A program made the translations under genes and the position numbers. From a bacterium (lineage in GTDB: Bacteria; SZUA-182; DTGQ01): a DNA stretch of 64,000 bases. A model generated the notes under the pieces. The model ran no database searches and was not told the origin of the DNA. It saw nothing but the letters and a program-made list of their open reading frames with translations. Positions 1 to 64,000 of the stretch are shown piece after piece. Where the stretch lies: positions 6,104 through 70,103 of the forward strand of contig JBFLZW010000054.1 in assembly GCA_040755755.1 (NCBI GenBank), read 5' to 3'. How positions within the stretch are numbered: the first letter of the stretch is position 1; every line of letters starts with the position of its first letter.

Positions 1-86
1 CCCGGACCCTTTAAGCGCCGGATCAATTTTCAAGATGATGATGCAGTCTCTTCAAGACGATTATGGACTTTTTCAGTTTACGAGCA

Positions 87-1515
<1,429 letters not shown>

Positions 1516-3429
1516 ATGCTTAGTCTCATGCGAAAGAATGTAAAATCCTTTATGGTAAAAGCAATCATTATGCTCATAGTGCTGGCTTTCATCGGGACCA
1601 TCTTCCTTGTCTGGGGGGTAGGCAGTGATAAGGCCAAAGATAAGGGAAGGGTCATTACGACTATTTTCGGCGAAGATGTCACCCATCTTGAGTACGTCAC
1701 CGAATACCGCCAGCTCTATGAATATTATCAAAACCAGTTCAAAGATCACTGGTCACCGGAAATGGCTGAGCGGATGCAGCTCAAAAAAGCTGCCCTGGAC
1801 AATGTGGTCAACCGCCGGCTCTTGACGCATGAGGCCATCAAGCAGGGAATCACGGTTCACGAGAAAGATGTTCTGGACAAGATTCAAAGCATGCCGATAT
1901 TTCAGCAGAACGGGCATTTTGACCCACGGGTCTACGCGCAGGTTCTGGAATACGGAATGCACATGGATGCTGCCTCCTTCGAGGCTCAAATGAAAAAAAG
2001 CCTGCTGATCGACCGCCTGAGGGAGAGAGTCAGAGGCGGTATCAAGGTATCGCGGGCGGAGCTTCTGGATGCCTATACCCAGCAGAATGAAAAAGTACAG
2101 GCTGATTATGTCCTCTTCACTCCAGCCGCATTTATCCCTCAGATTACGGTTTCCACTGATGAGATCATCAGCTATTTCGAAAAAAACAAGCAGAAGTTCG
2201 AGCTTCCCCCGCAGCGGAAAATCCGCTACATTTATGTTGATTGTCAGAAGCTGAAGAATTCGTTAACCATTGACGAGGAATCGATCAAAAGGTATTATGA
2301 AAGCCACGAAACCCAATACCAACTGCCCAAACAGGTCCGGGCCCGGCACATTCTGATAAAGACCGATCCCACCGCTGACGCGGCCAAAAAAGAGGAAGCT
2401 AAAAAGCAGGCCGATGCCCTGTTGCAGAGAATCAGGGCTGGAGAAGACTTCGCCAAACTGGCTACGGAATTTTCCCAGGATCCGGGCAGTGCACAACAGG
2501 GTGGAGACCTTGGGTTCTTTGGCCAGGGCCGCATGACTCCCACCTTTGAAAAAGCGGCCTTTGCCCTGGAAAAAGGAGCAGTAAGCGAGGTTGTGGAATC
2601 TCCCTTTGGCTACCACATAATCAAGGTAGAAGACGTGCAGGAAGCGCGCACCAAGTCGGTCGAGGAAGTCAGAGGGCAGATCACTAACCAGTTGCTTGAT
2701 GAAAAAGCCTGGGAAGCGGCTGAAAGTGAAGCCTATAATCTCGTCCGCAACTTCTATAAGGCTGGTAAATTGGAAGATGTAGCCGTCAAAGCGGGATATG
2801 CGATCGCTGATACCGAATTTAGCGAGGATGCGAAAATAGTACCGGGTATCGGGCACTCCGAAGATATAGTAAAAAGTGCTTTTGCCCTGAAAAAGGAAGA
2901 TATCAGCATGCCGGTTCGAGCGAACGCAGGATATTATATCCTCCGGCTGGTCGAAGAGACCCCGGCGAGGGTCCCCGAATTGAACAAGGTCATGGATAAG
3001 GTGAGCCAGGCACTCCAGAAAGAAAAAGCCGAAGCCAGAGCCAAGGAAGCGGCTGAAGAACTGCGCACCAAGCTGCTGGCCACAAAAACTGACCTTGCCT
3101 CCCTGTCCCAGGGTTATCAGGTACCTGTTGTCGATAGCGGCGAGGTATCTCACAATGGATACATCAAGGGATTAGGACAGGATCAGGATCTTGCCAATGC
3201 CCTGTTCAGTCTGAAAGAGGGAGAACCAACTCCCGTACTGCAAACTAAAAAGGGAGTCTGTGTAGCGGTCCTGAAGAAACGGGTCGGAGTTGACCTCAAC
3301 AAATTCGCTGAGGAAGAAAAAACACTTCGCGAGCAGGCGCTGCGGGCCAAAGAGCACCAAATGTTCCAGACCTGGCTTGAGCGGTTGAAAAAAGAGAATA
3401 ATATTGTTATTGATTATAATCAGGTATGA
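1516..3429 (+). CDS. ppiD: membrane-anchored peptidyl-prolyl isomerase, PpiD/SurA type
   Basis: Periplasmic folding factor anchored in the inner membrane (637 aa). Residues about 14-36 form one membrane helix (IIMLIVLAFIGTIFLVWGV). A SurA_N-like helical chaperone region follows, to about residue 260. A parvulin (PPIC) domain spans about 272-375, with QVRARHIL at its start and GGDLGFFGQGRM and SPFGYHIIKV in its core. A degenerate second parvulin-like segment and a lysine-rich helix complete the C-terminus. The length and single anchor match PpiD better than soluble SurA. It has its own promoter and is followed by a strong terminator, so it is probably monocistronic. Confidence 0.9.
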   Translation: MLSLMRKNVKSFMVKAIIMLIVLAFIGTIFLVWGVGSDKAKDKGRVITTIFGEDVTHLEYVTEYRQLYEYYQNQFKDHWSPEMAERMQLKKAALDNVVNRRLLTHEAIKQGITVHEKDVLDKIQSMPIFQQNGHFDPRVYAQVLEYGMHMDAASFEAQMKKSLLIDRLRERVRGGIKVSRAELLDAYTQQNEKVQADYVLFTPAAFIPQITVSTDEIISYFEKNKQKFELPPQRKIRYIYVDCQKLKNSLTIDEESIKRYYESHETQYQLPKQVRARHILIKTDPTADAAKKEEAKKQADALLQRIRAGEDFAKLATEFSQDPGSAQQGGDLGFFGQGRMTPTFEKAAFALEKGAVSEVVESPFGYHIIKVEDVQEARTKSVEEVRGQITNQLLDEKAWEAAESEAYNLVRNFYKAGKLEDVAVKAGYAIADTEFSEDAKIVPGIGHSEDIVKSAFALKKEDISMPVRANAGYYILRLVEETPARVPELNKVMDKVSQALQKEKAEARAKEAAEELRTKLLATKTDLASLSQGYQVPVVDSGEVSHNGYIKGLGQDQDLANALFSLKEGEPTPVLQTKKGVCVAVLKKRVGVDLNKFAEEEKTLREQALRAKEHQMFQTWLERLKKENNIVIDYNQV

Positions 3430-3492
3430 TACATTCTTTCTGCCGATAAGAATTACGTAGAGAAAAGCACAACACACAAGATTGTTTCCCCG

Positions 3493-3533
3493 CCCCTCTG
3501 GTCAATCAGAGCCATTGACCAGAGGGGTTTTTT
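3493..3533 (+). terminator. Rho-independent terminator after ppiD
   Basis: A perfect 14 bp stem (3493-3506 with 3514-3527), a 7-base loop and six T. It lies between ppiD and the next gene, and shows that the longer upstream reading of the next ORF (from 3482) is not its real start. Confidence 0.92.
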
Positions 3534-3559
3534 GTATTACCCGCCGGAAGGAGAAACGA

Positions 3560-5815
3560 ATGAGCTATAGAATCACGAGCAAGAGGATACTGACTCCCTC
3601 GATCGTTTTGCTGGAGCTTGAGCATCCACAACTGGCCAGAGCGGCCCGTCCCGGAAACTTCGTGGTAGTCAAGGTGGATGAATATGGAGAGAGAATCCCC
3701 CTGACCATAGTCGATCGCAATGAGAAGCAGGGCACGATTACGGTCATTTACCAGATTGTGGGGGCATCCACCCGCAAACTCGCTGCCTGTAACCAGGGCG
3801 ACACAATCATGGACCTGGTGGGGCCTCTGGGGAAGCCTGCCCATATCTTCAAGGCCGGGACAGTAGTCTGTATCGGCGGCGGAGTCGGCGCAGCACCCGT
3901 TTTGCCAATCGCCAGGGCCATGCAGGCGATTGGAAACAGAGTTATCTCCATTATCGGGGCCAAGAGCAAAGATACCCTCATCCTGGAGGATGAAATGCGG
4001 GCTGTCTCTGACCGGCTCCTCGTGGCTACGGATGACGGATCGTATGGAGTCAAAGGTTTTGTGACCGATCTTCTGGCAGAGCTGATCAGCAGGGAAGAAA
4101 AAATCGACCTTGTGGTAGCCATCGGTCCGGTAGTGATGATGCGGGCTGTAGCGAACATGACCAAACAAGCCCATATTCCAACCGTGGTCAGCCTGAACTC
4201 CATCATGGTCGATGCTACCGGCATGTGCGGTGCCTGCCGGGTCAGCGTTGGCGACAAGACCCTGTTTGCCTGTGTCGAGGGGCCGGAATTCGATGGCCAT
4301 CAGGTGGACTTCGACGAATTACTGAAACGGCAGGCCATGTATCGGCGGGAAGAAAACCGGGCGGAGTTTACCTATTCCTGTAAATGCAGGGAGCAGGAAG
4401 AGAAGGAAAAGGAGCGGGCGGCAAACCCCAGACCCAAGACCCGCGTCCCCATGCCGATGCAAAACCCGGCTGTACGGATCCACAATTTCGATTCCGTTGC
4501 TCTGGGCTACAGCCGGGAAGATGCCCTGCTGGAAGCCTCCCGCTGCCTGGAATGCAAAAAGAAGCCCTGCATCGAGGGCTGTCCGGTGGATGTCGATATT
4601 CCAGCCTTTATTCACTTCATCAAGGAAGGGGATTTTGCTGGTGCAATCAGAAAAATCAAGGAGAGAAACAGCCTTCCGGCTGTCTGTGGCCGGGTTTGCC
4701 CCCAGGAAAGCCAGTGTGAGGCCCACTGTACCCTGAACAAGAAAGGACAGCCGATAGCCATCGGCAGGCTGGAACGGTTTGTGGCAGATTACGAGTATGC
4801 GCACAGCAGCCCACAGCCTCATGTGCCTGTCGTCCGCACCGGCAAAAAAATAGCCATCATCGGATCCGGCCCCGCCGGTCTGACCGCCGCTTCTGAACTG
4901 GCCAGAATGGGTCATGAAGTCACGGTCTTTGAGGCACTCCACAAGGCCGGAGGGGTATTGATCTATGGCATCCCGGAATTTCGCCTTCCGAAAAGCATTG
5001 TCCAGCGGGAAATCGATTATGTCAAAGAACTGGGGGTAACGATCAAGACCAACCACGTCGTCGGCAAGCTGGTTACGGTCGATGAATTACGGCAGCAGGG
5101 ATTTGAGGCGGTCTTTATCGGCACCGGAGCAGGGCTGCCATCCTTTATGAACATCCCCGGTGAGAACCTGAACGGTGTCTACACAGCCAACGAGTTTCTG
5201 ACCCGCGCCAACCTGATGAAAGCCTATCTCTTCCCCGACTACGATACTCCGATCAGAATCGGGCAGGAGGTGGCCGTAATCGGAGGGGGAAACGTGGCTA
5301 TGGATTCGGCTCGGGTCGCCCTCAGACTGGGAGCGGAAAAGGTCTTCATCGTCTACCGAAGATCGATGGAGGAGTTGCCAGCCCGGCGTGAAGAAGTCGA
5401 AAATGCCCTCGAAGAGGGAATCGAATTTATGCTCCTGGCCGCTCCTACCCGAATTCTGGCCAATGGCTGCGGCTGGGTGAAAGGGATGGAGTGCATCAGG
5501 ATGGAGCTTGGTGAGGCTGACCAGTCAGGCCGAAAAAGGCCAGTCCCCGTTTCCGGCTCGGAATTTATCCTGAACGTCCAGACAGTTGTCGTGGCTATCG
5601 GCCAGGGACCAAACCTTCTTCTGACTGCAACTATGCCTGATCTGGCCCTGAACAAAAAAAGAAACATCATGGCCGATGAACAGACCGGAGCCACGAACCT
5701 GCCCGGCATCTATGCCGGTGGCGACATCGTGACCGGAGCAGCCACCGTGATCAAGGCCATGGGCGCAGGGAAAAAGGCTGCCCAGGCTATCGACAGGTAT
5801 TTACAGGGCAGATGA
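3560..5815 (+). CDS. fused NfnA/NfnB-like (SudB-SudA) ferredoxin:NADP oxidoreductase / glutamate synthase small-subunit homologue
   Basis: A 751-aa fusion of two flavoproteins normally encoded separately. The N-terminal 280 residues are a ferredoxin-NADP reductase-like module (NfnA, SudB, PyrK family) with a nucleotide loop (IGGGVGAAPVLPIARAM) and a [2Fe-2S] site of the D-x4-C-x2-C-x11-C type (DATGMCGACRV). The rest is an NfnB/GltD-like module: cysteine-rich [4Fe-4S] region (CLECKKKPCIEGCP, then CGRVCPQESQCEAHC), FAD loop GSGPAG, NADPH loop GGGNVAMDSARV. The family bifurcates electrons between NADH, NADPH and ferredoxin, or acts as sulfide dehydrogenase. ATG 3560 was chosen because AAGGAG sits at 3548-3553 and the upstream alternative falls in the terminator. 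Which electron partners apply is inferred, not shown. Confidence 0.88.
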   Translation: MSYRITSKRILTPSIVLLELEHPQLARAARPGNFVVVKVDEYGERIPLTIVDRNEKQGTITVIYQIVGASTRKLAACNQGDTIMDLVGPLGKPAHIFKAGTVVCIGGGVGAAPVLPIARAMQAIGNRVISIIGAKSKDTLILEDEMRAVSDRLLVATDDGSYGVKGFVTDLLAELISREEKIDLVVAIGPVVMMRAVANMTKQAHIPTVVSLNSIMVDATGMCGACRVSVGDKTLFACVEGPEFDGHQVDFDELLKRQAMYRREENRAEFTYSCKCREQEEKEKERAANPRPKTRVPMPMQNPAVRIHNFDSVALGYSREDALLEASRCLECKKKPCIEGCPVDVDIPAFIHFIKEGDFAGAIRKIKERNSLPAVCGRVCPQESQCEAHCTLNKKGQPIAIGRLERFVADYEYAHSSPQPHVPVVRTGKKIAIIGSGPAGLTAASELARMGHEVTVFEALHKAGGVLIYGIPEFRLPKSIVQREIDYVKELGVTIKTNHVVGKLVTVDELRQQGFEAVFIGTGAGLPSFMNIPGENLNGVYTANEFLTRANLMKAYLFPDYDTPIRIGQEVAVIGGGNVAMDSARVALRLGAEKVFIVYRRSMEELPARREEVENALEEGIEFMLLAAPTRILANGCGWVKGMECIRMELGEADQSGRKRPVPVSGSEFILNVQTVVVAIGQGPNLLLTATMPDLALNKKRNIMADEQTGATNLPGIYAGGDIVTGAATVIKAMGAGKKAAQAIDRYLQGR

Positions 5816-5851
5816 GGAAGCATGGCAGCATGTCAGCAAAGGCAGGTTCAT

Positions 5852-6068
5852 TTATCTTGACAATGTTAAGTTAGAAAAGCCGCCTTGATGATACTGAATT
5901 GCCTTGGTAATAATTGTATTTATCCCCATGATTGTGGGAAATACTAATCGTGAGAGCATACCCGTAGAGGAACCTCTCCGACTGAGGGATAGCTGAAATC
6001 AAAGGTATCTTCAAGGAAAAATTCACCATCTTAAAAGGTCAATTTGTAATGTAACATTGTCAAGATAA
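5852..6068. repeat. 217 bp element bounded by perfect 17 bp inverted repeats (MITE-like)
   Basis: TTATCTTGACAATGTTA at 5852-5868 recurs as its exact reverse complement at 6052-6068. The interior of about 183 bp has no ORF but several short hairpin-forming words. This is the layout of a small non-autonomous transposable element or of a structured non-coding element. I see no convincing target-site duplication. It fills the gap after the Nfn-like gene. Confidence 0.55.
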
Positions 6069-6254
6069 TAAAGAGTATTTTTACCGTGAAAATATTGGGG
6101 GACCAAGGGCAAACTCTTCCCTTCCCGTCAACCTGCCGGTTTACAGGCTGGATTGCAGCCTACGGAGAGTGGGGTTAACTCATTAATTTACCTGTGCTTG
6201 TACAGGCCAATAGCCATACTTCTTCAGTGCGTTCTGGGGACCCCAACGACAGTT

Positions 6255-6455
6255 ATGGCAAGTGTAGATGACATCTTAAGTAAGGTTGATGAAACAGCAG
6301 AGCTTGAAATCCTTAGATATGCTGCCCAATATCGGAAGTCTGGGTATTATCTTGACAAGCGAATGAGGGGATATTCTCATGATTCGGAGAATATCGAAAG
6401 CGGTAGAAAAATAAGGGGATGGACCTTGATGATCCATCCCCTTGCGGGTTATTAG
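6255..6455 (+). CDS. hypothetical protein, 66 aa (doubtful)
   Basis: An unrecognised small ORF starting MASVDDILSKVDETAELEIL, charged and helical in character. The ATG at 6255 lacks a good ribosome-binding site; an upstream in-frame start at 6153 is no better. Its 3' end overlaps the hairpin that looks like the terminator of the facing minus-strand gene, which argues against it. No function can be given. Confidence 0.22.
   Translation: MASVDDILSKVDETAELEILRYAAQYRKSGYYLDKRMRGYSHDSENIESGRKIRGWTLMIHPLAGY
6406..6443 (-). terminator. Rho-independent terminator of the Calx-beta-like repeat gene
   Basis: A perfect 11 bp stem (6413-6423 with 6433-6443) with a 9-base loop. On the minus strand it is followed by ATTTTTC. 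It lies about 50 bp downstream of the stop of the minus-strand gene ending at 6497. Confidence 0.75.
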
Positions 6456-6496
6456 TATAGCGAGTAAAAGCTCCTCGTCCAGACGGGATTGCTGAA

Positions 6497-9400
6497 TTAC
6501 CTGAAGTGCCGCATTAAGGTATTAATGAAGCAGCCTCCGTTATCGCTGTCATTATCGACATTGATTAACGCAATCTCTTTTTCAGCAAGCCCGCTGTAGT
6601 TTACATCTTGCGATGTTACTGCTAAGGTAATCTTATAAGCTATGTTGCCATCATCCCGGTCATCATTGACACCGGTTACGGTAACGGTCTTGGGAGTGTT
6701 CCAGTCAACTCCAGAAAAGTCAATGCTGTCAGGCGATACGGTGCCTTCTGTGGTATCGGAGCTGGTAATTCTTACCGTTACCGTAGTCGTTGGCTGTGTG
6801 CTCAAGGAAACGGTAAAAGTTGCCTTCCCCTTATCCTCGGTCGTGTTCCCGCTTATTGCACTCACCAATAAACCATAATCATTATCATTGTTGATTACCG
6901 TTACATCGGCAGGATTGATGCCGTTGTAGGCTGTATCATTGGACTGTGCTGCCGCGGTGATTATCGTATAAGTAATGGGGCCATCAATAATACCATCATC
7001 GACTCCGGTTATGGTCACTGCTTGTGGAATATTCCAGTTATCAGGAGTAAAGGTAAGGGTAGCAGCAGATATGATCCCTTCTGTGGTATCGGAACTGGTC
7101 AGCGCAATAGTAACATCCTCAGTCGGCTGAGTATTGAGAACAACGTTAAATGTAGCCTCGGCCCCTGCCTCTGAGGTTGTTGGTCCGCTGGTGGGGCTGA
7201 CTGTTATGCCCGGCGTGTCATTGTCAGTGTTGGTGATTGATACCGTAGACGTGACAGTATCGTAGCCCCCTCCTGATGCTGTTGCGGTAACCGTATAGGT
7301 TATTGCACCATCAATAATGCTATCATCGGCTCCAGTTACAGTTACGGTCTGGGCCTGATCCCAGTTGGCAGGAGTGAAGGTAAGGCTGGTAGCCGATAAT
7401 GACCCCTCTGTCGCATCGACACCGGTGAAAGCCACTGTAACATCAGCCGTCGGTTCGGCAGCCAATTGCACTGTAAAGGTAGCCGTGTTCCCTGCACCCG
7501 CTGCCTCTGTTGTGGTTACATTGGTGGGATTGATCGTTATGGCTGGGGTTTCATTGTCGTTATTGGTCACTGATACTGTGGCCGTAAGCCCCTCGTAGTC
7601 TCCTCCGGCCGCTGTTGCCGTAATCGTGTAAGCTACAGCACCATCAGTAACACTATCATCGGCTCCAGTTACAGTTACGGTCTGAGCCTGATCCCAGTTG
7701 GCAGGAGTGAAGGTAAGGCTGGTAGCCGATAATGATCCCTCGGTTGCATCGACACCGCTGAAATTCACGGTAACCTCAGCCGTTGGCACGGTAGTTAAGC
7801 GCACGGTGAAAGTATCCGTGTTATCCTCGCCCGCTGCTTCACTTGTAGTAACACTGGTGGGATTGACCGTTATGGCTGGCGTGTCATCATCGGTGTTGGT
7901 GACTGATACTGTGGCCGTAAGCCCCGTGTAGTCGCCGCCGGATGCTGTCGCCGTAATCGTGTAAGATGCATTGCCGTCATCGTCATTATCATCCACTCCA
8001 GTTATGATTACCTCCTGCGTCTGGCTCCAGTTGGCAGGAGTAAAGGTAAGGCTGGCAGTCGATAATGACCCTTCAGTCGCGTCGAGTCCGGTGAGAGCTA
8101 CCGTAACATCAGCCGTTGGCTCACTTGCTAAACGCATGGTGAAGGTAGCCGTGTGATTTGCGCCAGTTGCCTCCGTAGTTGACACCCCGGTGGGATCGAC
8201 CGTTATCCCTTTCGTATCATCATCGGTATTGGTGACAGATACTGTAGCCGTAAGACCCTGATAGTCGCCACCGGCTGCTGTCGCTGTAATCGTGTAAGTT
8301 TGATCATCATCATCAACAGATTCATCGACTCCGGTAATAGTTACATCCTGAGTCTGGCTCCAGGTGGCAGGAGTGAAGGTAAGGCTGGCGGTCGATAACG
8401 ACCCTTCAGTCGCATCGAGTCCGGTGAGAGCTACCGTGACTTCATCCGTAGGCTGGGTGGCCAGACGCACGGTAAAGGTAGCCGTGTGATTTCCCCCTGC
8501 TGCTTCTGTTGTGGTCACACCGGTAGAACTGACTATTAAGGCTGGTACTTCATTATCAGTATTGGTTATTGACAACGTGGCCGTAACACCATTGTAGACT
8601 CCTGCGGCTGCCGCTGTTGCCGTGACCGGGTAAGTTATATCACCATCATCATCAGTATCATCTAATCCGGTTACGGTTATGGTCTGAGGAGTGCTCCAGT
8701 CGGCAGGAGTGAAGGTAAGGCTGGCATCAGATAATGACCCCTCTGTCGTGTCGACCCCGCTAAAAGTAACGGTAATATCCTCTGCTGGCTCGGTAGATAA
8801 CCGTACGGTGAAAGTGGCCGCGCCTCCTGCTTCCGTTGTGGTCACACTGGGTGGATTTATCGTTATACCGGGTGTTTCATCATCGGTATTGGCTACTGAC
8901 ACAGCCGTAGTAACACCATTGTAGCCACCTCCGGATGCCTGTGCCGTGATCGTGTAAGGTTGACTGCCATCAGCAATATCATCATTCAATCCGGTTATGG
9001 TTACAGTCTGAGTCTGGTTCCAGTTACCGGTGGTAAAGGTAAGGCTGGCAGATGATAATGATCCCTCTGTTGCATCAACATTAACGAACGTAACAGTGAC
9101 ATTGTCCGTTGGCGCAGTAGCCAAGCGTACCGTGAAATCAGCCGTGCCTCCTGCCTCTGTTGTGGTCACACTAGTTGGATTTACTATTAAACCTGCATCG
9201 TCATTCGTATTGGTTACTGACATCGTGGCAATTATGCCATCATAGCCTCCACCGGCTGCCGTAGCAGTAATTGTGTAGGTTATATCACCATCAGCAACGT
9301 CATCATTAACTCCGGTTACGGTTATCTCCTGGTTCTGGTCCCAATTATCCGTAGTAAAGGTAAGACTGGCAGTCGATAATGAACCTTCTGTTGCATCGAC

Positions 9401-9595
9401 ACCGCTGAGAGTTACCGTAACATCAGCCGTGGGCGCGGTCTCTAAGTGTACCAAGAAAGTACCTGTCCCCCCTGCCTCTGTTGTAGTCACACTTGCAGGA
9501 TTAATTATTATACTCTGGGCTATTGCATAGCTTTGAAAACCTAAAAACAGAGCAAAAAACAATACAACTCCAATTATTGACTTTAGCGACTTCAT
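6497..9595 (-). CDS. secreted protein of nine Calx-beta-like repeats with truncated CFI-box-like C-terminus
   Basis: A 1032-aa exported protein. A signal peptide (about 27 residues, ending AIAQ) is followed by nine tandem units of about 105-112 residues. Each contains T-T-E-A-x-G, a DATEGSLS-type strand, LTFTPxNW, TVTGxDD and an acidic NTDxD end. The acidic loops resemble the calcium-binding ends of Calx-beta and cadherin-like domains. The last residues (DNGGCFINTLMRHFR) contain a GGCFI word like the start of the CFI-box C-terminal signature, but the usual continuation is missing. AGGAGG precedes the ATG at 9595 and a terminator follows the gene. Probably a cell-surface or adhesive filament-like protein; the exact family is unproven. 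Confidence 0.75.
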   Translation of the reverse strand: MKSLKSIIGVVLFFALFLGFQSYAIAQSIIINPASVTTTEAGGTGTFLVHLETAPTADVTVTLSGVDATEGSLSTASLTFTTDNWDQNQEITVTGVNDDVADGDITYTITATAAGGGYDGIIATMSVTNTNDDAGLIVNPTSVTTTEAGGTADFTVRLATAPTDNVTVTFVNVDATEGSLSSASLTFTTGNWNQTQTVTITGLNDDIADGSQPYTITAQASGGGYNGVTTAVSVANTDDETPGITINPPSVTTTEAGGAATFTVRLSTEPAEDITVTFSGVDTTEGSLSDASLTFTPADWSTPQTITVTGLDDTDDDGDITYPVTATAAAAGVYNGVTATLSITNTDNEVPALIVSSTGVTTTEAAGGNHTATFTVRLATQPTDEVTVALTGLDATEGSLSTASLTFTPATWSQTQDVTITGVDESVDDDDQTYTITATAAGGDYQGLTATVSVTNTDDDTKGITVDPTGVSTTEATGANHTATFTMRLASEPTADVTVALTGLDATEGSLSTASLTFTPANWSQTQEVIITGVDDNDDDGNASYTITATASGGDYTGLTATVSVTNTDDDTPAITVNPTSVTTSEAAGEDNTDTFTVRLTTVPTAEVTVNFSGVDATEGSLSATSLTFTPANWDQAQTVTVTGADDSVTDGAVAYTITATAAGGDYEGLTATVSVTNNDNETPAITINPTNVTTTEAAGAGNTATFTVQLAAEPTADVTVAFTGVDATEGSLSATSLTFTPANWDQAQTVTVTGADDSIIDGAITYTVTATASGGGYDTVTSTVSITNTDNDTPGITVSPTSGPTTSEAGAEATFNVVLNTQPTEDVTIALTSSDTTEGIISAATLTFTPDNWNIPQAVTITGVDDGIIDGPITYTIITAAAQSNDTAYNGINPADVTVINNDNDYGLLVSAISGNTTEDKGKATFTVSLSTQPTTTVTVRITSSDTTEGTVSPDSIDFSGVDWNTPKTVTVTGVNDDRDDGNIAYKITLAVTSQDVNYSGLAEKEIALINVDNDSDNGGCFINTLMRHFR
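6559..9511. repeat. tandem coding repeat, nine units of about 320-335 bp
   Basis: DNA reflection of the nine domain repeats. Units 6 and 7 (roughly 7240-7890) are the most similar, sharing long stretches such as the block encoding the LTFTPANWDQAQTVTVTGAD region, which suggests recent unit duplication or conversion. The plus-strand ORFs here are shadows of the repeat. Confidence 0.8.
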
Positions 9596-9709
9596 TCTAA
9601 CCTAACCTCCTGTACAACTTACTTTACTGTCCAAATTTTAGGATCAATTGTTTTCCCAGGAAATTTACCCTCGATTCTCTTAATCTCACAGCGAAAAGGA
9701 ACACTGATA

Positions 9710-9913
9710 ATGAAGACTGCGGAGTGCCTTTACCTTTCTCAGGAGGGTTTGTTTCCGTCTGAGGTTACCGCTTCTCATTCGTCGGTCATAATCAATGACC
9801 GGATGGCGGAGATAGACACAGTGGAAAAGGATAAAATTCCAGGCGAACGGTTTCCAGGATTAAAAATAAAGTATATACCATGTTCTTCGGCTGAAAATCA
9901 GAAGGTCTTTTAA
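9710..9913 (+). CDS. hypothetical protein, 67 aa (doubtful)
   Basis: A small ORF starting MKTAECLYLSQEG, with AAAGGAA about 8 bases before the ATG and a stop codon inside an AAGGTCTTTTAAGACCTT palindrome. I do not recognise it; there is no signal peptide or conserved motif. It is kept only because of the ribosome-binding site and the isolated position. Confidence 0.22.
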   Translation: MKTAECLYLSQEGLFPSEVTASHSSVIINDRMAEIDTVEKDKIPGERFPGLKIKYIPCSSAENQKVF

Positions 9914-10293
9914 GACCTTGAGTAATGAGTCAGCACAATGGCGTTGGGCACCATGAGCGCTACTCACCGTGTGATAAATTACTACAGTTCTGATGGCCTG
10001 TCGTAAGGTGGGAAATCAAAGATGTTAAGCAGGCGCTCTTATTCATTTTTATCCGACAAAAATCACCGATTTTATTAAGATCTTATTTAATTCATAATAT
10101 GGATATAAAGTCAATATATATTAATAAGCATGAATCATGCCAGCTTTAGCCTTTGACTTTATAAAATAATTATTCAACATTTTCAATAGGATAATCTCAG
10201 AGAAACAAACGCTCAGAGAGATGGTCGGATAAAAAAGTCACATGGTTATGAATTTGATTTCACAAATTTGTTTTCCATAAGTCAACTCTTTAC

Positions 10294-10323
10294 TTGGTAA
10301 ATACCGGTGTATTGTAATATAAT
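10294..10323 (+). promoter_or_regulatory. possible promoter in AT-rich region
   Basis: TTGGTA, 18-base spacer and a perfect TATAAT (10318-10323). In such AT-rich sequence a chance match is plausible, and the next recognised gene starts about 750 bp downstream. Confidence 0.3.
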
Positions 10324-11081
10324 GTGGAATAAAATTCAACACATAAATAGTATGAACTAATCAAATTTCAACTTATCAACTCATCATTCTTCAATCCCGC
10401 CTGGAAGCAGCGGTCATTGCTGACATCTCTTCGTGCTGCAGGCTACCCTCGGCAGTGCAGACAGGTGTTGTCGTCAGATGCATTTCACTCTCTGGAGACA
10501 AGGTCATGAACTGAATACTCCCTGCCAGCCCCTCGCTCGATCTCTCTTCCCCGAAGTGGGCGAGGGAGAAGCTGACAGCGTAGCCCTTTATGGAGGGTGT
10601 TCCCCGTTATGACCTGTCCCTCATCAATGATAATAGGTACTCACACATCGAATATGTGTATGCGAATCCAACAAAATTGTCGAATCTCGCTATCCTTCTT
10701 CCTCCACTTTTGTCGCTTTTGGCACCATTCTAACCAGATTCACCGTTGCCGGAAACTCCTGTGCAACGGTGCCCACCAATAATTTTTGTTCCTGCCACGC
10801 GGTATAACCTGGGGTCGTGGGGTCGGGCAATCCAGAAAGTTGTATTAATATCCGGACAAAAGGCATTGCTCAAAGTTGGCATGCAGTATGCAATTACTAG
10901 AGGCAGATTCACTGATGAGCATCAGGAGCAGGAAAAAATCCCTGCTCCAGGGACCAGTCTCAGGAACTATTTAAGGTATGGAACCGTAGAGAACGACATG
11001 GAACAGTCAAGTAAGAGCATGGTAAGAAGGAAAGCAAAGCAACAACTCATTCCTAAAAACAAAAAGAAAGGAGATTTGCCT

Positions 11082-11486
11082 ATGAGAGTAAAAAAAGCTT
11101 TTTGGTACCCGCTGCTTATCTTTTTCGTATCTTTCACCTTGGGAACTGCCGTTACAAGTTACGCCTCTTTGCAAGAGAATAACCGCCGTGAAAGTACTGT
11201 GTCTGAGTCTGACCGTGGAAAAGCAAATGAGGTTGACCATCCTCAATCATATATTAGAAGTCTGGACGGGCATCCTGATTTGCTGCGATGGAGTATCGAA
11301 GTCGATGATAAACCCTTTCAGGTTACAATCAACAGAGATAAGGAAACCATTACCATTGAGGGGGAGGCGGAAGACCGGGATCAGAAAGATAAAGTTGAGC
11401 ACGTCATCAGGTTGCGGGCACCCAATGGTTTCAGGATTATTAATGAGATTAAAATAACTCGGAATTTCGAGAGAGAGAGGGGGTGA
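11082..11486 (+). CDS. small exported protein with BON-like domain
   Basis: 134 aa. A hydrophobic N-terminus (FWYPLLIFFVSFTLGTAVTSYA) serves as signal peptide or anchor. A polar linker is followed by about 75 residues with the pattern of a BON or hyperosmotic-stress-type fold: a strand ITIEGEAEDRDQKDKVEHVI, then a helix and a second strand FRIINEIKITRNF. The ATG at 11082 has AAAGGAG at 11067-11073; in-frame starts as far up as 10746 lack this and would give an unlikely long N-terminus. The gene stands alone and converges on tRNA-Phe. The domain assignment is tentative. Confidence 0.6.
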   Translation: MRVKKAFWYPLLIFFVSFTLGTAVTSYASLQENNRRESTVSESDRGKANEVDHPQSYIRSLDGHPDLLRWSIEVDDKPFQVTINRDKETITIEGEAEDRDQKDKVEHVIRLRAPNGFRIINEIKITRNFERERG

Positions 11487-11505
11487 GGAGCGTGAAATAA
11501 AAAAA

Positions 11506-11578
11506 TGCCGGGGGGCGGAATCGAACCGTCGACACAGGGATTTTCAGTCCCTTGCTCTACCGACTGAGCTACCCCGGC
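11506..11578 (-). tRNA. tRNA-Phe (GAA)
   Basis: A 73-base cloverleaf: acceptor GCCGGGG/CCCCGGC, D arm GCTC/GAGC, anticodon stem AGGGA/TCCCT with loop CTGAAAA (anticodon GAA), T loop TTCGATT and discriminator A. The CCA end is not encoded. The T stem GACGG/CCGCC has one A-C mismatch. On the minus strand a T-rich run follows immediately. Confidence 0.95.
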
Positions 11579-11655
11579 ATTTTTATTCGAGGATCATTGA
11601 TATTCGGTATTGTAATGCTCAACGCTTGCAGCGTCAATGACATCTAAGTTTAAGC

Positions 11656-11684
11656 AATATATCATGGAGGCCGCAGGCTGTCAA
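11656..11684 (-). promoter_or_regulatory. promoter of tRNA-Phe
   Basis: On the minus strand: TTGACA, exactly 17 bases, TATATT. The predicted start near 11649 gives a leader of about 70 nt before the mature tRNA 5' end at 11578. Confidence 0.8.
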
Positions 11685-11738
11685 CAAAATTGAAACATCC
11701 CTGGGAAATTTTTACCTTTCTCGTGCTTCTTCCACCTC

Positions 11739-13412
11739 TTAGAACATGAGCTGCAGCGATAGGGAGATAGTAGTGTTGCTGTCCCCATCGGCCAGCCGCA
11801 AGCCGTGTATCTCTTCCCTCACCAGTTCTTGAAATTGGGCAGATTCTTGCAATATCCAGAATTCCCGGCAAAAATTTACCGCTATCAGCCAGGATGAAGA
11901 CCATGCATATTCCAGACCCATGAGGAATTGACGTTGTTTTTTTATTACCTCTCCCCTTGACCATCCGCGTTCATAGTCGATCGCGGGCCGGATCCGGAGC
12001 CCAGCCAGCGGCTCCCACTCAAGGGACAGGGAGGTGTCGTCGGCATCGGTGCCCATATGGTGTCCCATGATTCTGTCGTGAGATGAATAGGCCAGCCCTT
12101 CACGGCTGGCAGCATGGGTATACCAGGCTGCGGGGTTGCTGCCTGCATGCGTGCTGGCATATTCGGCGCGAAAGCGAAGCTGCCGGAGGGGTCCCAGGCT
12201 GGGCAGGAATATCCCGGCAAGGTGTGCCCAGTTTGAGGGGCAAAGGTGCGCTTCATCCTCGCCTGCATGCTCACCGTAGAGGGTCAGGGCTTGAAAATCC
12301 AGGGGAAGGGTAATCCTCCAGTTGACTCCCATCTGCTGATTGCCTGGTCCGCCGGCGCGATTTTCGTGTCTGGCCAGAAGAGCATCAGGAAAATCATTCC
12401 CACGCCGAAAAAGGAAGGTGCGGATGAGGCCGCATTCAAAGCGGGGGTTAATCTTCAAAGATATGGCCAGGCCGGAGAATTTCGGTTTGTGGATATCCGG
12501 ATGGGAGAGCTTCTCTTCATCCTGGGCAGAGTTATTATCTTCATCATATGGCCGGTCTTTTTCCAGTTCGGCATAGAAAAAGGAAAACCGTGCCAGCCCA
12601 AGAGGCTGCAAAATCGAGGGAAGCACGAAGGGTGCTCTGCTGCTCAGGCAAATGAGTTTGAAGGGCCTGGCATTATTGGTCAATTGGAGAGTCCCGTGTG
12701 TCCCCTGGCCCCACCAGAGTGACTCCTTGCCGATGGTTATACGGAAATGACTCACCGTGGACTGCATATAACCCCGGGTGAATTCAAACCTGCTGGAGCA
12801 GACATGATGGCTCTGAATGCCGCTCTCACCCTGATCATCGTCATGGTCGCTATGATGCCCGATCGACCAGAAAGGCTGCACAAAAAATCCCAGACGGTTC
12901 CAGATCTGCCCCCGGAATTCCCAGTCGAGCAGCACCTGCCTCCCTCCGCTGCCCGGTCCCTGCATATCGAAGCTGCTGCCCCGATCCCGCCCGTAATCGT
13001 TTTCTGCTGCTGTAAAAATATCCTGATGGCGACAGGTAATCCTGATGCTTTCGATCGGCTTCAGGAAACTTTGCCCCGGAGAGAGACCCTCGTGGAAGGC
13101 AATCTCCTGCCGGAAGGCATGTCTGAGGCCGGCCAGAGTCGAAATGACGAGTGGTCCTGGTATGAGGCCGTGCATCCTGGCATTTTTCTCTCCCTCCAGA
13201 ACGAGAATGGCTGCCTCATCACGGGATATCGGTCTGATCCCGGCTGAGAAAGAAGGCAGATAACCAAGTGCGGCCAGCCATTCAAGATCTGCAAAGGTCC
13301 CAGAACCGAGGGGAACATTGGTCTGGGCTGAGAGGGGGCCCGAAAGGGCAGCGGACAGCAGGATAAAAAATACCGGCACCAGCCGGATCCTTGCCAGGAC
13401 TTTCCTTTTCAT
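11739..13412 (-). CDS. capsule assembly Wzi-family outer-membrane protein
   Basis: 557 aa with a signal peptide (about 29 residues ending PLSAQ). The mature protein alternates aromatic and polar residues as in a beta-barrel and ends in a phenylalanine, as outer-membrane proteins do. N-terminal motifs such as WLAALGYLPSFSAGIRPISRDEA, and later GKESLWWGQGTHGTLQLTNNARPF, match the Wzi family, which binds capsule polysaccharide at the cell surface. It starts 38 bases after the stop of the SLBB export gene, so the two are probably one operon. No glycosyltransferase genes are nearby. Confidence 0.82.
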   Translation of the reverse strand: MKRKVLARIRLVPVFFILLSAALSGPLSAQTNVPLGSGTFADLEWLAALGYLPSFSAGIRPISRDEAAILVLEGEKNARMHGLIPGPLVISTLAGLRHAFRQEIAFHEGLSPGQSFLKPIESIRITCRHQDIFTAAENDYGRDRGSSFDMQGPGSGGRQVLLDWEFRGQIWNRLGFFVQPFWSIGHHSDHDDDQGESGIQSHHVCSSRFEFTRGYMQSTVSHFRITIGKESLWWGQGTHGTLQLTNNARPFKLICLSSRAPFVLPSILQPLGLARFSFFYAELEKDRPYDEDNNSAQDEEKLSHPDIHKPKFSGLAISLKINPRFECGLIRTFLFRRGNDFPDALLARHENRAGGPGNQQMGVNWRITLPLDFQALTLYGEHAGEDEAHLCPSNWAHLAGIFLPSLGPLRQLRFRAEYASTHAGSNPAAWYTHAASREGLAYSSHDRIMGHHMGTDADDTSLSLEWEPLAGLRIRPAIDYERGWSRGEVIKKQRQFLMGLEYAWSSSWLIAVNFCREFWILQESAQFQELVREEIHGLRLADGDSNTTISLSLQLMF

Positions 13413-13450
13413 GACTCTCCTTGAGAATCAACAGGCAGCATCGGCCTTTT

Positions 13451-15406
13451 TCAATAAGCGCCCATAATTACCCCAGCCCCAAGCGCGGTCTGATAGAAAA
13501 CCTGGCTCCAGTCAAGCACATTCTTTTTCAGGGCCAGGCTCTTCAGCCGGGGAGGGACAACAACGGTGTCTCCCGGCTCAAGGCAGGCAGCGGCGGTTTT
13601 GGGCGAAATAAAAGACTTTTCCTCAGCGCTCCAGTGCAGGTTGATGAACCGGGAGGTACAGTCTTTACCCACGATGGATCCATCCGCCTTAATGATATAA
13701 ATATTGTCCTCTTCAGCATTGGCCGTCAGCCCGCCTGCCTTTTGCAGGTAGTATTCTGCCCGGCGATTGGGTACGTAGACGATGGTCGTAGGGTTATAAA
13801 CCTCACCAAGAACGGTGACGGTCGAAGGTTTCCGGGGAACGTAGAGGGTATCGCCGTCTTCCAGTTCGATGTCAGCCGCAGAACCCCGGAATTTTTCGAT
13901 CGGGGAAAGCTCGATAATGACCCGGCCGGTGGCCTGAGATTCCCTCAGCTTGCTGAGGAGCTGGTTTTCAATGCTCAGGGATTTTTCGATTCTCTGGCCG
14001 TCATCCTTGGGAGAGAGAGACTCTTCGGCAGCCCTGGAAGAAGAAAAGAGCGTTTCTCTCTGAAGATCGAGGATATAGCGGCCAAGCCGCTCCTGTTGCA
14101 TTTTCTGAATCGACTGGCGGGTAAAGAAAGCGCCGCGCAGGTAAGCGAATTCCGTGTAGCCTCCGGCCTTGCTCAGGATGGAAGAGAGGCGCTCTCCCCG
14201 CTGAATGATGAACCTGCCGGGGTGGCGGACCTCCCCGCTCAGAGTGACCATATTGAGGTTAAGCCTGATGAGATCGCCATCCTCGAGAGGATCGTCCGGA
14301 GCAACTGGTTTTGGCACGGGCATTTTCCCGTCAGCCAGTCTGATGCGCTCAACTCCGGGCACACCCCACCTCCCGCCCAAAAAAGTTCCCCCTGCCAGGT
14401 CCATGAGCTGAGCAACGGTCGATGAAGCGGTCTGCTCATAAATCCCCGGCCTTTTCACCGGCCCGGTAATAGCCACCACCGGCCCCAGGGGAGGAACGAA
14501 AATGGTATCCCCATCTTCCAGGGGCTTGTCTTGACTTCGATCCCCATTCAGGAGAAAATGATAGAGATCGACCACCTCGGGGGTGGCTGCATTTTGCCTG
14601 ATTCGTCTGATCGCCCGCAGCGTCCCGGTTTTGGTGGGGCCTCCGCACTGGAAGAGGGCATGGTAAATGGTTGCCAGGGGAGAGAGGAGGTAAGTGCCGG
14701 GCTTTTTGACCTCACCGGCTATGATCACCTGGATCGAGCGCAGCCTGCCGAGCGAGGCATCGAGCTTGAATTGGGTATAAACCCGTGAGAACTGCTGAAC
14801 GAGAAATTCTTTCAACTCGCCCAGTCTCAATCCGGACACGGAAAGTACACCGAGCTTGGGAATAATGATCTGGCCATTCTGGTCAACCGTTACCTGAAAG
14901 GAATTCTCCACCAGCCCCCACAGGTAGATGGACAGCTCATCTCCCGGGCCGATGATATAGTTTAAGCCTACCGGCGCTCTGGCAGGCGGGGCAAAACCGG
15001 AAGCAGCAGAGCGAAAGATGGAATAGCCGAATTGCTCCAATTGTTCATGGGCCTGGGAGGAGAAGAACCGTTCGATGCAGGACTGCTCTTTCGGAGCATG
15101 GTCCTGAAGGCGGTCCAGCACCTCGGTGCGGGTCCGGTCTTCGGCCATTTGCCGCTGCATCTGCGAAATGTCCTGGATAGTCATTTCCCAGCCATTCACA
15201 CCGCCGCCTGCCGGGTTCTGGGAAGGTGACAGTTGCCAGGAGGGGCTGTTAGAAGGCCCCGGCGTGGAGGGGGAAGCAGGAGAAGCGGTCGATGCTGCCT
15301 GCTGAGCCGCAGCCTGCACCGGCAAAAGCAGGAGGAGAAGGGTAACCCCCGTAACCAGGAGAAGGATAAGCGAGTATCTTCCAACGTCTCGTAAGTTTGC
15401 GCTCAT
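13451..15406 (-). CDS. polysaccharide export protein with SLBB domains (Wza-like)
   Basis: 651 aa, periplasm/outer membrane. A signal peptide (YSLILLLVTGVTLLLLLLPVQAAAQQ) and a proline/serine-rich linker lead to a Poly_export domain (YIIGPGDELSIYLWG, DQNGQIIIPKLG). Several SLBB beta-grasp units follow, each recognisable by a strand like VIIAGEVKKPGTY, VAITGPVKRPGIY, VTLSGEVRHPGRF and VTVLGEVYNPTTI. Longer than E. coli Wza, typical of multi-SLBB forms in deltaproteobacteria. The ATG at 15406 was chosen because it begins the signal peptide; the farther start at 15520 would overlap divergent cutA. No strong ribosome-binding site is visible. Confidence 0.87.
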   Translation of the reverse strand: MSANLRDVGRYSLILLLVTGVTLLLLLLPVQAAAQQAASTASPASPSTPGPSNSPSWQLSPSQNPAGGGVNGWEMTIQDISQMQRQMAEDRTRTEVLDRLQDHAPKEQSCIERFFSSQAHEQLEQFGYSIFRSAASGFAPPARAPVGLNYIIGPGDELSIYLWGLVENSFQVTVDQNGQIIIPKLGVLSVSGLRLGELKEFLVQQFSRVYTQFKLDASLGRLRSIQVIIAGEVKKPGTYLLSPLATIYHALFQCGGPTKTGTLRAIRRIRQNAATPEVVDLYHFLLNGDRSQDKPLEDGDTIFVPPLGPVVAITGPVKRPGIYEQTASSTVAQLMDLAGGTFLGGRWGVPGVERIRLADGKMPVPKPVAPDDPLEDGDLIRLNLNMVTLSGEVRHPGRFIIQRGERLSSILSKAGGYTEFAYLRGAFFTRQSIQKMQQERLGRYILDLQRETLFSSSRAAEESLSPKDDGQRIEKSLSIENQLLSKLRESQATGRVIIELSPIEKFRGSAADIELEDGDTLYVPRKPSTVTVLGEVYNPTTIVYVPNRRAEYYLQKAGGLTANAEEDNIYIIKADGSIVGKDCTSRFINLHWSAEEKSFISPKTAAACLEPGDTVVVPPRLKSLALKKNVLDWSQVFYQTALGAGVIMGAY

Positions 15407-15506
15407 GATTGCCAGACAAAAAAGGACAGTGAATTTTACTCGTAAGAATACCGAATAAACCCGAAATACTGTATCATATACTTTCGGCAGAAATAAGGAG
15501 AACCCT

Positions 15507-15827
15507 ATGACTGATTTCATTCAGGTTTTCATTACGGCTTCAAGCCGCGAAGAAGGACAGCGCATCGTGGATGCTCTGGTGAAGAGCCGTCTTATTGCCT
15601 GCGGTCAGGTTGCGGGTCCGATCCAGAGCACCTACTGGTGGCAGGGCAGCATCGAGAGCAGCACAGAGTGGCTGTGCCTGGCAAAATCCCGGGAAGATAA
15701 ATTTGCCGGGATCGTCAGCCTGGTAAAGGAACTGCACTCGTATCAGGTTCCGGAGATCATCGCCATGCCTCTTGCTGGCGTCAGCGATGACTATGCGCAG
15801 TGGATGAGGGAAGAGTTGAGGAATTGA
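15507..15827 (+). CDS. cutA: divalent-cation tolerance protein CutA
   Basis: 106 aa, the full family length. Contains the conserved segments VFITASSREEGQRIVDALV, LIACGQV, STYWWQG and YQVPEIIAMP of the trimeric PII-like CutA fold. It binds divalent metals such as copper; its cellular role is poorly defined. AAGGAG lies 5-10 bases before the ATG. It diverges from the export gene and converges on the yyaL-like gene. A weak GGAACT/AGTTCC hairpin follows at about 15829-15848. Confidence 0.95.
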   Translation: MTDFIQVFITASSREEGQRIVDALVKSRLIACGQVAGPIQSTYWWQGSIESSTEWLCLAKSREDKFAGIVSLVKELHSYQVPEIIAMPLAGVSDDYAQWMREELRN

Positions 15828-15910
15828 GGAACTGTCCATAAGTTCCCCAAATATTCCCTATTTTCCTTATAACTACAGCATGCTCTGTAAAAAGAACACA
15901 AGACCTGCTT

Positions 15911-17668
15911 TCACTTCCCCGCCAGGCCACGAACCGTATCGACCAGATGCTCGATGTCATCGGTTTCGAGCAGGCAATCCTGGCCGAGGTAGAGATACCC
16001 CCGCGGGGCTTTATATCCCTGCTGCTGCAGCATCTGGAGCATCTGGGGATGCTGGTCCAGCTCAAGCAGTTTGATGATTTTGCGCGGCTCGGAAAGGGCG
16101 AATGCCTTCCCGAGAAAGTGCCGGGTTGTCTGATCTGTCTGTCTGCCAAGAATAATGACCAGCACGGCGGGTTGCAGCAGCAGGTAGCAGGCCAGGGCAT
16201 AGTGGGAAGCAAAGATTCCGTAGCGGGGGAAATCCTGACTGAAAAAAGCCAGGGTGTGGCGGGCTATGGCCAGATATTCCGGGTTCTGATCCAGAATGCC
16301 GAGCTTGAGGAAGAACTCCGCAGCCAGGGCATTATCCAGGATGGGTTTAATCCGCTCCCGCAACCGGCCGCAGGGTTTATCGGTATCCGTCCGGTCCCAG
16401 AAACCTCCCTGCTCATCGGAGAAATTGCGGTGGATGAGCTGTGCCAGCAGGGATGCGGAAGAAAGATATGCTTCCTCGCCGAGAATCTGATAGGTGTCCA
16501 GCAGCGCTCTGGCCATGTATATCTGGTCCGCCAGAAGCCGGAAGGAGGTATCGGGAGGGAATCCGGCTGCATGCAGCATCCCGGCGTCTTGAGTGAAGCA
16601 GTGCTGCCAGAGAAAAGCCAGCGTTTTTCTGGCCCGCTCAAGATAGCTCTCTTCCTCAAAGACTGCCGAAGCTTTCAGGAAGGCGGAAACAGCCAGAGCG
16701 TTCCAATCGGTATAAATAGTTTTCTGAGGGGAAGGCGGGGGGAAAAACTTTCGTTCCGCACGGCTGAGGCGGTAGTATTCCTCATCCGCCCGCTGACTTG
16801 GGAAAAAAACGGACCGGCCCGGATCGTACAGATGGGTATCGAGGTAGCGGGCGACAGACCGGGCAATGTCCCGATATTTCTCCTGACCGCACACCAGCCA
16901 GCCATCAAGGTAATTGTGCAGCAGCCAGGCATTATCGACCAGCATCTTCTCGGTCTGAGGTGCGCTCCAGTCCCGCTTTTGCGCCAGGCGGAAAAACCCT
17001 CCTTCTTCCCGGTCAAAAAGCTCTCCTTCGGCCATTCCGTCAAGGGTCCTGGTGGCAATTTCCTCCATCGTGGAGTCAGAAAAAAGCCGGGCAGCACAAA
17101 GAGCAAGCTCTATGGCTTCATAGTGGGGGAATTTCGGCTCCCGGCCAAAGCCGCCGTAAATCGGATCGAAATCCGCTGACAGGAATTCCAGTACCTTGTG
17201 GACAATATCGAGTGAGAGCCCGGTTTCCTCTGTCGTCCTGTCGCCGACATGGTGACTTGCCCGTTTCTTTGCCTGCCTGAGGCGGCTGCGCAGCTCCTTC
17301 CTGTGCTCTCGGTAGAGAAGAAGACAATGGGTCAGCAGTTTTTTGAGATCTTCCCGGTTGAGAAACGTGCCTCCGGTAATTATCTCTCCATCAGGAGTGA
17401 GGATGGCGATACTTGGCCAGCCGCCCATAGTATAGCGCAGATTGATATCCGGCCGCTCATCGGAATCGACCCGAAGAGGGATGAAGTATCGGTTGATCAG
17501 AAGGCAAATCTGCGGATCGGTGAGGCTTTCACTCTCAAGCCTGCGGCACCATTGACACCAGGGGGCCTGAAGATACAAAAAAACGGGTTTGTCCTCGGAC
17601 TTGGCCTGAGCAAAAAGGTCATTGGACCATGCCTGCCAGGAAATGCTGTCGGCGGCTCGCTTCTCCAT
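15911..17668 (-). CDS. YyaL-type protein: thioredoxin-like domain plus six-hairpin glycosidase-like region (DUF255)
   Basis: 585 aa. The N-terminal 150 residues are a thioredoxin-like domain with APWCQWC (a CxxC) and DSDERPDINLRY and GGWPS, characteristic of the YyaL/SPATA20 family. The remainder has the (alpha/alpha) barrel-like repeats of that family (FYDPIYGGFG-type segment, NAWLLHNYLDGW, DWNALAVSAFLKA). Cellular role unknown; a redox or sugar-modifying role is often guessed. The start at 17668 lies 11 bases after hemB, so it is the last gene of the heme array. The longer reading to 17806 overlaps hemB and is rejected. Confidence 0.88.
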   Translation of the reverse strand: MEKRAADSISWQAWSNDLFAQAKSEDKPVFLYLQAPWCQWCRRLESESLTDPQICLLINRYFIPLRVDSDERPDINLRYTMGGWPSIAILTPDGEIITGGTFLNREDLKKLLTHCLLLYREHRKELRSRLRQAKKRASHHVGDRTTEETGLSLDIVHKVLEFLSADFDPIYGGFGREPKFPHYEAIELALCAARLFSDSTMEEIATRTLDGMAEGELFDREEGGFFRLAQKRDWSAPQTEKMLVDNAWLLHNYLDGWLVCGQEKYRDIARSVARYLDTHLYDPGRSVFFPSQRADEEYYRLSRAERKFFPPPSPQKTIYTDWNALAVSAFLKASAVFEEESYLERARKTLAFLWQHCFTQDAGMLHAAGFPPDTSFRLLADQIYMARALLDTYQILGEEAYLSSASLLAQLIHRNFSDEQGGFWDRTDTDKPCGRLRERIKPILDNALAAEFFLKLGILDQNPEYLAIARHTLAFFSQDFPRYGIFASHYALACYLLLQPAVLVIILGRQTDQTTRHFLGKAFALSEPRKIIKLLELDQHPQMLQMLQQQGYKAPRGYLYLGQDCLLETDDIEHLVDTVRGLAGK

Positions 17669-17679
17669 GTCTTTTCGCT

Positions 17680-18666
17680 TTACGGGAGCAGGGATTGCCG
17701 CAGAACGAGAGCCGCTTCCTTGGCAAAATAGGTGAGGATGATATCCGCTCCGGCGCGCTTCAGTGAGGTCAGAACCTCCATCATGGTTTTCGTCCCGTCG
17801 ATCCATCCATTCCGGGCGGCAGCCTTGATCATGGAATACTCCCCGCTGACGTTATAGGCTGCAACGGGTACGGAAAACCGGGTCTTGACCCGATAGATGA
17901 TATCCAGGTAGCTTAACCCTGGCTTAACCATGATAATATCCGCTCCCTCCTCAATGTCGAGAGCGCATTCCCGCAATGCTTCCTGAGCGTTGGCCACGTC
18001 CATCTGGTAAGCGCGCCGGTCGCCGAACTGGGGTGTTGACTCCGCTGCCTCACGAAACGGGCCATAGAAGGATGATGCATATTTGGCCGCATAGGACATA
18101 ATCGGCACCTGGCTGTATCCCCGCTCATCCAGTGCCCTGCGGATAGCGCCGATCCTCCCGTCCATCATATCGGAAGGGGCCACCATGTCAGCTCCGGCAT
18201 CCACATGGGATGCGGCAATCTGGGCCAGGAATTCCAGGGTCCGGTCGTTGTCAACCTGGCCGTTCTTGATGATGCCGCAATGCCCGTGACTGGTGTATTC
18301 ACACATGCAGATATCGGTAATGACCACAAGCTCGGGGAAACGGCCCTTGATGGCCCGCACAGCTCGCTGAACGACTCCTTCCGGGTCATAGCTTTCAGTC
18401 CCGAAGTCATCCTTTCTCTGCGGAAGGCCAAAGAGGAGAATGCCGGGAATCTGCAAGTCGCGTACCTCCGTGAGCTCTTCAAGAAGAAGGTCGATAGAGA
18501 AATGATCGATGCCGGGCATGGATTGGATCGGACGTTTGATTCCTTCACCGGGAACCACAAACATGGGGTAGATAAGATTATCCACCGAAAGATGCGTCTC
18601 CCGCACCATTCGCCTGAAATTCTCGCCAAGGCGCATTCTTCTCGGTCGATGCACTGGAAAAGGCAT
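17680..18666 (-). CDS. hemB: delta-aminolevulinic acid dehydratase (porphobilinogen synthase)
   Basis: Condenses two 5-aminolevulinate molecules into porphobilinogen. 328 aa. The zinc-type metal site is present ([15 protein letters not shown], three cysteines), as are the lysine motifs [15 protein letters not shown] and [10 protein letters not shown], and the substrate loop [17 protein letters not shown] precedes the ATG at 18666. It lies downstream of cobA-hemD with a 231 bp gap containing an inverted repeat, so it may be transcribed separately. Confidence 0.97.
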
Positions 18667-18755
18667 GGTCGTTTTCCTCCTGACTTCCCTGATTGCCTCT
18701 GGTTGTTGCTGAAAGCTTATCGCTCATATTGGTAAGACAACACAGTAATATTTCT

Positions 18756-18818
18756 CCCGCAGAGACGCAGAGAAAATAATTTGTCTTTTTTACCTCTGTG
18801 CCTCTGCGTCTCTGCGGG
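18756..18818. repeat. 17 bp perfect inverted repeat of CTCTGCGTCTCTGCG type
   Basis: CCCGCAGAGACGCAGAG at 18756-18772 is exactly complementary to 18802-18818, with a 29-base loop. It consists of near-tandem CTCTGCG words. It lies alone in the 231 bp gap between cobA-hemD and hemB and could fold in RNA. It resembles other low-complexity palindromes in this window. Confidence 0.8.
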
Positions 18819-18897
18819 AAATCCCCTCTATAGGATTTTCACTTCGCTAAAGGCATCAGATCCAAACAGTGTGATGGCTACCATATATGAGCGAAGC

Positions 18898-20436
18898 TTA
18901 TTCCGGGTTTTGGTAGTACCGGACAATAGCCTCCGTCATGGCGGCAATAGTATATTCCTGCGGTACAATGCTGACCGCAAGCCCCCGGGATTCCGCTTCC
19001 TGAGCGCATACCGGGCCGATACAGGCAATCTGCACTCCTTTGAGCAGCGTGGGCAGCGGAGTATCGTTCTTCTGGAAAGCGGTACAGAAATTTTTTACTG
19101 TCGAGCTGCTGGTAAAGGTAACCATATTCACGGCATTTTTTTGCAGAAGATCCGCAAGATACGACACATCCGAGCTATCCGGCAGGGTTTCATAGACCGG
19201 AATAACCGAAACCGATGCCCCCTGTTCGGCAAGTTTTTCAGGCAGAATATCACGGGCTTCCCGTGCTCTGGGGATCAGGATGCTGGTCCCTCGCACTCCC
19301 GATTCGAGAAGACCGTCGATGATGGATTCCGCCCGGTATTCCGGGGGAACATAATCGGGGATAATCCCCTGCTGTCGCAGGGAAGCCGCGGTCTCCGGAC
19401 CAATGGCGCAGACCCGTGAATGACTGAACGCCCGGCTGTCTTTGTTCAGCTCATGCAGCCTCTGGAAAAAAAAGTCAACTCCATTGACGCTGGTAAAGAT
19501 GACCCACTGATAACTGGAAAGCGCGGCAATGGCCTCATCGAGCAGCCGGTGATCCTGTAAACCTGATACGCGAATGGTCGGAAATTCAATGGCCAACGCC
19601 CCAAGCTCGGTAAGGTTGTGGCTGAAGCTGCTCGATTGTGCCCGCGCCCGGGTGACTACAATAGTTTTGCCAAACAGCGGCCGGCGCTCGAACCATTGCA
19701 GCTTTTCCCGCAGATGCACAACCTGGCCGACGACAATGATGGAGGGAGAGCCCAGACCTTCTTCGGCCACCCGCCGGGTCACGGACTCAAGATCAGCCAC
19801 CAGGGTCCGCTGCCTGGGGCTGGTACCCCACTGAATGACCGCTACCGGAGTTGTGGCCGCAAGGCCGTGCTGTTGCAGCCGCTCGGCAATAGTGGACAAG
19901 CGGGACATGCTCATCAGAAAAACGAGCGTTCCCGCTCCGGTGCTGATTCTGTCCCAGTCGATGCTGGATTCTTCCTTGGTCGGGTCCTCATGGCCGGTAA
20001 TAAAAGCCACGGTCGAGGTAAACTGCCGATGGGTCAGGGGGATTCCAGCATAAGCAGGCACCGAGATGGCTGAAGTTACACCCGGAACGATCTCGAACGG
20101 GATGCCCTGATCAGCCAGTATTTCCGCCTCTTCTCCTCCACGGCCAAACACGAAGGGGTCACCGCCTTTCAGGCGGGCTACTTTTTTCCCTTCGAGAACC
20201 TTGCGCAGGATCAGTTCATTGATTTCTTCCTGCAGAATGTGCCGGGTCCCGCCCTTCTTGCCGACATAGAGTATTTCGGCATCCGGCCTGGCCCAGGAGA
20301 GAAAGACGGGATTAGCCAGGTAATCGTAAATCAGGACCTCGGCTGTCTGAATGCATTCCTTCCCCCGCAGGGTGATCAGTTGAGGATCCCCGGGACCTGC
20401 ACCGATCAAGTATACAATCCCTTTTTTATTTTCCAC
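18898..20436 (-). CDS. cobA-hemD: bifunctional uroporphyrinogen-III C-methyltransferase / uroporphyrinogen-III synthase
   Basis: 512-aa fusion. Residues about 1-245 are the SAM-dependent methyltransferase (CobA/SUMT) with VYLIGAGPGDPQLITLRG, VARLKGGDPFVFGRGGEE and PGVTSAISVPAYAGIPLTHR. Residues about 250-512 are HemD (KTIVVTRARAQ, then WVIFTSVNGVDFFF, CAIGPETAASL and MVTFTSSSTVKNF). It cyclises hydroxymethylbilane to uroporphyrinogen III and diverts part towards siroheme. The same fusion is common in Geobacter-like and clostridial bacteria. It belongs to the hem array. Confidence 0.95.
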   Translation of the reverse strand: MENKKGIVYLIGAGPGDPQLITLRGKECIQTAEVLIYDYLANPVFLSWARPDAEILYVGKKGGTRHILQEEINELILRKVLEGKKVARLKGGDPFVFGRGGEEAEILADQGIPFEIVPGVTSAISVPAYAGIPLTHRQFTSTVAFITGHEDPTKEESSIDWDRISTGAGTLVFLMSMSRLSTIAERLQQHGLAATTPVAVIQWGTSPRQRTLVADLESVTRRVAEEGLGSPSIIVVGQVVHLREKLQWFERRPLFGKTIVVTRARAQSSSFSHNLTELGALAIEFPTIRVSGLQDHRLLDEAIAALSSYQWVIFTSVNGVDFFFQRLHELNKDSRAFSHSRVCAIGPETAASLRQQGIIPDYVPPEYRAESIIDGLLESGVRGTSILIPRAREARDILPEKLAEQGASVSVIPVYETLPDSSDVSYLADLLQKNAVNMVTFTSSSTVKNFCTAFQKNDTPLPTLLKGVQIACIGPVCAQEAESRGLAVSIVPQEYTIAAMTEAIVRYYQNPE

Positions 20437-20469
20437 CTTCGGTAACCTTTCTCCGCTCCCCGACGGCTG

Positions 20470-20931
20470 TCAGTTGGTAGGCCACCAGGAAGCGCCTTCT
20501 TCTTTGTCCTTGTCCTTTTTGTCGCTGTTTTCCTTCCCCTGAGTCTGAGGGAGCAACTTATCCTGCTCTCCGGCTGGAGACACTGCTCTTTTGATCATCT
20601 GGATATCCGTGTGAAAGGGCCCGATCCCCTTGATGGCGATCACTGCGGAATTGATGGCAAACCCCTGCTTGATGACCTGAATGGTATAGATTCCCTCGGG
20701 CAGGCTGGTAATGAGAAATTTTCCCAGCTCATCGGTCATGATGGTGGATGTGGGGGGATCGGTGGTTACCGTAGCCTGTTTGACAGGCTGCCCGCTGGTA
20801 TCCACGACCAGACCGGTGAGGGTCCTGAACGGTATCGTACGAAGCTGGCTGGCGGGTGTCATGCAGGCACAGAAAAAGAGCCATGTGGTACAGAGAAAGA
20901 AAGCTAAAAAAGAGCTTATTGCCCTTTTCAT
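20470..20931 (-). CDS. putative lipoprotein with carboxypeptidase-regulatory-like (Ig-type) domain
   Basis: 153 aa. The N-terminal hydrophobic segment ends at FFCACMT, an imperfect lipobox. A small beta-sandwich follows, resembling CarboxypepD_reg domains (LTGLVVDTSGQPVKQATVTT, GKFLITSLPEGIYTIQVIKQGF). The C-terminal tail is very polar and lysine-rich. It sits between cobA-hemD (33-base gap) and hemC and is co-oriented; its relation to heme synthesis is unknown. Function not recognised. Confidence 0.65.
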   Translation of the reverse strand: MKRAISSFLAFFLCTTWLFFCACMTPASQLRTIPFRTLTGLVVDTSGQPVKQATVTTDPPTSTIMTDELGKFLITSLPEGIYTIQVIKQGFAINSAVIAIKGIGPFHTDIQMIKRAVSPAGEQDKLLPQTQGKENSDKKDKDKEEGASWWPTN

Positions 20932-20985
20932 TCAGTCTACCTCCTCGATTCTTCGATCATAGCGGCTAACCTTGTTTCCAGATGC

Positions 20986-21924
20986 TTAAACCGCCTGATT
21001 GGTTTCAAAAATTTCTTTCAGGATTTCATCCGCTCCCTGGTCAATAAGCTTCTGCGCAAGCGTAAGGCCGATTTCTTCAGGATTATCGATGGGTCCCTGA
21101 AGTACATCCCGAATGATTATGTCACCCTGGAGGGAGCCTACCATAGCCTGAAGAAATACCTGATCCCCCGTGACTTCGGCAAAAGCTGCAAGTGGAACCT
21201 GACATCCTCCTTCCAGTTTTTTCAGCAAAGCACGCTCTGCCAGGACCGCAATGCGGGTTTCCTGATGGTCAAGAGCCATGACAAACTGCGCGATCGCCGG
21301 ACGGTCCTGACGGACCTCAATTCCCAATGCTCCCTGAGCAATGGCGGGCAGGAACATGTCCATAGGCAGATATTCTACGATTTTGCTCTGCCAGCCCATC
21401 CGGTGAATCCCGGCGGCGGCCAGAATAACCGCATCCAGCCCGTTTCCTTCAACCCGGCGAAGCCGTGTCTCCAGATTTCCCCGCAGCTGCACAATCTGAA
21501 AGGTGGGAGAATAGTGAAGCAACTGGGTCTGCCGACGCAAACTGCTGGTACCGACCACTGCATCTTTCGGCAAATGCTTGAGGATCAGGTTATTACGGGA
21601 AATCAGTACATCACGGGGGTCCTCCCTGACGGTAATAGCCGCAATCTGTAATTCAGGGTGCAATTCAATGGGGACATCCTTCATGCTGTGCACCACAAAA
21701 TCCACCTGGCCATTCAGAAGGGCTTCCTCAAGTTCTTTAATAAATAACCCCTTGCCACCGATTTTAGCCAGAGGGACATCGAGAATCTTATCCCCTGTAG
21801 TCTTGACTTCCACGATTTCAAACTGCAAATCTGGGTTGATGTCTTCCAGTTGAGATATGACCCATCGTGTTTGTTGCAGGGCAAGTTTACTAGCCCGGGT
21901 ACCGACTTTTAAAAGTTCTTGCAT
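20986..21924 (-). CDS. hemC: porphobilinogen deaminase (hydroxymethylbilane synthase)
   Basis: 312 aa. Polymerises four porphobilinogens. Conserved KVGTRASKLALQQT, GKGLFIKELEEALL, DFVVHSMKDVP, GTSSLRRQTQL and the dipyrromethane cofactor cysteine in LEGGCQVPLAAF are present. The start at 21924 (MQELLKVGTR) is preferred over 21945 because the GGAGG sequence lies between the two ATGs. It follows hemA by 35 bases. Confidence 0.96.
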   Translation of the reverse strand: MQELLKVGTRASKLALQQTRWVISQLEDINPDLQFEIVEVKTTGDKILDVPLAKIGGKGLFIKELEEALLNGQVDFVVHSMKDVPIELHPELQIAAITVREDPRDVLISRNNLILKHLPKDAVVGTSSLRRQTQLLHYSPTFQIVQLRGNLETRLRRVEGNGLDAVILAAAGIHRMGWQSKIVEYLPMDMFLPAIAQGALGIEVRQDRPAIAQFVMALDHQETRIAVLAERALLKKLEGGCQVPLAAFAEVTGDQVFLQAMVGSLQGDIIIRDVLQGPIDNPEEIGLTLAQKLIDQGADEILKEIFETNQAV

Positions 21925-21959
21925 GAATTTTCGTCTTTCCTCCATCTTTTATCGATGCT

Positions 21960-23237
21960 CTATGACCTCTTGAAGCCATCCAAATTAAAGAGTTCTTTAG
22001 CTGTTTGAATGTAATGGGATGTATTGCTGGAGCTGGACTTTTTTCGTAACATACAAATAGGATCATGAAGTACCTTTTTGGTTATCGCCAAAGCCAAACA
22101 GTTAATAACCTCGCGATCAGCATCAGAAAGATTCGGCAATTTAGAGAATGCTTTTTTTAATTCCTGCTGGCGGATAGCCTCAACTTTTTGGGTTAATTCC
22201 ACGATTGTCGGCACGACATTTTCGGAGCTCATTTTATCCCAGAACCGCTCCACGGAGCGCTCGACGATCGCTTCGGCGTACTTGGCTTCCTTTTGCCTTT
22301 CCAGAAGATTTGAGTTGACCACCATTTGCAGGTCATCAATATCATAAACATAGACGTCGGCGCATTTGCTGACCGACGGATCCACATTTCGGGGAACTGC
22401 AATATCTATAAAAAAAAGAGGTCTGTTTTTTCTCCGGTGAAGTGTTTTTTGAATCTCTTCCTTGTGGAAAACAAAATGCGGGGCACTGGTCGAGGTAATA
22501 ATAATGTCCATCAGTTCGAGGTTTTCTTTCAACGAAGCAAAGGGGATTACCTGGCCATTGAACTGGAGCGCCAGCTCCTCTGCCCGGCTATGAGTACGGT
22601 TGGCAACGTATATATCCTTTACCCCATTCGATAAAAGATGCCGGGCGGCCAGCTCGCTCATCTCCCCGGCACCTACAAGTAATACTGATTTCCCTTCAAT
22701 TTTGTCAAAGATCTTCTTGGCCAGCTCCACTGCGGCAAAGCTGATGGAAACGGCATTTTTACAGATTCCGGTCTCGGTTCGGATCTTTTTGGCCACATGA
22801 AAGGATTTTTCCACCAGATCTACCAGCCAGCTGCCGACCGACTGATCCTCAAGCGCCTGGTTATAAGCCTCCTTGAGCTGTCCGAGAATCTGCGGTTCGC
22901 CGACGACCATGGAATCCAGACTGCAAGCCACCCGAAACAAATGACGGACTGCATCCTTCTGGGTATAACAGTAACTGACGTTATCGAGTATCTCCAGCGA
23001 AATGTGGTGAAACCTGGCCAGAAATTCCTTCAGCGCCCGGACCCCTTTTTCCACCGATGTCACTACCGTAAACAATTCGACGCGGTTACAGGTGGACAGC
23101 AGCATAACTTCCTGAATAGTCTCATCCCTGGTAAGTTCCTTATGAGCGTAGCTGATCTGCGACTTGGAAAACGATAGTTTTTCCCTGATCTCTATCGGAG
23201 CTGTCTTATGATTTAATCCAAGAACAATAACTTCCAT
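21960..23237 (-). CDS. hemA: glutamyl-tRNA reductase
   Basis: 425 aa, first committed enzyme of the C5 pathway to 5-aminolevulinate. The catalytic cysteine is at residue 50 (LLSTCNRVELF), with GEPQILGQLKEAY, an NADPH-binding segment (VLLVGAGEMSELAA) and a C-terminal dimerisation helix. The start at 23237 (MEVIVLGLNHKTAP) matches the family; the longer reading to 23510 overlaps ccsA. The upstream ribosome-binding site is weak. It follows ccsA by 53 bases. Confidence 0.96.
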   Translation of the reverse strand: MEVIVLGLNHKTAPIEIREKLSFSKSQISYAHKELTRDETIQEVMLLSTCNRVELFTVVTSVEKGVRALKEFLARFHHISLEILDNVSYCYTQKDAVRHLFRVACSLDSMVVGEPQILGQLKEAYNQALEDQSVGSWLVDLVEKSFHVAKKIRTETGICKNAVSISFAAVELAKKIFDKIEGKSVLLVGAGEMSELAARHLLSNGVKDIYVANRTHSRAEELALQFNGQVIPFASLKENLELMDIIITSTSAPHFVFHKEEIQKTLHRRKNRPLFFIDIAVPRNVDPSVSKCADVYVYDIDDLQMVVNSNLLERQKEAKYAEAIVERSVERFWDKMSSENVVPTIVELTQKVEAIRQQELKKAFSKLPNLSDADREVINCLALAITKKVLHDPICMLRKKSSSSNTSHYIQTAKELFNLDGFKRS

Positions 23238-23290
23238 GCTGTATATGAATCCAAAAGTATAGAGACTGACCAACAGCCTGAGGAATTTCC

Positions 23291-24106
23291 TCAGGCATAT
23301 GAGTGTAACCCTTTGAGCAGCAAGTTCACTCCCAAAAAGGTAAAGAGTACAAAGCAAAAGCCGAGAATCGCCAGGTAAGCGGACCGCCTTCCCCTCCAGC
23401 CAACCGTAAATCTGGCATGAACGAGGGCCGCATAAATAAACCAGGTAATTAACGCCCAGGTCTCCTTTGGATCCCAGCTCCAGTACGACCCCCAGGCTGT
23501 GTTTGCCCACAGGGATCCGGTGATGATCCCGATGGTCAGCAAGGGGAATCCGAAGATCAGGCTTTTATGAATCAGGTCATCCAGAACTTCCAGGGAAGGG
23601 AGGCGGTAGTAAAAAAGCCCGATTTTTTTTGACCGAAGTTGGTTTTCCTGAATCAAATACATGATTCCCGCCACAAAAGCAAAGGCAAAAGTGGCATATC
23701 CGCCAAAGGATGTTGTAGTATGAATCCCCAGCCATATACTCTGCAGGGCAGGTATCAGTGGCTGAATCTCCTTCGGCAGCATAGAAGCGGAGAATACAAA
23801 AACCAAAGCCAGGGGAAGAACAAATGCTCCCAGAGACGGAATCTTACATCTGTATTCGAGCAGGAGATACAAGAGAATAATTGCCCAGCCAAAGAACGAG
23901 AGCGATTCATGGAGATTGGCAATCGGAACATGCCCGGACTGCCAGAGCCGGACAGTGAGAGCAAGAGTATGGAGGATGAATCCTGAAAGCGTCAGCAGAT
24001 TTCCCCACTGCCGGGCCCATGCTCTCTGATTGATCAGACTGATCAGATGGAAGGATACTGCCCCGAAATAACAGCCGAGAGAGATCAAAAAAAAGGCGAC
24101 ATTCAT
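23291..24106 (-). CDS. ccsA: cytochrome c biogenesis protein CcsA (system II heme handling)
   Basis: 271 aa with about eight membrane helices. It carries the tryptophan-rich heme-handling motif (AWGSYWSWDPKETWALITW) and conserved histidines. With a CcsB/ResB partner, not seen here, it delivers heme to CxxCH motifs outside the membrane. Its start overlaps the stop of the siroheme gene by four bases (ATGA), indicating translational coupling. Its location beside hemA is typical of deltaproteobacteria, and it fits the heavy cytochrome c demand of this window. Confidence 0.92.
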   Translation of the reverse strand: MNVAFFLISLGCYFGAVSFHLISLINQRAWARQWGNLLTLSGFILHTLALTVRLWQSGHVPIANLHESLSFFGWAIILLYLLLEYRCKIPSLGAFVLPLALVFVFSASMLPKEIQPLIPALQSIWLGIHTTTSFGGYATFAFAFVAGIMYLIQENQLRSKKIGLFYYRLPSLEVLDDLIHKSLIFGFPLLTIGIITGSLWANTAWGSYWSWDPKETWALITWFIYAALVHARFTVGWRGRRSAYLAILGFCFVLFTFLGVNLLLKGLHSYA

Positions 24107-24732
24107 AGAAGTTCCCTAACCCGTCCTTCAGCCGCTTCTCTACCGCTTTCCCGGATTATTTCCAGGAGATCGGTGTATTCCGCAAGCCGCTGGAAAATTT
24201 CTTTTCGCTTTGAAATATCCGGCTCCCGCTGAAGAATATTTTTCCGGAGATTGCCGAGAATGTCAACCAAAACCTCGTATTCAGGCCCATACCGGGCTTC
24301 CATATCCTCTCTCATTTTCCGGGCTAAAGCAGGGCTTTTCCCTCCCGTGGAAATGCTGATGGTCAGGTCTCCCCGTCGAACCAGCGCAGGGAGAATAAAG
24401 GTGGAATCATCCGGAGCATCAACCACATTGACCAGGATATTCTCATCCTGTGCCTCCCGGCTGATTATCCTGTTGATTTGATCGTTATTGGTAGCGGCGA
24501 TGATCAGGAAATAGCCCCTCACATCACCCTGCTCGAACTCCCTGGCCGTATAGATCAATCTGCCCTCATGCGACATTTGGACAATCAGCGAAGTAGCGCG
24601 GGGGCTGATAACGGAAACTGCGGCCTCATACTCCAATAAGGTGAGAACCTTTCGCTCGGCAACGGTACCTCCCCCGATTACCAGGCAATGCTTCCCGTGC
24701 AGGTCTAAACAAACTGGATAATATCTAGGCAT
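24103..24732 (-). CDS. precorrin-2 dehydrogenase / sirohydrochlorin ferrochelatase
   Basis: 209 aa, the N-terminal CysG (Met8/SirC) family. It has the NAD-binding loop CLVIGGGTVAERKVLTLLE, NVVDAPDDSTFILPA and the ISTGGKSPALARKMREDME segment. It oxidises precorrin-2 made by CobA and may insert iron to make siroheme. The start at 24732 (MPRYYPVCLDL) matches the family; the upstream reading overlaps rnfB. It lies between rnfB and ccsA in the same direction. Confidence 0.93.
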   Translation of the reverse strand: MPRYYPVCLDLHGKHCLVIGGGTVAERKVLTLLEYEAAVSVISPRATSLIVQMSHEGRLIYTAREFEQGDVRGYFLIIAATNNDQINRIISREAQDENILVNVVDAPDDSTFILPALVRRGDLTISISTGGKSPALARKMREDMEARYGPEYEVLVDILGNLRKNILQREPDISKRKEIFQRLAEYTDLLEIIRESGREAAEGRVRELL

Positions 24733-24769
24733 TTTCCACCGGTCTCTCTTTGCTGGATATGGTAAATGG

Positions 24770-25588
24770 TTATCCTTTGGACAAGGCGACAACTTCCCGG
24801 TCTTCGCTCCGGGAGTGGATAACCTTTTGGGGACATTTTTCAGCGCATATCCCACACCCTGAGCATTTTTCCGGATCGATGACCGCCCGGTTGTTGTCCA
24901 GGGTAATAGCCTGCTCCGGACAATTCCTGACGCATAATCCACAGGCAATACAGCCGACTTCACAGACTTGCCGGACCGCTTTTCCCTTATGATGCGAATT
25001 ACAGGAAATATACCACATCTGCCGGGCAGGGATCAACTCTATTACTCCCTTTGGGCACTTGCGGGCGCATGCCCCGCATCCGGTGCAGGAACTTTCATCG
25101 ATCCGGGGCAATCCTTCCGGACCCATGCTGATGGCTCCGAAAGGACATGCCTTGACACAGGAGCCCATGCCAAGGCAGCCGTACACACATGCCTTGGCCC
25201 CTCCGCCAAGAAGCATGGCTGCGTTGCAATCTTCAATGCCCTGATAACGATATCTGACTTTGGCCTTATCGAGACTCCCCTGGCAAAAGACCCTGGCAAT
25301 CGTTTTCTCCTTCGGCACGTAAACCACACCCAGAACCTTGGATATTTCCTGGATGGCATCCGCGCCTGAGGCTTTGCATTCCAGAGGAGCAGCCTCACCG
25401 GCCACCAGGGCGGTCGCAAATCCGGAACAGCCTGCATAGCCGCAGCCGCCGCAGTTTGCACCGGGAAGGAGTCCGGTAATTGTGGTAATCTTTGGATCCG
25501 TTTCAACGGCAAAAATACGGGAGGCTATGCCCAGCCCGACGGCCAGAATAAACGCCATGCCTCCCAGGGTAGCTATCGCAGCAATCAT
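24770..25588 (-). CDS. rnfB: Rnf complex electron-transport subunit RnfB
   Basis: 272 aa. An N-terminal membrane helix (MIAAIATLGGMAFILAVGLGIA) precedes the Fe-S domain LLPGANCGGCGYAGCSGFA. Further ferredoxin-type CxxCxxCxxxC clusters follow (CVKACPFGAI, CTGCGACARKCPKG, CIACGLCVRNCPEQAI, CSGCGICAEKCPQKVI). It accepts electrons from ferredoxin. The start at 25588 is supported by GAAGGAAGAG upstream. It is the last gene of the rnfCDGEAB order. Confidence 0.96.
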   Translation of the reverse strand: MIAAIATLGGMAFILAVGLGIASRIFAVETDPKITTITGLLPGANCGGCGYAGCSGFATALVAGEAAPLECKASGADAIQEISKVLGVVYVPKEKTIARVFCQGSLDKAKVRYRYQGIEDCNAAMLLGGGAKACVYGCLGMGSCVKACPFGAISMGPEGLPRIDESSCTGCGACARKCPKGVIELIPARQMWYISCNSHHKGKAVRQVCEVGCIACGLCVRNCPEQAITLDNNRAVIDPEKCSGCGICAEKCPQKVIHSRSEDREVVALSKG

Positions 25589-25634
25589 AAATTCTCTTCC
25601 TTCATATGAAAAATTTACCGGCAATTGTTCTTAT

Positions 25635-26213
25635 TTATTTTACCAGCCCCGTAAAACCCATAAAGGCCAGAGCCAAAAGGCCAGTCGTCACCAGGGCGAT
25701 GGCCGTTCCCTGCAGGCATTCGGGAACCTCGGCCAGAGCCAGCCGCTCGCGGATGCCGGCAAACAGGAGCAGGGCCAGAGCAAATCCTGCTGAAGCCCCG
25801 AAACTGTAGATCAGCGACTCGATAAAGGTATATTCGAGCTGCACGGCCAGGACCGCCACCCCCAGAACCACACAGTTCGTAGTGATCAGGGGAAGATAGA
25901 TTCCCAGCGCCTGGTGCAGGGCAGGGCTTGTTTTCTGGAGCACCATTTCGACAAATTGAACCAGCCCGGCAATGACCAGGATAAAGACAATCGTCTGCAT
26001 GTATTCGATGTTGAACCGGTTTAAGACCAGCATCTGCACCAGCCAGGTCAGGGCCGTTGACAGGGTAACTACAAAGATCACCGCCAGCCCCATGCCGACA
26101 GCGGTTTCGGTCTTGCGGGAGACTCCCAGAAAAGGACAGATCCCCAGAAACTTTGCCAGTACAAAGTTATTTACTAAAACCGTACTGATGACCATCAGAA
26201 GAATTTTTACCAT
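25635..26213 (-). CDS. rnfA: Rnf complex membrane subunit RnfA
   Basis: 192 aa with six membrane helices, homologous to RnfE and NqrE/NqrD. Conserved [18 protein letters not shown] and [16 protein letters not shown]. Part of the membrane core that couples ferredoxin:NAD oxidoreduction to ion transport. Confidence 0.96.
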
Positions 26214-26229
26214 GGTGGATAAGTCCTCA

Positions 26230-26826
26230 TTAATGCGCTAACTTGTTATTAACCTTGTTCATCAAGCCAAGCAAAAGACCCAGGGCAATAAACGCTCCCG
26301 GCGGCAGAATCGCCACCAGAAAGGGAATGTAGCGGGGACCAAACACCGATACTCCAAACAGCGATCCGTTGCCCAAAAGTTCCCTGATACTTCCGACAAC
26401 CAGGAGAGCCAGAGTGTACCCGATTCCCATGCCGATTCCATCCATCAGGGAATTCAGAATCGGATTTTTCGAGGCAAAAGCCTCAGCCCTTCCCAGAATG
26501 ATGCAGTTGACCACGATCAGGGGGATGAAAATCCCCATGGCCTTGTGAAGCTCGAAAAAGAATCCGGCCATAACCAGGTCAACGATGGTCACAAAGGTGG
26601 CCACAATCACGATAAAAGCGGCCAGCCTGACTTTATCCGGAATCACCTTGCGCAGACCTGAGATGAGGACATTCGAGCAGACCAGAACAAAGGTCACGGC
26701 CACACCCATGCCGATCGCGTTTTGCGCCTGAGTGGTGATGGCCAGGGTCGAGCACATGCCCAGAACTATCCGAAAGATCGGATTTTCTTTCCATATTCCA
26801 TTAATAAGATCATGAATCAGGTTCAA
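26230..26826 (-). CDS. rnfE: Rnf complex membrane subunit RnfE
   Basis: 198 aa with six membrane helices. Conserved [46 protein letters not shown] and the C-terminal [16 protein letters not shown]. The start is taken as TTG at 26826 ([15 protein letters not shown]), because AAGGAG lies 6 bases upstream and the family begins here. The ATG at 26910 would overlap rnfG by 47 bases and add a non-family extension. Confidence 0.93.
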
Positions 26827-26863
26827 TTTTTTCTCCTTGACGCGAAGCTCATGCACCGCATAC

Positions 26864-27448
26864 CTATCGGGTAATGGTGTCTTTATGCTTGCGGTATAAT
26901 TCCAGTCCATCCCTGACAGCCTGAACCACAGCCCGGGGTGAGATAGTCGCTCCCGCTATCTGATCGAAGTCTCCGCCATCCTTTTTCACGTTGAAACGGG
27001 CGCTTTCCAGTGACTTGCCCTGAAACTGCTGCTTGAACTGGGGAGTGGTTATTTTTGCTCCAAGGCCCGGCGTTTCACTCATGGAGGTAATCTCAACCCC
27101 CCGGATGGTTCCGTCAGGGGCAAGACCCACCATGACCCCGATCTCTCCGCCATAGCCCATGGCGGTCATTTCAAGAGCTACGCCGGTCAGTCGTCCGTTT
27201 TGCAGCCCCTTATAAATCAGTATGGGTTTATTTTTTTTCCCCTTGACCGGCTCAGGAGGAATCTGAACCGTATTCTGATCAGGCTCGTTATCATGGGGCG
27301 GAAGGACCGCATTGACAGTTTGCAGCCTGGCCAGACGCTTCTGAAGGGCGATCGGATCTTTGGTTATATCATACACCTTGGCCAGGGATATGGCGGCCAC
27401 GACGCAGATGATACTCAATACCACGACAAGTTCCAGAATATCACGCAT
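26864..27448 (-). CDS. rnfG: Rnf complex FMN-binding subunit RnfG
   Basis: 194 aa with one N-terminal membrane helix and a periplasmic FMN-binding domain. Motifs SETPGLGAKI and AGATISPRAVV; the threonine at about residue 168 is the expected covalent FMN site. The start overlaps the rnfD stop by eight bases. Confidence 0.94.
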   Translation of the reverse strand: MRDILELVVVLSIICVVAAISLAKVYDITKDPIALQKRLARLQTVNAVLPPHDNEPDQNTVQIPPEPVKGKKNKPILIYKGLQNGRLTGVALEMTAMGYGGEIGVMVGLAPDGTIRGVEITSMSETPGLGAKITTPQFKQQFQGKSLESARFNVKKDGGDFDQIAGATISPRAVVQAVRDGLELYRKHKDTITR

Positions 27449-28469
27449 TTTTTACTTTTGCCCTCCCGAACCCCCGAGGCAGGGTGCATTTATCAATCAG
27501 CGGACAGACAGCGTTCATAATGAGGATGGCAAACGACATGCCTTCCGGATACCCTCCGAACATACGGATAATGATGGTCACTATCCCGATTCCGGTACCA
27601 TAAATCAGCATCCCTTTGCCCGTAATCGGACTGGTAACCATATCGGTGGCCATAAAGAACGCTCCCAGCACCAGACCTCCGGTCAGGACATGAAACAGCG
27701 GATCTGCGTACCGGTGGGGGTTGACAACCCAGAACAGGCCGCTGGTCACAAAGGCGGCAGCCATGCAACTGAGCGGGATGTGCCAGGTTATATATCCTTT
27801 CCAGATCAGAAAACCGGCCCCCAGGAGAAGGGCCAGGATCGATACCTCGCCGATACATCCACCCCGGTAGCCGAAGAACAGGTCGAGGAGCCGGATGTGA
27901 CCGATACTGGCCAGCCCTTCGGTTTTTAACATTCCGAGGGGAGTAGCCGTGGTGACGGTATCGACCGATTTGGCAAACAGATAACCGGGCTTCTGCCAGC
28001 GGGTAAGATGCACCGGCCAGGAAACCAGCATCACCACCCGGGCAATCAGAGCGGGGTTGAACGGGTTATTTCCCAATCCGCCGTAAATGGCTTTGCCGAG
28101 AATAATGGCTATGACCGAGCCGGTCAGCACCATCCACCAGGGGAGCGCAGGAGGAAGGGTCAGCGCCAGAAGAAGGCCGGTTACGGCTGCACTCCCATCC
28201 AGAACGGTTGACATCTTTTTCCCCAGAAGCGGCTGGACCAAGGCCTCGGCGGCCACCGCTCCGAAGATGCCGATCAGGATGACCTTCAGGGCACCAAAGC
28301 CGAACAGGTAAATCCCGGCCAGGCTTGTCGGCAGGAGAGCCAAGAGAACGCTGTACATGATTTTTGAAACAGTGACTTCACTGCGCATATGCGGTGAAGC
28401 GGAAACAGTCAGGAGAGCATCCCGCGTTCCCGGTATGCTCTCTACTGCGGCAATATCTTGTGTTGGCAT
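27441..28469 (-). CDS. rnfD: Rnf complex membrane subunit RnfD
   Basis: 342 aa with about nine to ten membrane helices. The covalent FMN motif is at DTVTTATPLG (threonine about 176). GGLGNNPFNPALIARVVMLVSWP and TDMVTSPITGKG are family hallmarks. Second gene of the rnf cluster. Confidence 0.95.
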   Translation of the reverse strand: MPTQDIAAVESIPGTRDALLTVSASPHMRSEVTVSKIMYSVLLALLPTSLAGIYLFGFGALKVILIGIFGAVAAEALVQPLLGKKMSTVLDGSAAVTGLLLALTLPPALPWWMVLTGSVIAIILGKAIYGGLGNNPFNPALIARVVMLVSWPVHLTRWQKPGYLFAKSVDTVTTATPLGMLKTEGLASIGHIRLLDLFFGYRGGCIGEVSILALLLGAGFLIWKGYITWHIPLSCMAAAFVTSGLFWVVNPHRYADPLFHVLTGGLVLGAFFMATDMVTSPITGKGMLIYGTGIGIVTIIIRMFGGYPEGMSFAILIMNAVCPLIDKCTLPRGFGRAKVKNA

Positions 28470-28484
28470 AGGCAGATCCTTAAT

Positions 28485-29834
28485 TCATCCTTTTTCCGGT
28501 TTCCCTTGTCTTCGCTTTTTGGCCAGAATGGCACTTTTGCCATATTTTACCAGATGGACAAGATGCCGTTTGGCCGGACATACGTAAGCGCACGAACCAC
28601 ATTCGATACAATCGAGCACATGATGTGCCTCTGCCTCATCGAGAAGGTCTTTTTCGCAGTAGGTACCGATCAGGCTCGGCACCAGCCGCATGGGACAGGC
28701 GCGGACACACATGCCGCAGTTGATGCAATGACTGGCCTCCTGCGACTGACATTCTTCTGCGGTCAGAACCAGTATTCCCGATGTCCCTTTAATAACGGGA
28801 ACATCCGTCGTATATTGGGCCAGCCCCATCATGGGCCCGCCCATAAGGATTTTTCCCACCTCCCCCTGAAACCCGCCGCAGTGGCTGATGGCCTCGGAAA
28901 AGAGGGTGCCAAGCCGAAGGCGCAGGTTTTTCGGCTCCCTTATCCCTTTGCCGGTAACGGTGACGATCCGCTCGATCAGGGGTTTGCCCCAGGCTGCCGC
29001 CTCATAAATGGCATAGGCGGTCCCGACGTTCTGAACCACTACCCCCACATCCAGGGGCAGCCCCGGCGGCGGAGGGACCTCACGGTTCAGGATGGTTTTT
29101 ATCAACTGCTTTTCCGCACCCTGGGGATATCGTACCTTGAGGCCGACCACTTCGATCTGAGGGACCCTGGCAGCCGCCTTGCCCATGGCCGCAATCGCCT
29201 CGGGCTTATTGGCCTCGATACCAATAAAGCCCCGCTCTACGCCCAGGATGCGCAGTAATATCTGCAATCCCTTGACGATGGATTCAGCTTTTTCCAGCAT
29301 GAGCCGGTAGTCAGCGGTCAGGTAGGGCTCACATTCCGCTCCGTTCAGGATGACGGCATCGATCGGTTTTCCCTTCGGCACAGACAGCTTCACCTGCGTA
29401 GGGAATGCAGCCCCGCCCAGGCCGACGATACCAGCCTCGCGGATTTTTTTTCGGATTTCTTCCGGCTCAAGGTCCAGGGGATCCTGCCCATTGTGCGGCT
29501 CCCTGAACCAGCCATCCTTTCCGTCCGACTCGATTATAATCGTGGTCACTTCACTTCCGCCGGGATGGGGATGATTTTTGATATCCACTACCGTACCGGA
29601 AATACTGGCATGGACCGGAGCGGAGACAAAAGCCTCGCTGTCGGCGATTTTCTCTCCTTTTTTTACGTTTTGCCCCACCTGGACCAGGGGCGCGGCAGGC
29701 GCTCCGATGTGCTGCACAACGGGCAGATAAACCCTCTTGGGCAGGGGGACATCCTGAATTCTGCAAGCCGCGCTGAATTCTTTACAGTCCGGCTGATGAA
29801 TGCCACCTAAAAATGTTTTTAGTTTTGTATTCAT
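28485..29834 (-). CDS. rnfC: Rnf complex NADH-binding subunit RnfC
   Basis: 449 aa. An N-terminal barrel-sandwich region ([28 protein letters not shown]), the glycine-rich FMN/NADH-binding stretch ([33 protein letters not shown]) and two C-terminal [4Fe-4S] motifs ([35 protein letters not shown]). Its start overlaps the dCMP deaminase stop by four bases (ATGA). First gene of the rnf set. Confidence 0.96.
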
Positions 29835-30277
29835 ATACTTACCTTTTGTACACTCATCCCTGCCTCGTCCATAAGCTGGGAGGACAACTCGTCAGGATAT
29901 CCGTCCGCATAGTAAATCTCCCGAACTCCGGCATTTATGAGCATTTTGGCGCACAGACTGCAAGGCAGGTGAGTAGAATAAATACAACCCCCCTCGATGC
30001 TGACTCCATACAGGGCAGCCTGAATAATGGCATTTTGCTCTCCATGAAGCCCGCGACAGAGCTCGTGCCGCTCGCCGGAAGGAACCTGCAATTGATCTCT
30101 CAGACAGCCGAGGTCAAGGCAATGTCGCAATCCGGTGGGCGCACCATTATAACCCGTGGATAATACACGTTTATCTTTGACAATAATAACACCAACTTGA
30201 CGTCGAATGCAAGTAGAACGTTGAGAAACCAAGTGTGCAATCTGCATAAAATATTCGTTCCAAGAGGGCCTTGACAT
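29831..30277 (-). CDS. deoxycytidylate (dCMP) deaminase family protein
   Basis: 148 aa. The zinc-dependent deaminase signature is complete: HGEQNAI (HxE) and PCSLCAK (PCxxC). It resembles ComEB/dCMP deaminases ([23 protein letters not shown]), which feed dUMP for thymidylate. It lies 11 bases after glyA, so folate one-carbon and thymidylate precursors are linked here. The start at 30277 ([10 protein letters not shown]) fits the family. Confidence 0.92.
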
Positions 30278-30288
30278 GGCAGCCCCCT

Positions 30289-32040
30289 TTATCCGAGTCG
30301 AGACTGATAGATGGGAAAACGGAGGCAAAGGTCCCTGACAGCATCTCTGGTTCTGGCATAGGTGGCCTGATCGCCGATATGGTTCAATACCTCTCTCATG
30401 AGCTGAGTGATGTATTTCATTTCAGGCTCTTTCATGCCGCGGGTAGTAATGGCCGGGCTTCCGATCCGGATGCCGCTGGTGACCCGGGATCCTCTGGTGT
30501 CAAAGGGGATTTCGTTTTTGTTGATGGTGATGCCCGAAGCGTCCAGGGCTGCCTCGGCATCCTTGCCGGTGATTCCTTTGGGTGAAAGGTCCAGCAGGAC
30601 CAGGTGGTTGTCGGTTCCGCCGGAAACCACGCGGAATCCCGCCTGCTGCATTTCCTCGGCAATTACCCTGGCGTTGTTCACCACCTGCTGCTGGTAAGCA
30701 CGAAAATCCTCGCTCAGGGCTTCTTTGAAACAGACCGCTTTGGCAGCTATGGTGTGCATCATCGGCCCCCCTTGAGTTCCGGGAAAAACCGCTTTATCGA
30801 TTTTGGCCGCAAATTCCTTTGTGCACATGATCATTCCGCCCCGCGGGCCGCGCATTGTCTTGTGAGTGGTGGTGGTGACAAATTCACAGTAAGGGATTGG
30901 TGAGGGGTGAAGGCCGGCAGCTACCAGTCCGGCAATATGAGCGATATCGGCCATCAGGAAGGCCCCGCACTCATCGGCGATCTGTCTGAATACCTTCCAG
31001 TCCAGTTGCCGGGGATAGGCGCTTGCTCCGACAACGATCAGTTTTGGCCGGTGGGTCCTGGCGAGGTTTCTCAGGGCTTCGAAATCCACGGTTTCGGTTT
31101 TCCGGTCCACTCCATAGGAAAGGCAGCGGAAGTATTTGCCGGAGAGATTGGCCGGACTTCCATGCGTGAGGTGACCGCCATGAGACAGCTCCATGCCGAG
31201 GATGGTATCGCCGGGGCCGAGAATGGAGAAATAGACTGCCAGATTGGCCTGGGAGCCGGAGTGGGGCTGGACATTGACATGCTCTGCCGCGAACAGCTTT
31301 TTGGCTCTTTCTATGGCCAGGGTCTCGACGGTATCCACATGCTCACAGCCGCCATAGTATCTTCCCGACGGGTACCCTTCAGCGTATTTATTGGTGAGAA
31401 TTGACCCCTGAGCTTCCAAAACCGCCTCACTGGCGTAGTTTTCCGAAGCGATCATCTGCAGGTTATGAAAAGTACGTGCGGTTTCCTGCTGAATAGCGGC
31501 TTTGATTTCCGGATCAACTGCGGCCAGCTCTTTGGGGTTCACGTTTTTTATTTTTTCTTCTTTGGTCATCGTCCGATCAGCTTGTCTCTCTTTATCCTGA
31601 ACATCCTTTTCCCCAGGATCGATTTTGGCTATCCTGCCGGCATGTCTTCCTCCGGAAAACCCGGTCGTCAGCCATACCCGGGTAATTTCGGCAGCCATTT
31701 CCCTGCCGATGACCCGGCCTCCGAGAACCAGGACATTGGCATCGTTATGCTCACGGCTCAACCGGGCAGACATCGGCTCGCTGCACAGTGCAGCTCTGAT
31801 TCCGGGATAGCGGTTGGCCACGATGGACATGCCGATCCCTGTACCACAGATAAGAATACCTTTTTCTGATTTTTTGTCAATAATATTCTCAACCAGGCGT
31901 TTTCCGATATCCGGATAGTCCACTGATGCCGGACTGTAAGTTCCGACATCTTCGACCTGGTAATTTTGACTCTCGAGATAGGACTTTAAAAACTCTTTCA
32001 ATTCCCATCCGCCATGATCACTGCCAATTAGAATCACCAC
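30289..32040 (-). CDS. rpiB-glyA: fusion of ribose-5-phosphate isomerase B and serine hydroxymethyltransferase
   Basis: 583 aa in one frame. Residues about 1-145 are RpiB ([40 protein letters not shown]). A charged linker of about 35 residues leads to GlyA (about 180-583) with [30 protein letters not shown], and the PLP-lysine segment [13 protein letters not shown]. RpiB interconverts ribose and ribulose 5-phosphates; GlyA makes glycine and methylene-tetrahydrofolate. The start is GTG at 32040 with AAGGGAAG upstream. An internal ATG in the linker (DRTMTKEEK) could start a separate GlyA. The genes are usually separate neighbours. Confidence 0.92.
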
Positions 32041-32122
32041 AGCTCACTTCCCTTATATTTTACTATATCGATGGTTTTGGTTGATAACCTCAGGAACGGT
32101 TGTTCAAAATCTGTGACATGAT

Positions 32123-32169
32123 CCCAAAATAAATAAAAGGAGCTTAGCCGGGAATAGCTAAGCTCCTTT
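32123..32169 (-). terminator. terminator after the tetraheme cytochrome gene
   Basis: A perfect 13 bp stem (32136-32148 with 32157-32169) and an 8-base loop, followed on the minus strand by TTTTATTTATTTT. It separates the cytochrome gene from the rpiB-glyA array. Confidence 0.85.
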
Positions 32170-32201
32170 GTCGTTAACCCACCTTGGAAAATTGCTGTCA
32201 G

Positions 32202-32720
32202 CTAGTTCGACTTAGGCGCCGGGGCCTTCGGTGCCGGAGCACCCTGAGATGCCGTGCCTGCCTGTGCCGGATGACACCAGATGCAGAAAGCCTGCGTATT
32301 TCCCGCCGATACCTGAGGACCTCTCAGATACATATAATTAGCATTTGACGGGTGAGGATCGTGACATCCCATACAAGTCAACTGATCTTCCTGCCCCTTG
32401 AAACCCTTGGCACTTTCCGGTAAAATAACCTTCTTCGGTTTTATGCCGCTTGGGTGAGTGCTTTCCATTTTGACGGGCCGATAACCGAGGCCATCAGGCT
32501 CCGCCGCATGGCAGGCCATGCAGATCTGTTCCATTCTTTCCAGCGGCTTTCCGGTAGCAGGATTGATGGTCGTGGTATTCGGTTTTTCAGTCAAAAGACC
32601 GGGACCTACTGCCGTATGAGCACCGTGGCAAAGAGAACATTCCTCATGACCTTCACCGGCTAATGCAATTGCTGGGGTAAGCAGAACCACGAGAAGTAGA
32701 AGGGGTAAGCTCTTTTTCAT
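32202..32720 (-). CDS. exported tetraheme cytochrome c
   Basis: 172 aa. A signal peptide (MKKSLPLLLLVVLLTPAIALA) precedes four CxxCH heme motifs (CSLCH, CMACH, CMGCH, CIWCH) and spaced extra histidines. The C-terminal tail is alanine/proline-rich (APAPKAPAPKSN). The ATG at 32720 has AAAGGAGGTGG upstream. It has its own promoter and terminator and diverges from the multiheme cluster. Likely a periplasmic electron shuttle feeding larger cytochromes; that role is inference. Confidence 0.88.
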   Translation of the reverse strand: MKKSLPLLLLVVLLTPAIALAGEGHEECSLCHGAHTAVGPGLLTEKPNTTTINPATGKPLERMEQICMACHAAEPDGLGYRPVKMESTHPSGIKPKKVILPESAKGFKGQEDQLTCMGCHDPHPSNANYMYLRGPQVSAGNTQAFCIWCHPAQAGTASQGAPAPKAPAPKSN

Positions 32721-32778
32721 TTTCTGAACCACCTCCTTTCCTGTATGGTTTGGAGTAACACGCGCTTACGTTACGTTA

Positions 32779-32808
32779 ATATTACTAGAGTGGAGTTTTC
32801 CTTGTCAA
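32779..32808 (-). promoter_or_regulatory. promoter of the tetraheme cytochrome gene
   Basis: On the minus strand TTGACA (32803-32808), 18-base spacer and TAATAT (32779-32784). Predicted start near 32772, about 50 nt before the ATG. Confidence 0.65.
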
Positions 32809-32975
32809 GGAATTAGTAAGAACACGAAAAAGGAAATCCATTTTTTTGGGAAAACTCCTGTGGGGAGAGGTGCAGCAGGATAAAACGATGTCCTGGATCA
32901 AAGGAAACGATAAAACCAAGAGAGCCTCCCGCCCTTTTTCCGCACGAATCATTATCGACCCAAAGGAGGAGTTTT

Positions 32976-34715
32976 ATGGAGTGTTATGATAAGAAAAGAT
33001 GTTTTTCCCGTATCTTTTTTTATGCAGGTTTGATCATCCCGGTTTGGGTCGTGGTCATCACCTGTTCATTTTCGTCCGCCTTGTCCGCCCCGCTGAGCGC
33101 CAAGACAGCGGACAGGACTCTGGCTACGGTTGGCAAGAGAAAAATTACCGTTGGCGATTTTATCGATTTTTATAAAACCCGGCCCCGGATTGCACGATGG
33201 AACTCTGCGAACAGCAATCAGAATGATCCCAAAGAGGCCCTGGACGCTCTGATCGGCAAGGTCCTGATGGCTGAAGAGGCACGACGGTTATACCCCGATA
33301 CCCTGAAAAACAGCCAAAAAGAGCTGGCCGATTTTGAGCAGACCCTTCTGATCAATATGCTGACTGAAGAGCAGATCGACAAGGGCATCAGGATCGATGA
33401 GCGGGAAGTCGAGCGGCGGATCCCGGAGAATCAGAAGGTCGAGGTGCGCCTTCGCAGGATTGTGACCGCCACGCGGCAAGAGGCTCTTAGCCTGCGCAGG
33501 AAATTGGAGAACGGAGCCGACTTCAGCAGCCTGGCCAAAAAGCATTCCCTGGCCGAGGATGCCCATAAGGGGGGAGATATCGGTTATATGTCCTTCGATC
33601 AGGGCATTTTCCCCAAAAAAGTGGTAGAGGAAATCTTTCACCTGAAAAAGGGAGAAATCAGCGGTCCGGCTGCCATCCGGGAGGGATTCGCTCTGTTTCA
33701 GGTAACCGGACGAAGAAAGACCTCAGCCGAGGCCCTCGATCGGATTAAACAGTACATCCGCCAGCAGGTCAGGCTGGAGCGCAAACGGGAGCGGTGGGAC
33801 CAGCTCCTGCGGCAATTGTCCGAAGAGTCCCGGCTGGTGATCAACGAAGCTTTGTGGAAAGAAATTGAGCAGGCCATTGTTTCAGGCACCCAGGGTGCCC
33901 CCGGCCAGGGTGCGGCCTCAGTCCTGGCCAGGATGGGCGGCCTGGAAATAGCCAGGGTGGGGGACCGATCCATCCTGCTGGCGGAAATTATTCCCGATCG
34001 CGCGGACCCTTCGTTCGGAGGAGGAAGACCCTGGGAAAAAGACCCGGCCATGCTGAGAAGGCTCCTTGATCGAAAGACCAAGACCATTCTGGTAGCTGAC
34101 TATGCCCGGCAACTGCACTATGACCAGTCTCCGGAGGTAAAAAAAAATATGGCCCGGTTTAAAGATGACCTGATGACAAGGCGACTGGTTGCCGAAGGAA
34201 TATATAAAGCTCTTACGGTGAGCAGTGAAGAGTGTCAAAAGTATTATCAGGATCATCTGACCGAATACCAGGTTCCGGAAAGAGTCAGAATAAGCCAGAT
34301 CATCGTTCCGGATGAGAAAACCGCTGCCGATATTATCCACCAGCTTAATACGGGAGCTCAGTTTACTGAACTGTCAAAGAAATATCCGCCACCAGATTCA
34401 TTGACACCAGAGGGCTTTTGGGCGAGAGGGGGAAGCGCTATGGGAAAGGAATTCGAGGACCGGGTCTTTAGTTTGCGGGCAGGCGAGGTGAGTAAACCCA
34501 TCAAGACAACCAGAGGATTTCACGTGGTAAAGCTCCTTGATCGGCAAGGCAAGGGCTTTGCCAGGCTGGACGAGGTGAAATCCGGAATCAGGGACAGGCT
34601 GTTATCAGCCAAAAAAGAAAAAGCCTTACATGACCATATAACTGTTCTGCGGCGAAAAAGCCGGGTGGTGGTGAATGAATCTCTTTTTCAGGAAGTGGTT
34701 AAAAATGCGCTCTAA
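32976..34715 (+). CDS. exported double-parvulin peptidyl-prolyl isomerase
   Basis: 579 aa. A signal peptide of about 42 residues precedes a SurA_N-like helical region and two parvulin-type domains (about 155-246 and 434-528). Core motifs are GGDIGYMSFDQGIFP with EGFALFQVTGR, and EGFWARGGSAMGKEF with TRGFHVVKLLDRQGKG. AAAGGAGG precedes the ATG. Its last 11 bases overlap the start of the 27-heme cytochrome, so translation is probably coupled. By analogy with SurA/PrsA it may help fold secreted cytochromes; the pairing is inferred from position. Confidence 0.85.
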   Translation: MECYDKKRCFSRIFFYAGLIIPVWVVVITCSFSSALSAPLSAKTADRTLATVGKRKITVGDFIDFYKTRPRIARWNSANSNQNDPKEALDALIGKVLMAEEARRLYPDTLKNSQKELADFEQTLLINMLTEEQIDKGIRIDEREVERRIPENQKVEVRLRRIVTATRQEALSLRRKLENGADFSSLAKKHSLAEDAHKGGDIGYMSFDQGIFPKKVVEEIFHLKKGEISGPAAIREGFALFQVTGRRKTSAEALDRIKQYIRQQVRLERKRERWDQLLRQLSEESRLVINEALWKEIEQAIVSGTQGAPGQGAASVLARMGGLEIARVGDRSILLAEIIPDRADPSFGGGRPWEKDPAMLRRLLDRKTKTILVADYARQLHYDQSPEVKKNMARFKDDLMTRRLVAEGIYKALTVSSEECQKYYQDHLTEYQVPERVRISQIIVPDEKTAADIIHQLNTGAQFTELSKKYPPPDSLTPEGFWARGGSAMGKEFEDRVFSLRAGEVSKPIKTTRGFHVVKLLDRQGKGFARLDEVKSGIRDRLLSAKKEKALHDHITVLRRKSRVVVNESLFQEVVKNAL

Positions 34716-37700
34716 AGAAAGCGGTCAGCGGTCAGTGGTCAGTGAAGAGAAGTCAGGAGTCAGGAGCCATGATCCAGGAGAGAGAGTGGTCAGCGGTCAG
34801 TGGTCAGTGGTCAGTAAGATACTGAAAACTGATAACTTGAAACTGATAACTTCCCTTGTGCTGGCAGCCCTTACCTGCATATGCTCCCAGGCTCTGGCCG
34901 TGGATGGAGGAGTCGGACACGATATGGGCGCTCATAATCAAAAAGCAGCCGGAATCAGAGGGCCGGTGTGTGCCTCCTGTCATTTCACCAAAGCCGGTAA
35001 GAAGGAAAACGTAAAGATATGGGCTGACCTGCCCCAAGGGGCTCAAACCCTGCCGGGGGCAAAGGGCGTCCAGACCATATGCAGCAGTTGCCATTATCCG
35101 GGCAATGCGGTCAATGCCCGGTCCGGCTTCACCCTGGGCAATCATGAACCGGAAGGCCATGATTTTATCTACGGAAATGTCCTGATGGATACTTCACTCC
35201 TGGGGGTTGGTGAAAGCCACGTCATGGCCGAACGGGTGGAGACTGACCCGAACCGGGGGAAATTGCCTGCTGCCCTGGATGAAAATTTTTTCCCTCTCAC
35301 GACAGCCAGCGGCAAGGACAGCGGCTTTACCTGCACGACCTGCCATGATCCTCATATCCAGCCAAACCAGGATATCACCGGCAATGGAGACTATCTGCGA
35401 ACAAAAGAGGAAAAAACGGTCGGACAATCGGGGCAAAGAACCCCTCTCTGCCTTCAGTGCCACGAGGACAGCTCAAAGGGCCGCCAGCATGGAGGATCGT
35501 CAAGCTGCAACCAGTGCCATCACCCCCATGACGGATACTATCAGCTCAGCCGTGAGGCGCAGCTTGGCCGGTCTATTTTAACCCGGAAGGTGAGTCCGGT
35601 AAATTTCCAGGCCCTGCCGAATGTGGCTGCCTTTGGCCCTTCGGACGGACATGAATCTTCGCCGGATGTCTCCAGCCTCTGCTATAGCTGTCACGGGCCG
35701 GATGCCCCGCAGGAGATGCGGGAAGCCGGGGCTACACCCATTTTTGGCGATGGCAGCAAGACCAAAAAGGCGCACCACCCTATGGGCAGCCAGGCCCAGC
35801 TCGGAAAGGCTCTCCGGGCTCCGGGGCTTCGCAGGGCGGTCCTGAACAGCTCCGGTCAGGTAACCTGCACTTCGTGCCACAACGGGTTTCACCGGGGAAA
35901 GAATCTGCATTTTCTCAGGACAGATTTCACCGCTGACTCCGCTTCCCTGTGTACATTCTGCCATTCCGACAAGACGGCAAAAGATCTTGGAGTGGCGGGA
36001 GCGGCTCACCGCCAGGTCTGTGGCAAAAGCCCGAACCAGCGGGGAGAGTGCATGTTCTGCCACTTCATTCATGACGGTCCCGACCGGGGAGAGCACAACA
36101 GACCTGCAACCAGGGCGCTTCTGCGGATCGAGCCGGTCAACCTGGCATGGTCGGATCAGGCCAATGATACTGACACCGAAGACTTTGAAGACCTGTGTTT
36201 CGGCTGTCACAGCTCCAGTCTCTACATGAAGGGCACCGAAAAAGAGGGAGCCCGGTTGCAGCCCCAAAAGTATTTCAGCCACCGGTTTTCTTCCGTCCCC
36301 TCGGATAAGGTTCACCCGACCCTGCCGGTTTCGGACGGGGACCTTTCCGGCAAAGTCCCGGATGATTACGGAGCAGGGCAGGGGAAGATTTACTGCGGCA
36401 GTTGCCACGATGTCCACAAGAGCGCCAATGCTCCGTATCTGCGGGGCAAAGATTCTCCGTACCGGGGAAGCGGCTTTTGCGCCCGCTGCCATACCGACCT
36501 TCCAGGGAACGGGCAATCCAGCCACCCGGTTGCCGTCTGTCCGCGGCCGGGCGTTACTGACGAGAAATTCCCCCGGTTTGCGTATGGGGGAAAGAGCGGC
36601 CTTCCGCAGGGGATTACTTCTGACGAGAGCCCTGAAGGGCAGATACTCTGTCTGACCTGCCACAGCATGCATGCGGCCAAAACCAGTTTTAACGGCCGGA
36701 TCGATAGAGCCATGGCCGCTGGATCCCACGGGAAGCTGCTGGTGGCGGATAATTTTTCATCAGATGAAGGAAGCGATCTCTGCCGGTCCTGCCACACTTC
36801 CTACCAGGGAATAATTCACTCACGGCATGATTTTTCCGGCCTGAATCTGGGCTCTCCGCAATCAGGCGGCGGTGTCTGCTCCGCCTGTCATATACCCCAC
36901 GGATCGCGGGAGAAGAGCCTGCTGTGGGCGCGAAGCCTGGCCGAGGAGCGCAAAATCTTCAGGCAGGATAAAAGGCCGGATTACCAGAGAGGGGTAACGC
37001 TTTTCTGTTATGACTGCCATGATGATCATTCCGTGGCGGATGATGATCCGCCAATCAATTCCTTCCTCTATCCTCCTCAGGATATTGCCTTCAGCGACGG
37101 TCCCGGGAAAACCTCGAAGGTAGGTTTTTATGAAACCATCCCGCCGGGAAGCGTCGGGGAATACGGTCTGAAGGATCTTCCGATCACCGATTTCGAGGCA
37201 GTGGAAACAGGGGGGCATTATATCAAGACAGCCGGACTTACCGAGATTACCAATGGGATCAGCAGCGGAGACAAGCTTTCCTGCAATATCTGCCACGATC
37301 CGCACAACAGGGGCAGCGGTAATGAGGTCTTTCTCCGGAATCCCCTGGGAACCAGCTCCACAGGCCAGCTTCGGGCCAGCAGGAATACCCGGAACGGAAC
37401 TGGAACAGGCCGGGACATCTGTGTCTCCTGCCATGGCTATTCGGAATACAACCTGCCGATGAATACCCCGGTCCGTCTTTTCGGAATCGAAATCGTGAAA
37501 ACCCCCTCTCAGGATAAACTCAAACTGGCCGAGCACACATCGGATGAACATCAGGTGCCCTGCACCAAGTGCCATCTCCATAACCGTATGGCTGTCCCCC
37601 AATCTCCCCGCACCGGGCCAGGCACCCATGAATTTCACTTCAGGAGCCTTCTGACCACCGGGGAAGATACTATAATGCTCCATCAGGAAGCTCTGGGAAC

Positions 37701-39021
37701 CAGCCCTTCAGACAATAAGTGCGATATCTGTCACCCTGCGGAGCTTTCTTTCCGGGCTGGAAATCTGATCTTCAACGATGGCCAGATTCTGGCCGATACC
37801 ACGGTCTGTGATGTCTGCCACAGCCGGTGGGGACAATTCGACGGAGTGAATGACCCTGACAGTGCCAAGGCTTCCTGGAAAGAGGGCGTCTATGAAAACG
37901 ATGAATTGAAGAAAGGAAAGGATAATTGGTGTCTCGGATGCCACGATGACCAGCCCTCCCGCATTCAGAATCCTGACCTGCCGGAACAGCTCTGGATTCA
38001 GGCACCAAATATTGCCGGTACGGACAACGAAAGCGGATATCTCATCAGCGGGCATGGGTTACCCAAAGGGAAAAATTATCGATCCACCCAGCGGGGAGTA
38101 GCAGGCCGGGGAGGGGCAGGGCTGTTATGCACTGCGTGCCATTCACCGGAGGCCAGGCATATCGTTAACAGCCAGCGGGAGAAGAAGAAGAATTTCAAAA
38201 ACTGGCAGGCCAATAAATTCCGGCTGAAACAGGAGCTTGAGCTGCCCCGCAGATCCGAAGAATATCGCGGCTCCGATTTTACGCTGTGCTTCAGTTGTCA
38301 TAAGGAAAGCAAAATCGTTCATTCGGAGCCCACCATCATCGGGCTCCCGCCAGGGTATTGGGATTATACCGACAATCATAATCCGTATGTAAATCTGGAA
38401 GTTAAGAATAAGAATAGCGACAGCGGATACACCATGACCGGGTTCAGAAATGCGGACGAGCATGGCATCTACCCCTTGAGAAAAATGGGACAGGGCATAA
38501 CTATCGATTTCAGCAGGGTCTTCCCCCTGCGCAGGTATAATCTCCACTGGAATCATCTCTCCCTGCCGGATGCGGCTATTGATCCGAACGCGATCATTAC
38601 TGCACGACCTCAAAGCCAGAGCAGCACCAGCAGTAATAACCGCAGGACCCAGACCTGCTATTCGAGCCGATGTCATGCCGGGACCAGTGTGGTCAAGGAG
38701 CGTCCTGCCGCCTTCTGGGATTCGGACAAGGATGGAATACTGGATTCACGGCCCTCCTGTACGGCCTGCCATAATCCGCACGGGACCCATTATATCTCCA
38801 TGACCAGAGATGACCTCGCCATTGAGCATGATATCGATGACGCAGGTGAAGAATTTGGATTCATCGGCAGCAAGGAATATGGGGCTTATGCGGACAGCAT
38901 GGATAACTACAACGACTTATATTGCTGGGAATGCCATGCCAAGCTGCAGCGGTTCCGCGGTAATTATGTCTACTATCCATGCTCCTCGAAAGACCTCGTG
39001 GCGCCAGAGTCACCGAAGTAA
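34705..39021 (+). CDS. giant multiheme cytochrome c, 27 heme motifs
   Basis: 1438 aa. I count 26 CxxCH plus one CX4CH (CYSSRCH, 38656-38676), spread over the whole length from CASCH to CWECH, with no other recognised domain. The hydrophobic signal segment (LKLITSLVLAALTCICSQALA) lies unusually far in (from about residue 45), because the first 45 codons are made of GGTCAGTGG-type repeats. ATG 34705 was chosen for AGGAAGTGG upstream and the overlap with the isomerase gene; the real start may be further in, e.g. a GTG near 34808. No C-terminal membrane anchor. Probably secreted or outer-surface electron carrier. Paralogous to the next cytochrome. Confidence 0.88.
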   Translation: MRSKESGQRSVVSEEKSGVRSHDPGERVVSGQWSVVSKILKTDNLKLITSLVLAALTCICSQALAVDGGVGHDMGAHNQKAAGIRGPVCASCHFTKAGKKENVKIWADLPQGAQTLPGAKGVQTICSSCHYPGNAVNARSGFTLGNHEPEGHDFIYGNVLMDTSLLGVGESHVMAERVETDPNRGKLPAALDENFFPLTTASGKDSGFTCTTCHDPHIQPNQDITGNGDYLRTKEEKTVGQSGQRTPLCLQCHEDSSKGRQHGGSSSCNQCHHPHDGYYQLSREAQLGRSILTRKVSPVNFQALPNVAAFGPSDGHESSPDVSSLCYSCHGPDAPQEMREAGATPIFGDGSKTKKAHHPMGSQAQLGKALRAPGLRRAVLNSSGQVTCTSCHNGFHRGKNLHFLRTDFTADSASLCTFCHSDKTAKDLGVAGAAHRQVCGKSPNQRGECMFCHFIHDGPDRGEHNRPATRALLRIEPVNLAWSDQANDTDTEDFEDLCFGCHSSSLYMKGTEKEGARLQPQKYFSHRFSSVPSDKVHPTLPVSDGDLSGKVPDDYGAGQGKIYCGSCHDVHKSANAPYLRGKDSPYRGSGFCARCHTDLPGNGQSSHPVAVCPRPGVTDEKFPRFAYGGKSGLPQGITSDESPEGQILCLTCHSMHAAKTSFNGRIDRAMAAGSHGKLLVADNFSSDEGSDLCRSCHTSYQGIIHSRHDFSGLNLGSPQSGGGVCSACHIPHGSREKSLLWARSLAEERKIFRQDKRPDYQRGVTLFCYDCHDDHSVADDDPPINSFLYPPQDIAFSDGPGKTSKVGFYETIPPGSVGEYGLKDLPITDFEAVETGGHYIKTAGLTEITNGISSGDKLSCNICHDPHNRGSGNEVFLRNPLGTSSTGQLRASRNTRNGTGTGRDICVSCHGYSEYNLPMNTPVRLFGIEIVKTPSQDKLKLAEHTSDEHQVPCTKCHLHNRMAVPQSPRTGPGTHEFHFRSLLTTGEDTIMLHQEALGTSPSDNKCDICHPAELSFRAGNLIFNDGQILADTTVCDVCHSRWGQFDGVNDPDSAKASWKEGVYENDELKKGKDNWCLGCHDDQPSRIQNPDLPEQLWIQAPNIAGTDNESGYLISGHGLPKGKNYRSTQRGVAGRGGAGLLCTACHSPEARHIVNSQREKKKNFKNWQANKFRLKQELELPRRSEEYRGSDFTLCFSCHKESKIVHSEPTIIGLPPGYWDYTDNHNPYVNLEVKNKNSDSGYTMTGFRNADEHGIYPLRKMGQGITIDFSRVFPLRRYNLHWNHLSLPDAAIDPNAIITARPQSQSSTSSNNRRTQTCYSSRCHAGTSVVKERPAAFWDSDKDGILDSRPSCTACHNPHGTHYISMTRDDLAIEHDIDDAGEEFGFIGSKEYGAYADSMDNYNDLYCWECHAKLQRFRGNYVYYPCSSKDLVAPESPK
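34721..34851. repeat. GGTCAGTGG-type repeat cluster within a coding 5' end
   Basis: Tandem and near-tandem words: GGTCAGCGGTCAGTGGTCAGTG at 34722-34744, AGTCAGGAGTCAGGAG at about 34751-34766, a second GTGGTCAGCGGTCAGTGGTCAGTGG at 34787-34811, and ACTGATAACTT twice at about 34826-34851. In frame they encode QRSVVSEE and SGQWSVVSK. The same words recur at 39025, 55237, 58389 and 61598. Confidence 0.85.
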
Positions 39022-39024
39022 GGG

Positions 39025-39059
39025 AGTGGTCAGTGGTCACTGATCACTGACCACTTTTT
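39025..39059 (+). terminator. repeat-derived terminator after the 27-heme gene
   Basis: AGTGGTCAGTG (39025-39035) pairs perfectly with CACTGACCACT (39045-39055) and is followed by TTTTT. It begins three bases after the stop codon and is composed of the GGTCAGTGG-type repeat. It would separate the 27-heme gene from the 22-heme gene unless read through. Confidence 0.7.
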
Positions 39060-39351
39060 CCCCTTCCGGCCGGGTCAGGATCAAAATTTCCAAAAATAAC
39101 TGTAAAGCATATTGTAGTTTTCGCTGGAGTAGGTTAAAATAGTAAAGACTCCATCTCCCCAGAATCAGGAATCAAACTTGCAAGTATAACCTAACGCTGT
39201 ACCAGACAAAACTTTAACTGAAAATGCTCTTACCTGAACGGCTGCCTGAAGTTGCAGCTCAGTGGATGGTTATTGGCTGCTTCCTGCTGGTGAAAGGTTA
39301 GAGTGAGACGAGCTTATTAGAGCTTATTAGTGTGAAAATAACAGACTGAAT
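39060..39351. other. intergenic region before the 22-heme gene
   Basis: About 290 bp (330 bp including the terminator repeat). It contains GGTTAAAATAG near 39130, a possible -10 without a good -35, and a direct repeat GAGCTTATTAGAGCTTATTAG just before the gene. A leader or promoter is expected here but I cannot define it. Confidence 0.4.
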
Positions 39352-42300
39352 ATGAAAATTTTTTCCCATGCCTTTCTCCAATTGGTCATCGCCGGTAGTC
39401 TGGCCGTATGCCTTTACCTTATTTTTCCTTCGGCAGTCATGGCCGTGAACGGGCCCCATTTCTTTGATCCGAATATGGAAGGTGTAGATAGGGGGACATA
39501 CCGGGGGGCCTGTGCGGTCTGCCATACACCGCATGGAGGAAAGGGACCGAAGATATGGGCCAAAGATATTCCTGATCCGGAGAATGCCACCTTCGGTGGA
39601 GTCCGCGGGCTTTGCTATTCCTGTCATGACGGTTCAGGAGGCGCTTACAGCGGGCTGCGGGATGTCTTCTCCCGGAAAAACTTTGAAGACCATGTCATGC
39701 ACACGGCAGCGACCGTCAAACCGGGTGATTATCCCCTGGCTGCCAGCCTGAAGATGGTTGGCAGTATCAATAAGAAGGTCTTTCCGCTGAATCCCGAGGA
39801 CTGGGATACGGTCCCCTCTGTCAAGGCGGGGACTGCTCACGGACGCCAGAACCTTAATTATTATCGGGGAGGGAGCGGCTTTTACTGCGGGAGCTGCCAT
39901 AACCCCCACGGAGATCCTTCGGGAGTCTATCAGCAGGGCAGTGATTACCTTCGCAGTAAGGATAAAAATGTCGGTACTCCCGGCAGAAGGAAGGAATTCT
40001 GCAACGAGTGTCACGGCAATATCCATGCGCCGGACAGTGATTGCCTGGACTGCCATCATCCTCACCAGGGGGCAACCCTGATTTCCGATAATGAGGTCAT
40101 TGGCCGCAAGATTTTTATCCATGAGGTGGTTCCCGTGCCGTTTGCAGCCAAACCCAATGTCCCGCGAATTACGGATGGTCCGGGAAACGACTTTCCGTCT
40201 TCTCTCTGCTACGGCTGTCACGGTCCGCAGGGCGCGGCCCAATGGGGTCCGGCAGGTGCAACCACCATTTATGGCGATGACAGTGCCACTCCCCGGGAAC
40301 ATCATCCGATGGGCACGCAGGCGGTTCTGGGAAAGATTCCCCGGGCCAGGGGGTGTGGAGAATCCCTGATGAATAAAGCGGGTGAATTGACCTGCACCTC
40401 CTGTCATGATGGATTTCATCAGGGCGATCGGGCCAACAATTTTCTGCGCTGGGATTTTTCCCAGGATTCGGCGCTCTTTTGCTGTGTGTGTCATCCGGAC
40501 AAAAGCGCCTATAATCTGGGAGATGAAAAGTACGGTCATCACCAGATGTGCGAAACTTCTCCGCTCAAGCGTCTGGTGACGGTAAAGGATGCGGAAACCA
40601 AAGCCAATATACAGAAGCAGGCAGGCTGCGGCAACTGCATGCTCTGCCATTTTATTCATGACGGACAGAATGAGGATGGGACTCAGCGGGGAGAGCTTTT
40701 AACCCCTGACCTGGATGCCCTGATGCGGGTTCCCCCGCTGAATCTGGCCTGGGCGGACAAATGGAACGATGCTGATCTTTTTGATTATGAAGACATGTGT
40801 TTTGGCTGTCATGGCCGCTCCAGCATCGTCAAGGGACCGGGCCTTTCCGGTTCCAAGCTGCTTCCTCCCCGCAGCCTCGATCCGGCGGAGCGGACCATAC
40901 CGGGAAGCATCCGGTTCAGCCACCGGTTCGCCACCGCGCCAAAGAGTGAGACGACGGCTCTCAATATCAGGCCGGGAGGCAAGTTTCCGCTGTCGGACGG
41001 TCCTGGTCCCGTTACCCTGGACGATTACGGAGTGAGTGCCGGGCTGATTTACTGCGGGACCTGTCACGATGTCCACAATAATCGCAGTAACCCCCGCTCT
41101 CCCTACCTCCACGGCACGCAATCCCCCTATGCGGCCATGGGATTCTGTGAAGAATGCCATACCGCTCCCGGCAGCACCATGTTCGTCGATCCTCTGCTCA
41201 ACCACCCGCTGGGTAGGGGGCCAAACCTTGCTTCCGGTACGACCAGCATAAGCTGGCTGCCGGAATTTACGACCGGCCTGAGCGGAGAAAAAGGCGGGGT
41301 CACATTCACCCCTGCCGGAGAGGCCCCGGCCGCAGGACGGGTTATCTGTCTGACCTGCCACAGCGTTCACGCAGCCTCCACCACCTTTGACGGATGGGCG
41401 GACTTTCCCCATTCCCTCGATGGAGTATCCGCTCCGGGAAATCATGGCAACCTGCTGGTGATGGATAATTATTTCGATCCTTCGGGCAGTGACATGTGCA
41501 TCCGCTGTCATCCCGGTGTTTCCGGAATTGTCAATTCTCCCCATGATTTTTCACCCGGCTACCGGCCCGGGTGCAAGATCGGTCAAAAGGGCCTGTGCTC
41601 CGCCTGTCATGTGCCGCATAATGCCGCCGCAGGAATAACCTGGAACAATAAGCCGATCATGTGGGCCAGAAGTCTGACTGCCGAAGAGTCCTGCTTCCAG
41701 CAGAAAATCAACCCTGCCTATACACTCGGCGATACCATTTTGTGCTATGACTGTCATTCCCGCTGCAACGACGATCCTCCTCTGGCTGCCTACGGGGAGT
41801 TTATTCCACAGGATGTGGCTTTCGTGGATATGCCCGGAGGAGAGCTGATCGGTTATTATGAAATCGCTCCCCTCTGGCTGCAAAATGTGCCTCCTTACGG
41901 GTTTAAAACAGGCGGCCATTATATCAAGTCACCCATGACCGGCGGGATTATGAAAGGTGATAAACTGGCCTGCAGCGACTGCCATGACCCCCATCGGGGC
42001 TGGACCAAGGCCAAAACCCAGAACCAGGCGTTTATCAAGGAAGTTTTAGGGGGGAAGGTCAATGGCGGATTCTATGCCAGCCGCAATATGGCTTACCACA
42101 AGGAACAGCGCAACAGTACCGAAAGCCGCCTGATCTGCGTCAACTGCCACGGCTGGTCATATCAGCCCTCAAGCGGTCTTGGACCGGCATCGGTGCCCTT
42201 TGTGGCCGTCAACCCCTCCTGGGGGAGCCCGCAGCCGATTACTCCGCCGACTCCGACCGTGTATGAGCATTCCAGCCTGGGGGCTTATGCCTGTACCGAC

Positions 42301-42897
42301 TGTCATCAGCATAACCGGATTACGGTCTTTTGCATCGACTGCCACAGCTTCCCGCCGACAACCACCGGCAACGGCTGGTCAAAACCCGGGGATACGGATG
42401 AGAATTACCCTGGCGGGGCCGGTGCCCATTCGGTGCATGTTTTCAACTGCAAGTACGATTGCCTGACCTGCCATGTCGGCTGCCTGCATAACGCTGGTGG
42501 GGCGACTGTGGCTAATCCGATTTTTATCCGCTCGAAAGTCAGTGTCGATTTTAATCCCCTCTTCGGCTTTCCCCGGGTAGTGGGGGAGTATCCGACCAAA
42601 ATGAGCTATCCGGGATTGCCTGCTTTATACAATCCGATTGAGCAGACCTGCTTCGTAGGATGTCATAACCCTCTGGTGGGAGACCCGGATGAGGCCCCGA
42701 ATCTGATAAATCCAACCCCCAGTTGGTCCCTGGCCATCAAGCGGCCGACACCGCCGACTACCCCGTCACCCTCGCTGCCTGCCTGGATGCCGAACCCGCT
42801 GCTTGATCCGGAGTATCAGAAACTGCTGACCGCGCCGCAGGCGCTGCCACCTGAAGTTTTACCCGGAGTGCCCTGGCCTTTACCGGCGATCCCTTAG
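39352..42897 (+). CDS. giant multiheme cytochrome c, 22 heme motifs
   Basis: 1181 aa. A signal peptide (LVIAGSLAVCLYLIFPSAVMA) is followed by 21 CxxCH motifs and one CX3CH (CFVGCH, 42649-42666). It aligns motif for motif with the preceding cytochrome over much of its length: compare CGTCHDVHNNRS with CGSCHDVHKSAN, CLTCHSVHAA with CLTCHSMHAA, CSACHVPH with CSACHIPH, and CYDCH. The proline-rich C-terminus lacks hemes. The ribosome-binding site before ATG 39352 is weak. Likely a second surface or periplasmic multiheme carrier that arose by tandem duplication. Confidence 0.88.
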   Translation: MKIFSHAFLQLVIAGSLAVCLYLIFPSAVMAVNGPHFFDPNMEGVDRGTYRGACAVCHTPHGGKGPKIWAKDIPDPENATFGGVRGLCYSCHDGSGGAYSGLRDVFSRKNFEDHVMHTAATVKPGDYPLAASLKMVGSINKKVFPLNPEDWDTVPSVKAGTAHGRQNLNYYRGGSGFYCGSCHNPHGDPSGVYQQGSDYLRSKDKNVGTPGRRKEFCNECHGNIHAPDSDCLDCHHPHQGATLISDNEVIGRKIFIHEVVPVPFAAKPNVPRITDGPGNDFPSSLCYGCHGPQGAAQWGPAGATTIYGDDSATPREHHPMGTQAVLGKIPRARGCGESLMNKAGELTCTSCHDGFHQGDRANNFLRWDFSQDSALFCCVCHPDKSAYNLGDEKYGHHQMCETSPLKRLVTVKDAETKANIQKQAGCGNCMLCHFIHDGQNEDGTQRGELLTPDLDALMRVPPLNLAWADKWNDADLFDYEDMCFGCHGRSSIVKGPGLSGSKLLPPRSLDPAERTIPGSIRFSHRFATAPKSETTALNIRPGGKFPLSDGPGPVTLDDYGVSAGLIYCGTCHDVHNNRSNPRSPYLHGTQSPYAAMGFCEECHTAPGSTMFVDPLLNHPLGRGPNLASGTTSISWLPEFTTGLSGEKGGVTFTPAGEAPAAGRVICLTCHSVHAASTTFDGWADFPHSLDGVSAPGNHGNLLVMDNYFDPSGSDMCIRCHPGVSGIVNSPHDFSPGYRPGCKIGQKGLCSACHVPHNAAAGITWNNKPIMWARSLTAEESCFQQKINPAYTLGDTILCYDCHSRCNDDPPLAAYGEFIPQDVAFVDMPGGELIGYYEIAPLWLQNVPPYGFKTGGHYIKSPMTGGIMKGDKLACSDCHDPHRGWTKAKTQNQAFIKEVLGGKVNGGFYASRNMAYHKEQRNSTESRLICVNCHGWSYQPSSGLGPASVPFVAVNPSWGSPQPITPPTPTVYEHSSLGAYACTDCHQHNRITVFCIDCHSFPPTTTGNGWSKPGDTDENYPGGAGAHSVHVFNCKYDCLTCHVGCLHNAGGATVANPIFIRSKVSVDFNPLFGFPRVVGEYPTKMSYPGLPALYNPIEQTCFVGCHNPLVGDPDEAPNLINPTPSWSLAIKRPTPPTTPSPSLPAWMPNPLLDPEYQKLLTAPQALPPEVLPGVPWPLPAIP

Positions 42898-42948
42898 AAG
42901 GGGAGGCTTTTTACCGATAAAAAAATTAACTGAGGAGATGAGGTTGCT

Positions 42949-44541
42949 TTGAAGGTATACGGGCAAATAAAAAATCGCAGATTCAAAATGGTAATCAAAA
43001 TCGTGGGCTGGAGCGCTCTATTCATCGCCATGGGCATTTCAGGATACAACATACTGCATACTCTTTTTGCAGAGGCTCAGGTTCCTTTGCCACCGCCAAC
43101 AAGTCCGCCGTTGAGCTGTACCGGCTGCCATGATTTTCAGGCCAGTCTGTTTACCAGCTTCCCCGACCATCACCCCAATGCCGTTGCCTCCTCGGTTTCA
43201 ACCGATATGGTGACCAAGGTAAATGCCATCCGCCAGGACTGCTGCGCCTGCCATAATTACCTGATCAACCATACGCGGGGTGTGGTCATGCTCCGTGACC
43301 CTGATCCCCTGGATGCCTACCCCTATAATGGGGACCCGATTCTGACCAACAATTTTTGCCTCAGCTGCCATGACCTCCCCAACGACCCGGCAAATCCGCC
43401 GGTCTGGTTCAGTGTCAACGGCGTGGTCTCGCCAAGCAGGATCATCGCTCCCCTGTGGAGCGTGCCCTGTGGCCATGCGGTCAACCGGAGGCGAAACCTG
43501 CGCTGCCTCGACTGCCACAAGTATCATGGATCAAACTTCAAGAGCATGCTCCAGCTTGAGCAGCCGCGGCTGTGTTACATGAATGGCTGTCATCCGGAAA
43601 AAGCTGTTGAATTCGATCCCCTGAATCCCTCCCATCATCATGTCGAGGGTGTGCTGCTCGGCGGAGTGCCAAGCAATGTAATTGCCTGCTGTGACTGCCA
43701 TAACCCGCATCACGATACCACGATGGAAGCCGGGCATCCGATTTCCGATCCCTATTCGAAAGCCGATTTATATCCGGTTACGCCGGTTCCGGAGGCAACG
43801 TTGCCCATCATCGGCATAGCCGGATTTCCGATCTCAGGGACACCCTTTTATGTCGGCAATGTCAATGCAGCCGGAGTTCCGGCTGTGGACCTGTTCTGCC
43901 TGGAATGCCATGCACCGGATATCTTCACCCCTCCGAACCCGCCCTGGCCGGGGGCACCGAATATTTCCTTTGAGCTGAATAATAAATATTACGATCCGCT
44001 GCTGACAGCCTCCAATTTCTTTTACCCCCATCAGCATGCCCCGGCTTCGGGGAGTTGCAGTACCTGCCATCTGGTCAAAACAGGGACCCGGCCGTTTAAT
44101 GTCATCAATGGCCATTATACCCATTTAAAAAATGGCTCCTGCACCTATTGCCATGATCCCCACGGAACCCTGGGAACTTTTGTCGGCGGGACGGTCGCAG
44201 GCACTATCGGTGTTCAGCGGGGACACATTTTAAAAGACTGGCTGCTGGCCGATGCAGCCGTAGTCAGCCCCCTTCCCGCCGGAGGGGGATATCAGGCCGT
44301 GGGTTCCCCCGCTACTGCAACAGCGGTTATTACCTCGGTTAACGGGGCTTCAAGCTGCTATATCAATGATCCCCTGGGGGGATGTCACAGCATCACCCAC
44401 ATCCATAACCCGGTTAAGATCAAAACAAATATCACCTGTAATACGACTTCCTGTCATCTGAAATTCGTTCCTCTCCTGCTGCGCCAGGGAGCGACGACGT
44501 CGGGGAAAAAGGATGATGTGGCTCCCGAGCCACCGAAATGA
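42949..44541 (+). CDS. membrane-anchored or exported decaheme-type cytochrome c
   Basis: 530 aa. One hydrophobic N-terminal segment (IVGWSALFIAMGISGYNILHTLF) precedes eight CxxCH motifs (CTGCH, CCACH, CLSCH, CLDCH, CCDCH, CLECH, CSTCH, CTYCH) and two CX4CH (CYMNGCH 43573-43593, CNTTSCH 44437-44457). A CX8CH (CYINDPLGGCH, 44356-44388) is a possible eleventh site. The TTG at 42949 is the likely start: TGAGGAGATGAGG lies just before it, and the ATG at 42938 hits a stop within four codons. It follows the 22-heme gene by 51 bases. Confidence 0.85.
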   Translation: MKVYGQIKNRRFKMVIKIVGWSALFIAMGISGYNILHTLFAEAQVPLPPPTSPPLSCTGCHDFQASLFTSFPDHHPNAVASSVSTDMVTKVNAIRQDCCACHNYLINHTRGVVMLRDPDPLDAYPYNGDPILTNNFCLSCHDLPNDPANPPVWFSVNGVVSPSRIIAPLWSVPCGHAVNRRRNLRCLDCHKYHGSNFKSMLQLEQPRLCYMNGCHPEKAVEFDPLNPSHHHVEGVLLGGVPSNVIACCDCHNPHHDTTMEAGHPISDPYSKADLYPVTPVPEATLPIIGIAGFPISGTPFYVGNVNAAGVPAVDLFCLECHAPDIFTPPNPPWPGAPNISFELNNKYYDPLLTASNFFYPHQHAPASGSCSTCHLVKTGTRPFNVINGHYTHLKNGSCTYCHDPHGTLGTFVGGTVAGTIGVQRGHILKDWLLADAAVVSPLPAGGGYQAVGSPATATAVITSVNGASSCYINDPLGGCHSITHIHNPVKIKTNITCNTTSCHLKFVPLLLRQGATTSGKKDDVAPEPPK

Positions 44542-44583
44542 CTTACCAAGCTGCCAGGAAACAATGATGAGGAGCAATTGACC

Positions 44584-47500
44584 ATGTTGATCACGAATCT
44601 GCAAGAGAGGTTGAGAGTGAGAGGGAATAAGCCGCCTTTATCAGAGTCTGGTTGTGCTCATGGGTTTTGCCGGAGTGCTTTATGGAGTTCAGGTATTTTC
44701 ACGCTGATCTTAAGCCTTTGGCTGATAATGCTTTTTTCTTCCTCTGCCTGGGCCATTCGGGCCATAGCGGGAGATGGACAGATTCAGATATCCTGGATTT
44801 CTCCCACCAAAAACGTGGATGGGACTCCTCTTCTGGACCTGGCCGGATATGATATCTACCGGGGAACCACGCGGGAAGAACAGAAAGAGAAAATAAACAG
44901 GGAGCTTATCTCTGAATGCTCGTATATCGACAGCGGGCTCAAAAACGGCCAGACATACTATTATGTCGTCAGAGCGGTGGATTTCAGCGGTAATCCGAGC
45001 GCTCCATCCGAATATGTCTTTGCCACTCCCACCATCCTTCCCCCGCCAGGATTTGCCGCCATCGGCGATGACAACCGGGTCAAGCTGTTCTGGGAGGAAA
45101 GCGCGAATCGCTCGATCCGGGGATACCATCTGTACCGGACCGGCAGGCAGGGACAGGAATATCGAAAAATCACCGAGGTGCCCATCGAATGCACCTATTT
45201 TGAAGACCATGAGGTAAAAAATGGTCTTACCTATTACTATACTATTACCTCCGTCAGCGAGGATGGACTGGAAAGCCCCCAGTCCGAGGAAAAGGAGGCG
45301 ACTCCCAGTGCCAATCCGGTCGAGCCTTCCGATTTGAAAGCTGCCTATGTGCTGGGCAAGGTTAAACTGGAATGGCCGGCAAGCACTGACCCTCAACTTG
45401 CAGGCTATCACGTTTACCGGCGAAACTCCATTGAAGAAAAGCAATTTCAAAAACTCACCGAAAAATTGCTTGTCGCTACCTCCTACCTGGACGAAACCGC
45501 TGAAGAAAATAAACGATACCTCTATTCGGTGGTCAGCGTGAACAAGCAGGGAAAAGAGAGCAAGTTCCCGCTGGAGGTCCACTGCTATACGCAGAGCCTG
45601 TACATTGCCTCCATCACCGAAGATACGGAAGGGAAAGCCCGGAAGGCCGGTGATATAGTCACGCTCGTTATGCGGGGTGAGCCTGGCTGCCATGCCTCTT
45701 TTACTATCGAAGGCCTGACCGAGAATCAGGCCATGAAAGAGACCAGCCCCGGTGTATACCATCGGGAATTCATCATACCCAAGGGTGCCAATTTGAGCAA
45801 TGCGCCGGTTTGGGGATGCCTTGCCGATACCCGGGACAACAGGAGCATGAAAAAGGCTGCGGGCACAATTTCCATTAAAAACGATCCGCCGCCGCCGGTC
45901 CAGGCTGTCACCGGCAAGATCAATGCTTACGGTCAGCCTGAAATATCCTGGACACCACCCCCTCCGGAGAGTTTCTCGGCGGTGGAAGTTATCCGCTCGC
46001 CTTCGGCCATTGATCCGGACTTCCCGCCGCCATCGGCTGATATTCTCGTCAAGAAAGAGCTTTCCACCTATACCGATGAAAAGGCTGATGCCGGTGCGCT
46101 TTACTATTACGTAGTCCGGACCGTGGATGAGGCCGGGAACCGGTCGAAGATTTCCGAGGCAGTGCCGATTGATCTGTCGCAGCACGCTTCGTCTCCGGCC
46201 ATTTATTCCGTTATCGACGATACCCTGGGAGTTCCGGTTAAAACAGGCCGGATCATCAAAGTAACCGTGGAAGGGGACCGGGGATGCGAAGCCTCCTTTT
46301 CCATAGAGGGAGTGGTTCAGTGGAGTCCTCTGGAAGAGCTGCGTCCGGGAATCTATCAGGGTGAATACGAAGTCAAGGCGACGGATGAAGCAAAGGAGGC
46401 AGTCCTGGTGGCCAGATTGGTTGACCAGGCTAAAAGAGAAAAGCTTGGCAAGGGTGAAAAGCCCCTGCGGATCAACGTCCAGGCGGATGACCGGGAGCCG
46501 CCCGCTATTGCCAGAGTCGAGCATAATGGCACCCGGGTAGCCGGAATTTCGGGAAAGCTGGTGGCCGGAGACCTGCTCTGCGTTACCCTTTCCGGGGAGC
46601 CTGGGGGAATCGCCTTTTTCAGCCTCGGCCCCGAAGGGAAGAAGGTCTCAATGGAGGAATCCCGGTTCACTCAGGGAGAATATCAGGGCACCTATGCCAT
46701 TCAGCCGGGAGATGATGCAGAGGAAATCACGGTCTGGGGGCATTTGTCCGATCCGGCTGGCAATATAACCAGCAAGAGCAGCGAAAATCGCCTGACGATC
46801 GACACCCGGGCCATCATTACCGTGAAACCGGAAAAGGGTGATGATTCGCTGCATGCCGATGAAAAATCTCAAAAAGAGATCACCATAGAGGTCAAGGATG
46901 TCAATGAAAAGCCCTTAAGCAACCATCATATTGCCTTGACCCTGTCCACAACCGATGAATATACGGATGTTGTTGGCGGAGGTGACTTTGGCCAGAAAAT
47001 CGACAATGGGAAACTGGCCATTGACTTCGAGGATGTCACCGACAGTTTCGGGCGGATCAAGGCCAAATATACAGCCGGTAATGCTGCCAAAACAGCCCTG
47101 ATTATCGCCAAAGACCTGGATACCGGCCATGCTGGAGCAGGCTATATAACCACCTATATTGAAAGCAGCCTGGACCTTTGGCTGGTACAGCCGATGCAGC
47201 AAAGCAGAGCCCTGGCAGAAGCCGAAGATGGAGATGCAGTCAGTATGATCCTGACGGCAGACCCGGAAAACATCACGGCAGATGGCCGCAGCCGGTCGAG
47301 GATCACCGTCCGGCTGCTGGATAAATACGGGAAACCGGCTGCCAGGAAATACCGGGTTTCATTCTCTCAGGTGTTTCCAGATAAGCCTGAGGGGAGGCTG
47401 AGTCCCCAGACAATCGAAACTCATGCAGGAAGCGGGTATGTCTATTATCAGGCAGGAAAAAATTACGGTCCGGTAACCATACAAGCGGTAGCCACGCGGG

Positions 47501-48177
47501 TGGAAAACCCTGAGAGTGCTCCTCCAGTCGCCCCGGTAGAAGTCAGCATCTACCAAATGAGCGATGCCCCGGCCAGGCTTATTATGGAGACTGATCCGGA
47601 GAAGAAGAACACTCTTGAAACGGACATCGGAGATTCTGTCAATATCAAGCTCACCGTTACCGATATCAATAAAAACCCCAATCAGGATGCTGTTATCCAG
47701 CTCTGGTTACAGGATGAGCGAGGGAATATTTCCCGAAATGGCAGGCTGTCAGCATCTGCCCTGGAAACCGATAAAAATGGCGGGGCCTCCTGCACCTACT
47801 GGGCAGGTCAAACTCCTGGCCTTGTGCGAATCATGGCCAGATATACTTCTGAGATACCGAGGAAGGAGAAGGAGCTTCTTCGCGCCCGCGGGAGCCTCTT
47901 TGTTCCGCTCTGGAAGCAGGAAGAAGACAGCATCCTCGATAGCCATCGATGGATGGACATGGTCAGGGATGTTCAGGGGACTATCAAGGAATGGTTCAAA
48001 GCCGAGGGTGACGAGGTCCATAAAGGAGAGCCGCTGGCCCTCATCGAAATCGAACGGCACGGCGAAATCGTGCTCAGGGCTCCGGGTGATGGAAGACTGA
48101 TCGATATCAAAGTACTGCGGGGAGAAGATATCCTGGTCGGCCAGACAGTTGGATTTATGGAACTTGAGGAGAAGTAA
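44584..48177 (+). CDS. exported fibronectin III / Ig / Big-1-like multidomain protein ending in a lipoyl-like domain
   Basis: 1197 aa. An N-terminal hydrophobic segment (FTLILSLWLIMLFSSSAWA) serves for export. Approximate order: three FN3 domains (60-340, e.g. LAGYDIYRGTT, YYYVVRAVDFSGN), an Ig-like unit, a fourth FN3, two more Ig-like units (GDRGCEASFSIEG, GEPGGIAFFSLG), three Big-1/invasin-like domains (745-1100; e.g. ADPENITADGRSRSRITVRLLDKYGKP), then about 75 residues of barrel-sandwich lipoyl-like fold (AEGDEVHKGEPLALIEIERHGE, APGDGRLIDIKVLRGEDILVGQ). The lysine normally modified is replaced (IERHGE). ATG 44584 has GAGGAG ten bases before it. Follows the cytochromes by 42 bases; proposed scaffold or surface-display partner, by context only. 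Confidence 0.82.
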   Translation: MLITNLQERLRVRGNKPPLSESGCAHGFCRSALWSSGIFTLILSLWLIMLFSSSAWAIRAIAGDGQIQISWISPTKNVDGTPLLDLAGYDIYRGTTREEQKEKINRELISECSYIDSGLKNGQTYYYVVRAVDFSGNPSAPSEYVFATPTILPPPGFAAIGDDNRVKLFWEESANRSIRGYHLYRTGRQGQEYRKITEVPIECTYFEDHEVKNGLTYYYTITSVSEDGLESPQSEEKEATPSANPVEPSDLKAAYVLGKVKLEWPASTDPQLAGYHVYRRNSIEEKQFQKLTEKLLVATSYLDETAEENKRYLYSVVSVNKQGKESKFPLEVHCYTQSLYIASITEDTEGKARKAGDIVTLVMRGEPGCHASFTIEGLTENQAMKETSPGVYHREFIIPKGANLSNAPVWGCLADTRDNRSMKKAAGTISIKNDPPPPVQAVTGKINAYGQPEISWTPPPPESFSAVEVIRSPSAIDPDFPPPSADILVKKELSTYTDEKADAGALYYYVVRTVDEAGNRSKISEAVPIDLSQHASSPAIYSVIDDTLGVPVKTGRIIKVTVEGDRGCEASFSIEGVVQWSPLEELRPGIYQGEYEVKATDEAKEAVLVARLVDQAKREKLGKGEKPLRINVQADDREPPAIARVEHNGTRVAGISGKLVAGDLLCVTLSGEPGGIAFFSLGPEGKKVSMEESRFTQGEYQGTYAIQPGDDAEEITVWGHLSDPAGNITSKSSENRLTIDTRAIITVKPEKGDDSLHADEKSQKEITIEVKDVNEKPLSNHHIALTLSTTDEYTDVVGGGDFGQKIDNGKLAIDFEDVTDSFGRIKAKYTAGNAAKTALIIAKDLDTGHAGAGYITTYIESSLDLWLVQPMQQSRALAEAEDGDAVSMILTADPENITADGRSRSRITVRLLDKYGKPAARKYRVSFSQVFPDKPEGRLSPQTIETHAGSGYVYYQAGKNYGPVTIQAVATRVENPESAPPVAPVEVSIYQMSDAPARLIMETDPEKKNTLETDIGDSVNIKLTVTDINKNPNQDAVIQLWLQDERGNISRNGRLSASALETDKNGGASCTYWAGQTPGLVRIMARYTSEIPRKEKELLRARGSLFVPLWKQEEDSILDSHRWMDMVRDVQGTIKEWFKAEGDEVHKGEPLALIEIERHGEIVLRAPGDGRLIDIKVLRGEDILVGQTVGFMELEEK

Positions 48178-48212
48178 AAGCTTCAATGTCAATCCCAAAA
48201 CTTTACGATATT

Positions 48213-48241
48213 TAATAGGCGGGGTTAATAACCCCGCCTAT
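48213..48241 (+). terminator. hairpin after the FN3/Big-1 gene
   Basis: ATAGGCGGGGTT pairs with AACCCCGCCTAT (12 bp stem, 3-base loop) 38 bases after the stop. The following tail (CTATTTG) is not a good T run, so termination may be Rho-assisted or weak. Confidence 0.5.
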
Positions 48242-48248
48242 CTATTTG

Positions 48249-48292
48249 AAATCCCCCCTCCTTTCTTTAAAGGAGATGGAAGGGAGGATTTT
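48249..48292. repeat. imperfect AAATCCCCCCT...AGGGAGGATTT palindrome
   Basis: A hairpin-forming sequence right after the terminator-like hairpin, with inner complementarity CCTTT/AAAGG. It resembles dispersed palindromic elements of CCCCCT/AGGGGG type. Confidence 0.45.
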
Positions 48293-48335
48293 GATTTTTC
48301 TCATGGGAAACGAAAGATTGATTGGAGATTTTGCC

Positions 48336-48365
48336 TTGACAGTATCCCGTATCAGGGAGTAAATT
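48336..48365 (+). promoter_or_regulatory. possible promoter placing the transcript start at the ATG
   Basis: TTGACA (48336-48341), 18-base spacer and TAAATT (48360-48365). The predicted start at about 48372 coincides with the ATG at 48373, so the mRNA would be leaderless or nearly so. Confidence 0.4.
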
Positions 48366-48372
48366 AAAATAT

Positions 48373-48897
48373 ATGAAAAAGATTATTATTAATACATTGG
48401 TTCCATTGCTGATTATTTCCTGTTATATCTCTCCAGTTTCTGCTGTGGAGGTTGCTCCCCGTATTTCGGACAGGGAGATTGTGGAGAGGCTTTCCAGGCT
48501 TGAGGAGGGGCAGAAGGATCTGCGCTCAGAAATGATCGCTCGATTCGAATCGGTGGATAAACAGTTCGAATCGGTGGATAGACAGTTCGAATCGGTGGAT
48601 AAGCGATTCGAATCGGTGGATAAGCGATTCGATGCAATGGATAAGCGATTCGATGCAATGGATAAGCGAATCGATGACCTGCGTGCAGAGATGAATAGTA
48701 AATTTGACCTCATCATCTGGATGATGGGGCTTTTTATTACTATTGCCCTCGCCATGTCAGGGTTTGTGATCAGGATGCAATGGCAGATGCAGAAGAACCA
48801 GGCAAGTATGAAAACTTCTCTGGAAACCCAAAAAGATGAGATAGCCTTCCTGAAGAGCCTGATCGAAAAGCTTCTTCCTCCGAAAGGAGCCTTGTAA
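48373..48897 (+). CDS. coiled-coil protein with heptad repeats and one membrane helix
   Basis: 174 aa. An N-terminal hydrophobic segment (VPLLIISCYISPVSA) may be a signal peptide. Residues about 30-108 form a coiled coil with exact seven-residue repeats (FESVDKQ, FESVDKR, FDAMDKR). A membrane helix (LIIWMMGLFITIALAMSGFVI) and a short lysine-rich C-terminal helix follow. I recognise only the architecture, which is common among uncharacterised bacterial proteins. The ribosome-binding site is weak. Confidence 0.7.
   Translation: MKKIIINTLVPLLIISCYISPVSAVEVAPRISDREIVERLSRLEEGQKDLRSEMIARFESVDKQFESVDRQFESVDKRFESVDKRFDAMDKRFDAMDKRIDDLRAEMNSKFDLIIWMMGLFITIALAMSGFVIRMQWQMQKNQASMKTSLETQKDEIAFLKSLIEKLLPPKGAL
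48541..48666. repeat. six tandem 21 bp repeats in the coiled-coil gene
   Basis: Units of the form CGATTCGAATCGGTGGATAA (21 bp with the next base) change to CGATTCGATGCAATGGATAA in the last two copies. Each encodes one heptad, so copy-number change would keep frame and coiled-coil register. Confidence 0.9.
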
Positions 48898-48965
48898 CCG
48901 GACCTCGCTTCACTGGATATACCAATCCATTTATATGATCAACCCATCTGTTTGCAGGAATCCTG

Positions 48966-50243
48966 ATGCTCGACGACTATACTATCCGCTTTTTCGATAA
49001 TCGCCTGACAGGTACCCTTACTGCTGCCCATACGGAGGGCAGGCTGATCCTCTGTACCTTGTGCCCTTCCGGCCGGGAGTACCGGCTTGCCTTTGATTAT
49101 GGCCGCCTGCGCTCGATTCGCTCTGCAACACCTGAAATGCGGGAGCGTCGGGTGTCCCGATTACTTCTTGAGCGGGACTTCTGGGGGAGGTGGTATCCGG
49201 CAGGGGAAATGGAAAGTATTCCGTGGGAGACGGATTTTCCTTTTCTTTCCTGGGCGGATATATCGATCAGGACCGTGACAGGCTTTGCCTATGCCATACT
49301 TCAACGGGCTTACCAGGCAATACCGGACCGCGAAATCTCCAGCAGGCCGGAGCTCAAGGCACTCGTTTTGGATGCTCTTGCCTTCGATTTCCCGACCCTC
49401 GAAGCGGAACGAAAGGACTCTCAGGAGATGGAGGGTGATTTGTCATTGATCCTTCCGCCGTTTACCGATCCCCGGCTCTGCTTTCCGGTAATGCAGGGGT
49501 GCAGAAAGCGGTTTTTGTATGGGCCGTGCAGCTTTTGTGATACTTTTCTCGCGCGTCCCTTTCGTCTTCTCTCCCCTTCTGAAACACTGCTCTGTGCACA
49601 CAAGAAAATGAGGTGGCTCGACGGCAGGGTGAGAAGCGGGTATGAGCTTTTTTTAACCGAGGGGGATGCGCTGGCTGCATCCCTGCAATCGCTTGAGACA
49701 ATCATTCAGTTTCTGCGCCGGGAGTTTCCTGATATCCCCCGCATTTCCGCTTTTTCCAGTGTGCTCAGTATCATGGGAGATGGTGGAAAGGTCGAGGGAA
49801 AATCCAGTATCGAATTGCAGCGGTTGAGGCAGGCCGGACTGAGCAGAATATATCTGGGGATAGAGTCAGGAAGCGATCGGGTATTGGAGGACATGAATAA
49901 ACAGACCACCCGGAAAGAGCAGTTGATAGCTGCCCGCAAGATTCGGGAAGCAGGTCTTGAGCTGGCCTGTATGATCATCACCGGGTATGGCGGCAGGGAA
50001 TTATTTCGGGAGCACTTGGCGGGTACAGTGGAGTTTCTCAATCAAAGCTGCCCGGACCGGGTCTTTTTTTCCCGGATGACCCCTAAACCCGACACTCTGT
50101 ACTGCTCGCGGTGCTATACTCCCTTGAGTCGTGCGGAAATGGAAGCGTGGGAGCGGGAAGTGCAGGCAAGGGTATCGAACAAAGTGGTTTTTCGGCAGTA
50201 TACTCCATTAGATACCAGCCATTCGAGAAGTCGTCGATGGTGA
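48966..50243 (+). CDS. radical SAM protein with CX8CX2C cluster motif
   Basis: 425 aa. About 170 N-terminal residues are unrecognised. The candidate cluster motif is GCRKRFLYGPCSFCD (C179, C188, C191), spaced CX8CX2C rather than the classic CX3CX2C. A radical SAM-like barrel follows, shown by LSRIYLGIESGSDRVLEDMNKQTT and GLELACMIITGYGG. A late CxxC (YCSRC) may be an extra metal site. The family resembles B12-independent, Elp3/HemN-like radical SAM enzymes; the substrate is unknown. It stands between the coiled-coil gene and tRNA-Leu. Confidence 0.78.
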   Translation: MLDDYTIRFFDNRLTGTLTAAHTEGRLILCTLCPSGREYRLAFDYGRLRSIRSATPEMRERRVSRLLLERDFWGRWYPAGEMESIPWETDFPFLSWADISIRTVTGFAYAILQRAYQAIPDREISSRPELKALVLDALAFDFPTLEAERKDSQEMEGDLSLILPPFTDPRLCFPVMQGCRKRFLYGPCSFCDTFLARPFRLLSPSETLLCAHKKMRWLDGRVRSGYELFLTEGDALAASLQSLETIIQFLRREFPDIPRISAFSSVLSIMGDGGKVEGKSSIELQRLRQAGLSRIYLGIESGSDRVLEDMNKQTTRKEQLIAARKIREAGLELACMIITGYGGRELFREHLAGTVEFLNQSCPDRVFFSRMTPKPDTLYCSRCYTPLSRAEMEAWEREVQARVSNKVVFRQYTPLDTSHSRSRRW

Positions 50244-50348
50244 AAACCGCGGCAAACATCAGCCGTCTCTTCTATCGATATGCGAACGGCGAATCTTCGG
50301 GCTGATAGAGTCCTGATAATATCCTAACCTCATTGCGGCCAAAATATC

Positions 50349-50378
50349 TTGACAACGACCGCAAGCGTATGGTAGATA
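50349..50378 (+). promoter_or_regulatory. promoter of tRNA-Leu
   Basis: TTGACA (50349-50354), 18-base spacer and TAGATA (50373-50378), giving a start about 25 nt before the tRNA. Confidence 0.55.
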
Positions 50379-50409
50379 TTTAACGAGACTGAAATTATCG
50401 AATGTCATT

Positions 50410-50495
50410 GCCGGAGTGGTGGAATTGGCATACGCACGGGACTCAAAATCCCGCGGGCCTCAGCGCCCATGAGGGTTCGACCCCCTCCTCCGGCA
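50410..50495 (+). tRNA. tRNA-Leu (CAA)
   Basis: 86 bases with a long variable arm. Acceptor GCCGGAG/CTCCGGC, anticodon stem CGGGA/TCCCG with loop CTCAAAA (anticodon CAA), T arm GAGGG TTCGACC CCCTC, discriminator A; CCA not encoded. Confidence 0.96.
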
Positions 50496-50570
50496 TGAAT
50501 CCCTGCCCTTATCCCTTTAGATATAGTGCTTTAGGACGGCTTACCCCTCATAGGGGGACATATTTTTATC

Positions 50571-50600
50571 TTGACAACGGGCTCGAGGTTGAGCTAGTAT
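50571..50600 (+). promoter_or_regulatory. promoter upstream of a candidate small RNA
   Basis: TTGACA (50571-50576), 18-base spacer and TAGTAT (50595-50600). No gene starts within 350 bp, but a terminator lies about 200 bp downstream. Confidence 0.6.
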
Positions 50601-50606
50601 TTTAGT

Positions 50607-50808
50607 AATAAATAACCAGGTGTTTGATGTGTTTCTGAGAAAGTAGTCAATATTTCCAGAGAGTTTGCAGTCAGGTATTTTAACTTGTTGAAAGGCTCGC
50701 TGCTCCTTAAAATCCAAGAGATATATGAACTGAACCTCTATAATTCTTAAACCCGGTGGTCGATTGTGGCCAAGAGGGAGAACGACCGTGCAGGTCGTTT
50801 TTATTTTT
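50607..50808 (+). ncRNA. candidate small RNA, about 200 nt, unknown family
   Basis: A noncoding stretch bounded by a good sigma70-type promoter and a strong terminator. Inside are complementary words (GGTATTTTAA with TTAAAATCC; TGGTC with GGCCA). The size fits 6S-type or regulatory sRNAs, but I see no sequence signature of 6S, SRP RNA, tmRNA or RNase P RNA. It could instead be an attenuated leader of the HU-like gene. Confidence 0.4.
50781..50808 (+). terminator. Rho-independent terminator upstream of the HU/IHF gene
   Basis: AACGACC (50781-50787) pairs with GGTCGTT (50793-50799) around a 5-base loop and is followed by a T-rich run TTTTTATTTTT. Confidence 0.8.
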
Positions 50809-50958
50809 ACTATCTTACTGTAACCCTTCCCAGTCTCAGAAGTGTAGGTACTCTCCTTTGCTGGAAGATCATCTGAAGATGTTTCAAGCGAGAGTTTTTA
50901 ATAAAATAAGACAATAAGTTAATGGTCCTGAACATTACCAATTACGCAGGAGTTCTCT

Positions 50959-51252
50959 ATGACTAAAGAAGAAATTATTAGAGCCATCTGGGATCAATTT
51001 CCCAATATTACGGTTAATGAGGCACGACGGATATATGAGACTACCATTAACCTCCTGAAGGAAACCCTGGTGAAGGGCGAATCTATCGAGATCAGAGGTT
51101 TTGGTAAGTTTACTGTCCGGGAGAAAAACAAGAGAATGGGCAGAAATCCGAGAACTGGTGAAGAAGCGGTAATTGTTGAGCGAAAGGTGGTCACGTTTAA
51201 ACCATCGAAGATATTCCGGGGTATGGTCTGCGATAATAACGGAGATGAGTAA
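50959..51252 (+). CDS. HU/IHF-family DNA-binding protein
   Basis: 97 aa. The family signature is complete: helical N-terminus (TKEEIIRAIWDQF), IEIRGFGKFTVREK, and the DNA-inserting arm GRNPRTGEEAVIVERKVVTFKPSK. It bends DNA as a dimer; whether it is HU or an IHF subunit cannot be settled from one gene. CAGGAG precedes the ATG. Confidence 0.93.
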   Translation: MTKEEIIRAIWDQFPNITVNEARRIYETTINLLKETLVKGESIEIRGFGKFTVREKNKRMGRNPRTGEEAVIVERKVVTFKPSKIFRGMVCDNNGDE

Positions 51253-51468
51253 GCTCGCCTACCCTGCCGGGGTGACTGAATAAGCCCACTGTCCTGATCG
51301 GGAAATCCCGCCCACTAGCGACATGGCAGGCACCATTGTCCGGAAGCAGGTTCATGTACAACAGGACGAGCGGGAGGATCATCTATCCCTGTGCTGAGGT
51401 CCAGGATAGTTATCCTCTGCAACAGGTTATCCAGATGTATTGAGGTCTGATAAGGCTTATTATTGCTT

Positions 51469-51966
51469 TCAAGGGTGATCGGACTTTTCCCTGCCTGGTT
51501 GCGGAGGCGAAGGGAAAGAGTATCTGGTTTTTACTTCCCCCTGACCCTGGAGCAGTTTTACATCAAGGTAGTCGCACAGGTTCCTGTCCTGGGTTCTATC
51601 CCGTAAAATAAAACTGAAATTGCGATTATTCCTGGTGCTTTCAACGGTAATCTTGCCAAATCCCTCCGGATAGACGTCGAATATCTCCCGATAGGAAAAT
51701 TCATTGATCTCAATCATACATTTTTTTCTGATCGACAATCCCGATTCACACGTGAGATAAACCCGTAAGATGGTAATAAGGCGTTGATCAGTAAGGGCAA
51801 CCATACCGCGTGAAAAACCGTCGCTGTCTGAAGCCTCATATATCTTTTCAATAACTTCGCCGTCCCACAGGATGTCAGCCAGCCAGGTGATCTCCTCCCG
51901 TCTGGCGAAATGCTCTCCCCTTTTCAGTTGACTGATCTGTGTCTGAACTGCCTCTAATTTGTTCAT
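51469..51966 (-). CDS. bacterial PH-like domain protein
   Basis: 165 aa, no signal peptide. The central segment (EVIEKIYEASD, GMVALTDQRLITI, FSYREIFDVYPEGFGKITVES) follows the pattern of bacterial PH domains of the YokE type (a glycine, then T-D-x-R-L-I). The C-terminus is unstructured and proline-rich. Role unknown. It lies downstream of the formate dehydrogenase-like gene in the same direction, 168 bases after it. Confidence 0.55.
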   Translation of the reverse strand: MNKLEAVQTQISQLKRGEHFARREEITWLADILWDGEVIEKIYEASDSDGFSRGMVALTDQRLITILRVYLTCESGLSIRKKCMIEINEFSYREIFDVYPEGFGKITVESTRNNRNFSFILRDRTQDRNLCDYLDVKLLQGQGEVKTRYSFPSPPQPGREKSDHP

Positions 51967-52133
51967 CTTCTGTCTTCCCGCTCACTTTAGGGTAATCTCA
52001 AGGTTGCCATACCGTTAGAACAATTTGAGAGTCGTCAGGTACTCCTGAAAAAATTATACAGGATGACAGGAGAAAAGATCAAAATTAAATGTAATACTCA
52101 GGTAGGCACAGAGGGGTATTGCCTATAAAAAGG

Positions 52134-55100
52134 TTACTTCTCCTCCCCGCCGGAGTCCTCTTTTTTCACTATATTCACCAAAAAGGCCTTGGTTTCGGGA
52201 ATCATGGTATTGGCATCCCCGATCGATGGGGTCAGGATATTGGCGCTGTCCCCTCCCCCTTGCGGCCCCAGCCAGCCAAAATGCCAGGGAAGCCCTACCT
52301 GATATATCTTCTGCTCGTTAACCAGGAGCGGCTGGAGCCGATCGGTAACCAGGGCTACAGCCTCAAGGTTGCCGCGGGCGGATTTGACCAGGCATACATC
52401 CCCGTTCCTGATCCCCTTATCTTCGGCCAGTTCCCGGCACATTTCAATAAATATGCACGGCTGCAGCTCCATGAGCCAGGGCTGCCGGCGGGTCATGATT
52501 CCAGTCTGCCAGTGCTCACTGATCCGGTAGGTGGTGCAGACTATGGGAAACTTCGGATCACAGGTCATGAACCGCATCTCGCCGCCCCTGATTCCTTTTT
52601 CACTGAGCAGTTTGATCGTTGGATTCAGCCGCTGGGAGGAGAGCAGATTCTTTTCGATCGGGCATTCCAGGGGCTCGTAGTGTTCGGGGAAAGGACCATC
52701 GGCCATACCGGGCCCGAAAATCTGTGCCAAACCCTCGGGCAGCAAAGCGAAGGCAAAGCGATAGTCCGGGGCTTGCTCCGTGCTCCCCACCGGCGGCCAG
52801 TTTCCGTCGGGCACATCTCCCACCCACGTGCGGCCGTCCCATCTGATGGCCACTTTCCCTCGCTTTCGGGGAAGACCCCGGTCATTGACCGAAGCCCGGT
52901 TATGGAGAATCCGGCAATTGTTCGGCCAGGACCATGCCCAGGAGGGATAAAGTCCAAGCCCGCCGGGGTCACTGGCATCCCGCCGGCTGGCCATATTTCC
53001 CTCTTCTGTGTAACTTCCGCAATACAGCCAGTTGCCGCAGGATGTCGTGCCATCCGCCTGCAGGTTGCTCTGGTGGGAAACCAGCCTTCCCTGGCTGAAG
53101 GGTTGCCCGTTAATTTGTACATCCTCCCGAAACGAGCCATTGATCTCTCTGGCCACCCGGTGCGGATCAAAGAGTCTGACCGTGCCATCCGGCATCCGGG
53201 ATGAGAAATCCCACGACAGGTTGAGAATGGCCTCGACGTTTCTCCCTCCCTTGCGGCGGTAAATCTCTTTGACCCGCCTGACCAGTTCGGTCATGATTTC
53301 TCCATCGGCCCTGGCCTGGCCTGGAGGATTCACTACCTGAGTGCACCACTGCATCCACCGGCCGCTATTGGTGATACTTCCCTCTTTTTCGAAAGAGATG
53401 GCTGCCGGGAGTAGAAATACCTCGGTATTGATTTCCAGAGGATCGATACCGGTGCCCCGCCAGAAGGAGGCTGTTTCATTATCGAAGAGATTGACACTGA
53501 CCAGCCAGTCCAGGCTGGCCAGAGATTTTCTCACCCTGGTGGCATTGGCCCCGCTGCAGGCAGGATTCTGTCCCCAGGCCAGAAAGCCGGAAATCCTGCC
53601 GGCATAGATGGCGTCAAACAGCATGAGCCAGGAGTAATTCTGATCCGGCTCGATCTTTGGCAGCCAGTGATAGCCAAAATCATTGTCCGCTCTGGCCGCA
53701 TCTCCAAAGAAGGCCTTGAGCAGACTCACGGCGTATCGAGGATAATTACGCAATTCATTGGCGCTGTGCGGATCAGAGCTTTTGGGCGTATGGGCTTCCA
53801 GGTAATCCTTCAGGGTGGCCTGACCGGCAGAGGGGATTTTGAGATACCCCGGCAGCAACTCGTACAGCAGGGAATGATCCGTGGCCCCCTGGGCGTTCGA
53901 TTCTCCCCGCAGGGTATTGATTCCCCCGCCGGCAACGCCGATATTGCCGAGCAGAAGCTGAATGATGGCCATAGCCCTGATGTTTTGTGTGCCCACGGTG
54001 TGCTGGGCCCAGCCAAGGGCAGAGAGGATCGTGCCGGAGCGCTGCGAGCCTCTGGTGGCGGTAAAGGTCTGGTATATCTTCTGGAGGAGTTCCCTGGGCG
54101 TGCCGGTGATCCGGGAAACCAGGTCTATGGTATAGCGGTAAAAATGCTTTCGCAGCAGGGTAAAAACGCAGTATGGGTCCTGCAGGGTCAGGTCCCTTTT
54201 CACCCTGCCGCTTGCATCCCGCTGAAAGGTCCAGGTGGATTTGTCGTAGCTTCGGGTCTTGGGATCGTATCCGGAAAAGAGCCCGTCCAGATCATCGGGT
54301 AACTGGATCTGGGGGTTGACCAGAAATGAGGCGTTGGTATGAAGCCGGACGGACTTTTCACAATAGAGCCGGTTCTCGATGATATAATTGATCATCCCGC
54401 CCAGAAAGGCAAGGTCCGTGCCGGAGCGGATCGGAGCGTAGATGTTCGCCTTGGCCGAGGTCCGGGTGAAGCGGGGATCTACGTGAATAACCTTGGCCCC
54501 GTGCTGTTTGGCCTCCATGATCCATTTAAACGAAATGGGATGGTTCTCGGCCGGATTGCTGCCCATAATCAGAATGACATCCGCATTCTTCAAGTCGATC
54601 CAGTGGTTGGTCATCGCCCCCCAGCCAAACGACTCGGTCAGGGCAGCCAGGGTGGAAGAGTAGCAGAGCCGGGCCTGGTGCTCCATGAAGACTATTCCCA
54701 GGGCGCGGAGAAATTTCTGATAAGCGTAACACTCTTCATTGTTCAGTGCAGCGCTGCCGATGGAAGCGATCCCTTCGGTCCGGTTGACCAGTTGGCCCTG
54801 ATCATTGTGCTGGACAAAGGTTCGCTCCCGAGAGTAATAGATATTTTGGGCAATTCTGTCCAAAGCCCAGTCCCAGGAAACCTCCTTCCACTCCCTGCCT
54901 TTGGGTGCCCGGTAGAGAGGCACAGTCAGCCGCTGCCGGTTCTCGCCCGAAATCTGAACCAGGGCGGCTCCTTTGCTGCACAGAGCACCCTGGTTGATCG
55001 GGTGCTTGGGGTCGCCCTCCACGTACATCACCTTCCCCTCCCGGACATGAATCAAAAGACCACATCCGACCGCGCAGTACGGGCAAATGGAAGGGATCTC

Positions 55101-55235
55101 ACGGCCATACTTCAATTGCCGGTTTTTGGCCTCCACGGCTCCGAGGGCCAGCTTGCCAAATCCCAGACTCTCCAAAACCAGGCTGGCAGTTAAGCTCCCT
55201 GATACCTTCAAAAAATCTCGTCGGTTGATATCCAT
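52134..55235 (-). CDS. formate dehydrogenase-like molybdopterin oxidoreductase, Tat-exported catalytic subunit
   Basis: 1033 aa. A twin-arginine signal (RRDFLKVSG) precedes the [4Fe-4S] ligands C51, C54, C58 and C86. The active-site region MEHQARLCYSST aligns with the E. coli FdnG selenocysteine region but has cysteine (C191). GAMTNHWIDLKNAD and GSNPAENHP support FdnG/FdoG-type formate dehydrogenase; molybdopterin-binding segments continue to the C-terminus. It would oxidise formate in the periplasm. No FdnH or FdnI partner is in the window. The ATG at 55235 is forced by an in-frame TAA two codons upstream, yet the GGAGG is about 30 bases away across a repeat. Confidence 0.87.
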   Translation of the reverse strand: MDINRRDFLKVSGSLTASLVLESLGFGKLALGAVEAKNRQLKYGREIPSICPYCAVGCGLLIHVREGKVMYVEGDPKHPINQGALCSKGAALVQISGENRQRLTVPLYRAPKGREWKEVSWDWALDRIAQNIYYSRERTFVQHNDQGQLVNRTEGIASIGSAALNNEECYAYQKFLRALGIVFMEHQARLCYSSTLAALTESFGWGAMTNHWIDLKNADVILIMGSNPAENHPISFKWIMEAKQHGAKVIHVDPRFTRTSAKANIYAPIRSGTDLAFLGGMINYIIENRLYCEKSVRLHTNASFLVNPQIQLPDDLDGLFSGYDPKTRSYDKSTWTFQRDASGRVKRDLTLQDPYCVFTLLRKHFYRYTIDLVSRITGTPRELLQKIYQTFTATRGSQRSGTILSALGWAQHTVGTQNIRAMAIIQLLLGNIGVAGGGINTLRGESNAQGATDHSLLYELLPGYLKIPSAGQATLKDYLEAHTPKSSDPHSANELRNYPRYAVSLLKAFFGDAARADNDFGYHWLPKIEPDQNYSWLMLFDAIYAGRISGFLAWGQNPACSGANATRVRKSLASLDWLVSVNLFDNETASFWRGTGIDPLEINTEVFLLPAAISFEKEGSITNSGRWMQWCTQVVNPPGQARADGEIMTELVRRVKEIYRRKGGRNVEAILNLSWDFSSRMPDGTVRLFDPHRVAREINGSFREDVQINGQPFSQGRLVSHQSNLQADGTTSCGNWLYCGSYTEEGNMASRRDASDPGGLGLYPSWAWSWPNNCRILHNRASVNDRGLPRKRGKVAIRWDGRTWVGDVPDGNWPPVGSTEQAPDYRFAFALLPEGLAQIFGPGMADGPFPEHYEPLECPIEKNLLSSQRLNPTIKLLSEKGIRGGEMRFMTCDPKFPIVCTTYRISEHWQTGIMTRRQPWLMELQPCIFIEMCRELAEDKGIRNGDVCLVKSARGNLEAVALVTDRLQPLLVNEQKIYQVGLPWHFGWLGPQGGGDSANILTPSIGDANTMIPETKAFLVNIVKKEDSGGEEK

Positions 55236-55236
55236 A

Positions 55237-55260
55237 AGTTATCAGTGGTCAGTGGCCACT
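55237..55260. repeat. GGTCAGTGG-type repeat before fdh start
   Basis: AAGTTATCAGTGGTCAGTGGCCAC, another copy of the dispersed repeat. On the minus strand it lies exactly between the GAGGAGGGGG ribosome-binding-like sequence (55261-55270) and the ATG of the formate dehydrogenase-like gene. Confidence 0.8.
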
Positions 55261-55410
55261 CCCCCTCCTCTATACCTTTTCGCCAGATTTCCCGCTCAAG
55301 ATCAGAATTGGAAGACGGGAACCGGTATTTATCGCCCGGACTCCAGATGTCATAAAGTTAGCTCAAATAATTCAATAAATTAATACCTTTTATGGATAAA
55401 ACCAAAGATA

Positions 55411-55439
55411 TTGACACTCCTGGTGATTTATGATAGAAG
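55411..55439 (+). promoter_or_regulatory. possible promoter of the flavodoxin-like gene
   Basis: TTGACA (55411-55416), 17-base spacer and a weak -10 TAGAAG (55434-55439), about 85 nt before the ATG. Confidence 0.42.
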
Positions 55440-55525
55440 TGATAATGAGAGGTGGGAAATGTGCCTCATTGCCGAGGAGTAAGATCCTGAAAACCAAGCC
55501 TCTCATAGGATAAGGGAGATAGAAA

Positions 55526-56023
55526 ATGAAAAATATATTAATTGTTTATTATTCCCGGAGCGGACATACCCAGGCTCTGGCCCGGGAGATTGCTCACGGG
55601 GCAGAAGGAGAGGGTATTCAGGTCACCGTAAAAAAGGTTGAAGATACGAGTAACGATGATCTTCGGCAGGCAGATGCGATCATTATCGGCTCGCCTGTTT
55701 ATTTTGGCAGCATGGCCTCCCCGGTCAAGGAATTGGTTGACCGGAGCGTAGCGATCAGAGGATCATTGAAAAATAAGATCGGGGCTGCGTTCGTTACTTC
55801 CGGCCATGATACCGGCGGCAAGGAGACGACCATCATGTCGATTATTCAGGCTATGCTGATTCATGAGATGATTGTCGTGGGAGACCCCATCTCGGCTGGA
55901 GGCCATTATGGAGCTGCTGCCCTGGGAGAGCCGGATCAGGGTGCGCTCAGCCAGGGAAGGGCTCTGGGTGCCCGGGTTGCAGAGCTGGTCCGGTGCCTGA
56001 AAGAGGCGGGAACCTGGAAGTAG
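55526..56023 (+). CDS. flavodoxin / WrbA-like NAD(P)H:quinone oxidoreductase
   Basis: 165 aa. The FMN-phosphate loop is VYYSRSGHTQALAREI, with IIIGSPVYFGSMASPVKELVDR and the late loop FVTSGHDTGGKETT typical of the WrbA branch of flavodoxins. It probably transfers electrons to quinones or acts as an FMN electron carrier. AGGGAGA precedes the ATG. No cofactor partner gene is adjacent. Confidence 0.87.
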   Translation: MKNILIVYYSRSGHTQALAREIAHGAEGEGIQVTVKKVEDTSNDDLRQADAIIIGSPVYFGSMASPVKELVDRSVAIRGSLKNKIGAAFVTSGHDTGGKETTIMSIIQAMLIHEMIVVGDPISAGGHYGAAALGEPDQGALSQGRALGARVAELVRCLKEAGTWK

Positions 56024-56104
56024 AATAGGCGGATAAATCAAACCCGCAGGGGAAGAGAAGATTACGGCAGCCGAAACTGAAATCATGTGACTAACCCGCA
56101 ATCA

Positions 56105-56176
56105 ATTCGCAGATTACGCAATGAGCGCAGGTTGAGGAGAGATATCAAATCTTGCGAGTTTGCGTAATCTGCGAAT
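56105..56176. repeat. 16 bp perfect inverted repeat of TGCGTAATCTGCG type
   Basis: ATTCGCAGATTACGCA (56105-56120) is exactly complementary to TGCGTAATCTGCGAAT (56161-56176), with a 40-base loop. It ends 13 bases before the TTG start of deoB. Confidence 0.85.
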
Positions 56177-56189
56177 ATAACCGTCTACC

Positions 56190-57389
56190 TTGGTAAAAAA
56201 CACTCAATCACCAAGAATCAGATTTCAGCGCATTCTGGTCATGATCCTCGATGGCTTTGGGGTGGGAGCACTGCCGGATGCAGCCGAATACGGAGACAGC
56301 GGAAGCAACACCCTGCTGAATCTGGCCGCAGCCGTGGGCGGCATTCACCTGCCCAATCTGGAGAGAATGGGGCTTGGTCATATTTGCCCCTTTGCCGGTC
56401 ACGACCCTTCCATCCAGCCCATCGGAGCCTATGGACAACTGGTCGAAGTTTCCCGGGGGAAGGACAGCACGGTCGGACATTGGGAGCTCATGGGCGTTAT
56501 CGTCAATAAACCCTTTCCCGTCTATCCTCAAGGGTTCCCTGATGAAGTCCTCGATCCCTTCCGGCAGGCCATCGGTACCGGGATTCTGGGCAATATCCCT
56601 GCCTCGGGCACGGAAATTATCGATCAGCTTGGCCAGGAGCATGTCCGGACAGGGTTTCCGATCGTTTATACTTCCCAGGACAGTGTCTTTCAGATCGCTG
56701 CCCATGAGGAGATTATCCCTGTTGACCGGCTGTATGAAATCTGTACCCTGGCCAGGGCTATTCTGCAAGGGCCTCACGCCGTGGCCCGGGTTATTGCCCG
56801 TCCCTTTATCGGCAATCCCGGCAACTGGCAGCGCACCCGCCGACGAAAAGATTTCTCGCTGGAACCCCCTGAGCCGACTCTGCTGGACCGGTTGAAGGAA
56901 AAGGGGTTTGCGGTCATCGGGATCGGCAAGGTGGTGGATATTTTTGCCAATCGGGGATTTACCCGGCAGATCCCTGCCAAGGGCAATGCCGATACTCTGG
57001 ACAAGGTCGAACAAACCCTGTCCGAACTGAAAAAGGGCTTTCTTCTGGTCAACCTGGTTGATTTTGACATGCTCTACGGCCACAGGAACGATCCGCACGG
57101 GTATGCACAGGCCCTGGCATCCCTTGATCACCGGCTGGAGAGCATTCTGGCCTCCCTGCATGCCGATGACCTGCTGCTGATCACCGCAGACCACGGATGC
57201 GATCCGGTCACGCCATCTACCGACCACTCGCGGGAGTATACGCCGATCCTGGCTTTTACTCCCCGTGCACAAAAAGGCATCAACCTGGGGACCAGAACAT
57301 CTTTTTCCGATGTCGCCCGGACTATAGCCCAAAATTTTTGTATTTCCGAATTACTGAGGGGTGTATCTTTTTTGGATGAAATTGTCTAA
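56190..57389 (+). CDS. deoB: phosphopentomutase DeoB
   Basis: 399 aa. Alkaline-phosphatase-fold metalloenzyme interconverting ribose or deoxyribose 1- and 5-phosphates. Motifs: VMILDGFGVGALPDAAEYGDSGSNTL, the phosphothreonine site KDSTVGHWELMG, GKVVDIFANRG, LVDFDMLYGHRNDPHGY and TADHGCDP. An in-frame TAA at 56178 forces the start at TTG 56190, the only start codon before the first motif; no ribosome-binding site precedes it, since the inverted repeat ends there. It is followed closely by the ROK kinase. Confidence 0.93.
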   Translation: MVKNTQSPRIRFQRILVMILDGFGVGALPDAAEYGDSGSNTLLNLAAAVGGIHLPNLERMGLGHICPFAGHDPSIQPIGAYGQLVEVSRGKDSTVGHWELMGVIVNKPFPVYPQGFPDEVLDPFRQAIGTGILGNIPASGTEIIDQLGQEHVRTGFPIVYTSQDSVFQIAAHEEIIPVDRLYEICTLARAILQGPHAVARVIARPFIGNPGNWQRTRRRKDFSLEPPEPTLLDRLKEKGFAVIGIGKVVDIFANRGFTRQIPAKGNADTLDKVEQTLSELKKGFLLVNLVDFDMLYGHRNDPHGYAQALASLDHRLESILASLHADDLLLITADHGCDPVTPSTDHSREYTPILAFTPRAQKGINLGTRTSFSDVARTIAQNFCISELLRGVSFLDEIV

Positions 57390-57408
57390 TCATCAAGGGG
57401 GAAAAAAA

Positions 57409-58383
57409 TTGTTCATCGGAGTCGATCTCGGCGGAACAAATATGAGAGCAGGAGCAGTAAGCTCCAGCGGCCAGGTTTTTCACCGCCTTTCACTTCCAAC
57501 CAGAGTGAATCTCGGACTGGAAGAAGTGATTGGAAGAATTGCAGGCTCGATTCTGAACGTCATCGAACAGGCCGAGAAGGAAGGGCACCGGATTGAAGGA
57601 GTAGGGATCGGCTCTCCCGGCATTATCGATATCAGGACAGGCACGGTGGTAACTTCCCCGAACTTTCCGGAATGGAAGCAGGTACCGTTGAAACTGATCA
57701 TGGAGAATAAGCTCCCCTACCCTGTTTTTCTCGATAACGATGCCAATGCCTTCGCCTATGGAGAAAAATGGGTGGGAGTAGGGAAAAATGTCCAGAGCAT
57801 GGTCTGCATGACCCTGGGCACGGGAGTCGGCGGAGCCATCATTCTTGACGGCCGCCTCTGGCACGGATTCGACGGTATGGCCGGTGAAGTCGGCCACATG
57901 ACTGTGGAGCCCAACGGATTGAAGTGCAACTGCGGCAATTATGGCTGCCTGGAATCCTATGCCTCCGCCTCTGCTGTGGTTCGCAGAATCAAACTGGCCA
58001 TTCAATCAGGAATGCCGACTACGGTCATGGATCAGGTCGGCGGGGATCAGGAAAAAATAACTTCCACTCTTGTCTATCAGTCAGCTCTGGAGGGAGACTC
58101 TCTGGCCAGGCAAATCATGAAAGAAACCAGTATGTATCTGGGTATCGGTATTGCCAACCTGATCAATCTCCTGAACCCGGAAATGATTATCATCGGAGGA
58201 GGGCTGGCCAATGCCTGGGATATGCTCTATCCCCTGACCCTGGCTGAGGTCCGCTGCCGCGCTTTCGCGAGCCTGGCCCAGACCGCTCAAATCCGCAAAG
58301 CGTCCCTGGGAGATGATGCCGGAATCATCGGTGCCGCCGGGATAGCCTGCTTTGGCCTGAAGGATGCGGCCTGTGTAGGGTAG
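57409..58383 (+). CDS. ROK-family sugar kinase (glucokinase-like)
   Basis: 324 aa. ATP-binding FIGVDLGGTNMRAG, substrate region DNDANAFAYGEKWVG, GTGVGGAIILDG, and the ROK zinc motif CNCGNYGCLE. Likely phosphorylates glucose or a related hexose. The TTG at 57409 is preferred because AAGGGGG precedes it by 7 bases and it gives the family N-terminus; the GTG at 57361 lies inside deoB. The gap after deoB is 19 bases, so they form an operon of sugar-phosphate metabolism. Confidence 0.9.
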   Translation: MFIGVDLGGTNMRAGAVSSSGQVFHRLSLPTRVNLGLEEVIGRIAGSILNVIEQAEKEGHRIEGVGIGSPGIIDIRTGTVVTSPNFPEWKQVPLKLIMENKLPYPVFLDNDANAFAYGEKWVGVGKNVQSMVCMTLGTGVGGAIILDGRLWHGFDGMAGEVGHMTVEPNGLKCNCGNYGCLESYASASAVVRRIKLAIQSGMPTTVMDQVGGDQEKITSTLVYQSALEGDSLARQIMKETSMYLGIGIANLINLLNPEMIIIGGGLANAWDMLYPLTLAEVRCRAFASLAQTAQIRKASLGDDAGIIGAAGIACFGLKDAACVG

Positions 58384-58388
58384 GGGAG

Positions 58389-58414
58389 AGAGTGATCAGT
58401 GGCCAGTGGTGATT
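58389..58414. repeat. GGTCAGTGG-type repeat after the ROK kinase gene
   Basis: GAGTGATCAGTGGCCAGTGGTGATTA, beginning five bases after the kinase stop and touching the stop of the convergent rsmI gene. Confidence 0.7.
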
Positions 58415-59138
58415 AGCTGTATTTTTTCTTCTCCGGGCGCTTCTTTTCCCGATGCGCTCCCTCAACGATAAAAGTTATCTCTCCCTTGATGGCAGGGCGG
58501 CTTCTGAGGGATTCCAGAACAGCGAAGATATCTCCGCGTATGACTTCCTCGAATTTTTTGGTCAATTCGCGGGCTATACACACCTGCCGGTTGCCCAGAA
58601 TGGCGTGCATATCTTCCAGGCAGGCAATGAGCCGGTGCGGTGATTCAAAAAAGACAAGGCTTCGCTCCTCCTCCTTCAGGCGGGAAAGCTCTTCCTGACG
58701 GCGTTTTGTGCGGCCATCCAGAAAACCTTCGAATACAAACCGATCCACCGGCAGGCCGCAGATGCTGAGGACCGCAGCCAGCACCGAGGCACCCGGAACC
58801 GGCTCAACCGGCACCCCCTCGGCCACAGCCTCCCGCACGATCCGGACCCCGGGATCGGAAATACAGGGAGTGCCTGCATCCGAGATCAGGGCAATGCTCT
58901 TCCCTTCCCGGAGGCAGTCAACCAGCTTCCGGGTCCGCTGCCGCTTGCTGTACTCGTGAAAGCTGATCAGGGGAGTATGGATATCGTAGTGCGACAGGAG
59001 CTTTCTGCTCCTTCTGGTATCCTCGGCTGCGACAAGGTCCACCTCCTTCAATATCCGCAGAGCCCGCAAGGTAATATCCTCCAGGTTGCCAATGGGGGTA
59101 CTGACAATGTAAAGGATACCTTTTTTCTCTTCCTGCAT
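58413..59138 (-). CDS. rsmI: 16S rRNA (cytidine(1402)-2'-O)-methyltransferase
   Basis: 241 aa, SAM-dependent tetrapyrrole-methylase fold. Hallmarks are LYIVSTPIGNLEDITLRAL, AAEDTRRSRKLLSHY, ALISDAGTPCISDPG, PVPGASVLAAVLSICGLP and FFESPHRL. It 2'-O-methylates C1402 of 16S rRNA. It converges on the ROK kinase gene. Two tandem 13 bp repeats lie upstream. Confidence 0.95.
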   Translation of the reverse strand: MQEEKKGILYIVSTPIGNLEDITLRALRILKEVDLVAAEDTRRSRKLLSHYDIHTPLISFHEYSKRQRTRKLVDCLREGKSIALISDAGTPCISDPGVRIVREAVAEGVPVEPVPGASVLAAVLSICGLPVDRFVFEGFLDGRTKRRQEELSRLKEEERSLVFFESPHRLIACLEDMHAILGNRQVCIARELTKKFEEVIRGDIFAVLESLRSRPAIKGEITFIVEGAHREKKRPEKKKYS

Positions 59139-59161
59139 TTCTTCGCTGCCTCACTTCCATC

Positions 59162-59187
59162 TCTTGGAGTCACTTCTTGGAGTCACT
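59162..59187. repeat. two tandem 13 bp direct repeats
   Basis: CTTGGAGTCACTT occurs twice in direct succession, in the gap between rsmI and the sulfatase-fold gene. No function visible. Confidence 0.7.
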
Positions 59188-59254
59188 TAACTGAATAGCC
59201 AAATTTGAATCATAGAGGATTGCCGCTGTGCTTGTCAAACTGAAAATTTCTTCC

Positions 59255-59284
59255 TTGACAACTCCTGGTTTTATCGTTCATTAT
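59255..59284 (+). promoter_or_regulatory. promoter of the sulfatase-fold/TPR gene
   Basis: TTGACA (59255-59260), 18-base spacer and CATTAT (59279-59284), about 50 nt before the ATG at 59341. Confidence 0.6.
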
Positions 59285-59340
59285 GGACAAAAGCCCTTAT
59301 TCAACGCATATCATCCAAACCGATAAAGGAACGAACGACG

Positions 59341-61614
59341 ATGATAGATAAATCCCGGTCCCTTGCTGTGCTGCTCCTGGCAGCGTTTCTCGTACCTTTG
59401 AGCCTCCCCGGATGCTCCTCCTGGCATCCCCTCCCCTTTCATGCTCAGGACGGCCATAACCGCTCTGCCGCGAGTCTGTTCTCCGGTCAGCCTCCGCATA
59501 ACCTGGTTTTGATCACCATCGATACCCTGCGGGCCGATCACCTGGGATGCTACGGATACCGGAAGTCCCGGACTCCGGCCATCGATGCTCTGGCCAGGCA
59601 GGGCATTCTGTTCCGGCAGGCATTCAGCCCGGTCCCCCTCACCCTGCCTTCCCACGCATCCATCCTGACCGGCCTGTATCCGCCGGTGCACGGCATTCGG
59701 GACAACGGGTATTTTATTCTCGATGACGGCTATCAGACGCTGGCTGAAATCCTGAAGGAGAAGGGCTATGCCACGGCGGCCATTGTGGCCTCCTTTGTGT
59801 TGAATTCCCGCTTCGGGCTGGACCAGGGGTTTGATTTCTATGAAGATGACATTGCTCCTGACCCAAACCGCAATGACTCTTTCCGCTATGAGCGCCGGGG
59901 TGATGAAGTGCTGAAGCTGGCCAGGGACTGGCTGGCGCAGCATAAGGATAGGAAATTCTTCCTGTGGCTGCACCTGTACGATCCCCACGATCCCTACGAC
60001 CCTCCTGAACCTCACAAAAGCATCTACGCCAGCGAGCCCTATGACGGAGAAATTGCCTATACGGACGCCTGCCTTGGGCAACTCCTTGATACCCTGGATA
60101 AACTGAAGCTGCGGGACAATACCCTGCTGATCCTGACCGCTGATCATGGAGAAGGTTGTGGCGAGCATGGGGAGAAAACCCACGGGGTGTTTATCTATGA
60201 CAGCACCCTGCATGTTCCCCTCATTATCAGCAGTCCGCGCTTCAAGAGGTTCGAGGATGGAATAATGCTCAAAATCGCCGGGCAGCCTCCCCTCTACCCG
60301 AATTCCCCGGATTTTCTGGTGCGAACGATCGATATCCTGCCAACCACACTCGCTCTTCTGGGGCTGGCAGAGCCGGGAAAAAGTTACGGGCAGGGCATAA
60401 ACCTGGTGCCCTGGCTGGCGGACAGGAGGAAACCCTCACCGGATCTCAGGCTTTACGCCGAGTCCCTGTACACCAAATTGAATTTTGACTGGTCAAGCCT
60501 GAAAGGAGTGCGGACCAGGGACTGGAAATATATCCAGGCTCCCACTCCGGAACTGTATCAGACCGTGTCCGATCCTGCGGAAACGGAAAACCTTCTCCTC
60601 AGGGAGCCGGAGCGGGCGCAGGGATGGGAAAAGGAGCTTCAGGAGATGGAGAAAGGCTTTGCCGCCGCAGGCTCGGCCAAAGGTGCAGCCAGACCGAAGG
60701 TCGTAAACGATCAGGAGATCCGCAAGCGACTTCAGAGCCTTGGCTATCTGTCCGCTCCCCGGCAGGAGAAGGCATCCCGGTCCGGGTCTGACCGGCCAGC
60801 GATCGATCCCAAGGACATGGCCCAGGTTCTTGAATCCCTGGATCAGGGACAGACCCTCTACGCTGCGGGAAAACTGGAAGCAGCAGCCCGGCAGTTTGAA
60901 AAAATTCTTACCGTGGATCCGGGAAATATCTTCATCCATTACCTGCTCGGCGATGTTTACAGCCGGCAGGGAGATTACCGCACGGCGCTTGATCACTACC
61001 TTGCCGTGCTCAAGGAGCAGGACGATTATCTGGAAACGCACAACAAGATCGGCTCGGTCTACGATCATCTCAATGACCATGAGCAGGCTGCCCGGCACTT
61101 TCAAAAAGCAGCCTCCCTGCACCCTGATCAGCCGAGAGCTTATAATAACCTGGGTATCATCTCCATCAAAACCAACCGGCTGGCTGAAGCGGAAAAAGCT
61201 TTTCTCCATGCCCTGGCCTTGAGCCGGGAACAGGATGACGCTCAGGAAACCGCCGTCAGTCTGCGATGCCTCGGAGATACCCGCCTGCGGATGAACGATC
61301 TGGAAAAAGCCCGGCAATACTATCAGCAGGCACTCAGTATCAACCCCTCTCTGGTTGAGGTCTATCTCGAACTGGCCAGGTACTATACCAGTCAGGGGCA
61401 ATACGCTCTGGCCATCCCGCAGTGGGAGCAGGCGGTCGCGCTCCTGCCCCGGGATGCCCAGGCTGTTTTTGCCCTGGGGCAGTGCTGCCTGATGGCCGGC
61501 GACCGGCAGAAGGCCGGACAGCTTTTCCGGCAGTGCCTCCAGATTCAACCTGACCACGCTCAGGCGCGCAGTCTTCTGGAAAGGCTGGATGGAGAGGGTG
61601 GGAGTGGTCAGTGA
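59341..61614 (+). CDS. lipoprotein with sulfatase-fold domain and TPR repeats
   Basis: 757 aa. A lipobox (LSLPGC, C25) suggests a membrane lipoprotein. Residues about 52-440 are a sulfatase/alkaline-phosphatase-superfamily domain: metal site LITIDTLRADHLGCYGY, nucleophile region PVPLTLPSHASILTGLYP, and TADHGEGCGEHGEKTHG. The nucleophile position is threonine (T101), not the Cys/Ser that becomes formylglycine, so a phospho- or phosphoethanolamine-type transferase or hydrolase is as likely as a sulfatase. The C-terminal 260 residues are about six TPR units. AAAGGAA precedes the ATG. The stop codon lies inside a GGTCAGTGA repeat. Confidence 0.85.
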   Translation: MIDKSRSLAVLLLAAFLVPLSLPGCSSWHPLPFHAQDGHNRSAASLFSGQPPHNLVLITIDTLRADHLGCYGYRKSRTPAIDALARQGILFRQAFSPVPLTLPSHASILTGLYPPVHGIRDNGYFILDDGYQTLAEILKEKGYATAAIVASFVLNSRFGLDQGFDFYEDDIAPDPNRNDSFRYERRGDEVLKLARDWLAQHKDRKFFLWLHLYDPHDPYDPPEPHKSIYASEPYDGEIAYTDACLGQLLDTLDKLKLRDNTLLILTADHGEGCGEHGEKTHGVFIYDSTLHVPLIISSPRFKRFEDGIMLKIAGQPPLYPNSPDFLVRTIDILPTTLALLGLAEPGKSYGQGINLVPWLADRRKPSPDLRLYAESLYTKLNFDWSSLKGVRTRDWKYIQAPTPELYQTVSDPAETENLLLREPERAQGWEKELQEMEKGFAAAGSAKGAARPKVVNDQEIRKRLQSLGYLSAPRQEKASRSGSDRPAIDPKDMAQVLESLDQGQTLYAAGKLEAAARQFEKILTVDPGNIFIHYLLGDVYSRQGDYRTALDHYLAVLKEQDDYLETHNKIGSVYDHLNDHEQAARHFQKAASLHPDQPRAYNNLGIISIKTNRLAEAEKAFLHALALSREQDDAQETAVSLRCLGDTRLRMNDLEKARQYYQQALSINPSLVEVYLELARYYTSQGQYALAIPQWEQAVALLPRDAQAVFALGQCCLMAGDRQKAGQLFRQCLQIQPDHAQARSLLERLDGEGGSGQ

Positions 61615-61630
61615 TCAAGTGGCCAGGGGG
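61598..61630. repeat. GGTCAGTGG-type repeat spanning a gene 3' end
   Basis: GTGGGAGTGGTCAGTGATCAAGTGGCCAGGGGG. The stop codon of the sulfatase-fold gene (TGA, 61612-61614) is part of the repeat. Confidence 0.75.
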
Positions 61631-61670
61631 CAAAGAATGTGCTAACCACCAACTGCACGAAGTATTTTTT

Positions 61671-61693
61671 CGTGTGTTTCGTGTGTTTCGTGG
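61671..61693. repeat. CGTGTGTTT tandem words before the DUF47 gene
   Basis: CGTGTGTTT occurs twice in tandem, followed by CGTGGTT, and is partly complementary to upstream AACCACC...GCACGAA. Another low-complexity dispersed-type repeat, ending about 25 bp before the DUF47 start. Confidence 0.6.
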
Positions 61694-61715
61694 TTCATAA
61701 AGGGACATCCGTACT

Positions 61716-62363
61716 ATGCGCATATTTTTTTCCAAAAAGCATCACCTCCTGGAAATGATCAATGCATACCTCCAAAGGGCATCGGAGTGTATGGATGCTT
61801 TCCTGAGCGGGTTTTTGGCTTATTTGAAACATGAAGAATGTGAGGGATTGCAGCAATTTGTCGAGCAGATCAACCGGACCGAAGCCGAGGCCGACGACCT
61901 TCGCCGGGAAATTGAGCTCACCCTTTACGAAAAGGCACTGATACCGGAATCCCGCGGCGATATCCTGGGTGTCATGGAGTCCGTGGACAAGATTCCCAAT
62001 AAGGCACAGTCAGTGATTCTGCAAATCGATACGGAATGCCTGCACATTCCTGAAATGTTCAAGAATGATTTTCGCCAGCTTGCCGAGGTCAATTTCCTGA
62101 CTTTCAAAGATGTCGCCCGCGCGGTTCAGGCCCTGTTTGATAATGCCAGAGAGGTGAGAAAAATCACGGCAGAGATCGGTGTTAAGGAAAGGGCCTCTGA
62201 TGCCATAGAACGTGGACTGATCCGCAAAATTTTCCTGAGCTCGACTCCGGTGGGGGAGAAAATTCTCCTCAAGGAACTGATTATCGAGACGGGAAATATT
62301 TCGGACCGGGCTGAAGATGCAGGAGACCGCTTGAATATCATAGCTGCCAAGAGGCTCATATGA
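61716..62363 (+). CDS. DUF47 (PhoU-like) putative phosphate transport regulator
   Basis: 215 aa, all-helical. Segments RTEAEADDLRREIELTLYEKALIPESRGDI and the C-terminal ETGNISDRAEDAGDRL match the DUF47/YkaA family, whose two metal-binding E/D-x3-D-type motifs resemble PhoU. These proteins are encoded beside PiT transporters and are thought to regulate them. The PiT gene follows by 26 bases. Confidence 0.92.
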   Translation: MRIFFSKKHHLLEMINAYLQRASECMDAFLSGFLAYLKHEECEGLQQFVEQINRTEAEADDLRREIELTLYEKALIPESRGDILGVMESVDKIPNKAQSVILQIDTECLHIPEMFKNDFRQLAEVNFLTFKDVARAVQALFDNAREVRKITAEIGVKERASDAIERGLIRKIFLSSTPVGEKILLKELIIETGNISDRAEDAGDRLNIIAAKRLI

Positions 62364-62389
62364 CAACTCATGGGATTGAATGAAAACCG

Positions 62390-63319
62390 ATGATACGACT
62401 TGTGGCCGGGATTTTCCTGGGCTGGGCTCTCGGAGTCAATGATACAGCCAAAGCACTGGGAGCCGCAGTATCGACCCAGATGATCTCCTATCGGGACGCA
62501 TGCCTGCTTTCCGCAGGTTTTATTATCCTGGGAGCCATTATGGATGGTAATGCGGGAATAAGAACGCTCGGCAGCCTGACCAGCCAGACCAATAACAGCG
62601 CTTTTGTAGCCTGCCTGGCCGCAGCTATGACCATAGGCATTCTGACCCTCCTGCGCCTGCCGGTATCCGCCTCCCATGCCATGGTAGGCGGGATTCTGGG
62701 CATCGGCATGTTTTCCGGGCAGATAAATTGGGGAGCATTGGAAAAGGTGCTGATCTGCTGGATTCTGACGCCGGTCGGGGGGGCACTCATCGCGAGTGCC
62801 GCTTTTATCATCCTTGGCCGGATCCTGAGGCTGATAAACCTTCACTTTCTCAAATACGACCGGCTCATGCGGGTATCACTTTTCCTGGTGGGCTGCTACA
62901 GTGCCTTTTCCATGGGTGCCAATAATGCAGCCAATGCGACAGGCTTATTCTTCAAGGCCGGAATGCTGACCCTCTCGCAGGCCACCCTGATCGGGGGCCT
63001 GAGCATTGCTCTGGGCGCTCTTACCTTCAGCCGGGGAGTCATGCAAACCCTGTTCAGCCGGATACTTCTGATGGATGCTTTTTCCGCTCTTATCATGCTT
63101 CTATCAGTGGCCCTGACTCTTCATACCTTTGCCAGGATCGGGGTGCCGGTTTCCATATCTCAGGCAGCCATCGGGGCAGTCCTGGGAATAGGCATGGTGA
63201 AAAACTTCAGACTGATCAGCCTGACCACGCTCTTTCAAATCATGATGGGCTGGCTGTTTACTCCCGCCATGGCCTTCGCCTTTTCCTTCATCATGGCCCG
63301 ATGGTGGCTGGCGGTATGA
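62390..63319 (+). CDS. PiT-family inorganic phosphate transporter
   Basis: 309 aa with about nine to ten membrane helices. Two inverted family signatures are present: GVNDTAKALGAAV near the N-terminus and MGANNAANATGLF in the middle. Low-affinity metal-phosphate/proton or sodium symport is expected. The ribosome-binding site is weak, so translation may depend on the DUF47 gene. Confidence 0.93.
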   Translation: MIRLVAGIFLGWALGVNDTAKALGAAVSTQMISYRDACLLSAGFIILGAIMDGNAGIRTLGSLTSQTNNSAFVACLAAAMTIGILTLLRLPVSASHAMVGGILGIGMFSGQINWGALEKVLICWILTPVGGALIASAAFIILGRILRLINLHFLKYDRLMRVSLFLVGCYSAFSMGANNAANATGLFFKAGMLTLSQATLIGGLSIALGALTFSRGVMQTLFSRILLMDAFSALIMLLSVALTLHTFARIGVPVSISQAAIGAVLGIGMVKNFRLISLTTLFQIMMGWLFTPAMAFAFSFIMARWWLAV

Positions 63320-63742
63320 TCCTGCCATCGGCCTTCGGCAGGTGAAGCCACCTGCGTTCTCGCTCTGAATGACCTCGATCTCGATACAGACCTCTATAAA
63401 TCTGACACAGAAGAACCTAAACTTTATGACAAAATCCAGTTCCGTCGCCTCTTATTCCCCTGTCTTCAGCTTGCTTTTCAAGGGATTTTCAGCCCTCTGC
63501 TGCTGGTATGGAGATTGCTAGCATGGATCGATAGCTGAAAACGATAATGGACAAATGCACGAGGACAAGATTTTATTACAATTACAGAAGGGAGGTGGCA
63601 TCGCGCTCATAAAGCAGGGTTAGGGGAATTTCTCCTGTGGATAAAGAAGGGTTGTGGCAAAGATCGTAGAGGGGGGAGTTTTTCAGGAAATTGATTTTTC
63701 CCGGAGATTTTGCGAATGGCTAGGAAAGAGGAGATATGCGCC
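63320..63742. other. 423 bp intergenic region
   Basis: Between the phosphate transporter and the GLYG-repeat gene. A CCTGCC/GGCAGG hairpin at about 63323-63345 follows the transporter without a T run. I see no ORF, riboswitch or RNA gene that I can name. Confidence 0.5.
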
Positions 63743-64000
63743 ATGAATCGTTCTGCAAGTTTTACTGCCAAATGTAAGTTGTTAATAATTTCTGCCCTTT
63801 TCATTTTCGTTTCTACAATAGCACCCCACAAAAACGCTCAAGCATATTACAGTTATGGAATACCCGGCTTTGGCTTGTATGGCGGCCTCTACGGCCTGTA
63901 TGGCCTGTATGGCGGCCTCTACGGCGGGCTCTACGGCCTGTATGGCGGTTTGTATGGTGGACTCTATGGCGGGTACGGCCTGTATGGCGGCCTCTACGGC
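63743..64000 (+). CDS. secreted GLYG-repeat protein, 3' end beyond the window
   Basis: At least 86 codons, open to the window end. AAAGAGGAGA precedes ATG 63743. A signal peptide (CKLLIISALFIFVSTIAP, cleavage probably near AQA) leads to YYSYGIPGFG and then a run of GLYG and GLYGG units (about 13). The composition is almost only Gly, Leu and Tyr. Such low-complexity tyrosine/glycine sequences occur in secreted structural, self-assembling or surface proteins. No known domain. A competing ATG at 63736 ends after 13 codons. Confidence 0.7.
   Translation, partial: MNRSASFTAKCKLLIISALFIFVSTIAPHKNAQAYYSYGIPGFGLYGGLYGLYGLYGGLYGGLYGLYGGLYGGLYGGYGLYGGLYG
63872..64000. repeat. tandem GGCCTSTAYGGC coding repeat
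   Basis: Short repeats of 9-15 bp (GGCCTGTATGGC, GGCCTCTACGGC, with extra GGC or GGG) encode GLYG units. The synonymous TAT/TAC and CTG/CTC alternation shows that selection may act on the peptide. Continues past the window. Confidence 0.85.

Follow-up and report, generated by a model that had tools for sequence, protein, structure and literature searches.

Gene content of the locus

The window (the whole 64,000-nucleotide stretch analysed, numbered from its first letter) is part of contig 54 of a 5.26 Mb genome in 88 contigs. It contains five plus-strand genes, here called ppi, cytA, cytB, cytC and fn3, and a divergently oriented tetraheme cytochrome gene. A preliminary description of this DNA had reported these six genes; the five plus-strand genes lie where it had placed them, and our heme motif counts for the three larger cytochromes (27, 22 and 10-11) agree with it. 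The features are as follows.

32202..32732, minus strand: divergent tetraheme c-type cytochrome (176 aa), likely a small periplasmic carrier
32976..34715, plus strand: ppi, exported protein with two parvulin (PpiC-type) domains, likely an envelope chaperone (579 aa)
34675..39021, plus strand: cytA, 27-heme cytochrome composed of a 14-heme module and 13 hemes (1448 aa)
34927..36837, plus strand: 14-heme module of cytA, from alignment with homologues
39107..39141, plus strand: promoter-like block in the cytA-cytB gap, from conservation
39352..42897, plus strand: cytB, 22-heme cytochrome composed of a 14-heme module and 8 hemes, with a proline-rich C-terminus (1181 aa)
39451..41556, plus strand: 14-heme module of cytB, from alignment with homologues
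42949..44541, plus strand: cytC, 10- or 11-heme cytochrome (530 aa)
44578..48177, plus strand: fn3, exported scaffold with FN3, Ig-like and tandem Big_1 domains and a C-terminal barrel-sandwich (lipoyl-like) domain
46483..47913, plus strand: conserved core of the scaffold family (...VAGxSxKLVAGD... and tandem Big_1)
47974..48150, plus strand: lipoyl-like (barrel-sandwich) domain of fn3, lacking a conserved acceptor lysine and found only in the window-type scaffold

The ppi and cytA genes overlap by 41 bp, and the following gaps measure 330 bp (cytA-cytB), 51 bp (cytB-cytC) and 36 bp (cytC-fn3). Translation of fn3 from its TTG start gives 1199 aa, while the ATG at 44584 gives 1197 aa, the length stated in the preliminary description. 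A stretch of 243 bp lies between ppi and the divergent tetraheme gene, whose product is 95% identical within the genus and 75% identical within the order. All five proteins of the block have signal-like N-termini (judged by eye). Pfam and NCBIfam searches found two parvulin (Rotamase) domains above cut-off in Ppi, Paired_CXXCH and Cytochrome_C7 in the cytochromes, and fn3, Big_1, Invasin_D3 and Biotin_lipoyl in Fn3; none of the block's proteins reached the cut-off of an NCBIfam equivalog model. Two tRNAs were the only Rfam matches in the window, with no riboswitch or other family near the block.

On the 3' side of fn3 lie a coiled-coil gene, which has its own promoter-like site at 48336, and then a radical-SAM gene; both are absent at that spot in the relatives. 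We also considered recent horizontal acquisition and dropped it, as GC3 over the block (0.59-0.62) is like that of most neighbours.

Conservation of the five-gene block

Our search sample comprised up to 337 genomes, including a member of the same genus (G001), two of the same family (G002 and G003) and one of the same order (G004). The preliminary description had named beforehand the co-occurrence of the five families in other genomes as the test that could refute its reading; we found that the arrangement ppi-cytA-cytB-cytC-fn3 recurs, with unchanged gene orientation, at the genus, family and order levels, in G001 (JAILZY010000015), G002 (DAOURK010000081) and G004 (JAFGSM010000151, Zod_Metabat.896), all metagenome-assembled genomes. 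Four of the five known members of this uncultured order thus show the block, the fifth (G003) being too fragmented; there, cytA and cytB sit on contig ends, and a profile search of this fragmented assembly found no cytC. The heme counts of CytA, CytB and CytC are 27, 22 and 10 in both G001 and G002, and 27, 50 and 10 in G004, where two extra genes lie between ppi and cytA.

The genes flanking the block are replaced in G002 and G004, indicating that the grouping of the five genes is itself what is preserved. Identity to the window proteins falls from 68-90% within the genus to 32-46% within the order, so the shared gene order is not a mere result of recent divergence. The five genes are a conserved unit. 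Profile searches of the 337 genomes, four of them from the same class, found neither cytC (E<=1e-12) nor the 14-heme module (E<=1e-25) outside the order, although only the best few candidates per genome were scored and distant relatives may be missed.

Transcription units

The cytA-cytB gap is 330, 474, 458 and 392 bp long in the four complete loci and contains a conserved 35 bp block, GCATATTGTAGTTTT(N7)GTAGGTTAAAATA, that includes TTGTAG-N17-TAAAAT (with TTGTGA in two relatives). It is conserved in the window, G001, G002 and, more changed, G003. We did not see it in G004, and the window genome has a single copy. From this conservation we infer that the block is a promoter for cytB-cytC-fn3. 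Because a promoter-like block is conserved at this position, the five genes likely form two transcription units, ppi-cytA and cytB-cytC-fn3, and a single five-gene transcript is not supported. The divergent tetraheme gene has a promoter-like sequence of its own (TTGACA-N18-TAATAT, 32808-32779 on the minus strand), in a stretch conserved in the sister species.

Ppi is a likely chaperone

Both domains of Ppi match the parvulins PrsA, SurA and PpiC. Parvulin active sites usually carry signature histidines. In Ppi, the two signature histidines are missing from domain 1 in all four orthologs and inconstant in domain 2. The two parvulin domains of the preliminary description are thus present, but the isomerase activity ascribed to them does not follow. 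Because the signature histidines are not conserved, we treat Ppi as a probable envelope chaperone, whether or not it can isomerise proline; a chaperone role seems as likely as that of an isomerase. In one relative, the Ppi N-terminus is lipoprotein-like.

CytA and CytB share a 14-heme module

The heme motifs comprise 26 CXXCH and one CX4CH in CytA, 21 CXXCH and one CX3CH in CytB, and eight CXXCH and two CX4CH in CytC, where a conserved C-x(8 or more)-CH may be an 11th heme site. CytA, CytB, CytC and the tetraheme cytochrome contain 26, 21, 8 and 4 CXXCH motifs, where shuffled proteins average 0.13, 0.11, 0.07 and 0.01; an excess of more than 100-fold cannot be ascribed to chance. No CXXCK motif occurs in the cytochromes, and the N-termini of CytA, CytB and CytC show no lipobox by eye. 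CytC has no paralog in the window genome.

CytA and CytB are paralogs (38% identity) built on one common 14-heme module, beyond which CytA continues with 13 further hemes and CytB with 8. The module is also repeated: the CytB homologue of G004 has three (28 + 14 + 8 = 50 hemes), while contig 22 of the window genome encodes two single-module cytochromes with 14 and 15 hemes. Cytochromes of this type have one heme for roughly every 54 aa. A chain of bis-His hemes requires a distal histidine for each heme, while a catalytic site normally shows as an unpaired heme. In an alignment of 13 modules, every module keeps the same 14 CXXCH motifs and the same 13 free histidines, which is the pattern of a bis-His wire, and CytA and CytB look like pure electron wires.

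The same data bear on the idea that these proteins are multiheme oxidoreductases, acting for example on sulfur or nitrogen compounds. NCBIfam does find a weak similarity to the octaheme tetrathionate reductase and DmsE families, and there are short matches to NrfA chains in the PDB. However, the family similarities lie far below the cut-offs, CXXCK is missing and, with 13 invariant free histidines for 14 hemes, hardly any heme could be left open for catalysis, making an enzymatic function highly improbable.

We also compared the module with solved structures. By sequence, the nearest is 7tfs, which we take to be the OmcE filament subunit (E 6e-10 over ~150 residues); matches to OmcS are short and weak. 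An AlphaFold2 model of the CytB module, built from nine sequences, had a mean pLDDT of only 28.7 and was set aside, with no fold search on it. The likeness to 7tfs raises the question of whether the locus assembles polymeric nanowires of the OmcS/OmcE type, with one of the cytochromes polymerising and the PPIase as its folding factor. OscH, the folding factor of the osc cluster, is a prolyl isomerase. For the Geobacter osc operon, a folding factor with secretion companions and the assisted folding of nanowire cytochromes have been proposed, according to a paper that cites this work (PMC13194489). Against polymerisation, CytA and CytB are several times the length of a filament subunit, the block has no beta-propeller, and the OmcE match is limited to a short stretch of heme motifs. 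We therefore regard a nanowire locus as quite unlikely.

The putative Fn3 scaffold is genetically tied to giant cytochromes

A structural model of Fn3 (pLDDT 60) is of low resolution and contains only a string of beta-sandwiches; Foldseek matched it to generic FN3/Ig proteins, mostly at TM 0.1-0.2, and we give these matches no functional weight. By Pfam, fn3 encodes no inverse-autotransporter beta-barrel or LysM domain, and no lipobox was seen by eye. The nearest solved structures of the scaffold core include intimin and invasin. The barrel-sandwich domain at the C-terminus is similar to domains of periplasmic adaptor proteins. This domain had been called lipoyl-like, which holds for its fold, as it matches Biotin_lipoyl in Pfam, but not for lipoyl chemistry; in four Fn3 orthologs, the acceptor lysine is not conserved at its usual position.

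A profile of the whole scaffold matches 72 of the 337 genomes, mostly through its FN3 repeats. We rejected these repeats as a conserved signal, as they match many unrelated proteins with no cytochromes around them; the core and Big_1 domains are the informative part. A profile of the core (residues ~640-1110) finds full-length matches only in the order's five genomes (nine loci) and in one other phylum, in both of its sampled genomes (G156 and G294, three loci); the core is a distinct family. It lies in a multiheme-cytochrome cluster at 12/12 loci, which are drawn from seven genomes in two phyla and are not independent. At 11 of these, a cytochrome adjoins the core or is fused to it; at the other, on contig 10 of G001, the cytochrome is a few kb off and the upstream side ends at the contig edge. 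Control loci with FN3 or Big domains only had a cytochrome nearby in 0/37 cases (Fisher p ~1e-4 for the three other-phylum core loci against these controls, uncorrected for the fact that two of the three are in one genome). In G156, a PPIase gene also adjoins the core locus, and in G094 a weaker, partial scaffold homologue directly follows a row of 20-, 14- and 44-heme proteins.

Gene fusions point the same way. In G002 and G004, which belong to different families, a scaffold of the type found on contig 42 (see below) is fused in frame to a 13-heme domain, giving proteins of 1768 and 1845 aa; the domain is homologous to the start of the giant contig-42 cytochrome. Such a fusion is good evidence that both parts work together, although it belongs, as does the barrel-like neighbour described below, to a paralogous locus and not to the window locus. 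This FN3/Big family is tied to giant multiheme cytochromes both by its neighbours in two phyla and by fused genes, as the preliminary description had proposed for Fn3. Fn3 could instead be an independent adhesin that merely adjoins cytochrome genes, and generic FN3/Big_1 proteins are indeed common, as the 72 matching genomes show. Given the contrast between the core loci, including two fusions, and the controls, we consider this extremely unlikely.

A second cytochrome cluster in the same genome

A paralog of the scaffold (1207 aa) is encoded on contig 42 of the window genome, inside a 40-kb cytochrome cluster. This cluster also encodes NHL propellers, a giant 2561-aa 27-heme protein, a barrel-like protein, a CsgG-like protein, a GNA1162-like protein, a PPIase, a 27-heme protein with a lipoprotein-like N-terminus, a 16-heme cytochrome, a lactonase-type propeller and a b561-type cytochrome. 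In contig-42-type loci of four genomes, the barrel-like gene is directly downstream of the scaffold paralog. NHL/propeller genes are present on contigs 42 and 22 of the window genome.

A possible electron path outside the cell

The block had been described as a candidate electron conduit. In the porin-cytochrome sense this is not supported, since the block lacks an outer-membrane barrel gene in the window, G001, G002 and G004. A role in extracellular electron transfer seems likely, and on balance we lean towards the block being a dedicated, order-specific set that builds a path for electrons at the outer face of the envelope. Ppi would escort the very long, cysteine- and proline-rich cytochromes after export, during heme attachment. 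CytA and CytB would serve as long multi-module wires, and CytC would join them to other carriers, perhaps the divergent tetraheme cytochrome. Fn3 would act as a scaffold or tether, holding the wires at the surface or to a matrix, mineral or partner cell. Since the block has no barrel, the step across the outer membrane would have to rely on a component from another locus, for example the contig-42 cluster, with its scaffold paralog and barrel-like gene. The surface location, the direction of electron flow, the outer-membrane crossing and all protein contacts in this model are inferred from sequence.

Alternatively, nothing in the block may be surface-exposed: the cytochromes could be periplasmic charge stores or bridges across the periplasm, with Fn3 as a periplasmic spacer or a scaffold on the peptidoglycan side. 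This would fit the lack of an outer-membrane barrel or secretion gene in every complete block, the lack of a lipobox on the cytochromes and Fn3, and the adaptor-like barrel-sandwich domain. However, strings of FN3 and Big_1/Invasin domains are typical of surface proteins, the core's nearest solved structures include intimin and invasin, and in four genomes a barrel-like gene follows the paralogous scaffold gene. We consider a purely periplasmic system unlikely.

Comparison with known electron-export systems

Most known electron-export routes rely either on a cytochrome housed in a porin or on cytochrome polymers. Porin-cytochrome conduits (MtrCAB, OmbB-OmaB-OmcB, ExtABCD, OetABI) share the proposed role of moving electrons across or out of the envelope, but the window block has no outer-membrane barrel, its cytochromes differ in size and architecture, and they have no lipobox.

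A PPIase gene beside giant cytochromes is already known (PMC5539420, PMC12246660). SEEP-SRB1 and other Deltaproteobacteria have a four-gene extracellular electron transfer operon encoding 26-heme and 16-heme cytochromes, a PPIase and a six-bladed beta-propeller (Skennerton et al. 2017, PMC5539420), and in the oet clusters the cytochrome encoded by oetF carries fibronectin domains (Murali et al. 2023, PMC10553843). As in this SEEP-SRB1/oet/osc type, the PPIase gene of the window adjoins two giant cytochromes. Unlike it, the window block has no NHL/propeller domain (Pfam) and no porin, its cytochromes differ in architecture from the published descriptions (the 14-heme module), and it has a separate FN3/Big/lipoyl-like scaffold. 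It is the contig-42 cluster, not the window block, that resembles the published type.

Other systems share single elements with the block. Leptothrix mofABC encodes a multicopper oxidase, the PPIase MofB and the cytochrome c MofC (reviewed in PMC5566968); both loci put a PPIase beside an exported redox protein and a cytochrome, but the window block has no multicopper oxidase and its redox proteins are giant cytochromes. FN3 domains occur on redox proteins themselves in Geobacter OmpB, an outer-surface redox protein (PMC5566968), and in Geoalkalibacter ferrihydriticus, where an FN3-bearing 24-heme cytochrome lies beside a 38-heme cytochrome (PMC12016550). In the latter, FN3 is within the cytochrome, whereas in the window it belongs to a protein of its own, 1199 residues long, which also has tandem Big_1 domains and a barrel-sandwich domain. 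Tandem Big_1/Invasin_D3 domains are common to Fn3 and the intimin/invasin adhesins, but Fn3 has an ordinary signal-like N-terminus in place of their inverse-autotransporter barrel and LysM domain. In the openly licensed literature, we came across neither a free-standing FN3/Big scaffold family linked to giant cytochromes nor the 14-heme module.

The block matches no catalogued system and is a probable route for passing electrons outside the cell. What sets it apart is a large non-heme scaffold with genetic links to giant cytochromes in two phyla, together with a 14-heme cassette that single proteins contain in one or three copies. We tentatively suggest, with low confidence, that it represents a novel architecture for electron export, in which a dedicated beta-sandwich scaffold holds modular giant cytochromes (with up to three 14-heme units) outside the cell, with neither polymer nor porin. 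If so, the scaffold family, which occurs in two or more phyla and in some cases as a fusion with a cytochrome, would be a sequence marker for such systems. Should the role be confirmed, the scaffold core would offer a searchable marker for electron-exporting lineages that have no cultured members, and the 14-, 22-, 27- and 50-heme proteins would form a natural series for testing how wire length affects electron transfer.

Scaffold relatives and cytochromes

A 13-heme cytochrome domain is joined in-frame to an FN3/Big scaffold in two families of the order, as in the following genes:

L072:10674-15980, minus strand, cytochrome-scaffold fusion, 1768 aa
L073:1098-6635, plus strand, cytochrome-scaffold fusion, 1845 aa

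Outside the order, relatives of the scaffold core (fn3 residues about 640-1110) occur in two genomes of one other phylum, G156 (contig C139, L129) and G294 (L130 and L131). Each directly adjoins a giant cytochrome (at least 24, at least 26 and 34 hemes). The N-terminal part of the G156 relative has a weak laminin-G-like match in place of FN3 repeats. In the unrelated genome G094 (C83:14000-52000; L096 and L074), an FN3/Big protein of 1342 aa follows a run of multiheme proteins with 20, 14 and 44 hemes (the last of 5555 aa), and the next gene is ResB-like, judging from its N-terminus.

Variation in heme modules

The 14-heme module common to cytA and cytB also occurs in other arrangements. In G004, a relative in the same order, one uninterrupted frame on contig C231 (L062:12235-20000, running on into L063) encodes a protein of 2611 aa, in which three modules and 8 further hemes add up to 50 heme motifs. 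Single-module cytochromes (14 and 15 hemes) are interleaved with two NHL propellers on contig 22 of G000, the genome of the window, and this gene set is kept in the sister species (L068). The alternation (115-128 kb, L066) follows a sigma-54 activator and precedes a 1068-aa Reg_prop/Big_5 protein.

At protein positions 470-480 of cytC (window 42949-44541), a conserved Cys is followed at least 8 residues on by CH, with a spacing that differs between orthologs; this is possibly an unusual eleventh heme site.

A second cytochrome cluster

G000 also carries a multiheme-cytochrome cluster of roughly 40 kb on contig 42 (about 40-80 kb; L005, L006, L097). Its cytochromes are a 2561-aa 27-heme protein, a lipoprotein-like 27-heme cytochrome, a 16-heme cytochrome, a 28-heme protein and a b561-type cytochrome, accompanied by a scaffold paralog, a barrel-like protein, a CsgG-like lipoprotein, a PPIase and propellers. 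This cluster resembles the published SEEP-SRB1/oet/osc type.

Follow-up and report, generated by a model that had tools for sequence, protein, structure and literature searches.

Heptamer repeats in the signal-peptide leader of a 27-haem cytochrome gene and their dispersed relatives

How does an export signal come to stand behind a polar lead of about 45 residues? The question is raised by a cytochrome gene in the window, by which we mean the whole 64,000-nucleotide stretch analysed here (contig JBFLZW010000054.1), which belongs to a 5.3 Mb draft genome of 88 contigs that is rich in multihaem cytochromes. A sequence-only reading of this DNA had described dispersed repeats between the start codon, ATG 34705, and the signal-peptide helix, and had offered two options: either the repeat invaded the gene start, or the true start lies downstream, at a GTG near 34808, and the overlap with the preceding isomerase gene is fortuitous. 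The description is borne out, in that the repeats are as described and far above chance, and the count of 27 haems holds. The features concerned are the following (all on the forward strand; repeat stretches and signal-peptide parts were read from the sequence).

32976–34715, +: gene for a PpiC/parvulin-type peptidyl-prolyl isomerase (Pfam Rotamase matches); its stop codon shares bases with the start of the cytochrome gene
34690–34695, +: Shine-Dalgarno sequence AGGAAG for ATG 34705, identical in the same-genus genome G001
34705–39021, +: 27-haem cytochrome gene (26 CXXCH and one CX4CH); its ancestral start, ATG 34705, is kept in orthologues
34723–34743, +: type a heptamer array, GGTCAGC GGTCAGT GGTCAGT
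34750–34768, +: type b heptamer stretch, AAGTCAGGAGTCAGGAGCC
34775–34788, +: AGGAGAGAGAG with GTG 34786, a candidate repeat-born internal start, in frame and with a Shine-Dalgarno sequence (duplex −7.4 kcal/mol)
34788–34815, +: second type a array, GGTCAGC (GGTCAGT)x3, containing the in-frame GTG 34807
34816–34852, +: type c tail, AAGATACTGAAAACTGATAACTTGAAACTGATAACTT, translated KILKTDNLKLIT
34843–34899, +: signal-peptide hydrophobic core and c-region, with the same QALA/VDGG in G001
39021–39058, +: terminator-like hairpin by RNA folding, formed by the heptamer array of the cytochrome gene in two opposed copies, then TTTTT

The leader of the cytochrome gene

Read from ATG 34705, the product has 1438 residues and opens with the leader MRSKESGQRSVVSEEKSGVRSHDPGERVVSGQWSVVSKILKTDNLKLITSLVLAALTCICSQALA, which is followed by VDGG. 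Behind the start codon come (GGTCAGY)3, AGTCAGGAGTCAGGAG, (GGTCAGY)4 and words of the AACTGAT/AACTTGA kind, so ordered that repeat words with a period of 7 bases occupy 34723–34852, about 130 bases that separate start codon and hydrophobic core. In sense orientation, GGTCAGT arrays are stop-free in all frames and encode GQWSVVS, whereas antisense arrays carry a TGA every 21 bases. The segment LITSLVLAALTCICSQALA before VDGG was judged by eye to be a hydrophobic core with an A-X-A type cleavage site; it is conserved in G001, and cleavage would be expected after ...SQALA.

At its other end, directly 3' of the stop codon, the gene meets a second heptamer structure. The segment 39021–39058 folds with −27.8 kcal/mol (z −5.2) and looks like a repeat recruited to end transcription ahead of a further multihaem cytochrome gene downstream; a simple terminator scan did not list this segment despite its strong hairpin.

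Orthologues were compared in G001 (contig JAILZY010000015.1; the cytochromes are 74–77% identical) and in the same-family genome G002. The isomerase and cytochrome genes are adjacent in G001 and G002 as well. In G001, the cytochrome gene shows the same overlap of ATG and isomerase stop and the same Shine-Dalgarno sequence (TTCAGGAAGTGGTTAAAAATG), whose duplex energy of −9.4 kcal/mol, here and in G001, lies at about the best 5% of random positions. The frame that opens at the overlap ATG of G001 reads MYSRLSVQRSKERGCAKRSLPLLLAGSFLAAWVALGSQALA and then VDGG, and offers no second start that could serve ahead of the core; in G002 the overlap ATG opens MCCKRNISLIIGLLIILGTGSPAWG and is the sole possible start. 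Because both relatives have the same ATG and no other workable start, ATG 34705 is the ancestral start. Conservation of this ATG is partly forced by the C-terminal ...N-(V/A)-L end of the isomerase, and the lack of alternative starts in G001 and G002 is the stronger argument. A fortuitous overlap with a downstream start is thus rejected for the ancestral gene. The proposed GTG does exist in frame, at 34807, with GTG 34786 and its AGGAG being better placed than it.

The signal peptides of G001 and G002 are free of repeats, and since the overlap start is ancestral, the repeat has expanded the n-region in frame, which is the invasion option of the sequence-only reading. An identical N-terminal peptide encoded by DNA free of the repeat was looked for in the orthologues and not found. 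The leader measures 65 residues here, as against 41 in G001 and about 25 in G002, and the extra length here is repeat, some 24–40 residues ahead of the export signal, the divergence between window and relatives being too high to fix exact insertion borders. The n-region of G001 is itself longer than that of G002, and some of the extra length may thus be older than the repeat.

A dispersed heptamer population

The words of the leader recur far beyond this gene. In the window, GGTCAGTGGTCAG was found 14 times with up to two mismatches, as against 1.2 expected, a number reached by no shuffle. Genome-wide, GGTCAGTGGTCAGTGGTCAG gave 252 matches at the same tolerance and its reversed pattern none. 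Perfect triple tandem arrays, counted in a 1.23 Mb sample, numbered 53 at period 7, without exception heptamers of the CAGT/TCAG type; the remaining periods between 5 and 13 gave 0 to 5 each. Two contig stretches, together 555 kb and chosen regardless of matches along their length, hold 52 clusters, or about 490 when scaled to the genome. The heptamer pattern, with up to one mismatch, is absent from G001, G002 and a second same-family genome, G003, and a survey of 386 genomes found any match in ten, this one included, the nine others having at most 8 each against 108 here. The repeat population is genome-wide and lineage-specific. A plasmid search with the repeat-encoded peptide gave no match, and a string search of a literature collection for the repeat or its peptides found no paper, which is not proof of its being undescribed.

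Most copies lie between genes. Outside the window, genes were called with a simple home-made codon-based caller; 115 of 144 sampled cluster midpoints fell in intergenic DNA, though coding DNA makes up 85% of the sequence (binomial p ~5e-67), as did 47 of the 52 clusters of the 555 kb sample.

Other repeats were seen as well. A second dispersed family, of period 8, forms arrays of ACGCAGAG and ACACAGAG in the sampled stretches (for example, at 26452–27537 of contig C9 of this genome), and in a DnaC-like ATPase on C9 the peptide TTETQRHRE, encoded by period-8 words, adjoins an antisense heptamer array. The window itself contains tandem repeats of about 333 bp at 6627–9511 (eight or nine units, 60–84% alike), probably a gene for a repeated-domain protein; a 21-bp tandem repeat at 48520–48666 (TTCGAATCGGTGGATAAGC), which makes a 7-residue repeat, perhaps a coiled coil; and, at the window end (63872–64000), short tandem repeats rich in Gly-Tyr/Leu (GGCCTGTATGGC).

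In-frame copies and the origin of the leader

Some clusters, however, are in frame with conserved genes, either within them or at their ends, and these in-frame copies of the cytochrome-leader repeats had been missed by the one-gene view of the sequence-only reading. For most of these genes, relatives or solved homologues are shorter. Seven clusters were found in a polyketide/PUFA-type synthase locus (C36), where a 25-residue insert in the KR region, RSQNSEVRIQNKSGLSPDSCLLTPDSC, is cleanly absent from G001 and G002. In PyrK (C18), about 37 residues stand between two blocks that are contiguous in the PyrK subunits of known structure, 5KSW and 1EP1. A UvrD-type helicase (C30) has repeat in the loop before EEERRLFYVALTRA, which is longer than in PcrA and G002 and is also long in G001. 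The double UvrA on C1 carries the repeat in frame in its linker, which varies in relatives too; the G002 linker has its own, different short repeats (YQTGTYQTGAYQ and AATGATAAGGC words), which suggests that this linker accepts inserts in several lineages. Two further ORFs, one KdsB-like (C22:2869) and one for a PIG-L deacetylase (C1:45877), were discounted by eye as 5' repeat carriers, their real starts probably lying downstream of the repeat.

The lipoprotein LptE (C1:182801–183403) is an independent parallel to the cytochrome leader. Its signal n-region, MEKIRSQKPGARSQESGVRSKK, is repeat and stands before the lipobox; the gene has a good Shine-Dalgarno sequence and no alternative start before the h-region and lipobox core, and LptE has short n-regions in G002 and G003.

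Within genes, type a copies are 14 sense and 2 antisense, and type b copies 13 sense and 5 antisense. This sense excess is what stop codons and the detection of ORFs would produce, and does not in itself argue for a function.

We consider it probable, and hold this with good confidence, that a heptamer-repeat composite, belonging to a copied population spread over the genome, entered or grew, in frame, between ATG 34705, the ancestral start, and the Sec core. Entry of the composite at this position would yield an unusually long, polar n-region of about 45 residues, which the ribosome would read through, the repeat being stop-free in the frame used on the forward strand. It is chiefly the hydrophobic core that directs a protein to Sec. 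Because the n-region is cleaved off and targeting is mainly by that core, signal n-regions should be permissive: export would survive on the h- and c-regions, and the leader repeat would be lost with the signal peptide, leaving the mature cytochrome unchanged. In the genome at large, the elements would spread and be tolerated where harmless, often between genes, and within genes where an open frame coincides with a permissive position, such as an n-region, linker or loop. That the leader is translated and exported, how the elements move and which start is used now are points that we infer from the DNA.

Three other explanations compete with in-frame insertion of a copied composite. Translation might now begin at a repeat-born GTG, either 34786 or 34807, in which case the signal peptide would have a normal length of 31–38 residues, the upstream ATG would be a relic and the upstream repeat a leader or spacer. 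GTG 34786 is in frame, AGGAGAG lies about 6 nt upstream of it (−7.4 kcal/mol), and MVSGQWSVVSKILKTDNLKLITSLVLA... resembles an ordinary signal peptide; were GTG 34786 the start, the long n-region may never be made. We nevertheless think replacement of the start unlikely, though it is the most plausible of the three: ATG 34705 has the stronger Shine-Dalgarno sequence, identical in G001, and is the ancestral start; the repeat 5' of GTG 34786 is open in the cytochrome frame, though it has stops in the other two; and LptE has no such escape start. The two GTGs may still serve as additional starts.

It is more doubtful still that no copied element was inserted and that a seed present by chance was multiplied on the spot into heptamer words by slippage of the polymerase. 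The variable unit number of the period-7 arrays is typical of slippage, and type a arrays have only about 3 conserved bases at each border (AGT before, RAA after), the sequence being random beyond; because of these narrow borders, slippage may indeed set the type a unit number. However, the cytochrome insert mixes families a and b, which recur together elsewhere, and all period-7 arrays of the sampled genome form one family group. Type b is harder to explain by slippage. Its copies are palindromic, at about 60–110 bp, whereas type a arrays alone are not, and in 19 of them, set in unrelated flanks, the inverted heptamer arms enclose a common, somewhat variable, non-repetitive core, AGAATAAAGGCTNTCTTTTCTTC; three near-identical copies occur at separate sites of the one synthase locus. 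Since a unique core is common to copies with unrelated flanks, and near-identical copies occur in one locus, type b requires copying and not only slippage. As for the mobiliser, a RAYT/Y1 transposase was considered and is not supported: there are six Y1_Tnp loci, one near type b arrays and none near type a. Least probable by far is that the repeat is a translational or transcriptional regulatory element selected at the cytochrome start, a role of the sort suggested in Beggiatoaceae for TAACTGA heptamers that precede start codons. Most copies are intergenic and one forms the terminator-like hairpin at 39021–39058, but the leader copy is part of the coding frame, copies occur in unrelated enzymes and, in every orientation, between genes, and the relatives lack this lineage-specific family in their cytochrome gene.

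Comparison with known dispersed repeats

Most of what is documented on dispersed repeats invading conserved genes in frame concerns the Rickettsia palindromic elements (RPEs). These lie in frame inside conserved genes (Ogata et al. 2000, as described in PMC10969869 and PMC3767692). Going by those accounts, there is a likeness: here too, short copied repeats, palindromic in one subfamily, are scattered through the genome, stand in frame inside unrelated conserved genes, at apparently permissive loops and linkers, and are missing from orthologues. Insertion of this type was seen in PyrK, UvrD, the UvrA linker, the synthase KR region and the n-regions of LptE and the cytochrome. The likeness is one of behaviour. 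RPEs are palindromes of 100–150 bp with a conserved sequence; the type b elements are palindromic, measure about 60–110 bp and have a conserved core. As far as those accounts go, the present elements also differ in their 7-bp units of variable number, in being mostly intergenic, and in a 5.3 Mb host as opposed to small Rickettsia genomes.

On balance, we favour the view that heptamer-based, partly palindromic elements, unrelated to those of Rickettsia, colonise coding and intergenic DNA outside the Rickettsiales and supply in-frame peptides (VVSGQWSVVS, RSQESGVRSQ and SPDSCLLTPDSC) at n-regions, linkers and loops. If true, this would be an independent second case, built of 7-bp units, and would make the origin of protein segments from repeats more general. 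It would also offer a clean test of which protein positions (signal n-regions, linkers, loops) accept foreign peptide. For annotators, it follows that an odd, polar lead in front of a signal peptide is not always a mis-called start but can be real and derived from a repeat.

Cyanobacterial STRR heptamers also form short tandem arrays of 7-bp units scattered between genes, as the units here do; they are not known for settling in frame within conserved genes. REP/RAYT elements and MITEs are likewise short, non-coding, dispersed and partly palindromic. Unlike in REP/RAYT systems, the repeat does not generally flank a Y1 transposase gene, one of the six Y1_Tnp loci having type b arrays nearby. MITEs have terminal inverted repeats, a target-site duplication and a cognate transposase; type b has inverted heptamer arms, and no linked transposase or target-site duplication was identified for the heptamer elements.

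In texture, the match is with the direct repeats of the heptamer TAACTGA in Beggiatoaceae, Cyanobacteria and Bacteroidetes, whose insertions are mostly at protein ends (MacGregor 2015, PMC4679880). Both have period-7 arrays, mostly intergenic, a patchy taxonomic distribution, and one orientation with stops and the other translatable; the AACTGAT of the cytochrome tail is a circular permutation of TAACTGA. Perfect triple arrays of TAACTGA itself were absent from the 1.23 Mb sample, the units there being CAGGAGT, CAGTGGT and similar. The main units here are GGTCAGT/GGCCAGT and GGAGTCA/GAATTCA, they build palindromic composites with a unique core, and their insertions fall within conserved domains, the ends of proteins not being the main site. 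We claim membership in neither group; the heptamer elements match RPEs in how they behave and TAACTGA repeats in texture.
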